Shown piece by piece: positions 1 to 64,000 of a DNA stretch of 64,000 nucleotides; the stretch's first letter is position 1; each line of letters begins with the position of its first letter. This DNA is from Dacryopinax spathularia (lineage: Eukaryota > Basidiomycota > Dacrymycetes > Dacrymycetales > Dacrymycetaceae). Made by a program: the position numbers and the translations under genes. A model generated the notes under the pieces. The model was not told the DNA's origin and searched no databases. It worked only from the letters and a program-made list of their open reading frames with translations. Location: positions 2,666,001 through 2,730,000 of the forward strand of contig JBBPFI010000002.1 in the NCBI GenBank assembly GCA_037974965.1, written 5' to 3'.

Positions 1-183
1 CTTGGCGGATGGGTCGAGGTTGAAGATCTCACCGGAGATCTTGACCGGAGCAGACTCGGACTCCTGCTCGAAGGTGATCACGCCCTTGACGGGAGAGTCG
101 CCACGGAGGACAGCAACAGCCTAAACGCCGCAGTCAGCAGCTGCATGCACCCAGCCAGCTCAGTCGAAACCAACCTTGACCAT
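1..183 (-). CDS. SOD1: Cu/Zn superoxide dismutase, N-terminal part (runs off left edge)
   Basis: Dismutates superoxide to peroxide and oxygen in the cytosol and mitochondrial intermembrane space. Only the N-terminus is present. Exon 1 (about 175-183) encodes just MVK. A 54-base intron (121-174, GTTGGT to TTTAG) follows, then exon 2 continues off the edge. The spliced start reads [20 protein letters not shown], followed by a segment containing [12 protein letters not shown], the typical first strands of the eukaryotic Cu/Zn SOD beta barrel. Metal ligands lie outside the window. A three-codon first exon is why a plain ORF search misses the start. Identification is firm; completeness cannot be judged. 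Confidence 0.9.
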
Positions 184-781
184 GATGATAGATGTATGCG
201 GTTGAGTTAGTGGTGGTAGTGAACGGTGAGTAGCAGCAGCAAGTAACTGTAATGAGGTGGATGCGCTGGTCAGTCGCTCTCAGACCCATTCGAGTGGGTC
301 CATCATGCGCTCTTATATGTCATCCGTCGCTGGCTAAAATCCCGCAATGCGTGATCCCGCGGACTTGCGTCATCACCCGGCCCAATCATCGTGCGTCCCC
401 GTATGGGTCCATGGGCCAGCCCATTCCATTTCCGCCTCCACTGCTCCTGCCTCACGGTCGGAGCGTAAGCAGGTGTAGATTATCAGAGGTACATAGGCGC
501 AAGGTAGATGAATGACTACTACTGGTAACTACCCGAGGTACTTTGGCTTTGCTCGTAGGACGATGACGGCCGCAGGATGCTCCTCCGCGGTCAACGCCGC
601 GGATCTTCCGTTTAGCCGATGAGCTCGCTGTTCTGCGGCCGAAGTCCCTTGTTGGTGCTCTCTGGTCACCCAAAGGCAACCAAATGCTAAAGGGCTCCAA
701 CATCCATTGAGAGGGACGAAAGCCATGGTGTCCCAGTCGGTACTGGCAACATCTTGGATGCTGCTATCGGGTGAAGAGGAA
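184..781. other. Spacer between SOD1 and the 3' end of CHL1
   Basis: About 600 bases holding the SOD1 promoter and the CHL1 3' untranslated region. Several short open frames overlap here on both strands, but none shows a recognisable domain or a plausible splice pattern. Confidence 0.5.
311..320 (-). promoter_or_regulatory. Possible TATA element of SOD1
   Basis: On the minus strand this reads ACATATAAGA, about 130 bases upstream of the SOD1 start. Position and sequence fit a TATA element. No transcript data are available. Confidence 0.35.
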
Positions 782-3700
782 CTACCCCGTCCGTTTCGCC
801 CGATAAAACGCTCCAAGATGCTTGACGGCCACACCAAACGTGTCCGCGACCGTGAGCTCCTGGTCGATCCACCTGGGCAACTTCCTCCTAATCTGCGCCG
901 ACGCATACCGCTTGTCAAGCAAGACCAACGCTGCCCAGTCATTCTTGTGCCTGATCGCTCGTCCGATCGACTGGTTGACGGCTTTCATGCAGAGGTTCTC
1001 GTAGAGCTCTATGCCGGCATCTCGTCCTCCTCCCCCCGCGCCAGGTTGCGGGCGAGCAACCTCGCGGACGTACTTCATGCGCTCTTTGAGTTCTGCTGAA
1101 CCGAGGTTCGCATATGGCAGGCCGACTACGACGACAGCGCGAGCGAGGGAATCGGAGAAGTTGAGCCCTTCGGATAGCTTGGCGCCCACGACGGCGAACA
1201 ACAGCGCGCCGCCCTTCTTTTGTGAAGGGTACGCTGTATCACTGGAGGCCGGCTCGATAGCAGCTGCATAGTCTCGTAGGACCTCTTCGACGCTGCCGGT
1301 CTCTTGTGGTTCGTAGAAGAGCTGGAATGCTGTCAGTACGAGCGGACTCTGCGATGGGATGTCGACGCACCTTTTTCTTGGTCGCCATCTTAGCAAGCGT
1401 TCCGTCGCTCGACCACATTTCTTTGATCTGGTTCAAGAACCCATAGGAGGGCATGAAGACGACCATCCCATCCGGCACCAGGCTGAGCAGATTCAGGAGC
1501 GTCTGCCCAAGCTCTTCAGCCTGGATTATATCCTGCTCAGCGCGAGATGGCGTTGGGATGTGATGAGCGTACCATCGCCTTGTCTCCTCTTGAGTTGAAC
1601 TTGAAGGACAGCTCTCTGCCTTTTGGACCGGCGCAGAGGGCGACGGCGGTGAGGTTCTCTTTGGCGATGACATGTCCGCAGGAGAATGTCGCGAATCGGC
1701 TCTTCGTCAGCTGGGGGAAGAGCTGGGTTCTGAAATCGCTGATCTGTGCAACTGTCAGGACCATGAACCTTCCTGCATGTGTTGGACCCACCGGCTCCAT
1801 AGTTCCACCAGCGAGGACAACAGCTCTCGCCTCGTCAACTACTTCCTTGAAGTGACGTGATGGGTTCAGAAGCTGGTACCGAAGCGTGACAACCGTCTTG
1901 CCGTCCGTTGTTGACTTCGATATGTGTATCCGCCCGTCCTCGTCGTTGTTCATCAAGGCCAGCAGGAACGACTCCACCGCATGAAGAGGAGGATTGCCGG
2001 CTGGCTTCGATTTGGTACCTTTGCGATTGTTCTGCTTCTCGCCTCCTTCGACGAGCTTCTCGTTATATCCGCTGATCTAAAACCATTGTCAACAACGTGA
2101 CATCCGATAGAGCTATCAAGGCTCACTTTTCGTGCGATTTTGCTCTCCTTCAAGTACCGATCAATCTCCAACAGGTTGATCCCCTCGACCTTCTGGCCCA
2201 ACGCGCCGACAACCTCGGCGACGGTCATCATCGACTCGCCATTCCTGCTCTCTTCACTGCTCTGCCAATCAAGACAGAACTTGTCCAGCGCAGACAAGAA
2301 GGTGACAAGACGTTTCAGGTGCACCATATGTCGGGAGGCGAGCCGTTTTCGGAATTTTGTTACGTAGACTGCTAACTGTCCGAGACATGCTTGGAGAATT
2401 GTTGTTGACAAGGTTAAAGAATGGATGCCGAGCACAGTATCGATCAGATCTGGCTATGCGTCAGATGGTGGTCCATAGGATATCAACGGGACGGACTGTG
2501 AGCTTCGTCGATTACGACCACCTGGTCTTTCAGATTGATATCCAGCGCCTCTCTCGCCGATTTCTGCAGAAGCAGGTTGTATGGTAGCGTCACCAGCTGC
2601 AATACATTGTCAGTCAAGCTCATGTGCAGGATGCATGACGTACCTGGGATTGCTTGATTGCTTTTCGTGAACCGTAGTACGGACAGGTCTTTAGTTCCTC
2701 ACCCAATGTGACGAGATCTTCGATGTCTTTCGGCGCTGCCTGGCCAATGGATCAGCTTTGACAGCAGCGAGGATGATCTGCGAGCACGTACCAATACGTG
2801 ATCTCGGAAGTCTAGCATCTTTGATTCCTCGTCTTGACCTGGCAGAAATGGACATCCCTTGCCCTTCTTCTCTGTTGGGAGCTATCAGAATCTGTGGACA
2901 AAGATAGGATATATTGCATACCATTCAGCAAATCCCTGCACGCCTCGTCCAAATCACCGCCAACCTTCTTTCTCAGTTCGTGGTTGATACACAAGTTCTT
3001 TCGCGAACCAAGCGCGACGAAACGCGTTGTTTCGTACATCGAAGTCTTTCGGAGCTCTGATACGAGCTGAGAGAGCTGGGAATGCGTTCGCGATGCATAG
3101 AAGATCTTCGAGAAGGATTGTCAGAGGAGGATATGACGCGTATATGCAGTACGGACCTTCGTACAGTCGGGCTCCTCAATCTCCAGCTCAATATGACGGC
3201 GGCTCCTACCGGTGAGCCTATAATTGTAACAATAAGACTAGTGTGTCGCAAGATCGAAGGAGCGTACTTGTCTAGGAGCGCCTTCGTTTGAGGCAGCATA
3301 AAATCGTCGCTACCTCCAGCATTATCGTCCGGCAGAAACTCGTCATCGTCGACGTCAGCCGCTAGACTCTCTTCTATTTTCTGCATCCCCGAATGAGTAC
3401 GCGTATGCACCGATATTTCGAGGAGACGCACTCGTTTCTTCTTCGCCCTCTCAGCCTCGGCCTTCCGCAATCTCTCCTCTTTCTTCCTCGCCTCTTCAAG
3501 ACGAGCGACCATCTCTTCTTCTTTTGCCTCCAAAGCTTTCTTGTGACGAGCAACCGTTTGGTCGAGCACCCAAGCTGGTTCTGTTGGCGTGTCAGTAGAG
3601 TACTGATCCGGCCAACGACTACGCACCGTCATCCATCTTCAGCCCAGACCGGAACGCTGCGAGTTCTCCGTTCTTCGCCCGCTCCTTCTCGTCTTTCAGC

Positions 3701-3967
3701 CATGTCAAAGAACCGCAGAGGAGACTCAATGTTTTTCCCTGGAGTCCTTCATCGGTGACTGCAGTCCAACTGGATCAATGCATCACATACCGTTCCTGTG
3801 GGCGACTCAATAATCGCAACCCGTCTGCCTTCAATAGCAGCATACAAGTTCTTCATCAGATCCAGCTGAATCGGATATGGGTTATAGGGAAAGACGGGGA
3901 AAGAATTTGGTGTGGCCAGCACCAATTCATGCTGACCACCCTCAACATCGACGTCTACATCGCCCAT
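782..3967 (-). CDS. CHL1: ATP-dependent DNA helicase CHL1/DDX11 (iron-sulfur XPD family)
   Basis: A 5'-3' DNA helicase acting in sister-chromatid cohesion and fork repair in the nucleus. The ATG is at 3967; the in-frame TTG upstream was not used. Exon 1 (3791-3967) joins exon 2 (3627-3738) across a 52-base intron inside Walker A, giving [15 protein letters not shown]. Motif Ia reads [12 protein letters not shown]. The Fe-S domain is visible as NLCIN, EACRD, a GCPF segment and TCPYYGSR. The DEAH box VVVIDEAH lies near 2500-2520. Motif VI reads [17 protein letters not shown] near 900-980. About a dozen or more short exons are needed. The last exon ends RAKRTG then TAG. A charged Lys/Glu-rich insert follows the first motif, as in other CHL1 proteins. 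Family assignment is firm; a few internal splice sites remain unassigned. Confidence 0.93.
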
Positions 3968-4642
3968 TAATATGGGCTCTGTATGCAATGAAGCGACGCG
4001 ATGTTCCCGGCGACGCGCTCTTCATGGAAGGGGACGCGGTCACGTGAGTGACTTCTGGGTCCATGCGGCACGTATTCAGGTCTAGGCCTATGGCTTACTT
4101 CACCGAGTACGAGTACTTGAGGTAGCTGTTCTACAACAAGTGGTCGGTCTGCCACACCACGCAGTTACCTACTTAACGGCTGCGATATGGAAGGTATTGA
4201 AAGGTACCATGCGAGGTGGAAATCACAGTTCAGTGCTACACTAGCCATGCAATCGAGTGATTTCAGGCCGTGAACTGATCGGAAGGTATGCATTGGCTGA
4301 CGCGATATTGGGGCAAGGTTAGGAACGTTATGGGATAGTGCTAGCAAGACCATCAGTGGCAGTCATAGCTAGACGCTGTCCTCAGTTCGACGTTCTGCAC
4401 TTGGCAGTTGCCAGACCGCCCACTTGAGCCAGTTGCAGCTGGTATCCGGGTTAGTCACTGCGTTCAGGGGTCCGTAGAAGACCTGAAGTGTACGCATGTG
4501 AGGGTGGAGTACGCGGACGTACGAACTGTCACAGCCACAGAGGACTTAGCGCGGAGTCCTTGTATCTCCGGACAGGAGAAACTCTCACAGGTAGGAGGAC
4601 TTGTTTTTATTAGAACTACAATTTTTTGGGGGTATTCACGGC

Positions 4643-4670
4643 AGGTGTTGTACAAGGAGGTACAACACCT
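4643..4670. repeat. Perfect 11-bp inverted repeat with 6-bp spacer
   Basis: Left arm AGGTGTTGTAC (4643-4653) and right arm GTACAACACCT (4660-4670) are exact reverse complements around AAGGAG. First of three hairpins in a row. Confidence 0.9.
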
Positions 4671-4693
4671 TCTAATTAATGAGATACATTCAT

Positions 4694-4719
4694 TTTCTTA
4701 TATTTGACCAAATAAGAAA
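4694..4719. repeat. Perfect 8-bp inverted repeat
   Basis: TTTCTTAT (4694-4701) pairs with ATAAGAAA (4712-4719) across a 10-base loop. Second hairpin of the cluster. Confidence 0.8.
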
Positions 4720-4723
4720 GACT

Positions 4724-4777
4724 TTCGCACGGGTGTAGAGACCCTACACCCATCCCTGTGGCTGTGCCAAGTGCGAA
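4724..4777. repeat. Nested hairpin
   Basis: Outer arms TTCGCAC (4724-4730) and GTGCGAA (4771-4777) enclose inner arms GGGTGTAG (4731-4738) and CTACACCC (4744-4751). Inner and outer left arms abut directly, so a continuous 15-bp left side folds into two stems. Third member of the cluster. Confidence 0.8.
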
Positions 4778-4785
4778 GCCTTTAA

Positions 4786-4950
4786 CGAAGACTTCACCCC
4801 TGCTGCCTCTCTCTCTGCCAACCACCACCTCTCCTTCCCTCTCGCCCTCCGCTTCGCCCTCTTCCCCTCTTTCTCCCTCTCCCTCCCCTTCACCATCCCC
4901 CTGCCCCCATCCCTTCCTCCCGCCCCCCCTACTCTAATTTCCTGTTCCTG
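4786..4950 (+). repeat. Pyrimidine-rich low-complexity tract
   Basis: The plus strand is made almost wholly of C and T for about 165 bases, with short CTCTCTC and CCCCC runs. The cause is unknown; such tracts occur in fungal promoters and 5' untranslated regions. Confidence 0.7.
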
Positions 4951-5139
4951 CGCACCCTACCAGCAGATCTCGCCTTTGCAGGCTGAAGAGCGAAGCGGTT
5001 CATTTCTGTTGTTGTTTGTTAGTAAGCCGTGCATATATGCGCATAACTAAGTACTTACTTCTCTTGTAGTCCGCGCATAGTTTTTCTAAGCGGCATTAAG
5101 CTGGTCTTATGGGTCTTTTGAAGCGGGGGTTGAAGGCAT

Positions 5140-5160
5140 GGGGGGGGGGGGGGGGGGGGG
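5140..5160 (+). repeat. Homopolymer of 21 G
   Basis: An uninterrupted G run. It is the longest homopolymer I noticed in the window, and its exact length could be an assembly artefact. Confidence 0.85.
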
Positions 5161-5485
5161 CAGGCTTAAGCCGGCGTGGGGAAAGAGCAGGGCAGACGTA
5201 AGTATATGCGCTATAGTATGTATGCAGTTACTGTAGGAATAGTAATATGATTATGTTTGCTCCCAAATAACCCCGCGCAAAGTCATGCATGGGCGCATGT
5301 GTGATGTTTTATGTCTTGCTCATGCAAGTAGATATAAAAAAATACAGCTTGACTATATACAAGAACTAATTCTATCTACCAGTATCTAAACTACCAGAAA
5401 AAACACCCCAGGCCAGAATGGGGTGAGTATCCGGGCCTGGAGAGAATGTCCTCGTATGCGACCTACAGTCACGTGCGGGGACTTA

Positions 5486-5512
5486 TTGTAGGCGGGGTAC
5501 ACACGCCTACAA
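5486..5512. repeat. Perfect 9-bp inverted repeat upstream of DDB1
   Basis: TTGTAGGCG (5486-5494) and CGCCTACAA (5504-5512) are exact reverse complements with a 9-base spacer, about 190 bases before the DDB1 start. Confidence 0.85.
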
Positions 5513-5702
5513 AGCCCTGGGGATAGGGACCCCTGAACGCGGTGAGTGGAGGCGTCCGCACATTCATTCCGCCGTAAGCGCCACAGATCTGGGGCGGCGC
5601 GCGACCGAGCCCTTATAGAACGCTGGCCACAACCTCAATCTGTACACATCCATAACCTAGACCAGCCTGTTCACCTTCGAAACCTCTGGTTGACCGGCCA
5701 AT

Positions 5703-8700
5703 ATGCGTTACGTCGTAACGCATCATCAGCCGACAGCGGCGGTCGACTCGATCCGAGGCGAGTTCACCCAGTCAGGCACCGTATCGCTCGCGGTGGCGAA
5801 GGTCAACCGTGTCGAGCTGTATGACCTGACCGCGGAAGGGTTGAAGAGGTTATGCGATCTGGAGATATGGGGCACGATAACCAACATTACCGAGATCAAG
5901 CGGGAGGTGGGTATAGCGATCGTCTGTAATGAACATCATCATATTGACCAAAACCTAGAACAAGCCCTCGTTCATCCTTGTCACTACCGATCATCCCGAC
6001 CCATATCTGCTGTCTCTCGCATATCGTGCCTCACCGAGCCCGCATTTTGAAGTAGTCCATTCTACCTCACTCAAGGCTCGGACTGGCAGGATAGCTGAAT
6101 ACTGTCAATGCTCGATCGTGCACCCGACTGGCCGCATCGCCGTCACGTCCGCCTATACTGGGAGCTTGAAGGTCACGGTCTTCAGCGAAGATGGTAAAGG
6201 CAAGGATATCGACATTCGGTAAGCAACGCGCTCTGGAGTCCTTGCATATCATCTCATGACACTCTAGGATACGCGAACAAAACTTGCTATCTTTCGCTTT
6301 TCTTCCCTTATCATCGCCTTCCGCCCCACCTACTCTCGCCTTACTGCATATCGACCACAACGGCCTCCGGCACTTGCTCACTCGCTCACTCACGCACGTG
6401 CCCGAAGCCGGATCGAACAAATCCATATCATCTATCGACATCTCCGAGCCAACGACGCATATACCCGACGTAACGATAAAAGAGGAAGACGAGTGGGAAG
6501 CAACCACCGTCATTCCCTGCCCAGCGACCAGACCTGGTGGGAAGGCTGGTGTGCTCGTATTGGGCGAGGGACAGGCGAGGTGGTATGGTATTAAGGAGGA
6601 TGTTGCCGATCCGAAGGGGAAGAGACGGAGTAGTAGCAGTGCGAGCAGTCCAACGCATGAGAGGAACAAGGGGAAGGGCAGAGCTCGCCAGGAGGAGTGC
6701 AAGGTCGGGTTACCTTGGGGAAGGATCGCTGCGTGAGTGCTAGTATTGCATTAGGACAAGATCCTGCTGACCTTGTGGGTAGAACTTGTGCTGTCGATGC
6801 CGAGAGAATATTGTATGGAGACGAGTACGGCAAGTTGTACATACTTGCAATGTACAGGCGGCAACCCGATGGCCCCGTTACTTCTATGCAAAGAGAGGCT
6901 CTGGGAGAGGTACCTGTCAGCCCTCCCACCCGGAGCTGCTTACTGATATCATGTATAGGTTTCCTCGCCGAGCAGTATTACCCATCTCACGTCCTCCTAC
7001 TTCTACATCGCCTCCAAATCTGGCGATTCGCAACTCATTACCCTCCTCACATCGCCCAACTCCTCCACCTGCGGCTCATCATACGTCTCCGTACTGGACA
7101 CGCATACAAATATCGGGCCCATATCCGATTTTGTCGTTACGGATCCGGAAAGGATCGGACAGCAGCAAATCGTCACTGCCTCTGGCAAGATGAACACTGG
7201 CAGTCTGAGGGTCGTAAGGAGTGGAGTAGCATTTGAGGAGTTGGGGATAGTGGAGAACGTCATGAACACAAGATCGATATATCCTTTGCGGCCGAATTAC
7301 GATGCTGAGTACGAAGATGATCTCTGTTCAGTCCCTAGCAGCCAGCTGACATCGGTATCCAGACAAGATCTATATCTCCTCGTCAGTTCAGTACAGAGCA
7401 CAACCCTCTACTCAATGAGCGGCGACGAGGCATCTCCGCAATTTGAGGAAATGGCGCCGTCAGAAACGCCCGGTGTGGTTCGAGGCGCGCCGACACTAGC
7501 AGCTGGGAACATAAAGTCGGACGACATCATCGTGCAAGTGACGGGCAAGACGGTTGTCGCGGTCGATCTTATAACCTGGGAGCGGAAATACTCGTGGGAA
7601 CCACATGCGGAGATTGTTTGTGCGGCTGTAAATGGAGAGCGGGTAGTGGTGGGCCTGACAGGCGGCTATATGGTGCACTTATTACCGGACCTGGACAAGT
7701 TCATAGTGGTCAAGTGAGTCCATTTGGTCAACTACCGAGAACACGTGTCTGACTGCATAACAGTGACTGGAGAGCACCACCCAGCTGGGGTCTGACCGAA
7801 GTCTCCTGCATCGCCCTGGACCCAACTCTATCAGACGAGCTCGGAAGCTACGCCGCCGTCGGATTCTGGGGCACAAACCAGGTCAAGATCTTCTATCTCG
7901 GCGACGCGGACCACAGGCTTGAGGAGATGAAGATGGCCGAACCCATAGCGCCAGAAGACCATCTGCCAGTATCAACGATCATGACGACCTTCGGCGCTAA
8001 CAACCGGCCACATCTACTTGTTGGGCTGGGGAATGGGACAGTCTCGAGCTATGCGCTGAAACCTGAGGCGATCCTTGGAGAGCCGGCGGTCCGAGCTACG
8101 GAGAAGAAGACGTTCAGTTTGGGTACGAAGCCTGTGATGTTGAGTGCTTGTAAGGATTTGGTGAAGGAGGCTAGCGTTTTCGCTTGTGGAGATCGGCCGG
8201 CGCTTCTTTTCCTGAAGAATGACCGCTTAACTGCTTCCCCCATCAAGCTTCGGGCAAGTCGACCACTGGTACCATGCAATCGTCTTGCTGACTTACCGTG
8301 TTCTAGGATATTCACGCCGGCTCCGTCCTTCACAGCGCCGAATTCCCCTCCTCTTTCATCTTTGCCTCATCATCAAACCTCTTAGTTGGGCGCATACAAG
8401 AGGCGCAGAAGATCGATGTCCGAACCGTACGTTCCAGCATCTTGCATGTTGAATATCTCGCTTACGCCTGCATGTAGATTCCCCTCGGTCTGGACACTCC
8501 CATCCGCCTTAGTTACCACAAAGGTTTGCGAGCATACGGTGTCGTCTGCCAACGAAAAGAGCTTAACCGGGAAACGGATCGGGAAACATACAGCTCGAGC
8601 TTCAAGCTCTTCGATGATGTCACCTTCGAGCGTACGTTCTCCCGTAATCATTCATTGTCACAACCTGACGCTGTGGATAGATATCAACAACTTCACTGCC

Positions 8701-9819
8701 CGCCCTGATGAGCAAATGATGTGCGTGACGACCATACCCGACTCGACCGGCGAGGAAGAGGCCGACTTCTTCGTCGTTGGGACATATGAGAGCAACGGCG
8801 CGGAGGAGGACGTGACAAAGGGCCGGATATTGATCTTCGAGGAGGTACTGAATCGCAAGCTCAAGTTGGTCGTGTCGCATGAAGTGGGAGGCTGCGTGTA
8901 TGCTGTTACGCATGTCGGCGCCAACCTGGCTGCTGCTATCAACGGCACTGTGAGTCGCGTACTTTCCGCATTTGGTGCCGTGCTGACCAGAGCATAGGTG
9001 CAAGTATTCTCCATCCAGCGAGATTACGACGACATCAAGCTGGAGCCAGTGGCCAAATGGACCTCCGCCTACGTCGCCTCCTCCCTCACCTCGCGGGGCA
9101 ACACCCTCCTAGTAGGCGACGCGATGCGCGCCGTCTGCGTGCTCAAATGGACCGGCCTCAAGCTCGAAACGATGTACCACGACTACTCGAGCCTGTGGAT
9201 CCAGACGGTCGAGTCGATCGACAACAACACCAACGGCGACGGTCATGGCGAGATGGGGATAATCGGTTCGGAGCTGAACAACAACATCGTTACTTGGCGG
9301 CAAGAGGGCAAGCTAGAGCGGGACGGGATGTGGTATTTCGGCGAAGGGATCAATCGGTTCCGGAAGGGCAGTTTGGGCGCTGCCACGGCCGCGGGAGGAG
9401 GAGGGAACCTGGTGTTCGCGACGAACACGGGGAGGATCGGGATTGTCGCTACGCTGGATGATGACCTCTCGCTCAAGCTGTCGAATCTGCAGAGGAATAT
9501 AGGGTCGGTTATCCAAGGTCCGGGGAAGATCGAGCATGCCAAGTACGTCCCGTGCCACCCTTCTAGCTCGCCGATTCGCTGATTACATCTGCACAGACGT
9601 CGCACACCGCAAGCCACTCCAGGCCTACCATCCGTATTGACCCAGAGCAACCAAGCGATCGGATTCATCGACGGCGACTTAGTCGAGCAGTTCTTGTATC
9701 TCGACCCTCAGTCTGCCGAAGTGCGCCGGATATTAGAGGGGAAGAACCAGTACGAGAAACTCGATTCGGGGTATGGGGAGGTGATCCAGATGCTGGAAGA
9801 GCTGCAGCGGCTACACTGA
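5703..9819 (+). CDS. DDB1: DNA damage-binding protein 1 (CUL4 adaptor, WD-propeller scaffold)
   Basis: Links substrate receptors to the CUL4-RING ubiquitin ligase and acts in UV damage recognition. The start MRYVVTHHQPTAAV matches the conserved DDB1 opening YVVTAQKPTAV. Exon 1 (5703-5906) is followed by exons at 5965-6218, 6268-6732, 6783-6909 and 6959 onward. Propeller B is recognisable by IGPISDFVVTDPERIGQQ, VTASGKMNTGSLRVVRSG and the following PLRPN. A later stretch reads STIMTTFGANNRPHLLVGLG, then FACGDRPALLFLKN. The C-terminus VIQMLEELQRLH matches the family ending EELTRIH. At roughly 1,100-1,150 residues after splicing it has the usual DDB1 length. One intron (7309-7362) is 54 bases with no stop, so splicing there decides between two in-frame forms. 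Confidence 0.95.
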
Positions 9820-10212
9820 GCACTGAGACCAGCTTCCAGTACAGTGTGTAGAGGGTGGATGTAGAGTATTAGCAGGGATGTAAAATAGTCGAGGAACATT
9901 TGTACCTATCTTTCCCAATCAATCAATTTGCGATGCTTGTGTTGAGTGTGGGTGGGCGTGTAATTGATGAAAGTGAGAATGGAGCAGAAGATGTTGGAAT
10001 GCAAAACAAACCAAACACGTGCCCTCACAATCCGCGCGCGGGCCGCGTCTTTGTGCGGCTGTTGGACGGTTGCCGTACACCCTCAGCTCATTGTTACATT
10101 CCAACGCGACCACTTCCCACTGTTACAACATCTTTGCCAATATAAAGCTGGCATAGATATCTCAGCTGTGATACCCATCTAGGACATCTCGTCAGCACAG
10201 TGGGTTGGAAGC
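9820..10212. other. Spacer downstream of DDB1
   Basis: 393 bases with the DDB1 3' end and the promoter of the next gene on the same strand. Nothing else seen. Confidence 0.5.
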
Positions 10213-11430
10213 ATGAAACGACGCTCCCAAACCCAAACGAAGGCCACACCGTCCCAACCTCCCCGAGCATCACGCAACTCTTTCATACCCACCTCTACGC
10301 CCGCCCACAGCCGCTCGCGCTCCGTCTCCAACACGCTCTCCACGCCCGCACCACCACTGCCTCTCCCGCTCAACAAGTCGACCGCTTCCTCCACCACTTC
10401 TTCGGTGTCCACCACTACGAGACGAAACAAGCTCTCCGATTCTACGAACCTCCTTCGCACTGCTCTCCCTGAAGAGCTGCTCGGCGTAGTAGAAGATGAA
10501 GTTGACTGGAAATCCAAGTTCGCGCAGCTCGAAGCCGAAAACGCAAAACTCCGTTCCCTGGAATCCGAAGTCCTCAAGCTCCGTCCTCTCGAGGCCGAGC
10601 ACGCCAAGCTCCGCACCCAGCTCGCTTCTCTCTCCCAGCGGCCCACAAAGGCCGCCTTCGAAGAACTGCAAAAAGACTACTCTGTGCTCGAAGGGATCCT
10701 CGAAGGCACCCAGCGCGAGAATGCGCTCGCGGAGGAGCAGATCAAGTTCCTCAAAGAGCGCCAACGGAAGCTAGAGGAGGCGCTGGAGAAGTTCGTAGGG
10801 CCGAGCTGGGCGGAGATGACGGATATACCGCCGATTAGTATGGGCCCCGCGAGTAGGAGGCAGAGTAAGCTGTATGCCGGAGAGAGCGGGGCGCCGGTGG
10901 TGCTGCCCACGTTGGTGGAGACGAGCTTTGCTACCCCTGCACCCACAACTGCAACTGCACATGAAGCTGCCCCGTTGCAGGACACGACGGACACGACGGA
11001 CACGACGACGAGTCAAGATGATATCGATATGGACTCGAAGTCGCAGTCCGTCACACCGGTCGTGAACCGGTTCGGGAAGAGCGTGGGGATGAACGGACCG
11101 GACGGGGCCAACATCTCCCATATCCTGGACATGTACAAGTCCTCTATGACCTCCGCATTCGCGCAGCCCGACACCAGTGCTTCCCGCCCTGAGTCCCGCG
11201 CCTCCGCCCACTCCCTGTCGGCGAGCATGCTCTCCCATCCCGCCCACCGAGACGCTGCAAGGCCAGGAAGACTGGAAGACCAACCCGCTTTCCAAGCTAT
11301 TGACCGCCGTGTTCGGGCACTGGAGACGATCGTTCAGAAGTTTATTGTCCGCAATGTCCCGGAGCACGTGGGGGAACTGTCGATGGTTAGGGACGATTTG
11401 GAGGTTGAGGCGTTGATGGGGGATCTGTGA
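10213..11430 (+). CDS. Coiled-coil protein of unknown function
   Basis: A single-exon gene of 405 residues that I do not recognise. Residues 1-90 are Ser/Thr/Pro-rich and basic (KRRSQTQTKATPSQPP), probably disordered. Residues about 95-200 form a strong coiled coil with repeated motifs EAENAKLRSLESE, LEAEHAKLRTQ and KFLKERQRKLEEALEKF. Residues 255-275 hold a short DTTDTTDTTT repeat. A second predicted helical segment near the end (AIDRRVRALETIVQKFIV, about 360-380) could mediate assembly. There are no membrane segments or catalytic motifs. The layout resembles kinetochore, spindle or chromatin-bridging coiled-coil proteins, but sequence alone does not show which. It is convergent with SHE9. 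Confidence 0.85.
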   Translation: MKRRSQTQTKATPSQPPRASRNSFIPTSTPAHSRSRSVSNTLSTPAPPLPLPLNKSTASSTTSSVSTTTRRNKLSDSTNLLRTALPEELLGVVEDEVDWKSKFAQLEAENAKLRSLESEVLKLRPLEAEHAKLRTQLASLSQRPTKAAFEELQKDYSVLEGILEGTQRENALAEEQIKFLKERQRKLEEALEKFVGPSWAEMTDIPPISMGPASRRQSKLYAGESGAPVVLPTLVETSFATPAPTTATAHEAAPLQDTTDTTDTTTSQDDIDMDSKSQSVTPVVNRFGKSVGMNGPDGANISHILDMYKSSMTSAFAQPDTSASRPESRASAHSLSASMLSHPAHRDAARPGRLEDQPAFQAIDRRVRALETIVQKFIVRNVPEHVGELSMVRDDLEVEALMGDL

Positions 11431-11454
11431 GCGTCGGGCGTTGGCTGGATGGGG

Positions 11455-11502
11455 GAAGAGGTGGTGGTGGTGGCGGCGGTGGTTGGTGGTGGTGGTGAGG
11501 TT
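11455..11502 (+). repeat. GGT-type triplet repeat
   Basis: Imperfect (GGT)n microsatellite just after the stop of the coiled-coil gene, in its probable 3' untranslated region. Confidence 0.7.
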
Positions 11503-11714
11503 TAGGTTGGATGTGGTTTGATATTGACAGTTGCATGTCCTATTTTTGTATTATACCTGTAGATATGGCTACCTGCTGTTGGCTCTTCATGACAGACATT
11601 GCCAATGATATAATATCCGTTATCTCTAGCTATAAGGCGGCGACATCGGCGAGAGGCGGATTACTTGCCTCCTTTGGCCCGTCTTCAATGTTCGTCAACG
11701 AGTCGTGAAGGTCG

Positions 11715-13063
11715 TCATCTATTACTTCGTATTGCCCACGCAACGGCCGATACAACACCAGCACTAAGCAACCCAACCGTGGCGCCTCCAACAGCTAGGA
11801 CGATCTGGTCATCCTTCAGTCCTCGAGTCCGTAATGTCTCCCACGTCCGTATTATCGTCTCCTTCCAATCCCTCTCTCCCGCCTCCTCACCAGCTCCTGC
11901 ATCCTCCACCATCCCCGCCGGTGCCTCAGCCTCCGTCTGCACCCCTTCTTCAGACTTCAACACCGGTGCCGGCACCGGCTTAATCGCCCCCACCGTCGGC
12001 AACCCCGCCCCAACAACCTGCGCCAACAGCACCTCCATCTCCTCCACCCTCCTCCCCAGTCCCCCCACTTCCCCCCTAACAACCCCCTCCATCTCCCGCG
12101 TCATCTCCACCACCCGCTTCTCAAACGTCTGCGCCAGCCTCTTCCGCTTCCACGGCTCGACCGCAATGACCGCCAGAACAAAAACGACCAAATTGAGCCC
12201 CAGCGCAACAAGAGACCCATACGTGCTCGCACTCCTGATCTTATCGCTCCAGACTTGTTCCTCATGATACCGATGCAGGATCGTCTGCATCAGCTCTGTC
12301 TGGCCGCGCTCGACGTCTTCTTCGGCTTTTTGGACGGCGGCTTTGGTCAGGAGCTCGGACTGCTCGTTGGCGTGGTCGAGTCGGACGAGCTCGGTGAATC
12401 GGGAGACGTCGGATTCGGTCCACATGGATTTACGTTGGAGGAGGTCGTTTACTTCTCTCTGACAGGCAGAGCGGGCCGAGACAGCGGCTTCATAGGCTCT
12501 CTTGGCTTCGCGGGCAGCTTGTTGAAGCCGGCCAATCGCTTCCTCTACATCATCACCGTATCAGCATACATCTTACTGCCTCCAGATGAAAGGAGGAGAG
12601 GGATAAGAGATAGAGGGGACACACCTCGTTCCCGAACCTGCCGCTTCAACCCCTCGATCTCCGAGTACCCAGTCAGCTGGTTCAGTTTTGTCCCCAGCGT
12701 GCTGAGTTGGGCAGAGGCTTGGGTGAAGAGGGCGTTCACTTTGCTGTGGATTTCGAGGCCGGCAGAGGGGCGTCGGGTTCCATTTGGGAGAGAAGAGGTT
12801 GGCGAAGAGGAGCTTGTTGATGAGGATGATGAGGATGATGACGACGAGGACGACGAGGATGATGTTGCTCTAGCTGTTGTGGACGGGCTCGGAGGATTGG
12901 TAGATGTTGTGCTGGAGGACGCTGAAGCTGCAGTTTCTTGTGGCCGATCAGCTTGATTTTCTCCAGTCAGGTGTCTCCTGCCTCCAGCCAAGTGGGTACT
13001 TGGGTATATTGGCCGTACTCCATATCTTCTAGGAAGTGCAACAGCCCTCTGCGTGCGATACAT
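11715..13063 (-). CDS. SHE9: Mitochondrial inner-membrane fission protein of the SHE9/MDM33 family
   Basis: Shapes or divides the mitochondrial inner membrane. Two exons (12625-13063 and 11715-12544) joined across an 80-base intron (GTGTGT to TGTAG) give 422 residues. Residues 1-30 are basic with no acidic residues (MYRTQRAVALPRRYGVR), as in a mitochondrial presequence. A long poly-serine tract follows around residues 68-90. Next come a coiled coil (EGLKRQVRERG, then EEAIGRLQQAAREAKRAYEA) and the diagnostic segment KSMWTESDVSRFTELVRLDH. Two hydrophobic spans are YGSLVALGLNLVVFVLAVIAV and IVLAVGGATVGLLSAGVVSA, with a second coiled coil between them. Start: first ATG before the presequence. The family call is confident; the poly-serine stretch looks like lineage-specific repeat expansion. 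Confidence 0.92.
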
Positions 13064-13852
13064 CGTCGACTTCGTCGACCGCTGTTGTCAACAACCAAAT
13101 TCGACAACCACGCGCATTCGCTGCATTCCGGCCCTCAGTGGCAGTGCCCCAACAAGCGCCCGCAAAAGCCGGGCGCTTACTATCCTCTCCGGGCTCCGAG
13201 CTGGATTAGGATGCTCGCGAAGAAGCGTTCATAAAATCCCTCAATATTATTCACTAATTCCCGCCTTGTTCTGCTTACTTCTTGAAAACAGCGAGGGATT
13301 ACTGCTCGCTTAGATTAGATAACCATCCCGGCCTTTCTAGCACACTCGTCCACACATGCTCCGTATGGTCACCTGCCCGCCTCACACGAGGCGACTTCCA
13401 ACAGCATCTGAGGCATTTCCGCCCTATCTCCCTCTCCCAGCCAGCGCTCCAACATGATGGCTTCTCATCGGATCCTTGACAAAGGAAATGGACCGATATC
13501 CCTCTGATCGGGGAGCGGGGGATATATCGGGAAAGGCTTGAGGCATTTATGCCGTCCCTTCATTGATCACGCAGTACTGTACTGTGCACCGCGGCCCCGC
13601 TGAATGGGACAGGAGTAGCCATCCACAAAATCGCGCAGAGCTTGCCTTTTCCGGACAACTGCAGCTCGGGTGTACCGCCGGCATCTGTCTGCCCGCCGTC
13701 TGCACGCTGCGGTCCTAGAGCAGCCACCTCTCCTCCCTCGACCCCTCTGAAGTGTATATAAACCCCCCTCTCCTCCCCCCTCCAACTCCCCATCCCGCTC
13801 CAGAAACTCCAAGTCTAACCACCAAACCCAAACCAAGCTCAAACCAATCCCA
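13064..13852. other. Divergent promoter region between SHE9 and the metallothionein gene
   Basis: 789 bases shared by two genes transcribed away from each other. It contains the metallothionein TATA element. I looked for clear copper-regulator sites and did not find one I would defend. No further gene seen. Confidence 0.5.
13755..13762 (+). promoter_or_regulatory. TATA box of the metallothionein gene
   Basis: TATATAAA about 91 bases upstream of the ATG, followed by a C-rich stretch and an A/C-rich leader. Strong TATA elements are typical of inducible fungal genes. Confidence 0.65.
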
Positions 13853-14109
13853 ATGGCTGTAAGTCTTCCTCGTTCAGGATATGAGAGAGCGATAGCTGAT
13901 TGGATGTTGCGGGGGACGCAGGCCACCACCGTTGTTATCGTTGACGCTCACTGCGGCGAGTCCCAGTGCAACTGCGGCGAGTCTTGCGGCTGCGCTGTAC
14001 GTCCCCATTCCCTCTCCCTCTCCCTCCCCCCTTCCTCCAACCTCTCTCCTGCTCCGTCCTTCTGTGAAGAAGCTAACCACTCGCCTAGCCCAACGAGTGC
14101 AAGTGCTGA
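13853..14109 (+). CDS. Copper-type metallothionein, 33 residues, three exons
   Basis: Three exons: 13853-13858 (only MA), 13922-13996 and 14089-14109, separated by introns of 63 bases (GTAAGT to CGCAG) and 92 bases (GTACGT to GCCTAG). The joined product is 33 residues and ends in TGA. Its second half holds seven cysteines spaced C-x3-C-x-C-x3-C-x-C-x4-C-x-C (HCGESQCNCGESCGC, then PNECKC). Seven cysteines in a 25-35 residue protein is the hallmark of the fungal copper metallothioneins known from Neurospora and Agaricus. It would bind Cu(I) in the cytosol for detoxification and storage (inference). The N-terminal segment ATTVVIVDA has no cysteines, which is unusual. Both introns carry branch-like motifs (CTGAT, CTAAC). 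Exon phases agree exactly, which supports the model. Confidence 0.85.
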
Positions 14110-14760
14110 ACGCCTTCCTCCCACTCCCACTCCCGGCCCGGCTCGAATGGTTCCCTAGTAGGAGGACAGACGTATCTCAATCATTGAACTGGCATGTCCC
14201 TCGAGATTGCGCGTGAGGTCTTGGGATGTGTAGCTGGCACCTGTCCCCTTTTATGTTGTTGTTGTTGTAATGGTCAAGAAAATGTGGTTGATGGTGTTGT
14301 GCGATGTGTGTGCGGTGTCCCCCACCTATTACCGGCTTTTTCGACACGCAGCGGAGGGGTAGAGCCGAGTCCCGGCCGTCGAGTCGATGTGGCTAAACGG
14401 ATTGAGCTGGTTTGCTCAGCTCTGCGCCTCCAATAAGCACGAGTATATGTTGAGTGAATGCTGTTAACAAGGGAGCGATGCCCTGAGCAAGGTGGATACA
14501 CCGCCTCGTCGCCGGACAAGCGCCCCAGCAGGTGAAGCACGGCCGGCGCTTATTCGCGCCTCACGCGTTTCAGTTTCTCGACCACGGTTCACACCACCGC
14601 GTTTCGAAGCGCTGCAGGACATCTATTGCCTCATTATGAGCGCTGTCATGTTCTTCTCCTCTCTATCGACAGCCACGCAGGCGTGCGCACTCCTACTGTA
14701 CTTCCATACCTAATACTGTAATCTTGCTGTCTTCGAACATCGGACATCGTACCATCTGGG
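14110..14760. other. Spacer between metallothionein and isochorismatase-fold genes
   Basis: 651 bases. It holds the metallothionein 3' untranslated region, with a short TGT repeat near 14256, and the promoter of the next gene. No supported gene. Confidence 0.5.
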
Positions 14761-15646
14761 ATGGTCGCCCAACTCTCGCTTTCCCTCCAAGGTCCCCCAT
14801 CATCCAAGTACGTCTCTCCCCCTTCTCCTCCCCTCCCTCCTTCCTTCCTCCCTACTCGCCTGCATTGGAACTCGAGCTGATGAACAGAATAGTATCATCG
14901 AGTCGACGCTCGACCTGCGCACAACAGCGTTCATATTCCTCAACCTCCAGACCTCATACCTCGACCTCCTCCCCCGCTCCCGCGCTCACGCACTCCTAAT
15001 GTCCGCATTTATGCTCCGCGACTCCTTGGACCAGCGACATCAACAGCCAATAATAGTGCATGTCGTCTCGCTCACCCTTGCCGCCCCCGTCTTTCCAACC
15101 TCTACAGCGCCGAGAGAGGGCGAGCCGGTGTTGGCCAAGGCAGGGTTGTCGGCGTTTCACCATACGGGGTTGGAGAGACATTTGAGAGAGAGAAGAGTGG
15201 AGAGGGTGTATTTGTGTGGAGTTAGCTCGTGGGGCGAGATGGTCGCTACTGCCCTCGCTGCACGCGACATAGTAGGCGAGAAAGTCTGGGTCATAGAGGA
15301 TTGCTGGGCGGAAGTGGACGACGAGCTGGGTGAAGCGGGGCTGGACCTGCTCGCGGGTCTTGATATGCTCGTTGACGTGGCGCATATCGAGGGGCTGAGG
15401 GAGGCCGAGCCCTCGCCCGGAGAAATAGAGAGGGAGAAGAAAGACAGTGCTGTTAGGAGGGAGCTGGAGAGAAGGGAGAGGAAGAAACAGGAGAGGGAGG
15501 AGAAGGAACGGAGGTTGAGGGCGGAGGGGGACAGCTTGAGTAGACATAATGCGATCGTGAGGTCGCCCAGGGCGCACGAGACGGGGTTTGGGGAGAAGAT
15601 TGCGAGTAAGGGGGCGTTGTTGTTGAGGCATAAGCATAGCGTATAG
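14761..15646 (+). CDS. Isochorismatase-fold protein, probably without hydrolase activity
   Basis: Two exons (14761-14807 and 14893-15646) give 266 residues. The fold is recognisable. TAFIFLNLQTSYLDL matches the usual opening strand LLVIDMQNDF. LAKAGLSAFHHTGLERHLRE matches the Lys-containing strand and helix. VERVYLCGVSSWGEMVATAL plus VWVIEDCWAE match the nucleophile loop and last strand. Family enzymes use Asp, Lys and Cys. Here the Asp position is Asn (LNLQ), the Lys is kept, and the Cys position holds Glu (GVSSWGE). A charged Arg/Glu/Lys helix (about residues 175-220, e.g. RRELERRERKKQERE) extends the C-terminus. I infer a regulatory or binding role rather than catalysis. The intron site was chosen because only that acceptor keeps the frame. 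Confidence 0.8.
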
Positions 15647-15782
15647 CTGGCCGTGCCGGAGGAGGAGGGGCGGGGAGATGGGATGTTGCTGTAATGTTAC
15701 ATTGTTCTTGTATAATACATTCTGTTCTGTACTGGTCAGACCAAACGTCCACATCTCCTTCTTTTGGGCCCCAATACGCACG

Positions 15783-16238
15783 CTATGCACCACCTGCCCC
15801 GCCTGTCCCAGCCGTTGCGTTCTCTCCGTTGTTGACATGAGCAGCCTCTCTCGCAATCCAATAATCCCTCCCCCTCCCCCCCTCCCTCCACCGCTCAACC
15901 CACTCCCTCCCCTCCTCCCCCAACTCCACCCTCCCCACACTCCCCTTCTCCAACCCCTCGACCCATCTCCTCCCCTGCCTCAAAAGATACTCCACCGCAC
16001 CAATGTCCCGCTTACTGACTTGGGTGGCGCGGGTGCGGAATGTGTATCTGTAGAGACTTCTGAAGGTGGGACGGGAGGAGGGGGGTTTGGTGCGGATTGA
16101 GCGGAGGGCGCTGGGCGCCGACGACGACGACGTATGAGTCGGGCTTCGATCTACGGCTATATGCGGGAGAGGGGGGACTTACCGGCGGTAGAGAGCGAGG
16201 ACTTGTTTTTGTAGTGGGGAATGGACGGGTGGTGGCAT
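15783..16238 (-). CDS. SDHAF1: Succinate dehydrogenase assembly factor 1 (LYR-motif protein)
   Basis: Inserts iron-sulfur clusters into the SDH2 subunit in the mitochondrial matrix. Two exons (16183-16238 and 15783-16110) joined over a 72-base intron give 127 residues. The LYR motif sits in QVLALYRRALRSIRTKPPSS, split by the intron inside the second Arg codon. The second family signature is SKRDIGAVEYLLRQGRRWVE, equivalent to the DVLRIEYLYRRGRRQL block of the human protein. The tail is low complexity (NATAGTGGAGGA). Neither exon alone is convincing; the splice makes the call. Confidence 0.88.
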
Positions 16239-16464
16239 GGGCGGTGATATTACGATGAGCGAGCAGTAGTACGAGAAGAGAGAGAGCGGTTCGAAAGAGT
16301 CAGGGCTTTACGGGCGCCTAAATGCTCAACCCGGTAAGCGCCGACCCCGGAACACCGCGGCTCTCCAACCAACCAACATCACCTCCACAACAACAACACA
16401 ATAATTCCCGCAAAATTGTATTCTTCCATACTATTCCATAATATCTCCCAGCGAAAGACACAAG

Positions 16465-19077
16465 CTACAGCTTCGCCTTCTCATTCGTGGCTTGCTGCTG
16501 CTCCTCCTCGTCCCTAGCAGCCCGCTCCATCATCCCCCTCACATCCCCAGCAGCCCTCTCAAGCCACTCCGCCATCCTCGCCGCCCCCCCCACCTGACTC
16601 GTGACCGTCCACCTCATCCACCCCGCCCCCAGAGCATACGCCAGCCCATACCCATCTTCCACTACTTCCGCATAGCCCCATCCGTCTATGAAGGGGGAAG
16701 AGAGCTGGGAGGTGGACATCTCCCAGTGTTTGGTGCGGTTCATTAGTGGGTCGGAGGTCAGGAAGGGGTGGTCTTCCCCCTCCTTTAGGAGCATTTTAAG
16801 GCCTAGCAAGTGGCGGTCTACTCCGAGGCCGTTGGCTGCGAGGGAGGCATAGTGTAAGTGCCTCTTCACAGCAGCCAGGAACAGCTTCTTCCTCTCCGCA
16901 TCAGAAACGAGAGGGTCGAGCATCGCCTCTGCCCACTTCTTGCTCTCGCTCGAAGCGGACCGGATGACCTCTGTACGCCCGCGCCGGAATTTCCGGGTTT
17001 GGCAGGACTCGTAGCAGACTCCGGGGCGGGAGAAGGCCATGTGCCATGCGAGCTGCATCACTAGCTGGGCCCAGGCGTCCGGGGAGCATTTGTGGGATTT
17101 GATGAGGTCGGTGCCGTACGCGGAGTAGTGGAGGACCTGCAAGCGCAGTCAGTATTCTGCGCGTTTCACAGCAGGACTTGGACGACGAAGAGAGAACGAC
17201 GAGGTCTATGTGAAGCAGTGGATGAAGCACAGACGCACCCGCATATCATGCTTGGCCATAACATCCTCAAACATCTTCTCGCTCTCAACGATCATCGACC
17301 TACCGCACAAAATACCTCATCAGCACCTTATTCCCACTTCGCCACTTTGCCACATCGCCGCATCTTCACATCCCCCGTCTTCCGCTTCCCCACTATTGGA
17401 GGAAAAGTACGCACCGAGCAGTATCATCCAACTCCCACTTCAGCTCCTCCGGTTCAGAAGCAGAAGCAGCGGAGCCAGCAGACGTAGGAGAAGGCTCAGC
17501 AAGCTTGCCCGCCTCGATCGCCCCGAGGATAAACTCGTTCATCCTCAGCGTGGGCGTTCCGTCCATCGCGCTGTGTTCGCCGAGGAAGCCGGAGCGGGCG
17601 TTGTCGAAAACGATCACTGCGGGCGAGCATCAGTATATGGTGGCTCTGCCTTTTCCGAGAGGAGTGGTGTGGAGAGAAAGATGGTCTCGCTTTGAAGCGG
17701 TAGAGGCGCATATATGCAGCTTGAAGGAACGAGAAAGAGAGAAAAGAGAGCACGCTGTCCAGCAGAGAAGTTGTAAGAACCCGCACGCACATTGATGCTT
17801 ATCAAACCACCTCCCCCTCCCCCCCCCAGCCCAGCAGCCCCACCCAACCTCCTCCCTCGTAACCGGCCTCTCCTCATCAAGCGCAACAACAACAGCAGCA
17901 GAATCGATCACCTCCAACACCCTCCTATTCCCCTCCGAGAGGGAAGAAAGATGAGCGCGCGCTCGGGCCCAGAAAGGTCGGGGAGCGGATGTGAGGGCTC
18001 CTACTTGGTCTTCTGCTGGGGTGGGGTGGGAGTCGGAGAGGGAGTAGATTTTGGCGATTTGGCTGTCTGGGGGTCAGTGGTGTTCTGAGCCTGCTGCTGC
18101 CCTTGGGTAGAGCGCAGGGGAGGAGAAAAGGAAGGACGTACGACTCTAATTCCCGAACTCCCTTACCCCCGACATCAAGCTTCCAGAACTTCCCGCCTCG
18201 CACGAACACCACGTGCGCATGTTCCTTCCCGCCGTTGGTGTCGTATTTCCGGACCGTATCTTCCGTTTCGTGTGGGAGGCGAGTGGCGTTGAACAGATAG
18301 CGGAAGGAGGACATGTCGAGTGGATGTGTACGGGTCGTATCCGGGGACAACTGGGCCGTCTACGGGCAATTACGAAGTTCAGCATACACTGCCCTCTGCC
18401 CCTCCACGGCCAGGCAGCCAAGGAAGGTGTGTGAGAAAGAGAGGGAAAAGCAGACGCACCTCCACTAGGTCGCGGAAAAGCATAGCCCCCCTAACAAGCT
18501 CCGCCGCCCTCCTCTCCCTCCCCTTCACCCTCATCCCCTCCCTCGCCTCCTCCCGACTGACCACCGGATCCTTATGGACATAATAATAGCTGACCCACGG
18601 CACGACCGGATCTCTCACACTCGTATAAGCATACGAGTTCCACCAGTCTGCGAGCCAGTTTCCTCCCTCGCCCAGGATAGAAGCTTGGACAGATTGGCCT
18701 TTGGCGTTCTCGGCTTCTGCTCGGGCGAGCAGGCGCTGTTGCAGAGTGCGGGAGAGCGGGGAACGGAGGAAATCTTCGGCGAGTTGTTTGGTGTGCGCGT
18801 ATTCGGTGGGGGTGGCGTGTGGCTCGACTGTTGAGAGGTACAGGGGGATGGTGTGCTCCAGTTCTGGGACGGGCAGGGGAGGGAGGAAAGGCTGGTATTT
18901 ATGCATTGGCGGCAAAGAAGGGTCCGACTGAAACTCCGGTTGCGCCTTGGAGGCTTGGGCGGCGTTGCGCATCGTTGCGCTGGCGCTGAGAGGGCGGACC
19001 ATCGGTGTGGTTGGACGAAGGCGAAGGGGTGGGGGAAGTCTATGTGAGATGAGGCGCGGTGTAAGGAGACGATGCAT
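16465..19077 (-). CDS. CAT2: Carnitine O-acetyltransferase with mitochondrial and peroxisomal signals
   Basis: Transfers acetyl groups between CoA and carnitine for acetyl shuttling. About six exons: 18461-19077, about 18142-18365, about 17794-18068, about 17411-17617, about 17228-17300 and 16465-17137. The start MHRLLTPRLISHRLPPPLR is basic and lacks acids, fitting a mitochondrial presequence; further Met codons follow at MVRPLSAS and MRNAAQ. Family motifs include LADWWNSYAYTSVRDPVVPW, HPLDMSSFRYLFNATRLPH, RWFDKHQLIVFDNARSG and the catalytic-His region GEHSAMDGTP. C-terminal landmarks are YGTDLIKSHKCSPDAWAQL and the residues AKL, a peroxisomal targeting signal type 1. One exon carries a G-rich stretch (WAGGGRGRWFDK) from a C homopolymer on the plus strand. 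An in-frame start further upstream (19329) is open but would lie in the promoter. Confidence 0.92.
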
Positions 19078-19858
19078 CGACCTTTGAGCTGGTTGAAGAG
19101 AGGCGGAGGAGGGTATATGCGCGTCCAACGACGAACGGACGTCCAACTGCGAGGGAAATGGCCGGGTACTTATTTGACCGACCCCCAACAACCCCTCAGC
19201 CTTCCTAAGACCGCAGGGCGAGCGAGGCCGGAGTTGAGGGGCAGCGACGAGGGCTGAGAGGGGGGAGGTCAGGCGTGACGCGCCTTGCGTCCGGTTTGAC
19301 CCGGCTATTGGAAGGGGAGTGGGATTCACGTGCTGATGAGGGACCGCCGTGTGCGACCCTGGGGCGGGGAAAGCGCGCGGCGAAGGGGACAGAAGGGCTA
19401 AGAAGATGCGGGGAGATGCGGGGAACGATGGGCGGGGACGTCAGTTCTTCTTCTAAGATCAGGGATATTCTGATGCACTTGGTATTCCATCTACAACTTG
19501 CGGGGTATTGATGGCTCTCAGCCGGGCGCACCCGATATGTATCTTCTCGTTGACGTGTTCTGTCCCTTCCCCGCGTTGGGGCGTTGGATGATGTCGACGC
19601 TGTCCCTGGAATGGACACTGACAGCTGACAGCCCTCCTACGCCTCTTTCGAAAGGGCGGACGATCCCGGAACCCCACATCAAACTGTAACTGTAGATCTT
19701 ATCTCCCTTCTTCCCAATCCGGACAACCCGCTGAGTCCTTGCGGGGTGACACTCTCTGAGAGACCCATGGGATGGCAAACAGAAATGATTCTATTGGACG
19801 ATCTTAACCTGGGTTTTCCAACATCAACCACTCACGTCTATGTACAGCCTCTACCACT
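19078..19858. other. Spacer between CAT2 and the first PLP-enzyme gene
   Basis: 781 bases with the CAT2 promoter (minus strand) and the 3' end of the next minus-strand gene. No further gene recognised. Confidence 0.5.
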
Positions 19859-21850
19859 CTAGGAAGATCGCTCCTCGCGTTGGTTCAGCTCCTCGCACAG
19901 GTCTTTGAGCGCATAAGCCGCCTTCTCAAAGTCGCTCATCTACAGTAAACCAGTCCCATCAGCCCACATCCCACATCCCACATCCCAAACCTTCCCGCCA
20001 CGCCCCGCTCGCCGCCCGGAAGGCAGAGCCAAAGGCAGCCCGGAAGGAAAAGACAAAAACCGGGGACGCACCTCCAACCAAACCTGAGCACACAACCTCA
20101 CCCACCACCTCCCTTCCATAGGGAAAATATTGACCATCACGTCCCTTTCGTCTGCCAGTCGGTCCGTCATGCCGTATATCAGCGTCCTCGCTTCCTGCGT
20201 GGGGAGGTCGAGCGGGAGCTGGAGGGGGAGGAGGATATTGGTCTGTTCTGGTGTTAGCTCATTCACTCAGGAATCAGCCGCTGGCGGGGAGGCAGCGGGA
20301 CGGGAAGGGTGAGGAGAGAGAATGGGGGTAGAGAGGAAGAGCGAGAGAGAAAGTGGGTGGGCAAGAGCGGGGAGGGGAGGAAAAGGCGGACCATATTAGC
20401 CGTCCACTCCCCCGTCTTATCCAACAACTCCGTGCCCAGTATCTCCGCCACCCTTTCCCCTCCCCTAAGTGCAAGCTCATGGCAGTAGGCGTTGATACGT
20501 TCTTCCCCTCCTAGCGTCAGGCGGAAATCGAGTGCTATTCCGTGAGGGGTCAGTATCTCGTAGTGATAGGAAGGGGAAGGGGAAGGGAAGGAGGGGGTGT
20601 ACCAGGTCCGATTGAGAGCAGTGGCACGTAGTCGATCGTTCCCGTATCTATCCCCCCAAACAGCTTCAATCAGCCACCCAATCGCAGCTCCACACGCGTA
20701 AGGAGAGAAAGGGGAAAAGACGCACATTCGAAAAGCTTCGTAAACCTCTTCGTTCCCAGCGCCTCGAACTGCGCGTCCTTAGGGGAGACGTACCCGCTCG
20801 AGATGGGGAGGGAGAACTTGATCATGTGCTGGTTCCTACACCTCACCATCAGTCTCTGTACTCTTCCCTTCCTTGCATAGGAAAGGGACATACCGCTTAG
20901 GAACGTACAACACCCCTGAAGCTCGTTTTGAGAGCAACCACTTATGCGCGTTCTACCCACCCTCATCATCAGCTCCCGCCCTTTGGGGGAAAAAAGAACA
21001 GGGAAAGAAGAAGCGAGCTCACAGAAGTCCAGAAATCCGGATCAACCCCATGCAGATCCAACCGCACCATCCCCAACTGATGCGCCCCATCCACCACACT
21101 CACCGCTCCCCTCTCCCTACAGATCCGGATCATCTCTTCCCACGGCAGAACCACCCCTGGCAGACTAGCGATCGCGTCGATCAGGACCACTACTTTCTGC
21201 CCCTCTCGGGAAGGGAGAGAGGAGAGGTGCGTGCGGAATTGGGCTAGGAAGGTGGAGTGAGAGGTGGGGAAGGAGGTGGGGATGGAGTGGATTGTGAGGT
21301 TGTGTAGGTCGGCGAGGGCTTGGACGGCTCGCAGGATTGGGGCGTAGGTGAATGAGACTGCCCGTACGTATACAACACATCAGCGCCCCGTTATCAAGCA
21401 GCAAAAGTAAGGGGGGAAGGATACGTACAGACGACGATAACGTCCCCTTCCTTCCAGTCCAGGTTCAAGAAGACAGTACTAACGCCATGCGTCGCATTCG
21501 GCACCAGCACGATCTCGTCCACGTCCGCTTTAACGAGCGGCGCCAAGCGCTCCCTAACCTCGTCAAGGAGCTTGCGGGAAGTGAAGCGGAGGAACTTGTC
21601 TGGCTGGGCTTCGGACAGGAGGGAGAGGTCGTTCACTGCGGCGAGGACGGGACTGGGGAGGGAGCCGTGCGACCCTGTACGTAGGCTTTTGTCAACTCCT
21701 TTCTCGTATGCGGGTGAAGGTGGGGGAGGACGTACCGTGGTTCAGGTTGGACAAGCCAGGACGAAAACAGAACTGGGAAAGCATCCCATGCCCGAACTCT
21801 GGCAGCTCCTTCTGCTCAGGCTTCGTGCTAGCTTCGGTCGAGGCGGCCAT
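19859..21850 (-). CDS. Class-V aminotransferase-like PLP enzyme, copy A (Egt2-like)
   Basis: A PLP-dependent enzyme close to fungal Egt2 (hercynylcysteine sulfoxide lyase, ergothioneine pathway) and to isopenicillin-N-epimerase-like proteins. The start MAASTEASTKPEQKELPEFG lies in exon 1 (21736-21850). The glycine-rich opening NLNHGSHGSLPSP is split by intron 1. Other landmarks are VDEIVLVPNATHGVSTVFLN, VLPWEEMIRICRERGAVSVV, DGAHQLGM (PLP-ring Asp), DPDFWTS, then HKWLLSKRASGVLYV with the Schiff-base Lys. The C-terminus runs through EERINAYCHELALRGGERVA, RDVMVNIFPMEGRWWVRLCA and MSDFEKAAYALKDLCEEL. Several introns of 50-90 bases. Copy B lies just upstream on the same strand with the same exon logic. 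The exact substrate cannot be read from the sequence. Confidence 0.85.
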
Positions 21851-22448
21851 CTTAGCGTTCTACGTTGGTCAAGCGCTGTCTATCTTCCGGGTTGTTGTTG
21901 CTGTCCTGGGGCCATTCTAGTCGTTCTTATATACCCACACGAGCGGTGAGACGAATAGACGCCTCGAGCAGCATATGCATCGCATGAGCAGGAGTCATCA
22001 ACTACCAGCCTGAGAAGGAGCAGGGAGGAGGACGACCCTGAGTACGTTATCCGGCTGACGACATCCCCCGTTCCCTCTCACGCCCCGCGCACGAGCAGCT
22101 GACAAACGAGTTATCCGATAAGGACATCTAGCACCGCGCGTTTTGCCCTCCGACGACGTCTGAGAAAATCCGCGGTCATCATCAGCTCGGAAACCGACGT
22201 CAATTTCCAGTATATGGACACCCATGGCCAGGCAAGGGAGCGATCTAACAATAACCTCGCACTGACACAAGAGCGTGACCGGTGCGGTACTCCCATCCCA
22301 TCCCTAGTGCACCGCCCCCGCGTCATTCCCCCACCTCACTGCCGTATAAAGGAGGGGGAAATGACTCGACAGTTTCTAGGGGCGCTTGGGATTCCTTATG
22401 AGCTCCTTTGTGCTCGGTTCAACTGCCTTATGAGCTACGCTGATTCGT
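21851..22448. other. Spacer between the tandem PLP-enzyme genes
   Basis: 598 bases carrying the copy A promoter (TATA element at 21926-21933) and the copy B 3' untranslated region, with two of three CCTTATGAGC repeats. No gene seen. Confidence 0.5.
21926..21933 (-). promoter_or_regulatory. TATA box of PLP-enzyme copy A
   Basis: Minus strand TATATAAG, about 76 bases upstream of the copy A start codon. Confidence 0.6.
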
Positions 22449-22466
22449 TTACGCTTCCTTATGAGC
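22394..22466. repeat. Three spaced copies of CCTTATGAGC
   Basis: Exact 10-mers at 22394-22403, 22426-22435 and 22457-22466, i.e. 31-32 bases apart. The third lies in the last codons of PLP-enzyme copy B, the other two in its 3' untranslated region. Confidence 0.85.
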
Positions 22467-24461
22467 CCCAGCGTTCCCAGCGCTGTCAGGACGGGCCGCG
22501 GCGATTCGAAGCATTTCGGCGTCCTTTCGGACACAGAGGTCGGACAGGATTTGAGCGGCTTTCTCGAAGTCGGACATCTGAGCCGACAAGTGTTAGTGAC
22601 TCATTCGAATCTCATGGACCGCGGGACTTGGGGGGAGCGATGATCTCATCGTCGCACCCTGGAGAAAATGTGACGGGGGGGCTGAGCGGGAAAAGGGAAG
22701 GAGAAGACTTGCAGGGGGGAGGAGAGGAGGAGAAGTTGAAAGCTGAATGAGAGAGAGGAGGAAGGGTAGGGAGACGCACCTCATTCCAGATCTGAGCCGA
22801 ACACCTCACCCACCACTTCCCATCATGCACATAAAGATTGACCATCAAATTATGCTCCTGAGTCAATTCGTCGCACATCCCGAATATGAGGTCTCGGAGC
22901 TCGGTGGTCGTTAGTTGGCCTGGGGGGGACATGGGCAGGCGGACGTTGGTCTGGGTTGCGGTATTAAGCCATTTCCCGGGGACAGAGGAGGAAGAGAGCC
23001 CACCATATTAGCAGTCAACTCCCCCCACCTATCCATCACTTCCGTCCCCAACAGCTCTGCCAGCCTCTTCCCGCCCTGCACTGCTAGATGGTGGCAGTAC
23101 GCATTGATCCTCTCTTCCCCTCCTAGGGCCTGGCGGAAGTCTAGGGCGGGGGCGAGGGAGAGGAAGGGGACGTAGTCGATCGTTCCGCAATCTACGCACG
23201 CGTCTCATCAGCATCTTGTTCGACCTCGCTCACACTAGCCCACATCTCGCCAAACCTTGCCCAAGCCTTGGCCGAAGGCAGAAGAGAACGAAGAAGGAAG
23301 GTAGCAAGGGGCGAAGTAAGGAGACAGACGCACATTCAAACAACCTAACAAACCTCTCGCTCCCAACAGCCGCCGGCTCCCTATCGCTCGGCGACACATA
23401 CCCAATACTCGTCGGGAGCGTAAACTTGATCAGATCCTGGTTCCGGCGAGCAACGTAGAGCACCGCCGAGGCGCGTTTGGAGAAGAGCCATTTATGTCCG
23501 TTCTGCCTCTCCTTATCAGCTTTCGGTTCCACCACCCGACCCGGTTGGGAGGAGAAGAGAAGGGGAGAGAGACGTACGGAGACCCAGAAATCCGGCTGGA
23601 TTTTACCCAGATCCACCGGCACCTGGCCGATCAAATGCGCCGCATCGACCAAACTCCACACCCCTTCCTCCCTACAAACCCGCACCATCTCCTCCCACGG
23701 CATCAACACCCCCGGCTTACTAGCGATCCCATCAATGAGCGCTAGCACTTTCCGCCCTTCGTGCCTCGGGATGCTGGATAGGGTGGAGCGGAAGAGGGAG
23801 AGGATTGTGGAGTGGGGGATGGGGTAGGTTAGGGGGATGCTGATGAGCTTGATGGTTTGGGGCGGGTGCCGGTCGAGCGTCATTTGGATCGTGCGTTGGA
23901 CGGCGCCGTATGTTGAGCTGACTGTTCCTGGTCAGCCGCAAAGCAGCACAACAGCACCTTGCCGCTCCGGACCGGGCGGAGGACAAAGGAGGAGAAAGGA
24001 GGAAAGGCGCACACTGAACGATCACATCCCCCTCCTTCCACTCCAAATTAAACAAAACCGTATTAACCCCATGCGTCGCATTACTCAATATCACACACTC
24101 GTCCTTCTCCGCCCCCACCAGCTCGGCCACGCGCTCGCGGACAGAGGCGAGCAAGTGACGGGCGGTGTTACGGATGAAAAGGTCCGGTTTCTGTTCGCAT
24201 TGGATCGTTAGGGCGTTGGTGGAATGGAGGACGGGGAGGGGGAGGGAGCCGTACGAGCCTTTCGTATTTCCCGATCACGTTGTCAGCGTGAGGCGTTAAG
24301 ACTAGGAAGACGGTGGAATGCGCACCGTGGTTGAGGTTGATGAATCCTGGTGGGAAACAGAACTGGGAGAGCATTGCGTGTCCAAACACTGGTAGGCCAT
24401 CAGGTCCCAGGACCATCGCGGTGTCCTTCACATTCCCATTCTCGTTCGAGGTGTCGCCCAT
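22449..24461 (-). CDS. Class-V aminotransferase-like PLP enzyme, copy B (Egt2-like)
   Basis: Tandem paralogue of copy A. The start MGDTSNENGNVKDTAMVLG leads to the shared motif FGHAMLSQFCFPPGFINLNH. Further matches are DECVILSNATHGVNTVLFN, LIDGIASKPGVLMPWEEMV, EGVWSLVDAAHLIGQVPVDL, QPDFWVS and NGHKWLFSKRASAVLYVA (Schiff-base Lys kept). The C-terminal domain reads TQEHNLMVNLYVHDGKWWVR, then SAQIWNE and MSDFEKAAQILSDLC. The PLP-ring Asp is kept (VDAAH) although the following Gly of copy A is Ala. The tail after the last shared helix differs from copy A and is longer (DAEMLRIAAARPDSAG). The ending is the stop at 22449. Same strand, same final exon boundary, 598 bases apart: a tandem duplication, with clear protein divergence suggesting it is not recent. 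Confidence 0.85.
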
Positions 24462-24919
24462 CTTGCCTTATCCCCTTCTTGTCGAGAAAGGGAGTAGCAG
24501 GCCTGGAGTGGAATGCAGGCATGGTGATCTCGACCAGGAGGTCTATTTATGTCGCTTTCTGGTTGACCTCCACAACAACCTAGGCGGGCATCCATGTGGG
24601 GTTGGTTATCAGCCCTTATCGGCGCTTTGGTCAATGTCATTCATCGGCAGCAGCGGCATCCGGCCGAGATGTTACTTCCCACTTTATGTCCTGCGAGAGG
24701 TCCGAAGACACGACCGGCAATAGCGCGGGAAAGGAACGAGCTGATGGCATTGATGAAACTGGGGTCAACGACCAGCTACACTAGAAGGGGGCAGCTCGTC
24801 GGTCTGTGGGGCCTCAACATCGTCATCGGCGATAACTCACCCATTTTGTTGATCCTAATCGCCGACATGGCCTTTGATTTTCTTTGGCGTCGGAGCGTCA
24901 GAGCTCTGAGTGAGGGTGG
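24462..24919. other. Divergent promoter between PLP-enzyme copy B and ARC1
   Basis: 458 bases. A TATA-like ATAAATAG on the minus strand near 24545-24552 lies about 85 bases before the copy B start. No gene seen. Confidence 0.45.
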
Positions 24920-26818
24920 ATGATTCGACCTCTCACACGCACTCTCCGCACTCGCACTCTCAGACCATACACTTCTCTTCCCACCTTCCTCCGTATACAA
25001 ACCCCACCCTCAGCTCGTTATATCACCTACTTCCAAACCACCACATTCAGCCAACCCACCTCCCCGCTTGATTACCACCTCCAAACACGCAAAATGTCAG
25101 CCCAAGCAGTCCTCGGCAACCTCACCTCCCCCGCACGCGAGCTCGTAGAACGCGTAGCTAGCTCAGCAGGGGAAGGATACTTCGGGAGGACGGAGAAAGA
25201 AAAGGGCGAGATAATTCAGTGGACTACGAAGGTTTCCCAGGGGGTGGTGGAGACGGAGGAGGGGCTCAAGGTGCGTCTCGTTTTGCTTCTCCGTCCTCGC
25301 TAGATATGCGGATAAGAGAGCTCATGTGTGGGGTAGAACTTGGAGGAGACGCTTAAGAGCCGCACTTTCCTAGTTGGGAACGAGCTCACCGCCGCAGACG
25401 TAGCGCTCTACGCCTCCCTCCACCCAATCCTCGTACGTCCCCCCTCCCCTCTCCTTCCCTCCGCCTTCGCGCTCTCCCCTTCCCATCACCCCCCCTCTCC
25501 CCTCTTCGGCTCCTATCCAGCCAAGCTGACCCCCTCGATAGTCCAAACGCACTCCCGCAGAGTACTACGCCCAACCCTCCCTAACGCGCTACTTCGACCA
25601 CCTTCAGCACCTTCCCCCCATTTCCAGCCTCGCTCAATCCGACGGCCTGGGGCTGGGGGTGGTGGAATTCGACCTGGACGGGATGCCCAAACCTGAACGG
25701 GCCGCTCCTCTCGCAAAAGAAAAGAAGCCGAAGGCCGCCGTTCCTGGAGCTGGTCAGGCGAGCGAGCAAACACCAACAGCGGCTGATACGGCCGCCTCGG
25801 CGCCTGTTGCTCCTAGCCTGGAGGGGGGGAAGGAGGGCAAGCCCGCGGCCCAGAAGGAGGGGGAGGAGAAGAAAGCGGACAAGAAGGAGAAGAAGAAGAA
25901 AGAGCCTAAGGAGCCTAAGGAGGGTGGTGCGGCTGCTGCCCCTGCGCAAGGTGGAAAGGGATGGGTGAAAGGTGCTAAGCCTGCTCCGCAGGCGGCGCCG
26001 GAGGATGGGGAGCCTATGCCTAGTATGATTGATCTGCGGGTTGGGCACATCTTATCCGGTATGTCTTCCTCTCCTCCGCTCACTCATCCCACCGCTCGCC
26101 CCTCATCCTCTCTCCTCCTCTGCCTTCCATCTTCTTTCTCGCTTGCCAGCAAAATGACAACTGACTGACACTGGCAACTGTGTAGTCGAACGACACCCCG
26201 ACGCCGACTCGCTCTACGTCGAGCAGATCGACGTTGGCGAGCCTGAGCCGCGCACCGTTTGTTCGGGGTTGGTGAACTATATGCCTATTGAGCAGGTGCG
26301 GGATAGGGATGTGATCGTCGTCGTACGTCCTCTCTCTCTTCTCTTCTCCTCTTCTGTCTTCTCCTGCTCCTGCTCCCGCTCCTGCTGCTGGGCGGCTACA
26401 GCCGCTCAGATGCAGGAGAAGCAGTATGGGAGGAAGAGGTGTCACTCGGCGGGCTCGCTAACGCTCGCTCTCTTCGCAGTGCAACCTCAAACCCGTCTCC
26501 ATGCGCGGCGTCAAATCCCACGCCATGCTCCTCTGCGCCACCTCCCCAGCGGGAAAAGAAGGCGGGATCGAGTTCGTCCTCCCACCCCCGAACAGCAAGC
26601 CCGGCGAGAGAGTCTACTTCGAGGGCCTTGAGTCTTCCCTGCCGTTGCCACAGCTGCCGCCGAAGAAGAAGATCTTCGAGACTGTCCAGCCGGGGTTTAC
26701 GACGCTCGAGACGCTTGAGGCGGCTTGGCGGGACCCGAAGAGTGGGAGTGTGTATAGGATTAGGACGAGGGAGGGGGTGTGTAAGGCTCAGAGCTTTGTG
26801 GGGGCTTCGTTGTCCTAG
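24920..26818 (+). CDS. ARC1: ARC1/AIMP1-type tRNA-binding cofactor of aminoacyl-tRNA synthetases
   Basis: Holds methionyl- and glutamyl-tRNA synthetases together and delivers tRNA. Domains in order: N-terminal GST-like domain ([20 protein letters not shown], then [20 protein letters not shown]), a Lys/Glu/Ala-rich tRNA-binding linker ([19 protein letters not shown]), and a C-terminal EMAP/Trbp OB fold ([35 protein letters not shown]). Five exons: 24920 (or 25094) to 25270, 25337-25432, about 25541-26059, then two more ending at 26818. The conventional start is the ATG at 25094. An in-frame ATG at 24920 adds 58 residues rich in Arg and Thr with almost no acids ([20 protein letters not shown]), which resembles a mitochondrial presequence. 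Which start is used is not decided by sequence. Confidence 0.92.
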
Positions 26819-26978
26819 ACCTCGTTTCTAGCAGAGGAATATAAGACGTTTGCTGGGGATCTGAAGATCGAGCCTTGGTGGCATGGCTACAAGTCTATTT
26901 ATTATCGCATGCTTCTGAAAGCTGTCAATCTACGGCATACAAGCCACATCCCCCCTCCTCCCACTGATCGACTGGGGC

Positions 26979-28626
26979 TCACAGATCCAACCCCAACCCC
27001 AGATCCTTAATCTTCACAAACTTCCCACTCTTCATACTCTCATTCGCCGCCAGCCCCACAGCCAAAGCGGCAGTCCCATCCCTCTCACTCGCAGCCTGCT
27101 TGCTCGCGTCGCCCGTATCGAGTTTATCGCCCGGCCTCGGTCCAAACAACACGTTCAGCATACGCTTGTCTCCACCGCCATGGCTGCCCTGTTCGGCGAC
27201 TATGGGCAGCTCGCGCGCTGGTTCCCACAAGGGATGGAGGGTGACGCGGCTCGGGCCGGGGTTGGGAAGGGGGGCAGTGCCGTGTACTGCTCCGCCCGAA
27301 GTGGCTGGGCCCTTCCTGAGCCTGTGGGTCTGTATGAGGAAAGAGGACGTACGGTCAGTATTTGAGTTTGAAGAGGGAGCGGGGGGAACCCAGGGGTTGA
27401 ACGGAGGCGGGGGGTGACGTACGCTCTCGACTACTTCGAGCTCTAAGCGGCCCTTTGTGCCGTTGAACATTACGCGGTAGCCTTCCCAGGGTGAGTAGGC
27501 GGTCTGTTCGGTGCATTAGCGACGGCCGGCAGAGAGATGGGGGAGGGAGGGAGGGAAGGCAAGTGGGGGAGGGCGGGGACGTACGAGATGGTAGGTCATC
27601 ACCGCGTCGTTGTCGTACCGAACTAGGAGGCCGATGTCATCTTCGATGTCGATGCCGGGTTGGAAGCACTACACAGAGTGTCAGTTCGGGTTGTAGATAG
27701 AGATGGAGGTAGGCGGTGGACGCACATTCCTATCCCTCTCATACCCATCCACGGCATGCGCCTCCTTCCCATACAGCCTCTCCAAGTTCGGATCCGTATC
27801 GATATGGATCGCGAACGGATCCTCCTTGGCCTCCTCGCTCCCCGTCGCCCTCGCATACCCCTTCGCCCACCCAGCCTCCCTCCCACCGCCCTTATCGCCA
27901 TAGAACGCCAGCCTGCCCATCCCCGCCACTTCCGTCGGCATCGCGTCGATCCACCAGTTAACGAGATCAAAATGATGTCCGCTCTTGTGCACCATCAGCC
28001 CGCCAGAGTTCTCCTTGTGCGCGTGCCAGCGCTTGAAGTAGTCTGCACCGTGTACTGTGTCGAGCAGCCATTCGAAGTGCACGCTGATGACCTTGCCGAT
28101 CTCGCCCGCTGCGATCGTGCGCTTCACCAGCTCGTGCGTCGGGTTGTACCGGTAGTTGAACGTCACTGTTACGTGGTTGCCTGTGCGCTTGACGGTCTCG
28201 TTGATCCTCCTGCACTTCTCGACCGTCGTCGTCATCGGTTTCTCCGTCAAGACCCTCACTACCCTTCCCATCAGCAACCACTCTCCTCAACAAGCAAGGC
28301 AAAAGGGAATGAGACTCACAGCCCATCTCAAGCGCCGGCACAACATACTTATCATGATACTGATCAACAGTCGTAATGACCACAAAGGACACCTTCTCCT
28401 TCTCGACCATCTCCTTGAACTGGTCCGGGTGGTAGATCGGCGCTTTGGGCTGGCCGAGCGACTCGAGCACTTCGTTGTAGTACGACGCGCGGACGTGGTT
28501 CACATCTGCCAGAGCGACGACTTGCGCACCGGGACGCTCGGCGATGCCCCGCAGGAACATGAGGCCTCGCGAGCCGGTGCCGATGATGGCTACTCTGCCC
28601 AGGGGCTGGGAGTTGTTGGTCGACAT
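26979..28626 (-). CDS. Gfo/Idh/MocA-family NAD(P)-dependent oxidoreductase (first copy)
   Basis: A dehydrogenase of sugars, polyols or related compounds. The N-terminal Rossmann motif reads GRVAIIGTGSRGLMFLRGIA, the mid-domain VITTVDQYHDKYVVPALEMG, and the Glu-Lys-Pro signature VLTEKPMTTT. The C-terminal domain starts TFNYRYNPTHELVKR and contains GGLMVHKSGHHFDLVNWWID, where the His and Asp of the family active site are visible. At least five exons: the first covers 28626 to about 28318, the second about 28257 to 27730, and smaller ones follow down to 26979. The C-terminus ends KDLGLGLDL. Substrate unknown. It is divergent from the Dal5-type permease at 30056. A second, distantly related member lies at 52144-53805. 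Confidence 0.9.
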
Positions 28627-30055
28627 TACTTCAGTCTAGGTTGATGCTGATACTAGGAAGGACGTTGATAGATCAAGAGCAGAGTCGTCACTATGGTCGT
28701 GATGAGAAGACAGAGGTAGGGTCGCGTCGCACCGATGCAGCGTGTGCCTAAGTTGTCGTCACCGTACGAGCCTAACTTCAAGCCCTTATTCTATATTCAT
28801 TCCTCCATCCTCTCCCCTCCCCGGGCCGGCCGGACCGCCAGATTCTAGCAACTCTCGCCTACCTCAGAACGCGACTCGTTACTGGAGGGAAAGCCGGACA
28901 ACTTCCTGTTCTGGAGAGCGGCCGGGGCTGGTTTGGAGGGGCAGGCAGCGGGGGAAGGTGGATTAATAAGCCGAATATGGAGGGGGAAGGGCTCGGCGGG
29001 AGATTGCGCCATTGCCTGTGGGAAGCGGTTGAAGGGGGGCGGAGGTATAGCAGCCGTACCAGGACGCCTTCCATGGATGCCGTCACTTGCATCGACTGAA
29101 TACGTAGCTGAGAAAAGATTTAGGGTTGTTGTTGTCATTGTAGACGTCGGAAACCCGGCACGACTTAGCCTGCCTCGCCGCAGTTACCCGATTGGTCAGC
29201 AGAGAGTTGGAGGGGGTTGTTATTGTTGAAATGGGTGGAAGTTCGGGGGAACAACACGCCTTCTGCACAGCCGCCGGCTTCCTCCCCCTCTTTCTTCCCT
29301 CCTCTTCTGACCCTTCTGACGCCTTCCGCCCACATGACGCCTTTCCCCGTGGGGTAAGTTTATATAACCCGCTCAGATCGCTTCTGTTCTTCTCACGCAT
29401 TCCCTTGACAGGACGCCCCTGAAGAAGCGAAGTTGTACATTTCAAAGCTGAGCGAAAATTAGCAGCGACAAAGCGGAGGAACCACGCGGCCGAATATCCT
29501 TCCGACGACGATGGTCTCATACCGATCAAAGGCTAGATAAAGGTTGGGTCTCAGCTCAATTTGGCCACCCTTGTGGGTTACTCCGCGACCGTGATTATCA
29601 ATCCTTCCACCCAATGGAGGGAAGCGAGGACCCTTGGGTCTCCCCACCTATGGGTGATTGCCGGCCTTGGCTCCCCCCGACTCCCGAAGCTCCGTATATG
29701 CGCCCGAACGCTTGTACTCCCGCGGTTGACTCTATTCTCCGCTGTGTCGCTCCTCCAACACTCTCGCCTCCAACTCCGCCTATACAACCGTCAACCGCAG
29801 CTGCCTCCTCCCGCCACCCCCGCTTACGCTTACATCCCCACGGGGACACGCGTCTGTCAACCCCGCTATTTTCGAAGCCAAGAAGCCACCGGTCCGCTCG
29901 GTCCGCAGCAGCTCGATAGGCTTGAAATAGCTGCATCTGAACCGCGCGAAATTGCGTTCCTAAGTTCGTAGGTCGCGCTCCGACCCACCAACCAACCCCA
30001 CATCTGCTCGGCTCCTTGGACTTGCGCGCTTCCCCTCCTGAGCAAAAACAGCAAC
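28627..30055. other. Long divergent intergenic region
   Basis: 1.43 kb between the oxidoreductase (minus) and the permease (plus). A TATATAA element at about 29361-29367 lies 690 bases before the permease ATG and is followed by a C/T-rich stretch, so the permease mRNA may have a long leader or an unseen upstream intron. The short open frames here (for example 29614-29919) look like Pro/Ser-rich noise. Confidence 0.5.
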
Positions 30056-31842
30056 ATGTCTAACCCCGTTGCACCTACTTCGGGCAAGGACGACGTGTCC
30101 ATCGCCACTTCTCCGTACGACGAGAGCAAGAAATCGCTCGATGTTACCCATCTTGAGAACCCGCCTGTCCATCATCACACCCTTGACGAGATCAAGGAAC
30201 TCGATGAGGCCGCGATCGTTCTCGAGGAAGCTGGCAATGTCCAGTATACAATCGAAGAGGACCGGAGAGTGCTCAGGAAGATCGATCTCTGGGTTCTGAG
30301 TAAGCGGCGACTTCTTCATGCTCTGATAAGGACTACCGCTAACGTTCTCGTTTAGCACCCATGCTGATCGTCTACTTCTTGCAGCAAATGGACAAGTCTT
30401 CGGTCTCTTATGCTTCGGTGTTCAACTTGCAGGCTGAGACTGGCTTGGTTGGGACGCAGTACGCATGGCTTACCTCGATTGTCTACGTGGCGCAGCTCGT
30501 CTTCCAGCCTCTGTCATCCTACGCGCTTGTCAAGCTCCCGGTTGGCAAGTGGGTACTCTTCAACGTTTTCTGCTGGGGTCAGTATCCCACGCTCCATGGC
30601 GTTTGGGACAGATGACTGACCCTTTTTGTTCCTATTTTAGGTACCTGCGTAGCATGCATGGGTGCCGCCAAGAACTTCGCCGGCCTCCTAACCGCCCGTT
30701 TCTTCCTCGGTGTCTTCGAAGCCACCGTCGCCCCGTCCTTCATCGCCATCACCCAAATGTGGTGGCGCCGACGTGAGCAGACCTACCGTACCATCTCCTG
30801 GAACGCCTCGAACGGGTTCGCCTCCATCTTCGGCCCGCTCATCGCCTTCGGTATCGGCCACGTGAACAACAAGAACATCCTCCCCTACCAGGGCATCTTC
30901 ATCTTCCTCGGCTGTCTGACCGTCGGCCTTTGCCCCATCGTAGCGTACCTGCTCCCCGATAACCCCACGACCGCCCGGTTCCTGAGGCACGGCAACGACC
31001 GTGTAATCGCGATCGAGCGCCTTCGGTCGGGCAACATGGGCACGGAGAACAAGACGTGGAAATGGTCCCAGTTCTGGGAGACAATGCGCGACATCAAGAC
31101 GTGGCTCTGGGCGCTCCTGCTCTTCCTCGTCGCTTGCCCCTCGGGCGGCATCTCCGCTTTCGGAGGCCTGATCGTCCAAGGCTTCGGGTTCGACTCATTC
31201 ACGACCATCCTCTTCCAGATGCCCTTCGGCGCTATCACCGTCGTCTCCATCGCGATCACGTCCTGGGTGACCAACAAGATCAAGCTCCGGTTCCCCGTGA
31301 TCGCATTCATGGCCCTGTTCCCCATCGCGGGCGCGGTCGCCATCCGCCAGCTGCCTCGGACCAACCAAGGCGGTCTGCTCGCGGCGTACTATATGGTCTC
31401 CTTCCTCGGCTGTCTCCAGCCCCTGCTTTACTCCTGGTCCAACCTGAATGCTGCTGGCCACACCAAGAAGGTCACAACAACCGCAGTCCTCTTCATCGCC
31501 CAGTGCGTAGGGAACATCGTCGGTCCTCAAGTCTACAAAGCCGAAGAGAAGCCGTACTACTACACCGGGATCGCGGTCGACCTGGGCTGCTGGTGCGCCC
31601 TGATCTTCGCGATCCTCGGCACGGCCGCATACCTGCACTACCTGAACAAGAAACAAGAACAGCGCCGGATTGCTGCTGGCCGACCGGGGCATGTGGTCGA
31701 TACGAGCATCATGACGCTCGAAGAGGCCGAGAAGCATAGGCAGCATCAGATCGCCACGGGCCAGATCGAGATCAACACGAACGACCACGCGTTCGAGGAT
31801 CTGACCGATTTCCAGAATATGGATTTCATGTATGTGCTCTAG
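30056..31842 (+). CDS. MFS anion:cation symporter of the allantoate permease (Dal5) family
   Basis: A plasma-membrane permease for organic anions such as allantoate, ureidosuccinate, vitamins or sugar acids (substrate not determinable). Three exons: 30056-30299, 30356-30577 and 30641-31842. After an acidic cytosolic N-terminus (EEDRRVLRKIDLWVL) come twelve expected hydrophobic spans, starting TPMLIVYFLQQMDKSSVSYA, the ACS-family first helix. Other landmarks are the loop motif ARFFLGVFEATVAPSF, MWWRRREQ, then the central loop WKWSQFWETMRDIKTWLW and the late helix LYSWSNLNAAGHTKK. The acidic tail ends DFQNMDFMYVL. Length fits the family (about 555 residues). It lies next to a GH43 glycosidase and a Gfo/Idh/MocA oxidoreductase. 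Confidence 0.93.
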
Positions 31843-32137
31843 AGGGCGCGTTTACCTACCCTTGCAAGCACGACCGTCTTCCAAGCGCGTCACCATGTTG
31901 CCTGGGGGATGGCGTGCGGAGAGGATGAGGAGCAGGACAGCGCTGCGAGTGCATGGGCCCGGCGCGTGTAGGATACCTTGAGGATAAAATATTCGGCTGG
32001 GCCAAGAGCCGGCCGCCTGGCGAGCTGTAATCTATGCGGATACATAGCAATGCGATTGGCATGAACCGCTCCGTACCACCACTGCTGCCCTAGTATCTTT
32101 CCTCACGGCCCGTCTGCCCCATAGAAAGGTATGTGGA

Positions 32138-34117
32138 TTAGGGGTAAACGATGATCTTGTCCAGGTCTCCTGCGTAGGCTGGAAGAAGTCGTTAGCAACA
32201 CATGCAGAGCAAGGAGATGAGGACTCACTCGTCTGATTGTACCCGAAAGTGATATAATTAGACGCCCCATCCTCCAGCCACACCTTCACAGGCACGCTCA
32301 GGAACGCAGTCTCATACTGGGTATCAGGCTGCTCCACAATCTGCACCGGTCCTCCATTCACACTACATCAAAAAATTAACCACATCAGCTGACCCGATCG
32401 CTCCTGCCGCAAATGGGGAAGATAACTCACCTGACAGTAGTTTCCCTCCAGCTCCAATCGGGATTGGAATAATATACCGATACCCAGTGCTCTTTGCCCG
32501 CTCCCGTGATGTTGTGTAGTGTTACGCTCCCGCCTGCGCCGAGTCGGTAGACGGCGCGCTTCGAGGCGCAGATCGTACAGTTCCCCAAAGTGGCGTTGCC
32601 TTCTAGTGTTCCGGAGGCGGCGTGGTAGGCCGTGCCGTTCGGGATTGTGATGGTGCCTGTTTTCACGTCTAGGGAGTAGATCTGCCAAAAGATTAGTATT
32701 GTGAACGGGATGAAGGGGAGCAAGGAGAGGAAGCACATCAACCCAATCCAACCAGACAACTCCGTTTTCCTTCCACGTCATCGGCAACCAAACATAGCTG
32801 CTCCTCCCCAACTCGCTCGATTTCCACCTATCGCCCATATAAAGACTTACCAGCCCCCGACCTTCTTCATCCCCCGCGTTGAGGACGAGGTCATACGTGT
32901 TCTGGCTGAAGTAGGTGCGCAGGTTTGGGGGGGCGATGTCTTTCGGTTTTGTCCATGGCCCGGAGAGGGAAGGGGCAGAAAGATGGGTGTTGGGGTTGGG
33001 CCACCAGCCTGTGAGGCCGGAGATGAAGAGATGATATGTCTGCCGCTCTGTCAGCAACGATCTAAATCTTCCAGCTGAGAAAGGCGGACGCGCACCCCAT
33101 TCTTCTTGATTATACCGGGAGCCTCGTACCCCCCACCATAGAAAACATGTGTGATATGGCTGACATTCCGGAAATCCGGTGTGAGCTGGGCGATCTTGAA
33201 GTTGTTGTTCCAATCCGAGGCGTAGAGCAGGTAGGCTGTGCCGTCGTCGTCGTCGACGAAGAGACCTTCGTCGCGGGAGTCGGCGCCAAAGGGCTTGAAG
33301 GAACGTAGGTAGGTGTAGGGGCCTTCGGGCGTGGGGGAGGTTGCGACGCCTACTTCGGCGGCGTTGTAGCTGGAAAGCGTTAGATCAGTAATATGCGCAA
33401 AGAGGAGAGAGGAGTTACTCTAGATTGTCTGAATGGAACCACATGGCCTTAATGGAATGTTAGGGAGGAAATATGGTTCATCTGGTTACGACGACGTACA
33501 TAGTCATCGTTCAGAGGGTTATAGACGACTTTCGGCCTCTCTACTATGCTCTGGTTCGAGATTGAGGTGCCGGAAATCGGAGTGAGAGCATCTGGCAAGC
33601 GAGTCCATAGGTAGAGGTCGGCCGACTGGGCATCACGTATAAGTGTTACTACCTTGTGATGGCACAGGCGACCCACAGCATAACAGGACACGGCCCGGAA
33701 AGTCGACTGAGAATGTTCCTTGTCTTCGCCGAACCAATAGCTAGCCCCATGAGCATGCAACCCGCCACGTTAGATAGAAAAGTCATACTAGATGTCATTG
33801 ACCTTCAATAACCCTCCGCCATGAGCTTGTATGGGGTTGCCTCCTGTATCCAGCCAGCGAGCTCCGGGAACGATCCATTTTGGACCAGAAGAAGGGTCAG
33901 GAAGCGGTGTGCCGGGAGTTGACGGGGAACACTGCCAGAATGGTTGAATCCAGGCTAGTTGCCTAGTAAGACCAGACAAGCCCGGTAATATTGGAGGTCT
34001 TAGAAGTAATAGACCCAGGAATAGGAGCACAGCTAGGACCAGCCGTTTGGTTGTTGACAGTGTTGTTAGGCGGGAAGCCTGCGCTCCTGCTGGAAGGAGC
34101 GATTTCTCTCCGGCCAT
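32138..34117 (-). CDS. Membrane-anchored glycoside hydrolase family 43-like enzyme
   Basis: Probable extracellular beta-galactosidase or arabinosidase of the GH43 five-bladed propeller type, nearest in motif to exo-beta-1,3-galactanases. N-terminus MAGEKSLLPAGAQ is followed by one hydrophobic span (RLVLAVLLFLGLLLL), i.e. a signal anchor. Catalytic-domain signatures: RWLDTGGNPIQAHGGGLLKV, then YYWFGEDKEH after a splice that restores the Tyr codon. Others are SRDEGLFVDDDDGTAYLLYA and the Glu-bearing GGGYEAPGIIKKNG. The C-terminal module (ASKRAVYRLGAGGSVTLHNI, HWVSVYYSNPDWSW, ITFGYNQTAYAGDLDKI) looks like a CBM35-type beta-sandwich. Several short introns. It ends KIIVYP and TAA at 32138. Neighbouring permease and oxidoreductase suggest a sugar-use block (inference). 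Confidence 0.85.
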
Positions 34118-34885
34118 TCAGAGATCTCGCAGTCAAGCCCAGCAGAGCCAGCATCAAGGGCGACAACAGTCCGCGAAACTCGTAAAGCACATTCCCCTAT
34201 TCGTACGAGAGAGCACATGACCTGTCCAACGCGCTGGCATGGCCGTACCTCCATCAGGGGATGAACCTAATCTACCATTAAAGTGCGGAAGCAATCAGGG
34301 TCACACGTTGTGGGTAATGTAAATAATCAATGCCGAAGCCCTATCTTACGTCCGAGTCGAAGCCACGTTCGCCGTGCTGAGCGTCATTCCGCCTGTTCAT
34401 CGACGACACTACCAGTCTGGTTCAAGACAGTCAACAAACATCTACTCTGTGTTAGTCTTGCGTCGATCATCCGTCTTACCTCCTACTGTTCTGGCCTCTC
34501 GACGACGACCTCCTTTATCAAGACGACCGCGAGCGAAAACCTGCCAGGAATTGAACAGGGGCTCAAGCGATAGCACTCCTCCTTCCGACCTTCGAGATAG
34601 GGACTATTGCCCGCACACAACCCGCATATAGCCAGCACACGCCGATCTCCAACCCGGACAAGCATACGTTGCCGCCTTTCCTGAACGTTCCTGGTCAATA
34701 CCTTTGCAGTACCCCATCGAGGTCGACCTGTAGTCAACTTCACTCACCGGTGACTCGAACCCGCGTCAGTCACCTCCGCTTGCCAACCTCGACCCGGTCG
34801 GCAAGCATCCGGAAAGCTTTTCAGCTCAGCGTTTCAGCCGTTCGTTGCTGAGACCTGAGCTTGGAGGGCTTTCCTTTATACGATT
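34118..34885. other. Divergent promoter region between GH43 and IBtk-like genes
   Basis: 768 bases. It includes a 7-bp inverted repeat GGTGACT (34749-34755) and AGTCACC (34768-34774), about 110 bases before the plus-strand gene, a possible factor-binding palindrome. No gene seen. Confidence 0.5.
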
Positions 34886-37800
34886 ATGGCGCTCTCTTCC
34901 CAACCTACCCCCCTGCACGTCCTCTATACTCTCAAGGACGTACGCGGCTTCCGCCAGCTGCTGGATGCACGACAACAGGCGAACAGCTCGCATTCCGGAG
35001 CAGGGGGATCCGTTCCGCGCTCATGGGGCATATCATCGCTCGGTCCGATAGGAAGTGAGGTGAACGTGCGCGATGGGTTCGGGCGGACTTTGCTGCATAT
35101 CGCTGCGGCAAACCTGGAGGGTTGGGCACTTGAGTGGGTGCGGATCTGCCTCAATCAGAAAGGGGTCGACGTCAATCTTCAAGATCCCGAGAGCGGATGG
35201 ACCGCTCTTCATCGAGCATTATATGTCGGTAACCTGCACGCCTCGAGGCTTCTGATGGAACGCGCGGATACCGACCTCAAGAGCAAGGACCACGAGGACT
35301 TCACGCCGTGGGACGTCTACAACTTGACGGTGGACGGGACGTATCCGGACTTCGATGCGCCATACGGGACGATGCTGTATACCTGGGGTGTCAACCGGTG
35401 CGTGTGATGGCCTAGTGCTGGCTAGCATACAGCTGATGCCGTTATCAGGAACTTCACCCTTGGTCTTGGTGATGGCGACGACCGGACCTACCCAGAGCCC
35501 ATCAACTTGTCTCGCCTCACACCGCCGTCCAGTGCAACGGGTAGTGCGCGATTCCAGACCATCGGCGTATCGAGCATCGTCATGTCCCGCCTGCATACTG
35601 CCATCGTCACCTCTGAACCGAGGGCCAATATCCGCCTGTGCGGATTCGGCTCCGGTGGGCGCTTGGGCGCGGGTTCGCACACGCAGTACTCTTTCGCGCC
35701 TCTCAAGGATTTCGCACATACAGTTGCTGCGCTCGCGCTGGGCCAGGACCATACCCTCGCGCTGACCACGTCGGGCGAAGTGTACTCATGGGGCTTGGGT
35801 CGTTTCGCACAGCTTGGCTACGTCATTGAGAAGGACGATAAGGGTGCTGCAGATGGCGAGCAAGTGCAGTACAGCCCGAAGAAGGTGTTTGGACCGCTCA
35901 AGGGGAAGGAAGTTCGAGGCATCGCAGCTTGCAAGACCGCATCAGCAGCATGGACGTACGAAGGTCTCTATACGTGGGGAACCAACTCGGGCCAACTCGG
36001 GTACGACAGACACGCGGTGCCTGCACAGGTCTCGCCTCGCAGGGTGACCGCTGTCGCACAAGGCGTGCTTGATGTCGCCCTTGCGGATAACGCCATGTGC
36101 GTCCTACTCGACTCGCAAGACGTGCTCTGTTTCTGGAACGACACCCACTTCAAGGTCAACTTCCCCTCCCAGAAGTTCCGGAACGAGAGCTCGATCTATC
36201 GACCGCCGCAAGCAGTCGTCAAAGTTCTCGTCAAGAAACTCGTCGCATGCGAGAACACATTTGTCGCGCTCAGCACATTCGGCGACGTATTCTTCTTCGC
36301 GCTTCCTGAGCCCGGAAGTGCGGAGGGCGATTCGGAGAAATTTGTCTTGCGGCCTACGCGGATCTGGGCAACCCGGAGCGCGGAAAGTATGGCGAAGGAT
36401 GTCGGGCTAGGAAGCGATGGGACGGTCATCGTCTGTACCGCGACAGGGCATGTCTTCGTTCGACAACGCACGACGAAGCAAGGTGGTGATGGTCGACGAT
36501 CACTTCCTGGCCAGCAAGCGCCACCGGGACCGGGCAATCTGAAGAGCTTCAAGTTCCACCGCGTTCCGTGGTTGCAACGTGTTATCAAAGTCTCTGCGAA
36601 CAGCACTGGCGCATTTGGTGCTATCGCGGTCGATGCCGTTCCGAAGCCCATCACGGTATCCGGTCCGACTGTCGGGGAACAGCTGGTCAAAGGTCTGCCG
36701 CACCTGCGCCAGCTAGCGGAGAAGCGCGGGAATGGGAATATGCTGCTGTCGCCCGTCTCGCCCGCCGTTGAAGATCTGTCGCCAATCAGCGTACCGGATG
36801 AGGATGACGAAGATGGAATTTCTGAAGCTGTCGAACTGAAGATCGCTTCCCAGATCGTCGAGGCTTATCTGGATTTGGAAGAAGCAAAACTGTCCCAAGT
36901 CACCAAAGCGGATCCCATGCCAGCTCCCCACCTGTGGGGCGCCGACGTCAGCATTGAGGTTGCCGGATGTACGATCTTCGCCCATCAAGCGATCCTCGCT
37001 GCGCGCAGCTCCGTATTCAAAGCTGCGCTTTCTGGTCAAGCCTACAACGGCCCGGAAGTCTCTATCGCCCTCGCGAAGAATGCAAAAGGTCCAGTCACGA
37101 AACTGAATATCCGCTTGCTTACTCGACCAAGCACTGTAATGCAAGAGCTGCAAGACTTGCCGCTTGTCTTCCATCCTCTTTCCATCTTGCTGCTCCTTCA
37201 ATATCTGTACTCCGATAACTTGCCGTCTCTTTGGGATCGACACCTTGGCGAGCGACTTCTCCGGCGATATCAGAAGTTGAAACTGCACGCTTCTCGGCTA
37301 CGAGGGGAAGTGTTGACTCTTGCCCGCGCGCTTGAGTTACCAGCACTCGAAGCGTTCATGAACGCAGCGACATACGTGCGACGAACACCAGTCCCTTCGC
37401 TTGTTCGCGATCTTTCACGACTCTTCTCGGAAACACAGGGGCAGAAAGCGGGCCACGACATCGTCCTCCAGTTGAAGGATCGTCGTGTATACTGCCACTC
37501 AATTGTCCTGCGCACACGAAGCCCCTTCTTTGCCAGTATGTTCGATGACGAGGAATGGATGGCGGACCGGTGGTCGACTGAACGTGTTGTCGACGTGAAC
37601 ATGAGCCACTTAACATGGGAAGTTATAGCTCCGGTCTTCCGGCACATCTATGAGGATGCTGGAGTGGAGCTGTTCGACACTGTTGTCAGAGAGACGGTTG
37701 ACGAATTCATTGACTATGTGTTCCATGTCATGGCTGTTGCTGTGAGCATCTGCTCACCCATGTATTCCTGACTTTGTACTGATCGCGTTCTGCAGAGCGA

Positions 37801-39331
37801 GCTCCTACTTGATAAACTTATGCTTATCTGCTCTTCCGTGATCCTTCGACACGTCAGTCTCTACAACGTTCCATCACTACTTGCAGATGCGGCGCATCTT
37901 TCGGCAAAACCTCTGATGGACAGCTTGTGTCAGTACATCGCGATGAACCTGGAGTCTATGATGGAATCCCGCCTTTTGGATGAAATGCCGCACGACCTTC
38001 TCGGCCGGGTTGGAGAATATGTGCGCTCCATGCAAGCAGAACAAAGCCCGGTCTCCCGGTCGGGCATTCTGCTGGATGAGGCTATGAAGACACATGCCGA
38101 GTGGTTGGTTGGGGAGGACATCCCACAACCCATCCAACGCAGCTGGAAGAAGATGATCAAGCAGTCTCCGAAATTATCGCCTGTCAATCTGCTCTCACCT
38201 CGAATCTCACCACTCATCAAACCACGAACGTCTCCGCCGGTGAAATCCGCACCATTCAAGCCACCACCTGTCAACGTGCCGGACGATGGCGGGATCTTCG
38301 CCATGGACGAAGATGTCGACACGAGCCGTATCCCCCCGATGTCGCTCGATGTCTCGCTGGACGCGTCGACGATATCCGAGCCTGGAACACCCGGATTACC
38401 GAGCCTCCCAACTCCTGCGAAAGGACCGGTTTGGAAAGGCAAGAGCTTACAAGCGCACCAGAAGGCAGACATGCGGAGTATCATGGCGGAAGAGGCGAAG
38501 TCTGGGCAACGGCCGCCTTTGGTTGCAAGCGGAAGCTCCACACGTGGCCCGGCCGTAGGGCAACCGCCTTTTACCACGCCTTCCAAGAGCGCTCTACAGC
38601 CACCGGTGCCATCACGAACCCCGTCCGGTGTATCCGTATCATCACCTGGTCTGAATGGATCGAATCCTGGAACACCTTTGTTGCGTCCTGCGACACGAGC
38701 TACTCCACGCCGCCCTGGTCCTGCCATAGGAACACCCGCTGGGACCAGTTCTCAACCTCAGACGCCCGCTGCAGGAATGCGCCAGCCATCGTTCAAGGGC
38801 CCCGCTTTGGGACCTGTCATCACACCTGTCCGGGCTGCTCCTTCCGACAACAGTGCTCGGCGACGTAATCAGGAAGCTTGGACAGCAGCACCTCCGCCGT
38901 TGTCCGTCTCCCCTCCTTCGGCAGGTCCGAGCTCGGGCAATGTCTCCTTCCTTGCTATCCAGCAAGAGCAGAAAGCTGCCTTACGGTCAGGAGCGAAAGG
39001 GCCGAAGAAACCCAGTCTGTTGGAGATCCAAGAGCAGGAAAGGGCGAGGAAGCAGGAAGAACAGGCCAGTCGGGAGGAGATCGAGTTCATGCAGTGGTGG
39101 GCGCAGGAAGAAGAACGTGTTCGGCGAGAAGCTGCCGGCTTGCCTCCCTTAGACACGGCGGATGGGGCCCGCGGTGGTCGCGGACGAGGAAGAGGTGGAG
39201 GAGGAGGAAGAGGACGCGGAGGAGGCCACGATGGTGGACGAGGCGGCGGTCGAGGCGGTCGCAGGGGTGGGAATGCGCAGCGTGGAGGAGGCAAGGGACC
39301 ATCCCAGGCGCAAGCCGCTGTTGGGGCATAA
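34886..39331 (+). CDS. Ankyrin-RCC1-BTB-BTB protein (IBtk-like) with C-terminal RGG tail
   Basis: Three exons (34886-35397, 35449-37741, 37796-39331) encode 1,446 residues. Order: ankyrin repeats (about 50-150, FGRTLLHIAAANLEGWALEW, SGWTALHRALYVGNLHASRL), RCC1-type repeats (about 170-480, SRLHTAIVT, GQDHTLALTTSGEVYSWGLG, GLYTWGTNSGQLGY), and a first BTB domain (about 660-780, VSIEVAGCTIFAHQAILAAR). A second BTB domain (about 835-1000, HDIVLQLKDRRVYCHSIVLR) follows. After that comes a long Pro/Ser-rich disordered region, a helix LLEIQEQERARKQEEQASRE and a Gly/Arg-rich tail (GGRGRGRGGGGGRGRGGG). The architecture matches animal IBtk, a CUL3 substrate receptor, including the conserved C-terminal SLLEIQEQE helix. 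Probable ubiquitin-ligase adaptor in the cytoplasm or at the ER (inference). Intron phases agree throughout. Confidence 0.9.
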
Positions 39332-39745
39332 TTTTCTGCGTTTCGTTCTGGATTATTGGTATTGGATTGCAAGGACTCACGTATCGCCCCGATTACTGCA
39401 TATAGATGTATACCATTGTATTGCATAGCACACCCATTATGTTGGCATTCTAGAGGAAGAAAAAGGAGAGTAATGTATCATTAGTTATGTTGTCACCCCT
39501 CCATAATGCTCGTCACGGGAAAAGCTGAACGGGCGTCTAATTACGTTCAGGGTGCAATTACGTACGCGTCCCTGATCCGCTTTGGCGCCCGCTGACGCAG
39601 CCCTTTCGACCGGTGCAAGAAACCGACGCGCCAGCCTCTGCCTTTGCCAAGTATATCAGCTTGCTTAGTCCCTCATAGAAGGCTTCCTTAACCTGTTACA
39701 TCAAGAGTTTAAGGAAACAACTGTAACTTATAGAAGGCCACTTCG
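39332..39745. other. Spacer between IBtk-like and PPPDE genes
   Basis: 414 bases. Two copies of AATTACGT (39539-39546 and 39556-39563), 17 bases apart, may be bZIP-type sites. Nothing else seen. Confidence 0.4.
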
Positions 39746-41857
39746 ATGTCGAAGGTCGAGCTCTATGTCTATGACCTCTCGAATGGTCTCGCCCGGTCTA
39801 TGTCGCTCCAGCTCACTGGTAGGCAGATTGATGGGATATGGTGCGTCGCCTACCTTCCTCCCACATTGATTCCATCGCTAACACCACTAATGTAGGCACA
39901 CGAGTGTCGTCGTATTTGGCAAAGAGGTGTTCTACGGGCAAGGAATCTCGATCGTCCGGCCAGGGATGTCGCATGTACGTCCTCCTTTCTGCCCATCGCT
40001 GCACGAGCTGATCTCTCCAACAGCATGGCCGGCCGTTGCAAATAGTCGACATGGGCGTGACACATATCGACGAGGCAACATTCATGGATTACCTACAAGA
40101 GCTAAGAGAGCACTATACAGCGGACAAATACCACCTGCTAGACCTCAACTGCAACTCGTTCACGAATGACGTTGTGGGCTTCCTGACGGGAGGGTCGATA
40201 CCGTCTTTCATCAAAGGTGCGCTTGTGCATACCAGTCGAAGGGACTTCTGCTTAAAAAGTGACCGTATACAGACTTGCCCGCCGACTTCCTCGCAACTCC
40301 ATTCGGGCAAGCTCTCCGTCCGACTATCGACAACATGTATCGCCGTGGTCCACCTACAGCTCCCCCAACTCCGACACCGGCTGGAATCCCTGCACAAGGA
40401 GCTGCTTCATCGCTTCTCTCTGCCGTTGCCGCCCAAGCCTCTGGCGCTGCACCAGTGCCCTCCCCTCTCCCAGAGACAGGCACCCTCACAGCTCCACTAC
40501 AACTGGCAACGAACCCAAGCTCTCTCCGCTCCATCCTCCAATCACATCAAGCAGCCGCAGTGCTCTTCACCGCCCCAGCAACCTGCGCCCCATGCCGGAT
40601 CGTTGACCCTGTGTTCGAGCGACTCGCGCACGAGAAAGTCGCTGAAGGGCTTGCGTTCGTCAAGGTCGACTTGGACGTCGGAATGGGAAGGATGGCTGCT
40701 GCCGAATGGAGCGTCACGGCTACACCGACAACGATGTTCTTCATGAATGGAAAGAAGGTGGCTGAGGTCAAAGGGGCCAATATACCCGAGATTAATACGC
40801 AAATTGATCTACTCCTCTACGAGCTCTATCCACGTGAGTACCCTCGTCTGTCCTGCTGCAAGACAACCTCTAAAGCTACGCTTGAATAGCACATCCGCAT
40901 ACCCGTTTGAACTTGCCGTCTGTCCAAGCCATCTCGCTCAACCCCATCCTATATTCGCAAGTGCCCGACCTGAACGCCGCCATGGCTAAGTTTGCCACTT
41001 TCATCGACAGTGCCGAATCGACGGGTTTGGACAAGCAGAAGACGAAGGATTTGTTGCAGAACCGTGTCATTCCGATACTGGACCCCGCGAAGGCGAAGGG
41101 ACTGGACGTCTCTCAGGTCACTCCGATCTTGCAGGAGTGGTCCGCAGCAACGTCACAGCTTTCGACTGTTCTCTCCCCGGCTCAACTGTTCCCCCTGGTA
41201 GACTTCTGGCGGATGGCGGTGCTATCCTCCCCCATCGCCGTCGCCCTGGCCGCCACACCTGCCCTCACCTCAGGACTCTCATCCCTGCTCTCACTTGCCT
41301 ATGCCTCTGAGCCCTCAACTCCACGCGCCTTCCTGCTGACCTCACTCCGCCTCACCGCCAATCTTTTCGCTCACACCGAGCTCGCCCGGCTTGTCTTGAT
41401 CGGCACGGCGGCTCAGCGACAAGATCTCGTCTCCTTCCTCGTCACCACTCTCCTGTCAGAAGATGCCGCAGTGCGCACGGCCACCGCAAGCGTGGCCTTC
41501 AATCTCGCAGCCTCGCATCAACGCGCCATCCGGGATGCATTGCAGTCACGCAAACGACCTGCAACCGAGGCAGAGTCAGACGCCGACTGGGCCGTCGAGC
41601 TGACTACAGCGCTACTCGAAGCCTTATCGAGGGAGACCGCTTCCGAAGAAGTTGTCCACCGGCTCACAGCAAGCCTGGCGCTCCTAATCTATCTCTCACC
41701 GGTATATGCGAGTCAGCTGGCCGACCTGCTAGAAGTTCTCCAGGCGAAGAGCGTGTTGCTGAGTAAACTGCAGCCAGGCGGTTGCGGTGAGAAAGGGGTT
41801 CAGAAGAAAGAAGTCAAGCAACTCGTAAAGGAGGTGGCCGACAATCTCTGCCCGTGA
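39746..41857 (+). CDS. PPPDE (DeSI-type) peptidase - thioredoxin - PUL fusion protein
   Basis: Three domains in one chain. PPPDE cysteine peptidase/deSUMOylase-like domain (about residues 3-150): MSKVELYVYDLSNGLARSMS, catalytic His in IDGIWHTSVVVFG (codon at an exon junction), DMGVTHIDE, and catalytic Cys in LLDLNCNSFTND. The thioredoxin domain (about 215-330) contains the redox motif TAPATCAPCRIVDP and the cis-Pro loop VTATPTTMFFMNG. The C-terminal PUL domain runs from LNPILYSQVPDLNAAMAKFA to LLEVLQAKSVLL; PUL domains bind Cdc48/p97. About five exons, starting 39746-39840. This suggests a redox-linked deubiquitinating or deSUMOylating factor tethered to Cdc48 (inference). The combination is also known in other fungi and plants. 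Confidence 0.9.
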
Positions 41858-43899
41858 GAATGCACGTTTATCCCATACGGGCCTGTAGAAGGAAGCGAAG
41901 TAGATAATCACGATGCTGTATTCCATATTTGTTTGATTGTTGTAGACTTGTGTGAAACGACGATGATCTTCTGATAAGTAACTTACGCGTATTCTTCCAT
42001 CCGTTCTGGGAAAGGAAGGACCGAAGCTGCGCGTGCTGTTCGCTGACTGATCGCACGCTTCGGCTCCACGGCGGTGCACAACTTGACATCGTCTTTGCAC
42101 CTCAACCATCCCAAAGGTTCTGAGTCAGATAGGAGGCCGTCCTTCGCGAACTCCGAGTGTGTGCGGTGGGTTGGGCTAAAATCCTACCCGCGATCAGCAA
42201 GGTGAGAAGGATCTTCGGCTCCGAGCGCCTTCGACTGCTGTATCCTCTTCCGTGTTGTCCAGCCGTGTCGTAGAGAGATTCAGTGGGCCAGCACAAGCAT
42301 ACCAACAAAACAGATAGGATTGAAGGCCGACCATCTGCACAGGAACCTCCCGTCTCGGCACGAGTAAACAGCGGCGCTGACGATGAGACTGAAACAACGT
42401 AGAGCGGCTAGAATGAAGGAACCTTACAGCAAAGCGGTCCTCCATGGTACCTAATGCCGAGCACAAGTCACCACCGTTGGAACTTCGGCAGGCACGGCAG
42501 GACCATTGTGTCTCGAGGCGTCGTACGACTCCGGGCTACCAGCTTGTCTCGCGGAAATCGCAAGGACAGCCAAGAGCTGCGATTATGCTCCTTTCGGAAT
42601 AGTTTTCGGAACCTTGTTGATGTCTGAGACACAATGAATCGTTCATCCGATCGATGGCGGCTACGTACGTCGGCTTGGCTCTGAATTGTCAGCACTCGGC
42701 ATTCCAGCAGCCGAGCTCAGCCTTGTCGGGGTGCGAGTCGTCTGTCGTTACATCTCCGCTAGACACCGGTGCATTCCATGGACCGGCTGTTTCGCGGGCA
42801 TTCCACTGTGTGATCGATCGCCTGACCGGATATAGCCCATTCGTGTGTGGTTGGGGTTATTATTGTCTTTTCAAGGCTACTCCCAATGGGTTATCAATGA
42901 TATCAGCTCGTCCGCATGACCACGATGATGGTTCGCAAGGAAGGCGACGGTTGGAGCCACTCTTTTTACCGCAGTTTCCATAAGGTTCCAGAGTATCTGA
43001 CATGAGGTATGAATTGTTGCGCCCGGATCGTTGGGCCCGGTAACCCGGCTTCTTGTCAGCTTCTGTGAGTGCGTTGTTTAGTTTCTGTTTCATCCTGTTG
43101 TCATGGTTCGGTCTCCGAAGGACAATGGCGCGGAAGCATCCTTCGCCTCCGCCTTCCCGCGGCGCTGGTTACGTGACTTCAGACCGCTTCGACCATACCA
43201 TGCTCGGGCTGCACATCGGTTTCTCCGGACGGCCGCACGAGGACTGCGCTGCTGATTATCATCTTACTTGGCGAGAGCTATTTTCGTGGTGCAGAACGCA
43301 CTCGCAGGCGCGTGGACGAACACCGACTTTGCCGCTTGGAAGCAGCTCTGTATGGTCATACTCCTGACTATGATCCAACTGCGCTGGGACTGATCGCATC
43401 TCAACACCTCTCTGATCGCCTAGATCAAAGGGCTCGGCAGGGTCAGGGCGATCGGAGTGATGATTGTGCCCTAGATTCTGGGAGATCGTCGAAACGCGAC
43501 GTGGCTCTTATGCGGTCTCCGGTACCTTTGTCCCTGGGCTCGGCCAAACGTCTCGTACGTGTCTCACGGTGTTCATCATGACTTGCCTATTTTGCCGCTC
43601 GCGCTTACGGAAGGACATGAAAGGCACGTGTATAACCGGGTTGTGGTCAGGCAGAAAGAAGCTCCTTGTGGAAGCCAGCCACTGCTTTTGTGCTAGTGCC
43701 ATTGTGCTCTTGTCCCTGGCGATTGCTCTGCTTTTGGCAACCGCCGTGCCACGAATAGAGCTCTCCATGGCTCACCCGGGGCTTCCTCTCTGGGATCTCA
43801 GGTACTTAAGGTGCCTCGAATCTGGTACCTGTTCCTCATCCCTCGGCCCCACTCCACGGACTCCTCTGTATCGGTATCTGAGTCTTGTCCATCCCCGCC
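41858..43899. other. 2-kb region without a supported gene
   Basis: I read both strands and found only short frames (up to about 170 codons, e.g. 43464-43973) with no recognisable domain, no codon bias like the neighbours, and no convincing splice links. It contains the lipase promoter at its right end. A non-coding RNA or fast-evolving gene cannot be excluded. Confidence 0.5.
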
Positions 43900-45218
43900 A
43901 TGTCGTTCCTTGCATTCGTCCTTCTTTCGGCGCTCTCTGTTCTTGCCGCTCCTCTGGAGCCCAGGCAAACTAATGGTACTCTATCCCCTTCTACTGCTTT
44001 CTTTGGCCGACCAGGCACCCAATCAGATGCACCGTTTGATGTGTCAACTTCGACCATGGCGGCTGCCTTGACCTGTCCTAATGGAATCCAACACCGTCGC
44101 GGAGGTACGACATGAACCTCGGCACCTAGAACCGTCGCTGATTTACCCCAGGGATTGTTCTTCTGGTTCACGGAACTGGTAGCACGGGCAGCGAGAGCTG
44201 GTCGCAGTCTCCCTACGGCTTGCTGTTGCCTACTGACCCACTGGGAGCGGGCTACGACATCTGCTGGGTTGATCTGCCGCAGCGTGCCCTTGGGGATGCG
44301 CAAACTTCCGCCGAATATGTCGCATACAGCATCAAGGCGCTTGCACCTCAGTCCACCACTGGCAAGGTCGCCATCATTGCCCATTCTCAGGGCGCCGGCT
44401 TGAACGTCCAATGGGCTCTGGACTTCTGGCCCAGTGCCCGTGCGGTTACCAGCATGTACATCGCCCTTGCGTAAGTGCATTCAAATTCCGACAGGACCAG
44501 CATTATGAGCTTCTGCAGTGGCGACTTCCACGGCACCCAACTCGGCAATAACGACTGCACGCCCACCATCGAGCAGAACGACGGCTGCGTCATTGCGGTT
44601 ATCCAGCAAGCCCAGGGCAGTCACTACATCAACGCGCAGAACGTCCGTGGCGGCTCCGCCCTCGTTCCGACCTCCAGCATCTACACGCGTTACGACGACT
44701 TCGTCTACCCCGAGGATCCCGGCAATGCCGTCTCCGTCCTGAGCGGCGCTAGCAACATCGCTCTCCAGGATAACAACATCTGTGGTTCTGGTCATCAGGC
44801 TAACCACTGTATGTCTCCGTCTTCATTACATTGCTTCTGACCCCGTCTCACGAGATCTAGGGGACATGGTTGTCGACACTGCTGCTTATGGTCTCGCTCT
44901 TGACGCTCTCACTCATGGCGGCCTCGCTTCGGCCAGTCGCTTCCAGGGCATCTACTGCAACGAGTACGCTTCCAACCACAAGTAAGCCTCACCCGATCCT
45001 CTGAAGTTCTATATCTGATGCGTCTCTTAGCCTGAACCTCAGCAACACTCCTATCACAGCCGAGCAGGCGTCCATGTCGGCACTCGTGACTGGTCCTACA
45101 GCGACTTCTGAGCCGAAGCTGCGGGTATATCTTCTTGCCCCTCATCTATACCTCCGAAACTCATCATTTTCTTTTCCAGGCCTACGTCTGCCAGCAAGGT
45201 CAATCCACCTACTGCTGA
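43900..45218 (+). CDS. Secreted lipase of the Candida antarctica lipase B type
   Basis: A secreted triacylglycerol or ester hydrolase with the alpha/beta fold. Six exons (43900-44104, 44152-44470, 44519-44808, 44861-44981, 45031-45124, 45180-45218) sum to 355 codons plus stop with consistent phases. Signal peptide MSFLAFVLLSALSVLAAP is followed by LEPR, a likely processing site. The oxyanion-side strand reads IVLLVHGTGSTG (CALB: PILLVPGTGTTG). The nucleophile elbow is AHSQGAGLNVQWAL (CALB: TWSQGGLVAQWGL). Candidate acid is in IYTRYDDFVYPED and candidate His in GSGHQANHWDMV. Cysteines near the end (CNEY, YVCQQGQSTYC) could form disulfides. The start at 43900 was preferred to an upstream TTG because it begins the signal peptide. 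Confidence 0.9.
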
Positions 45219-45541
45219 GCGCACCATACGCCAACGCGAACCTCAGGCAACAAGCCAGTACATTACCGAAACATACCGGTCCTCCAACGCAGGGCCAACG
45301 TAATCCAACCTATGCCAATAACTCACTTAGTCACTCGTTAATTACCGTACTATATAATGATACCGCACACACGCGCGTATCTAATCGCTCGGGTTGTTGT
45401 CTTATTCGTATGTAGAAGCAATGACAAGCGATGTTGTGTTCCATATTTGGTTTCGAACATTCCAGTCGGGAGGTGACGTTTGTGAAAGGGTCTACTTTGG
45501 AGCTACTCATGAGCTCGAGGTCGGTCTTGCAATATGCCGCA
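45219..45541. other. Spacer with TATA element before the unknown protein gene
   Basis: 323 bases. TATATAA at 45351-45357 lies 185 bases before the next ATG. No gene seen. Confidence 0.45.
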
Positions 45542-46192
45542 ATGTCGACCACCCCTTCAGCGTCGATAGATCTCCATGCCTGGCTAGGCTGCCCATTATC
45601 CTCTGATGCCTACGCCTCCCACATCGCCGCCCTCGGCACCCTGGCCTCCCTTAGCTCGCCACCAGAACCCGAGATCAAGCCCTACCCCGATGCCGTCTAC
45701 CTGAACTACTACCCGCTCGGGATCTCATGCCTCTTCATCCCTATCAACGACTACAAGCCCCCGAATGCCGCTCATTCACTGGGAGAGCTAGACGGGAATC
45801 ACCTGAGGTTGGACAGCGTGGATGTCTACAACCCTGCACCGCCTGTGGAAGGGAAGCCCAAGGGGAAGACTCCGCCGTATGAGCCCTTCGCTGGCTTGCC
45901 GTACACCTTCGTCCCACGGTCTGGGTCGCCCCCGAGGCCTCCCTTCCAGATCACTGCGCAGACGACGGGAAAGGAGTTCGTCCTTGCCCTAGGAGAGCCA
46001 AAGCGAAAAGGCGGCGGCGGCGGGCCAAAAGCTGGGAATATAGGGATCTGGTGCGAGTGGAGCGAGGAGGGGTTGATGGTCGAGTTCGAGGCTGGTGAGG
46101 CTAGCGTGGCCCAGAACTGGGAGAACGGAGGTGAGAAGGTTTGGAGGGTTATGACGTTCTTTGAGAGGGGGAGGAGCGTACGCTCAGAGTGA
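45542..46192 (+). CDS. Conserved-looking protein of unknown function, 216 residues
   Basis: Single exon. I do not recognise the family. The chosen start is the ATG giving MSTTPSASIDLHAWLGCPLS; the frame stays open upstream but that part looks non-coding. The protein has ordered-looking segments (YPDAVYLNYYPLGISCLFIP; NIGIWCEWSEEGLMVEFEAG; KVWRVMTFFERG) separated by a Pro/Lys-rich loop (PPVEGKPKGKTPPYEPFAG) and a GGGGG stretch. The alternating hydrophobic pattern suggests a small beta-rich domain. No signal peptide or membrane span. It is convergent with VMA6. Confidence 0.8.
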   Translation: MSTTPSASIDLHAWLGCPLSSDAYASHIAALGTLASLSSPPEPEIKPYPDAVYLNYYPLGISCLFIPINDYKPPNAAHSLGELDGNHLRLDSVDVYNPAPPVEGKPKGKTPPYEPFAGLPYTFVPRSGSPPRPPFQITAQTTGKEFVLALGEPKRKGGGGGPKAGNIGIWCEWSEEGLMVEFEAGEASVAQNWENGGEKVWRVMTFFERGRSVRSE

Positions 46193-46300
46193 CAGTTGGC
46201 CGAGAGGATGGGAATGGAGGTATGCAGTATGTATTAGCCAGTCCGCAATGTATCTTTACAACCATGATCTATCTCCCAAACAACTCGGTTCAACCGCAAA

Positions 46301-47541
46301 TCACCAGATGGGGACGAAATCGCCAACCCGGTCCTTTGCCTCCTGCGCTATACACTCCGCAATCCACGTCAAACTCCTGATCTCCTGCTCTTTCAGCTTG
46401 ACGAAGGAGTAGAACACGCCGTACTGGAACTGCTGGAGGAAGGAGAGCTTGTTCAGGTGAACTTCATGTGCGAAGAAAGCATTTTCGAGCCGTGTGAGCG
46501 CGGCGTCCGTGTCGTCCAATCCTGCGCCGTTCCCGTTCGTCTGCCCCGATGCGGCAGTGTCGAAGAAAGCGCGGTATTGGCCGATATACTCGCAGGCGTT
46601 CTTGACGCCTTCCAGGTCGTCCGCCCGAGCGAGCGCGTTATTCCCTTCTGGGAAGAGACGGCCGATACTTGGGAACAGACGCGCACGCTGGTCTTTCGAG
46701 AGTGAGGAATGGAACGAGTTGATGGTGATGTTCAGCGTTCGTCGATCCGCCTCAAAGGCCAGGATCTGGTGCATCACCTCCGGTGTTGGGTCCGGTAGTG
46801 TGCTGCAGAACTTGTGGAAGTCTTCGAGGTAGGCTTTATACAGCGTATTCCGGATCAGCTCGATGTTCAGGTCGTCCAGATCGGAGGCGGAGAGGCAGTC
46901 GCGGAAGTATGGTGCTAAAAAGGAGAGTCAGCGTCATCAGAAGTATGGCGAATCTGGTCAAGGCGTACCTAATGGTGTCTCTACTAGCACACTGTGATAC
47001 AACTCCTCCACATTTGTCGCCACGCAGAGAGCAGGCATCGTGTCGAACACACCCAATGGATGACACCGCTCGAGCAGTTCATGGGTGTCTCGCTCGTGCA
47101 ATGTGCCGGTGATCAATAGTATGACATTGTCGATCATATACGCATATCTGTCAACCTCCGTCAGCAGATATCCGGCGAACCATATGCATATATCTCACGT
47201 CATGTACTCCAGGAACGTACTAAGTGGTTCGACCGCGTTCGACCTGAGATAGTTGAACTGATCCACCAGCACCTGCGTCGCCTTTGCGTGAATCGTGCTG
47301 GTGCTGATCGGACTAAGCTCATTCGCGAGGAAGTTGCCATAGTCTGTTTGGGACAACTGCATGCGGAAGTCCTCGAGCGTATCGCATTGCGTCAGGTTAT
47401 GGTATTGTTGCGTTGTGAGCAGCCCGGCGCGGTACCCGCGGACGATGCCCTCCAGAAAGCCGCTGTCGACCTGCGCATAGTGATTAGTTCCTGCAGCACG
47501 AACTATTGATAGTAGCATACATTGAAGAATAGCGCCTCCAT
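46301..47541 (-). CDS. VMA6: V-type H+-ATPase subunit d (V0 sector)
   Basis: Couples the V1 stalk to the membrane ring of the vacuolar proton pump. Four exons: 47521-47541 (MEALFFN), 47199-47470, about 46966-47147 and 46301 to about 46915. The join at exon 1/2 gives [20 protein letters not shown]. Further family matches are [69 protein letters not shown] and the C-terminus [20 protein letters not shown]. The overall length (about 365 residues) is normal. The seven-codon first exon makes the start easy to miss. Confidence 0.94.
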
Positions 47542-48004
47542 GCTGTCTGTCCGAGCACTTCAAGAGCAGCAAGCAGGAGTTGGATAGGCGCAGCAGCAAC
47601 AGTGCGATCAGTCGCGGGTCCGTGGTCGATTCCGATGAAGTCAGACTGCGCCACTCAGACATCTCCACGTGAGAAGTTAGGGTTAGCAGGGTTACGCCTA
47701 AACCACCATCAGGGCTCGCTTCACGTTTGTACGGCCATCTTCCTTTGCGCGTTTATGCTTCTTTATGGCGCAAACAGTTGATCATATACCGGACTTTTAC
47801 CCTCTGGCTGGTGCTATCGTCCGACACAGCGCGAAATAACATGAAAAGTGTAGCGCAATCGAGCGTTTCTGGCTGTAAACCATGTGCTGTCGTCGCCAGG
47901 GGCAGGGCGAGCCGGGAGAATGCTCCAACAGTTCTATCGCTATTTAGGCCAAATAATGCTTGGTGCTCGTTCTCTCACTCGGCTGCCTCTCGTTGCCCAT
48001 CGTC
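47542..48004. other. Divergent promoter between VMA6 and the second MFS gene
   Basis: 463 bases. No supported gene, and no strong motif noticed. Confidence 0.45.
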
Positions 48005-50055
48005 ATGGCTGCCTCTGTGCCTGAGTCCTCTTCTCCACAGCCATCTATCAAAGAAGCTGCCGTCACTGTCAACTCTGCTGCCGCTGATGCTCCCCTTGAA
48101 GAAGTCAACGAGGCGAGACTAATTCGGAAGATTGACCTGAAGTGCGGTACTTCCCCTCCGCTCTAGCAGCCTTCAGGTTGCTCACTTTTGACATAGCCTG
48201 CTGCCGATCCTTACCATCCTGTACCTGCTGAGCTTCTTGGATCGGTGAACATCGTCACCAGGTGTACTCTGGGCCTATTGCTGACTTCCATCCTCAAGCT
48301 CAAACATCGGAAATGCCAAGTGAGACAGAGACATCTCCCCGTGCCAGCTCACTGCTGACCTCTGCTGAAGGTTAGACGGATTAACGACCGTGAGTCGTTC
48401 TGCAGTGAGGCGCCAACCCCGGTCTGGAACTTCCGTCAGGACCTGAATGTCCCTGGAGCGAACTATAATACTTCCCTGGCAATTTACTTCGTAGGCTATG
48501 TGCTTTTCGAGGTACCATGCAACATGGTCCTGAAGCGGTTCAACCCGCGTATCTGGCTTCCTGCATTGACGCTCCGTATGCTACTTGACCCAAACCTCAT
48601 CAAGCAAGGACTGACGCAGCGCCGGCTATAGTTTGGGGAATCGTCTCCATCGCCCAAGGTCTAGTCTCAAACCAAGCCGGTCTCTTTGCCGTCCGCTTCT
48701 GTCCGTGTCGTCCCACTCCTCACCTTACCTCAAGCTAATGCTGTCGCAGTCCTAGGAATGACAGAAGCCGGCCTCTTCCCCGGCTCCATCTTCGTCTTCT
48801 CGATGTACTACCCCCGCCGCGTGCGGCACTACAGAGTCGCGATCTTCTTCGGCGGCGCGGCCGTCGCGGGCGCTTTTGGGGGTGCGCTGGCTTATGCTAT
48901 TGGGTTGATGGATGGGGTTGGGGGGAGGAGGGGCTGGAGCTGGATCTTTATTCTGGAGGGCATTCTGACCGCTGTGGTTTCTATTTTGGCCGTGCGTCTT
49001 CCCGCTCATTGCTTGAAGTAGTTTCCTGACGTGAAGAGCAGTACTTCATCGTACCCACCTGGCCACAGGCGGCGGGCTTTGTAAGTCTTCCTCCCGCTGC
49101 AATGTTGCACACTACTTATCACCGCAGCTTACGGAGCCGGAGCGAGCCTACCTCCTTAACAAGCTGGCCAACGACAGCGACTCTGCCGATGTGGAACCTT
49201 TCAACTGGGAAGGAGTGAAGCAGGCTCTTGGGGACCATGCTGTTTGGGGCTACGCACTGTTGTTCCATGGCTTCGCGTAAGAATCATAACCAAGGTACCA
49301 ATGCCGTGCTGACACAGCATCATTAGATTTGTGCTCTACTCTATTAGCCTGTTCATGGTGCGCTCAACAGTGCTTACTTCTGCGCACGCGCTAATGGTTG
49401 TCTAGCCTACGATCATCGCCGAACTCGGCTTCGCCTCCTGGCAAGCACAGCTCATGACCGTACCTCCCTACGCGCTCGCCGCAGCCTCCATCTGGATAGC
49501 CTGCTACGCCTCTTACAAGGCCGACATCCGCGCGCCTTTCATCATCGGCGCTGCTGGGTTGTCCTTCATAGGGTATATTCTGCTGATTAGCACAACTACC
49601 GGTATGTCCCATTCTAAAGTGAAGAAAGACCAGGGTTGAGAATATGCACAGCTGGCCCGCAATACCTCGGCGTACACCTCTCCACCGCCGGCGTCTACAC
49701 CGGGAACGCCCTTCTCCTCAGCTGGCCCGCGGAGAACGTCTCCAGCCAAACAAAGCGTGCCGTCGCCGTCGCTCTACAAATATCGATCGGCGACCTCGGT
49801 GCCATCGTCGGCGTGCTCGTCTACCGCCCTGACCTGGCCGGGAACCTGTACAGGACGCCGCATATAATCGCGATGGCGTATTTGGTCTTTGGGTCGTTGG
49901 TCGCGGGGTGGTTGTGGTTCTGGCTTGATGGGGAGAATAAGAGGCGGGAGAAGGTGCTGGCGGAGAGGGGGGAGAAGGCGGAGGATGGGAGTGATGGGGT
50001 TGAGGAGAGGCGGAGGCTGGGCGATAGGCATGTGAGGTGGAAGTACCAGCTCTAG
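48005..50055 (+). CDS. MFS transporter of the anion:cation symporter family (second copy)
   Basis: A vitamin/nicotinate/allantoate-type permease split by about ten short introns. The first exon gives MAASVPESSSPQPSIKEAAV to RKIDL, and splicing restores NLLPILTILYLLSFLDRSNI, GNAKLDGLTT and DLNVPGANYNTSLAIYF. Later landmarks are YVLFEVPCNMVLKRFNPRIW, GMTEAGLFPGSIFVFSMYYP, GRRGWSWIFILEGILTAVVS, WPQAAGF, LTEPERAYLLNKLAND, PAENVSSQTKRAVAVALQIS, GDLGAIVG and the tail GENKRREK. These are diagnostic ACS-family positions (FLDR in helix 1, LTEPER before the central loop). Its intron number contrasts sharply with the three-exon family member at 30056, so the two are not recent duplicates. Confidence 0.9.
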
Positions 50056-50160
50056 ACGCGTCTTTGCGCGCCTGCAGGACCTTTGGTATGAGATTGCCTT
50101 TGATAGATTACAACATGTTGCCGGTTGCGGAACTCCTCTTGGAATAGAGAGACCTCCAGT

Positions 50161-51748
50161 CTAGTACCTCCCGCCCTTCCCATCCCCCTTATCGAAGTTC
50201 CCACCAACCTTATTCATCAAGAACTCTCCATACACCACCGGCTTATACTCCGTCCTCACACCCAGCACAGCCCGTGCGTACGCCTCGCTCGTCCTATCTT
50301 CCGAACTCCGAATCTGGGCCAGCAATCGATCGACGCCCGGAAGAGGTTCGACGAGAGCGTCAAAGGCCGGTTCGTAGAAGAATGGTATCCTGTCTCCCAA
50401 TCAGTACATCCCACCACCTACCTCAAAGTGAGAGCATACGATATCCTGCTCCACCGTCAGCCCACAGCCAGATCAGAGAGGGAAGGAAGAAGTAGCGTAC
50501 CGATAATTACTCCCCGTATAGAGCACCCGATGTAGCGTGCTCCTGTACAAACCCCTCGTCCAGACCTCCCACATCTCCCCGATGTTGCACACTACACATC
50601 CTTCCACCGGGTCTGCGGGGATCCAGGTGCCTGTTACACCTCCTTCTACCGCTGGTCCGAGGGTTGTGTTCTCCCCTTCCCTTGCCTCTCCAACCCCCGG
50701 ACCTGCTTTCTCATGGGTCGAAGACGCAGAGGAAGAGGACGAGCGGTCAGGAACGAACACCTGCAACGCCCCCTCCGTCTTATCCGCCCACAAGAACGTG
50801 AGACACCCATAGTCCTTGTGCGCCCCACAGGAGAAACCATCATGCCCCTCCGGTAGAGGAGGATATCCGATCACGCGCAGGACCCAAAAACTATTCTCGA
50901 CTTTCCGCCGCAGATCTAGCCATTCCGGCTCGGTTAGGCCGAGGCCGAGGGCCATTCTGTTCCCTGCGTCAGGTTCACATGCCAGGAGGCGAGGAGAAGG
51001 CAGGGTAGAGAGAGGTGGAGAGGTGAGAGGGATGGAAGGGAGAAAGGCTAGAAGAGAGAAGAGGGAGACGCACGCCTCCATCACAACCAACCCCAACACC
51101 TTCATCCTCCCCACCCACCTCTCAAACCTCTCCCTAAACCTCGGGTCCGGCGGCCACTGGTTCTCCCCACTCAGCGGCCTTACCCCCTTCCCTCGCCCCT
51201 CTCCCTTCCCTTCGCCAGATTCAGAGCCGGAGCCGGAGCCGGAGATTGGAGTGAGAGGGGGAGAGGGCGGGAAGGGAGAGGGGGCATAGAAATCGATCGC
51301 TTCGTGCGCATCTGGTTTCCCGCGAGTGACGTTTTCGTTCAGTTTCTGGTATCCTATAGCTCAGTCAGCATTCTCTGTCCATCCTTCCCTAGCTCTCCCC
51401 AGCCGCCCATCCTTCCCAAGCTCTCCCCCAGCCGCCCAGCAGAGCAGCGGCAAGCAGCACAGCGATGCAACGAAAGGGCAGAAAGGAAAGGAAGACTAGC
51501 GTACCCCTCGCCCAATCCCCCCTCCCAAGCCAGATCCTCTCCTTCTCCTCCCTCGGCAACTCAAAGAACTCTCTTGCGAGCTCCCTCAGCTCCTCGGTCT
51601 CTTCTTGGGAGGAGAAGCCTGTGAGGTCGAGGTAGAAGAATCCGTGGGTTATGCATGCTTCGTGCAGCCTTTGGGCTGTCTCGAGGCGAGCGGAGGGTGA
51701 GGGTGAGGAGGGGAGGAGGGGGAGGAGGGGGATTATAGGGAGGGACAT
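50161..51748 (-). CDS. 2-oxoglutarate/Fe(II)-dependent oxygenase (isopenicillin N synthase-like)
   Basis: A soluble non-heme iron oxygenase. The N-terminal DIOX-type domain reads MSLPIIPLLPLLPSSPSPSA, ITHGFFYLDLTGFSSQEET, ELAREFFELPREEKERIW. The catalytic domain has the iron ligands His and Asp in GAHKDYGCLTFLW, the distal His in RSTLHRVLYTG, and a following Arg and Ser (SNYR, then YSIPFFYEP) for 2-oxoglutarate. A Gly/Ser-rich insert (GSGSGSESGEGKGEGRGKG) and a loop with SSSSSASSTHEK are lineage-specific. At least four exons, of which the last is 50161 to about 50392. Typical neighbours of such enzymes are transporters and oxidoreductases, as here. Substrate unknown. Confidence 0.88.
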
Positions 51749-52143
51749 CGTGTTGCCTGGCTAGCTGAAGAACTAGAGTATTGCAGGATATCGATGAGCC
51801 TAGAAACAGAGGCCGCTGCCCTTCGCAGCCCTTGACAGCCAGTTGTTTGACGGAGAGCAAGGGGGACTTCTCTTATCGCGATACGCATCAGCCGAGGGAC
51901 CGCATCTACTTGGCCAACGTAGAGTTGCCGGAATCCGGTTACTCCCCACCCTCATCTCAACATCTCTCCAATCCCTCGACACCCACACACATGTAACAAA
52001 ACCAAAGCACGCATAACAAGATTCTTATTTTTCATTCCTACCCTCCATATCACTCAACGTCCCCGACACCTCAGCTGCAGGTTTCACGGGCCCGCTGGCC
52101 CTGCTGCCCCCCCTGGCTCGCTTCGCTCGCCGCGCTCGCCCGC
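51749..52143. other. Spacer between two minus-strand genes
   Basis: 395 bases with the oxygenase promoter and the 3' end of the second oxidoreductase gene. A GCTCGCTTCGCTCGCCGCGC tract near 52115 is low complexity. No gene seen. Confidence 0.4.
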
Positions 52144-53805
52144 TCAAATCTTCTCATCCCACCTCACAGTCCTCCCCTCCTTATGGCTCACATGCGCCAT
52201 CTGAATGATGCGGATCCCGATCTCCCCGTGCTCGCCTGTGACTTCTTGTTGAGCTTTGCCGAGGATCGTTTCGCCGACGTTGCGGTAGTAGTCTCTGTAT
52301 GAGCCTGGGACGGTTGGGATCCTGCGTTGCGGGTGGGCGAAAGTGTCAGCGTCTGGCTTTACCCATCGTTTACACATCGATGGCGGCAGGGAGAAGAAAG
52401 CAGCAAGACAGAGAGAATGCCGAGAGGAGGAGGGGGAAAGGGATGAAGCCGAGAGAGAGGAGAGAGGAGAGACGAGGAGATAAGTAGTAGGGACAAGACG
52501 CACTTCTCAAACTTCGACTCCCCCCCCTCCCAAACCCCATACTCCCCAAACAGCTCCTCCGGGTCCTCCCCAAACCCCTTATCCAGCGGGCTCATCTTCT
52601 GCACCGCAACTTGAGGCTCCTGGCTGTCCAGCCCGTACTTGACAAAGCTGCGGTTCTTCTCGCGGATTATGAACCTTATTTGGTGCGAGGCGACGCTGTG
52701 CAGGGCGCTGCGGCATGTTACGACTAGGCCGGGGTAGGCGGTGTAGCGGAGGTGGATGGTGAACTGCGGGCGGGCAGGGGGGTCAGCACACAGCTCTCTC
52801 ATTCTTTCCCGTCCTATTCCCCCGCGCCGGCCTCGCTGGGCAGAAAGCCGAGCACAGCCCAGGGCCAGGAGGGGGTGGGGGTGGGGGTGGGGCCAAGAGG
52901 TAGGAGTGAAGGACGCACCGAATCATCGAACTGCGGATCCCCAACCCTCCTCCCATTCTGCAACACCGCCGTCACCGTCTCCGGCGCGCCAAAAAGCGCC
53001 ACAGTCTGATCAAGCAAATGGCACCCAAGACCATACGTAATCCCATTATTGCCCCCCGGACTGCCGGCGCCCCAGTCCGCTCGGACGTCGTACCGACTTT
53101 CGAAGTCGACTATTTCCTTTAGGTCGAGTTTGCCGGATTGGATGAGGGAACGGACGGTGAGGAAGTCGCCGTCGAACCGCCGGTTGTGGAAGGGTACGAA
53201 GATTACGCTGTTGGCGCGGGCGGTTTCGATCAGGTCGTGTACTTCGGCCGCGGTTGTGGTGATGGGTTTCTCGAGGACGGTGTTCTTCCCAGCCGACAGG
53301 CACGCCTGCGCGCGAAAGGATCAAGCACCGCTCTTCACGAGTGGCAGGCAGCGCACCTTTGCGATCTCATAATGACTCGCCCCCTTAGTAGTAATCACAC
53401 AAAGGTCAACCTCCTTGTCCGCGAGGGTCTCCTCGAGGGTAGTAGTGATCTTCACCCCCAAATGGCCGTATTTGTCCCTGCCCTTGGATTTTTGGGGCGT
53501 GGCGGAACGCTCGTAGATCGTGTGGAGTTTGTAGAGGTTGGGGAGGGAGAGCTAGAGGGGAGCGTTAGCGAGTCTGAAGGAGCGGAGCTCTGGGGATGAG
53601 GATTGGAAGCAGGCTTGGGGTGGAAGAGGAGAGACGAGAGAGACGAGTAGGAGGAGGAGGAGCGGGGCAGTGGGGTGGGAGAGCGCGAATGGCAGGGGTG
53701 CCAGTGGGAGAAGATGAAGGGAGGACGTACGATATAAGGGATATGGAACACATTAGCAGAGTTGCCAATGCCAATCAAGGCAACGTTCAAGATCCTGTCA
53801 GACAT
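52144..53805 (-). CDS. Gfo/Idh/MocA-family oxidoreductase (second copy)
   Basis: A NAD(P)-dependent dehydrogenase. Rossmann opening MSDRILNVALIGIGNSANVF, then HIPYI spliced to LSLPNLYKLHTIYERSATPQ. Mid-domain VDLCVITTKGASHYEIAKAC, then the signature NTVLEKPITTTAAEVHDLI. Catalytic-domain segments are FVPFHNRRFDGDFLTVRSLI, GNNGITYGLGCHLLDQTVAL (active-site His and Asp equivalents) and GRRVGDPQFDDSFTIHLRY. The C-terminus reads IRIIQMAHVSHKEGRTVRWD. About five exons. Sequence is only distantly similar to the first copy at 26979, and resembles the yeast YMR315W-like and galactose/lactose oxidoreductase branch more than the myo-inositol branch (tentative). Confidence 0.9.
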
Positions 53806-54452
53806 CTTTTCTCTTTACTCAAGCTGGTGTTCTGGTAGTCGGATAGGCTGATGGTAGTCTGAGCAGGAGGGGGGCCAAGCACCTCGAAACCCGCCTGCCA
53901 GCGAGCCATAAATACATCCCACCTTCCCACCCCCGACCGGAGGGAGGGTGGACTGGGACCTTGCAACTCAGAAAGTCGGCCGCTCGGCCCGGCTTGCACA
54001 ACCTCCAACGCACGGGGGGCCGGAAGACCGTCGGCATAACCCCCTCCCCCTCCCTAGCTAACCCAGGGTGAGGCAGGTGATTGGCCAGCACACCCCTCGA
54101 GGGACATATTTAGTCTTCCTTGGTCGGATGGCTCGGGTTGCCGGAGGGGGGGCGGAGGGCGGAGGAGAGGGAGATGAGCCAGGAATGGGAATCTCGTCCG
54201 AGCCGCCTCTCCTCGGTGCAACGGGGCAACAAGAGAGAGGGCCGAGGGACCGGGAGGGTTATGTTGGTGTCGGAGGCGTCGGAGTCGGGGAAGGTGGGCC
54301 GAACTCGAATCGGGCAAGAGAAGCGTCATTTGGGGCACTGCCACTGATGGGAAGGGGAACGCGTTTCTGAGCGTGCTAGGGTTTGTGCTGCTCGTGTTGC
54401 TCGTGCTGAGAGCGAGGGAGGAAACATCTAAAAGGCTCTGTCTGGGTGCATC
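53806..54452. other. Divergent promoter between oxidoreductase copy 2 and NDUFAF6
   Basis: 647 bases. A minus-strand TATA-like TATTTAT near 53906-53913 is about 100 bases before the oxidoreductase start. No gene supported. Confidence 0.45.
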
Positions 54453-55964
54453 ATGGCCACTGCTACAAGGAGATTACCGGCCTTCCGTGCCGCCTCTGGG
54501 TCCAGCGCTCTTCGTCGCCCTGCTCATCATCAGCGACACTTATCGACCTCCCGCCCCTCCTTTTCTCCACCCACGGACGACCCTCCTCCCGTAGCTCCAG
54601 AGACAAGCACTTCCCGCCTCACACCCGAAGAATGCACCTCCTACTGCTCCAACCTCACCCGCACCACCTCCTACCCCGCATACCTAACATCCTATTTCTA
54701 CCCCAAGATCGCGAGGCCAGGTTGGTTCGCCATAAACGCCTTTCACGTACGTCCCCCCACTCCCTCCCTTCCGCCTTAGTTTGGGGTGGGCTGAGATATG
54801 CCCTGGGAGTTGGGGGATGAGGCTGATGAGTTGCGTAGGCGGAGATTGCCCAGATTAGGAGGAAGGTCAGTAAGGAGATTTTGGGGGAGATGAGGTATAC
54901 TTGGTGGAGGGATGCTGTGAAGGCTATCATGGCCGTACGTCCTCTCTCCCTCTCTCTTCTGTTCCTCCTGCCTCCTCTCCCCATCCCCTCCTTCTGCCAC
55001 CCTTCCCCAGTGCCAACCCACTCCCACCCAACCCACTCCCACCCAAACCATCCAACTCCAAATCATCCCCCACCTCCCGAGAGCCACCATACTGATATAC
55101 CCTATTCCAACGACTCCGCAGGGTCAACCCCCCTCCCACCCCGTCTGCCTCCTCCTCTCCCACACCCACACCCTACACAACCTCGAGCCATACCACCTCA
55201 CCCGAATAATCTCGGCCTACTCAAACCCCCTTCCGCCCGTGCCGACCCTACAGGACCTGCGGGGGTTCGCCCAGAGTACGGGGGGGTCTATCCATTTGCT
55301 GGCGCTGGGGATCTTACCGCCACTGCCGCCCCTGGCACCCCTACCTGCTTCCTCGGAGTCGCCCGAGCAGCCCCAATCCGGGTCTTCAACAACAACAACA
55401 GCAAATGAAGCAGAAGGAGAAGGCCAAAGAGACCAAAGAGACCAAAGAGAGCAAACGCGCACCGACCTCCTCTCGCACGCCACCTCGCACATAGGTCGCG
55501 CCTACGCCCTCGTCAACATCCTCCGAGCCGCAGGGATCGGCGAAGGGCCCTTGGGGAGGAGCTGGCAGGGCGGGACGGAGATGTGGAAGACGCGTGTCGC
55601 TCAGGTTGCGCGGGCGGCGAGGGAGGAAGTGGGGTGGGGGAGGGGGAGGTTGTTCGCTTTGGAGGGACTTTCTTCTGGCTCTGGCTCTGGCTCTGGCTCT
55701 GGCTTCTCCTTAGGAGCGCCAGGAGCGCCAGGAGGAGCAGGAGCGGCAGCAGGAGCAGCTGGGAATGCGACTGGGACGGATGGGGACAAACCAGCCCCAG
55801 TCCCGAGGGAGAAACTCCCGGCTTTCCTGAGTGCGATTCCGGTGCTTACGTACCTCGAGAGGCTTGAGCGCGCGGGTGGGGACCCCAGGGCGGGCGGGGT
55901 GAGGGGTGAGGACTGGAGGGTTAGTTGGAGGGTTTGGAGGGGGTGGAGGAGGGGGTTGATTTGA
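54453..55964 (+). CDS. NDUFAF6: Complex I assembly factor NDUFAF6-like (squalene/phytoene synthase fold)
   Basis: Helps assemble the ND1 module of mitochondrial complex I. Three exons: 54453-54746, 54840-54934 and 55122-55964. The N-terminus MATATRRLPAFRAASGSSAL is a clear presequence. Exon 1 ends in GWFAINAFH and continues into AEIAQIRRKVSKEILGEMRY and TWWRDAVKAI, the family's conserved core. The third exon carries HVGRA-type motif SHIGRAYALVNILRA and PVLTYLERLERAGGD. Two insertions stand out: QRDQRDQREQ and a repeated GSGSGSGSG encoded by (TCTGGC)n at about 55672-55704. The aspartate-rich prenyl-diphosphate motifs of true synthases are not seen, as expected. Presence of this gene implies a functional complex I. 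Confidence 0.9.
55672..55704 (+). repeat. Coding hexanucleotide repeat (Ser-Gly)n
   Basis: Tandem TCTGGC units inside NDUFAF6. Length may vary between strains. Confidence 0.8.
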
Positions 55965-56128
55965 TCTTTTGTGGTTTGGTTCGGATGGTGGTTTACGGCG
56001 CTCGGAGAAGTGGGGTTGGGGTGAGGGGAGTGGGAGAGAAGGGCGAAGAAGGTTGCTAAGGGAAGATGAGAGGCGGTGAGGCATGTGCAAGTCAGTGAGG
56101 GTCAAAGGTCGTATATTATACCTCAGTC

Positions 56129-56146
56129 AGGCGCATATATGCGCCT
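56129..56146. repeat. Perfect 18-bp palindrome between convergent genes
   Basis: AGGCGCATATATGCGCCT is its own reverse complement. It lies in the 240-bp space where NDUFAF6 (plus) and uL29m (minus) end towards each other. Confidence 0.9.
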
Positions 56147-56204
56147 TACCTGGCGGCAAAAAATAGTACTGGACCAGAGGGAGAAAAAGCACCGCCAAAA
56201 TAAT

Positions 56205-57420
56205 CTACTGCACCCTCTGCTGTACCTCCTGCGGCGCCTCGCCCTCCCCCTCAGTAAGCCCCACACTCTCCCTCTGCGCCCCCTCAATCCCATGCTCATG
56301 CCCATACTCCATCTCACCCAACATCTCCTCTCCCACAGTCCCCTCCGCAAAAACCGACGCACCCGCCAGCTCGGCCGCCGCCTCCTGCCTCGCCTTCCGC
56401 CTTTCGAGTTGTTTGGCCCAGCGAAGCTTGTTCTTCTCGATCTTTTGCGTGATCTTGCGTGCTTGTTTGAATGCTAGGCGACGTTCGTTCAGGACGTATT
56501 TTATGCGGGCTAGGGTTTTGCGGCACTGCGGGAAGGGGGGGTCGGTTAGCATCATAATCTCAATCTCAATCTCGATCTCGATCTCGATCTCTTGTGCTCG
56601 TTTGCTCTCAGCGCTCAACAGCAGCATGGAGCAAAAAAGCGAGCGCGCAAGGGCAAGTGGAAAAAGACCCAGCCAGAAAGAGGCGAGAAGAGAAAATCTA
56701 GGAAGGAAGAGGAAGGAGGGAAAAGGAAGAAAGCAGGCAGATGAAGATGAAGATGGACGCAGGACGCACCCGATAATTCAGCTTCTCGATATTTGAAAAC
56801 TCCTGCGGGAGCCCCTTTTCGCGCTTCCATTCTTCGAGCTGGGTCTGGAGGACGTTTCGCTCGCGGATTACGAGGTACCAGAGCGTGTGCAGGTCGAGGA
56901 AGGATTTGCGGCGGAGTTCGGCGGCGCGCCAGGAGCGGCCTGCGTTCAGTTGATCAGTATTTCTTCCTTGCCCCCGGGCCAAGGCAGGGAGGGGAAAGGG
57001 TGGGAGGCAGACATCGGGCCAAGGGAGCATGGAGAGATACAGAGAAAGAGGGAGAGAGAGGGGGGGAGAAGTTGTGAGGCATGCGAGAGACGCACCAGAA
57101 TTATCACTCCTCTTATCAGAAAACTCCATCGTCACGACCTTGCCCTCCGCATCCCGATGAAAGAACCCATAAAGCCCATGATCCGGTCTAATAGGTACGT
57201 TCAAGTGGGGGCGCATGGTGCCGTCCGGGTTTGGGGGCGGCATCTTGGGTGGTTTGGGCGGGTTGGCGTATTTTGAGGGGGTGGGGACGGCGTAGGTTCT
57301 TCTTTGGCTGAGGTTGAGGTTGAGGGAGGGGAGGGGGCGGAGGAGGTGGGAGGTTGCGGTGCTTGGACCTGCCCGGGCTGCGCTGGGCAGGGAAGGGAGG
57401 AGAGAGCGGAGGAATGACAT
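56205..57420 (-). CDS. Mitochondrial large-subunit ribosomal protein uL29m (MRPL4/MRPL47)
   Basis: Mitoribosome component at the tunnel exit. Three exons (57096-57420, 56770-56939, 56205-56525) give 271 residues with matching phases. The N-terminus [20 protein letters not shown] is a presequence. Conserved blocks: [60 protein letters not shown]. The MRP-L47 core LHxLWYxxLxERN is visible. The acidic tail ([20 protein letters not shown]) is typical of fungal forms. The ATG at 57420 was chosen; an upstream in-frame TTG is not needed. A hexanucleotide repeat sits in its second intron. Confidence 0.9.
56556..56592. repeat. Hexanucleotide repeat in an intron of uL29m
   Basis: Tandem AATCTC changing to GATCTC on the plus strand, about six units, inside the second intron of the uL29m gene. 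Confidence 0.8.
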
Positions 57421-57795
57421 CCTTCGCAGCCTCAACCTCGCAGGTGAAGATCGTCCGGATTAAGCTGCTGAAGTCGCCGACCGATGATCGCCGTTAGGTC
57501 GAGCAGACAACTGCTCAGGGACGACTGCCCGAATTGTCTTCCCGCTTACCTAATCAAACGGGAGCGAAATTCCAGCGCTCTTCTGCCTGCACCGCCAAAA
57601 AAGCGCGCACCTCGAGTCAGGCTCACCAGTCGCGCAACCAACACAAGTAAGGACGACTCGAGCAGGCGACTGCTCAGCTGTTCAAAGACGATACCATTGC
57701 GGGGATTACTTCGCACTAGACTTCCTGCTTTTCTGCTAAAGAGAGATATAAAGACTGCTGTTGGGTTGAGATACGCGCATATAGACAGGAGGAAG
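57421..57795. promoter_or_regulatory. Divergent promoter of uL29m and leucyl-tRNA synthetase with duplicated palindrome
   Basis: 375 bases. Two near-identical elements, GAGCAGACAACTGCTC (57501-57516) and GAGCAGGCGACTGCTC (57660-57675), each pair GAGCAG with CTGCTC over a 4-base core, 159 bases apart. Sequence after each copy is also partly similar (CTTCCCGCTT near 57540, CTTCCTGCTT near 57721), suggesting a diverged duplication. A GAGTCA (57614-57619, TGACTC on the other strand) matches the Gcn4/Cpc1 core, which would fit a tRNA-synthetase gene. The plus strand stays open in the synthetase frame from an ATG at 57484. Confidence 0.6.
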
Positions 57796-60700
57796 ATGGC
57801 TGCTGCTAGTGCGACTCAGAATGGGCCTATCGAGCTCGCCAAGGTGCGCCTCCCTCCCGCTCCTCAAAAAAACGCGCTAAGGATCACTGACGTACGTGCC
57901 ACAGACCGGCAAACGCGACTACCTCGTCTCCCTCGAAAAGAAGTACCAAGCGCTCTGGGAGTCCCAAAAGCTGTTCGAAGCGCACCTCCCCGAGCCCGGC
58001 AAGGAGACCGAAGAGCCTAAATGGATGGGCACCTTCCCCTTTGCGTACATGAACGGGAGCTATCACCTGGGGCATGCGTTTACGATCAGCAAGATCGAGT
58101 TTAATGCGGGCTTTCAGAGGATGATGGGGAAGAGAGTCCTTTTTCCGATGGGGTTTCATTGTACGGGTATGCCTATTAAGGTGCGTCTTGCTCTTTCTTC
58201 TTGTATACACCCTGGGACAAAGGGGAACTGACTGGGATTGCGTGCGTGCAGGCAGCATCGGACAAGCTCATCAGGGAAATGGAGCTCTTCGGCCCGAACT
58301 TCGAGCGCTACGCCCCCGAGTCAACCTCCGACGAGCCCGAGATCCCGCCCACCACTGCCCCAGCCCCGACGGGGGCGAACCCGCCCGCCGCGGTGGACAA
58401 AGCGAAGAAGGGCAAGGTCGCTGCGAAGGCTACTGGACTGACGTACCAGTTCCAGATTATGGAGAGTATTGGCGTGCCGAGGGAGGAGATCAAGAAGTTT
58501 GCGGATCCGTATTACTGGCTGGAGTATTTCCCTCCTATTGCTATCGTGCGTCTTTCTCCTTCATTCTCACCGTCTCTCCGTGCTTCTGCGAAGGAAAAAG
58601 AGAAGAGAAGAGGAGGGTGGCTGATATATGCGTACAGGAAGATGCGAAATCCTTCGGCGCGCGGATCGACTACCGCCGATCGTTCATCACCACCGACGTC
58701 AACCCGTACTACGACAGCTTCGTCCGCTGGCAAATGAACAAACTGCACGAAATGCAAAAGGTGAAATTCGGGGAACGATACACCATCTACTCTCCGAAGG
58801 ACGGCCAGCCCTGTATGGACCACGACCGTGCCTCCGGGGAAGCGCTCGGCCCTCAGGAATACACCGCTCTCAAAATGGAAGTCGTCGACCTCCCCTCCTC
58901 TGCCGAAGTCCTCAAGGAAAAAGCAGGCGGGAGGAAGATCTTCCTCGTTGCTGCTACGCTTAGGCCGGAGACGATGTATGGCCAGACGAACTGTTTTGTG
59001 GGGACGGCGATCAAGTACGGGCTGTTTGTGGCGAACGAGAAGGAGGCCTATGTCTGCACGTATCGCGCTGCGAGGAATATGGCTTTTCAGGGCTGTACCC
59101 TCCCGCGCGGAGAGGTCAACCAGCTCGCGGAGGTCGAGGGCGCCGCTCTGGTCGGAGCGAAGATCAAGGCTCCTTTTGGTCTTAATCCCGAGGTCTATGT
59201 TCTGCCGATGGAGAACGTCCTTGCCACTAAAGGGACGGGAGTGGTCACTTCCGTCCCCTCCGACTCGCCGGACGACTACCAAACGCTCATGGACCTGCGC
59301 AAAAAAGCCGAGTTCTACAAGATCCGCCCTGAGTGGGCCTCCCTCGACCCAATCCCCGTCATTCGTACCCCCGCCTATGGCGACCTCACAGCCCCAGCTC
59401 TGTGCAAGCAACTCAAGATCCAGTCCCAGAAAGACGTCAAGCAGCTCGCCGAGGCCAAGGAACTGGCGTACAAGGAAGGGTTCTATAATGGCGTTATGCT
59501 CGTGGGCGAGTTTGAGGGCCAGCCGGTGCAGGAGGCCAAGCAGAAGGTCAGGGAGAGGATGATTGAGGCTGGGTTGGCGTTTGCGTATGCGGAGCCGGAG
59601 GGGCTGATCATCAGCCGGAGCGCGGACGAGTGTGTCGTTGCGCTTGTGGATCAGTGGTATATGGACTACGGCGAGCCGACGTGGAAGGCTCAGGCGGAGA
59701 GGTCCGTCATCTCCTTCACCCCTCCATCCCCTCTGCCTCAATATTTCTCGCTGTGTCCTTGGGCGAGTGCTGATGCGATCTGATGTAGGCTCCTGGGGAA
59801 GATGAACACCTACTTCGACGAGACGAGACATGCGTTTGAGGGCACGCTGGGCTGGCTCAACCAGTGGGCGTGCGCGAGGACATACGGTCTTGGCTCCAAG
59901 CTCCCCTGGGATCCAAAGTGGCTCGTTGAGTCTCTTAGCGACTCAACAATCTATATGGCCTACTACTCCGTTGCTTACCTGCTTCAAGGTGCGTTGTCCT
60001 TTTGCACCTGCGCATTGGCGAAGTGACTGACGAGTCCTGCAGGCGGCGTGATCAACGGCCACCAAGTCGGCCCGCTCGGTGTCAAAGCCGAGCAAATGAC
60101 CGACGAAGTCTGGGACCACATCATGCGTGACGGTCAGTACCCCGATCCCTGCCCAATCACAAAAGAGCAAATGGCCGCTCTCAAGCGCGAGTTCAACTAC
60201 TGGTACCCGATGGACATCCGTTCCTCCGGAAAGGACCTGATCAACAACCATCTTACGTTCTGTATCTACAACCACGCCGCCCTATTCTCCGAGGACAAAT
60301 GGCCCCTCAGCATGAGGTGTAACGGTCATCTTATGCTGAACGGGAAGAAGATGAGCAAGAGCACCGGGAACAGTCTGACGATGCGCGATAGTATCGAGAA
60401 GTTCGGCGCGGACGCCACGCGTGTCGCGCTTGCCGATGCGGGTGATGGGATCGAGGATGCCAACTTTGAGGAGACGACTGCGAATGCTGCGATCCTACGT
60501 CTGCATACGCTTATTCTCTGGTGCGAGGAGATGATGGAGAATAAGGCGTCGCTTCGCTCTGGCCCAAGGACGTTCCACGACGAGGTCTTCGAGCACGAGA
60601 TCAACAATCTCATCGAGGTGACGAAGAAGATGTATGAACAGTGAGTGTCTCCTCTGCCTATTTCGTGCGGCGTCTCTGAACTTGGGGCAGGACAAACTAC

Positions 60701-61523
60701 AAGGATGCGCTCAAGTTCGGCTTCTACGAGCTCCAGTCGGCCCGTGACGCTTATCGCGAGATGACCGCCGACGCAGGCATGCACGCCGACCTTGTCGAGT
60801 ACTGGATCCGGATCTCCGCCCTCCTCGTTACACCCGTCGCGTCCCATTTCGCAGAACACCTCTGGACCGGTATCCTCAAGGAGCCCAAGTCCGTCCAGCT
60901 CGCTCTCTATCCCACACCCTCCAAGCCCGTCGACCAGGCCATCCTCGACGCATCCGCCTACTTCCGCGATACCGTCAAGACCATCCGTGATTACGAGATG
61001 TCCCTCGGGAAGCGGAAAGGCAAGGGCTCTGGCCCGCAAGTCGACCCGTCCAAGCCGAAGGCGCTCCGGATCTTCGTGGCGAGCCATTTCCCAGAGTGGC
61101 AGGACACGTGCGTCAAGGTCGTGAAAGATGCGTTTGACGAGTCGACCGGTGCTGTGGACGACGCGAAGGTACGGAAACTGCTCGCCGATGCTGGCCTCAT
61201 GAAGGACAAGCGGGCAATGCCGTTCGTACAGGCATTCAAGGTAAATACTTTCCCTATATCAAGTCCCCCATGTCTCACAAGTTGTGCAGAAACGGATAGC
61301 GCAGTTCGGCGCAAAGACGGCTTTCAACCGGACTCTCCATTTCTCTGAGGTCGACGTCCTGACCACCAACCTGTCATACCTGCAACGGACGTTCGCCGCC
61401 GAGAAGGTCGACATCGAACTTGCGGACGAGGCAAGGAAGAAGGCTGGCGAGCCAGGCTATGTAGCGACCCTTATAGACCAAGCTGAGCCAGGATCTCCCA
61501 GCTTCTCTTTCTATAACGTGTAA
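57796..61523 (+). CDS. CDC60: Leucyl-tRNA synthetase, cytosolic
   Basis: Charges tRNA-Leu. Eight exons (57796-57843, 57905-58180, 58252-58545, 58638-59701, 59789-59988, 60043-60640, 60691-61240, 61290-61523) give 1,087 residues, the usual size of the eukaryotic/archaeal-type enzyme. The class I HIGH motif is [14 protein letters not shown], split from the start by intron 1. The editing domain includes [20 protein letters not shown] and [16 protein letters not shown]. The zinc/insert region reads [11 protein letters not shown] and [12 protein letters not shown]. The catalytic KMSKS loop is [15 protein letters not shown]. The anticodon-binding helix bundle and the C-terminal [15 protein letters not shown] region follow. 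The conventional start [16 protein letters not shown] at 57796 is used. Strong case throughout. Confidence 0.97.
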
Positions 61524-61623
61524 TATCCGCGGGTATGTGTAGCGACTACTAGAATCATAATCTTGCTTGGGACTCACATCATTGTTCACGGCCTTCTAAC
61601 AGTGAAAGTAATGAGATCTGGAT

Positions 61624-62073
61624 TTATGGTCTTCGGTTCAGCGGGCTGATGTTCCGGGTTGTTTCGGGGACATCCGCTCGCGGGGCCGCATATACTCGTG
61701 CCAGTACAGTAGTATAGACCGTGAGCCCCGTTGCCATCGGAACGCCTTGACCTTCTGGAATTCCCCGGTCTTCTCGTAACTTCTGATTATCGCTATCTTT
61801 CGCGGCAGCGCTATAGATCTCGACGCTGACGAACTCCGCCGGTTCAGGTGGAACAACTTTGATGTTTCGCTCGCTCTCAGTCCCCTGACCATTCCCCAGA
61901 GACGACGGCAACGATTTCGCTGGTGAAAGCGGCCTGTTAGTGGGCGAGGAGGATGCCACGGAAGCAATCAAATGCCAGCCTGATCGCTTCTATTTCATTG
62001 CTTCCCTCTTCCAACCATATGTAAGCATACAAACGATATTTGCAACAGAAACAGCGTTTACAAGGAGACCCAT
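61624..62073 (-). CDS. Possible small two-exon gene, 132 residues, function unknown
   Basis: A weak candidate. Exon 1 (62031-62073) encodes MGLLVNAVSVANIV and half a Cys codon. A 51-base intron (GTATGC to ATCAG) joins it in frame to 61624-61979, which reads WHLIASVASSSPTNRPLSPA and ends PLNRRP with TAA. The N-terminus is hydrophobic and could be a signal peptide or anchor. The body is Pro/Ser-rich with a more ordered second half (EFVSVEIYSAAAKDSDN, GLTVYTTVLARVYAA). The exact phase match is the main support. No family recognised. It sits between the ends of CDC60 and HOS3 and could instead be HOS3 3' sequence. Confidence 0.35.
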
Positions 62074-62157
62074 GATCTGACTGCTACATCTTGAATATAA
62101 TCCCAAGGAAGAAAACGTCTCAGAGTCGTTAGTTCATTACACCGTCGTTGTCGTCTG

Positions 62158-64000
62158 TCACTCTTCCTGCTTAACAGGCACGCCGGCTTCGGTTGCGTTG
62201 TGTACGCCAGCCTGGCCCCGTAGTTGCTGGAGCACGGCAGGAGGAACACGCAGCTTGAACTTCAATGGAGGCTGCGAAGCCGAAGGTACTCCGATTTCCG
62301 TCGCTGCGGTGGAAAGCGTCAATTGGGGCTGTGGTGGTTCTGTGGACGGGGTAATCGGTTGATGTTCTACTTGCGGTTCCGCGCTGACGTCGAGCGCACC
62401 CATCGAGTGCATCAAGCCGTCTAACCCGGTGACCGGTAATGGCGGCAAAGTTTCCGTGGTCGGGGTCGTCAATGGCGAAGGTCCATCTGCACTCGCCGAC
62501 GGCGGAAGGCGCGTGGGCGTGTTCGCACTCGATTTCGCTCCCCGTTTCGCTCGGGTGGGCTTCGAGTGACCCTCCGTGCGTGGGGGTGTGGCGTCGATGA
62601 TGGGCGGCTTGAGCGTCTTTCGGTCCCGCAGGCCCATGCGGTGCGGCTGAGCCGGCGTCGTTGGCGCTGAGAAAGGAAGAGGTTGTTCCTCGGGAGACAG
62701 AGGAGGAAACACAGAAGGGAGAAGGCTGGATGCGCGAGACAGGTAAGGCGAACCCGCTGCGGAGGCGGACGGCTGCGGTGCCCTGCGATTGCCCTTTGGC
62801 GGAGGAAACGTCTTTTCAATCTGCGCTTGATCAGCGATGCGATCAAGCTTTCCACATGTTAGGAACCGACCTTAACTAGCTCTTCCACGCCCCACCAGCT
62901 TTGTCGCTCCATCACTTCCTCTGGCGTGGAGAACATACCCACGAGATAGGCCATGGCGCCGCTCTGCAGCGCTCGGTCACCATATCCTCCTTCCAATACG
63001 GTCAAGGTCTTTCCGCCCGCCCGCTTTGCGGCAAGAGCATGTGCATCGGCTGCGAAGCGCCCGTAAAACGTAGGCGGAACGTTGCGCTTGTGCCTCGACA
63101 TAGACACGAGCTCATGCGAGCACGCGTCAAACCCGCAGCTGTCCCTGCGTGAGCCGAAGAATGGACTGCGTGTCCACCAAACCACGCACCTGACGAATAT
63201 CATGCTCTTCCCCGGATCTGCGTCGGTACGTTCGAAGAAGTCGTCCGCCTTCTTCAGCAGCTGAGAATACTTTTCTGGATATAATCTGCCCCAGAAGTCC
63301 TCGTCTGAAGTATACGGCTCAAGATGGATGTTCTCAATATGCTGGCCGTGCGCTCCGTGTATGCAGATAGACGCGGCTTGGGTTAGAGCCGGATCACCGG
63401 TCTGGAGGGAATATGAGACACGTCGGCGGAACGTGATTCATACGCACCTCGCAGGGATAGCTCAAAATATCGTGTATAGATCCATAATAGACTTGCAAGC
63501 CAGGCTTGGCAGCTGGCTCATATGTCTCGAGAGAGCTTGCTTGTTTGTGCGTCTCCGCGTTGATAGCCCAAGTAATGGCCTGAGTGCCGTTGCCGTGATG
63601 CAGATCGATGTCCAAAATGGCCACATGGGTGATCGAGTGATGAAGATGAGCTGTAGCGAGTTCAGAAGAGTTTTCACCAGACAAAAGGCAGCGTACCGTG
63701 GACGGCCGCGATAGCAACGTTATTTAGGAAGCAGAAGCCGGAAGGTTGTGCAGACGAGCAGTGATGACCCGGAGGTCGTACTGCAGCGAAGGCTTGTCGG
63801 GGCCCCTGTAAAGATGTGACCATGTCTACCGCAGCGCAGACTGTAGCGATCGAAGATTGGAACGCCGCCATTGATCCCGGAGACACTATGGATAGAGGAG
63901 GTCAGCCTGAGAAAGCAGCGAGTGCACCTTGCGTACAGTATAGGTCGCCCTGCGGCCATTCTGCGGGAATCTCGCTTTGCTTCAGGGCGATCTTATCCAG
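62158..64000 (-). CDS. HOS3: Histone deacetylase of the HOS3 type, C-terminal part (runs off right edge)
   Basis: A class II-like zinc deacetylase. The window starts inside the catalytic domain: GPRQAFAAVRPPGHHCSSAQ then PSGFCFLNNVAIAAVHG (the His-His of the charge relay), ITHVAILDIDLHHGNGTQA (zinc-ligand Asp/His), then KADDFFERTDADPG, TLTVLEGGYGDRALQSGAMA. The HOS3-specific feature GAHGQHIENIHLEPYTSDED is present. After the catalytic domain comes a long Pro/Ser/Thr-rich, basic tail (MGLRDRKTLKPPIIDATPPR, KPTRAKRGAKSSAN) and the end GVPVKQEE with TGA at 62158. Several short introns, including ones around 62850 and 63190. The N-terminus lies beyond the right edge. Confidence 0.9.

Follow-up and report, generated by a model that had tools for sequence, protein, structure and literature searches.

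A short three-exon metallothionein gene of the heptaCys type, one of four paralogues in a basidiomycete genome

The DNA analyzed here, a 64-kb stretch referred to as the window (C2:2666001-2730000 in a 29.2-Mb, 24-contig genome), contains a gene that we assign, with a probability of about 0.92, to the functional short heptaCys metallothioneins, as one of four paralogues in the same genome. The assignment is a prediction from sequence, with membership of the group being judged by the published motif, length and exon description rather than by aligned sequences. The heptaCys type is already known from Agaricomycetes; the four-gene family and an invariant histidine are modest additions to it.

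Gene structure and product

A sequence-only reading of the window had proposed a three-exon metallothionein gene, with a first exon of two residues and a last exon of six, encoding a 33-residue product with seven cysteines. The exons, the junctions and the product were all reproduced in our analysis:

13853-13858, plus strand: exon 1, ATG GCT (Met-Ala), 2 codons
13859-13921, plus strand: intron 1, 63 nt, phase 0, GTAAGT...CAG
13922-13996, plus strand: exon 2, ATTVVIVDAHCGESQCNCGESCGCA, 25 codons, five of the seven cysteines
13997-14088, plus strand: intron 2, 92 nt, phase 0, GTACGT...CTAAC...TAG
14089-14109, plus strand: exon 3, PNECKC and a TGA stop, 6 codons, the last two cysteines

Joining 13853-13858, 13922-13996 and 14089-14109 gives MAATTVVIVDAHCGESQCNCGESCGCAPNECKC, the seven cysteines of which are spaced C-x4-C-x-C-x3-C-x-C-x4-C-x-C and span the last 21 residues (13-33), rather than the last 20 as first counted; Phe, Trp and Tyr are all absent. 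The cysteine core encoded by exon 2, C-x4-C-x-C-x3-C-x-C, occurs once in the 64-kb window when both strands are considered, and none of 100 dinucleotide shuffles contains it, which argues for more than a chance arrangement. Intron 1 (13859-13921) is a multiple of three in length and open in frame, such that an unspliced message would still read through into exon 2. A translated intron 1 was considered and rejected, because the length of this intron differs among the paralogues described below (63 nt here versus 56, 54 and 50 nt).

Four paralogues with a common exon plan

DNA and protein searches of the host genome located three further loci, MT2, MT3 and MT4, the window gene being MT1:

MT2: contig C2, minus strand, ~31 kb before MT1 and outside the window
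MT3: contig C1, minus strand, ~7 kb from MT4
MT4: contig C1, plus strand, ~7 kb from MT3

Protein queries with MT1, MT4 and MT3 (the last being one residue short) each recovered the identical set of four loci and nothing else at E values up to 10; since only the best candidates were scored in these searches, four genes is a lower bound. The paralogue products are MAAIITVVVDAHCGESQCNCGDSCGCAPGECKC (MT2), MAAANFILVDAHCGNSDCKCGDSCGCAAGNCQCGKK (MT3) and MIQNIELVNAHCGEADCKCSDTCGCDPGSCNCK (MT4), with MT1, MT2 and MT4 having 33 residues and MT3 having 36. Exon 1 consists of one or two codons in every gene (ATG GCT also in MT2 and MT3, ATG alone in MT4), exon 2 is exactly 75 bases in all four, exon 3 measures 21-30 bases, and all of the introns are in phase 0, their lengths being 63/92, 56/55, 54/54 and 50/51 nt for MT1 to MT4, respectively. 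Frames and splice sites are intact, as are all of the cysteines (28/28 over the four genes), which are in register. Judged by these comparisons, the window gene is real, given that three further copies have the exon plan, the 75-base exon 2, the phase-0 introns and the cysteine register in common with it.

Conservation, splicing and codon use

The exon-intron structures were drawn from splice signals. A CTRAY branch-point-like site is present in range in seven of the eight introns of the four genes, versus 334 of 5000 random GTR...AG spans. Exon 2 is conserved above the level of the introns in all pairs of genes, whereas exon 3 is clearly above the introns only in the MT1-MT2 pair. For that pair, the identical columns amount to 82% in exon 2, 90% in exon 3 (19 of 21 bases), 51% in intron 1 and 38% in intron 2; for the other five pairs, the corresponding values are 68-75% in exon 2, 37-60% in the introns and 47-63% in exon 3, with MT1 exon 3 matching those of MT3 and MT4 in 47 and 54% of columns, respectively. 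Local alignment of MT1 with MT2 yields three separate blocks, one at the TATA region and one at each of exons 2 and 3, and every other pair yields a single block, within or around exon 2.

Cysteine is encoded by TGC at 28 of 28 positions in the four genes, compared with 16 of 22 in a set of five long open frames from elsewhere in the window, and glycine by GGC at 15 of 15 positions, compared with 51 of 129; this extreme codon preference suggests high expression. Silent-site statistics are equivocal, neither favoring nor contradicting a coding role, the test being blunted by the ~18-21 silent sites available and by the codon preference. The Nei-Gojobori dN and dS values have dN well under dS for MT1-MT2 (0.111, 0.628) and the two roughly equal for MT2-MT3 (0.274, 0.295) and MT3-MT4 (0.300, 0.322); the values for MT1-MT3, MT1-MT4 and MT2-MT4 are 0.291 and 0.558, 0.396 and 0.545, and 0.341 and 0.748, respectively. 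For the cysteine part alone, pN exceeds pS in three of the six pairs.

Relatives outside the genome

A profile made from the four products, with the unspliced frame as its first row, matched two of 41 candidates. One (E 1.2e-7) is the hypothetical protein FRB95_007476 of Tulasnella sp. JGI-2019a (P0111), which has 80 residues and ends MLTIFEAPVDAHCGNSNCSCGESCGCKAGECKCTK; the other (P0112, E 2.1e-3) is an ENA protein that carries IVDAHCGNSDCKCSDA. The last 35 residues of the Tulasnella protein align throughout with the window product, with the seven cysteines in register and V-D-A-H-C-G kept; it differs in being 61% identical and in having 45 extra preceding residues in the public gene model, which probably starts 45 residues too early. 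The expectation that a gene of this kind is easily missed by annotation was thus borne out in the form of easy misannotation, the Tulasnella protein being filed as an 80-residue hypothetical protein of which the metallothionein is the last 35 residues. According to PMC4755600, misannotation of metallothioneins is frequent owing to their short exons.

Over six sequences, V9, A11, H12, C13, G14, C18 and C20 are invariant (P0112 ends before the remainder). From this invariance the histidine immediately before the first cysteine is, within a small sample of six, a fixed part of the unit. The 48-residue unspliced frame had no candidate in the protein database with three 5-residue words in common, and profile A1 gave 0 matches to solved structures. 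A search of the genome with the bare C-x-C-x3-C-x-C codon pattern was uninformative, with 994 matches versus 382 for a reversed control, those listed being mostly TGC/CTG-type repeats.

Placement of the host

The host had been referred to as a Tremellomycete; a tree of one gene, in which it stands next to the sampled Agaricomycetes and apart from the sampled Tremellomycetes, makes this doubtful without disproving it. The RCC1/BTB-type ORF at 35426-37771 found at least 108 proteins among the 7995 word-richest candidates scored, the ten best matches all being from basidiomycetes, with 41-42% identity and 98-99% coverage of the query. In a first, rapidly built tree containing this ORF and 35 of the 108 proteins, the host lies beside Agaricomycete rows (support 86). 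In a careful tree of 27 rows, from which nine others, including two Agaricomycetes, had been dropped as long-branched or odd, its sister group comprises 17 named Agaricomycetes plus one further row (support 99/96 for the joining fork), the host branch being long and Dacrymycetes and Wallemiomycetes being absent from the rows. A constrained tree that united the host with Tremella, a pair of Cutaneotrichosporon rows and two further rows, a group chosen after the first tree had been seen, was rejected (AU p 0.017). We suggest that the host may be Dacrymycetes-like.

Assignment to the heptaCys metallothioneins and alternative readings

The hallmark of AcMT orthologues, as given in PMC12508003, is a C-terminal heptaCys motif, C-x4-C-x-C-x2,3-C-x-C-x4-C-x-C, which all four paralogues match. 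Short forms in that account have up to 35 residues (32-35) and long forms up to 59; MT1, MT2 and MT4, at 33 residues, are within the short-form limit and MT3, at 36, is one residue over it. AcMT2 is described there as having three exons and introns of ~50 bp, and the genes reported here have three exons in each case and introns of 50-63 bp, except for MT1 intron 2 at 92 bp. AcMT2, PiMT1, AsMT2, LbMT1 and CcMT1/2 resemble the window gene in their C-terminal motif, short-form length and room for a cysteine-free N terminus, AcMT2 also in its three exons, and many of the published species likewise have several paralogues. Apart from the length of MT3, the difference from the published group is that the host is perhaps not an Agaricomycete, the 17 peptides of the heptaCys table in the same source being from Agaricales and Boletales, i.e. 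all from Agaricomycetes.

The cysteine-free N-terminal extension had been considered unusual, a view that does not hold: such a stretch is present in every one of the four paralogues and in the Tulasnella protein. A 21-residue C-terminal motif within proteins of 32-35 residues leaves ~11-14 residues before it, so that an N-terminal stretch is expected, and the 12 cysteine-free residues of the window product fit the heptaCys group rather than being odd. The window product itself has no Pfam or NCBIfam match; with Pfam PF05522 (Metallothio_6), MT3, MT4 and the Tulasnella protein score 20.2, 19.2 and 15 bits, respectively, all under the curated cut-off of 23 bits, and MT1 and MT2 have no match. 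In the literature searched, which mostly excludes subscription papers, the term 'heptaCys' occurred only in PMC12508003, and Dacrymycetes or Tremellomycetes combined with metallothionein gave nothing on-topic as judged from the listing; such absence is weak evidence.

An alternative that is compatible with the heptaCys assignment, although unlikely, is that the gene is the single-unit relative of the giant tandem metallothioneins found in Tremellales (Cryptococcus CnMT, Tremella TmMT) and represents the primordial module that preceded their amplification. The TmMT unit CXCX3CSCPPGXCXCAXCP, as reported in PMC4755600, holds C-x-C-x3-C-x-C-x4-C-x-C with six cysteines in register, and has Pro-Gly in the x4 gap, as do MT2 (APGE) and MT4 (DPGS). 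The seventh cysteine, however, is on the opposite side of the unit, the grouping of the host with sampled Tremellomycetes was rejected as noted above, and no tandem homologue was found in the host genome by single short protein queries. TmMT and CnMT are also much longer in the same account (122-257 residues, with several units, and 10 exons for TmMT), whereas the window product is one 33-residue unit and so lacks the several repeated 7-Cys units per protein that define the Tremellales tandem type.

The cysteine spacing had been read as that of fungal copper metallothioneins; the metallothionein part of this claim stands, but the spacing is that of the heptaCys group and not the CxC-x5-CxC-x3-CxC-x2-C of the Neurospora and Agaricus proteins (PMC4755600). 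It is accordingly very improbable that the product is a member of Binz-Kagi family 8, i.e. a copper-specific metallothionein like those of Neurospora and Agaricus bisporus, extended at its N terminus. The Neurospora crassa and Agaricus bisporus copper metallothioneins are likewise very short proteins of fungal hosts, with seven cysteines and CxC pairs, and C-x-C-x3-C-x-C is common to both motifs. Nevertheless, they have only two residues besides Met before the first cysteine, and the Neurospora protein as query had no match in the host genome at E values up to 10, although a 26-residue query is a weak one.

Even less credible is that the product is some other small cysteine-rich peptide, be it secreted, antimicrobial or redox-active, to which its shortness, cysteine content and slightly hydrophobic N terminus would be suited. 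The usual signal peptide is longer than 12 residues, which makes the 12 N-terminal residues too few for one; moreover, the cysteines are mostly in CxC pairs and MT1 has none of the three aromatic residues named above. The exact match to the motif of functionally tested metallothioneins (PMC12508003) also argues against such a peptide. A chance arrangement or a dead copy without a coding role, for which the equivocal silent-site statistics leave some room, is the least probable of these readings in view of the four intact copies with their complete set of cysteines and the failure of the shuffles to yield the core.

Proposed function and wider implications

As a short heptaCys metallothionein, the window product would be a highly expressed cytosolic peptide, the seven thiolates of which would enclose a few soft metal ions, i.e. 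Cu(I) and Cd(II), and perhaps also Zn(II), in a small cluster. Such a cluster would serve in buffering or detoxification, keeping free copper and cadmium low. In PMC12508003, all 17 tabulated heptaCys peptides are marked as protecting yeast against cadmium and all 17 against copper, with five of 17 protecting against zinc. By analogy with the Cryptococcus units, for which Cu5-(7-Cys) clusters are described (PMC4755600), the stoichiometry would be approximately four to five Cu(I) per peptide. The invariant histidine just before the first cysteine may act as an additional metal ligand. Published heptaCys paralogues differ in induction and metal (PMC12508003) and, by analogy, the four paralogues probably split their work by metal or between constitutive and induced expression.

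Annotation easily overlooks metallothioneins encoded by minute exons or places their starts wrongly, and the four-gene family provides a clean calibration example. Should the host lie outside the Agaricomycetes, the heptaCys family would be older than its published range, and the single unit would offer a point of origin for the long tandem metallothioneins that basidiomycetes possess. In its fullest form, which we put forward only tentatively and consider doubtful, this proposal is that the four genes represent a heptaCys lineage of an adjacent class (e.g. Dacrymycetes), marked by an invariant V-D/N-A-H-C-G with the histidine as an extra ligand, and that the three-exon gene predates the Agaricomycetes and was the source of the long and giant basidiomycete metallothioneins.

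Promoters, flanking regions and candidate regulators

Two elements flank the window gene:

13755-13762, plus strand: TATA box, TATATAAA
14280-14293, plus strand: AAATGTGGTTGATG block, common to the 3' flanks of MT1, MT2 and MT3

The TATA box, placed 91 bases upstream in the sequence-only reading, is present, and 90 bases separate it from the ATG. Each of the four genes has a TATA-like box, the distance from the beginning of the box to the start codon being 98, 94, 89 and 87 bases in MT1, MT2, MT3 and MT4, respectively, with the patterns for MT3 (ATATATAT) and MT4 (CATAAATA, which is non-canonical) having been written after the sequences were viewed. The region 13748-13806 (60 columns) aligns with MT2 at 75% (E 5.7e-4).

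Scanning of 600 bases of promoter for each of the four genes used motifs that included the AP-1, ZRE, HSE, MRE and STRE types, and none of the copper, zinc and stress motifs scanned was above background in all four promoters. The AP-1, ZRE, HSE and TTTGCTC types were in none of the four; TTTNNGCTG was only in the MT2 promoter; three of the four had a single MRE-like TGCRCNC, against a background of 0.73 per 600 bases; and STRE was present in three. All four contained a loose T-rich GCTG motif, with only MT2 (6 overlapping matches) exceeding the background of 3.39. The words TCGTCCA (4/4 promoters) and CCGGCTCGC (3/4) are common to the promoters, the chance of such sharing, before correction, being 5.6e-4 and 3.9e-5, respectively.

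The core of the AAATGTGGTTGATG-like block, GTGGTTRATG, lies 83, 140 and 174 bases past the stop codon, after an A-rich stretch, in three of the four genes. Shuffled sets were as good in 1 of 200 cases for 14-base words and in 9 of 200 for 12-base words, and genome-wide the block is found, with at most one mismatch, at 13 places, versus 6 for a control pattern. It might conceivably be a 3'-UTR or 3'-end element, or a remnant of paralogy.

Flanks were compared using stop-to-stop frames of at least 90 residues (the window, L039 and L040 against L041 and L042, and L039 and L040 against the window). The sole match, of 26 residues, was between frames antisense to the MT2 and MT3 metallothionein exons; thus, no common neighbor gene was seen at this frame length, which genes with short exons would escape. 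The downstream neighbor of the window gene, an ORF at 14714-15646, matches the isochorismatase domain in Pfam with 50.7 bits and has no evident link to metals.

Copper fists are the kind of domain by which fungal copper regulators bind DNA. The genome encodes two copper-fist domains, compared with 0 of 14 control genomes; the pair (L048 and L049) is at ~43-50 kb on C10, ~7 kb apart and in opposite orientation, and the two are candidate copper regulators.
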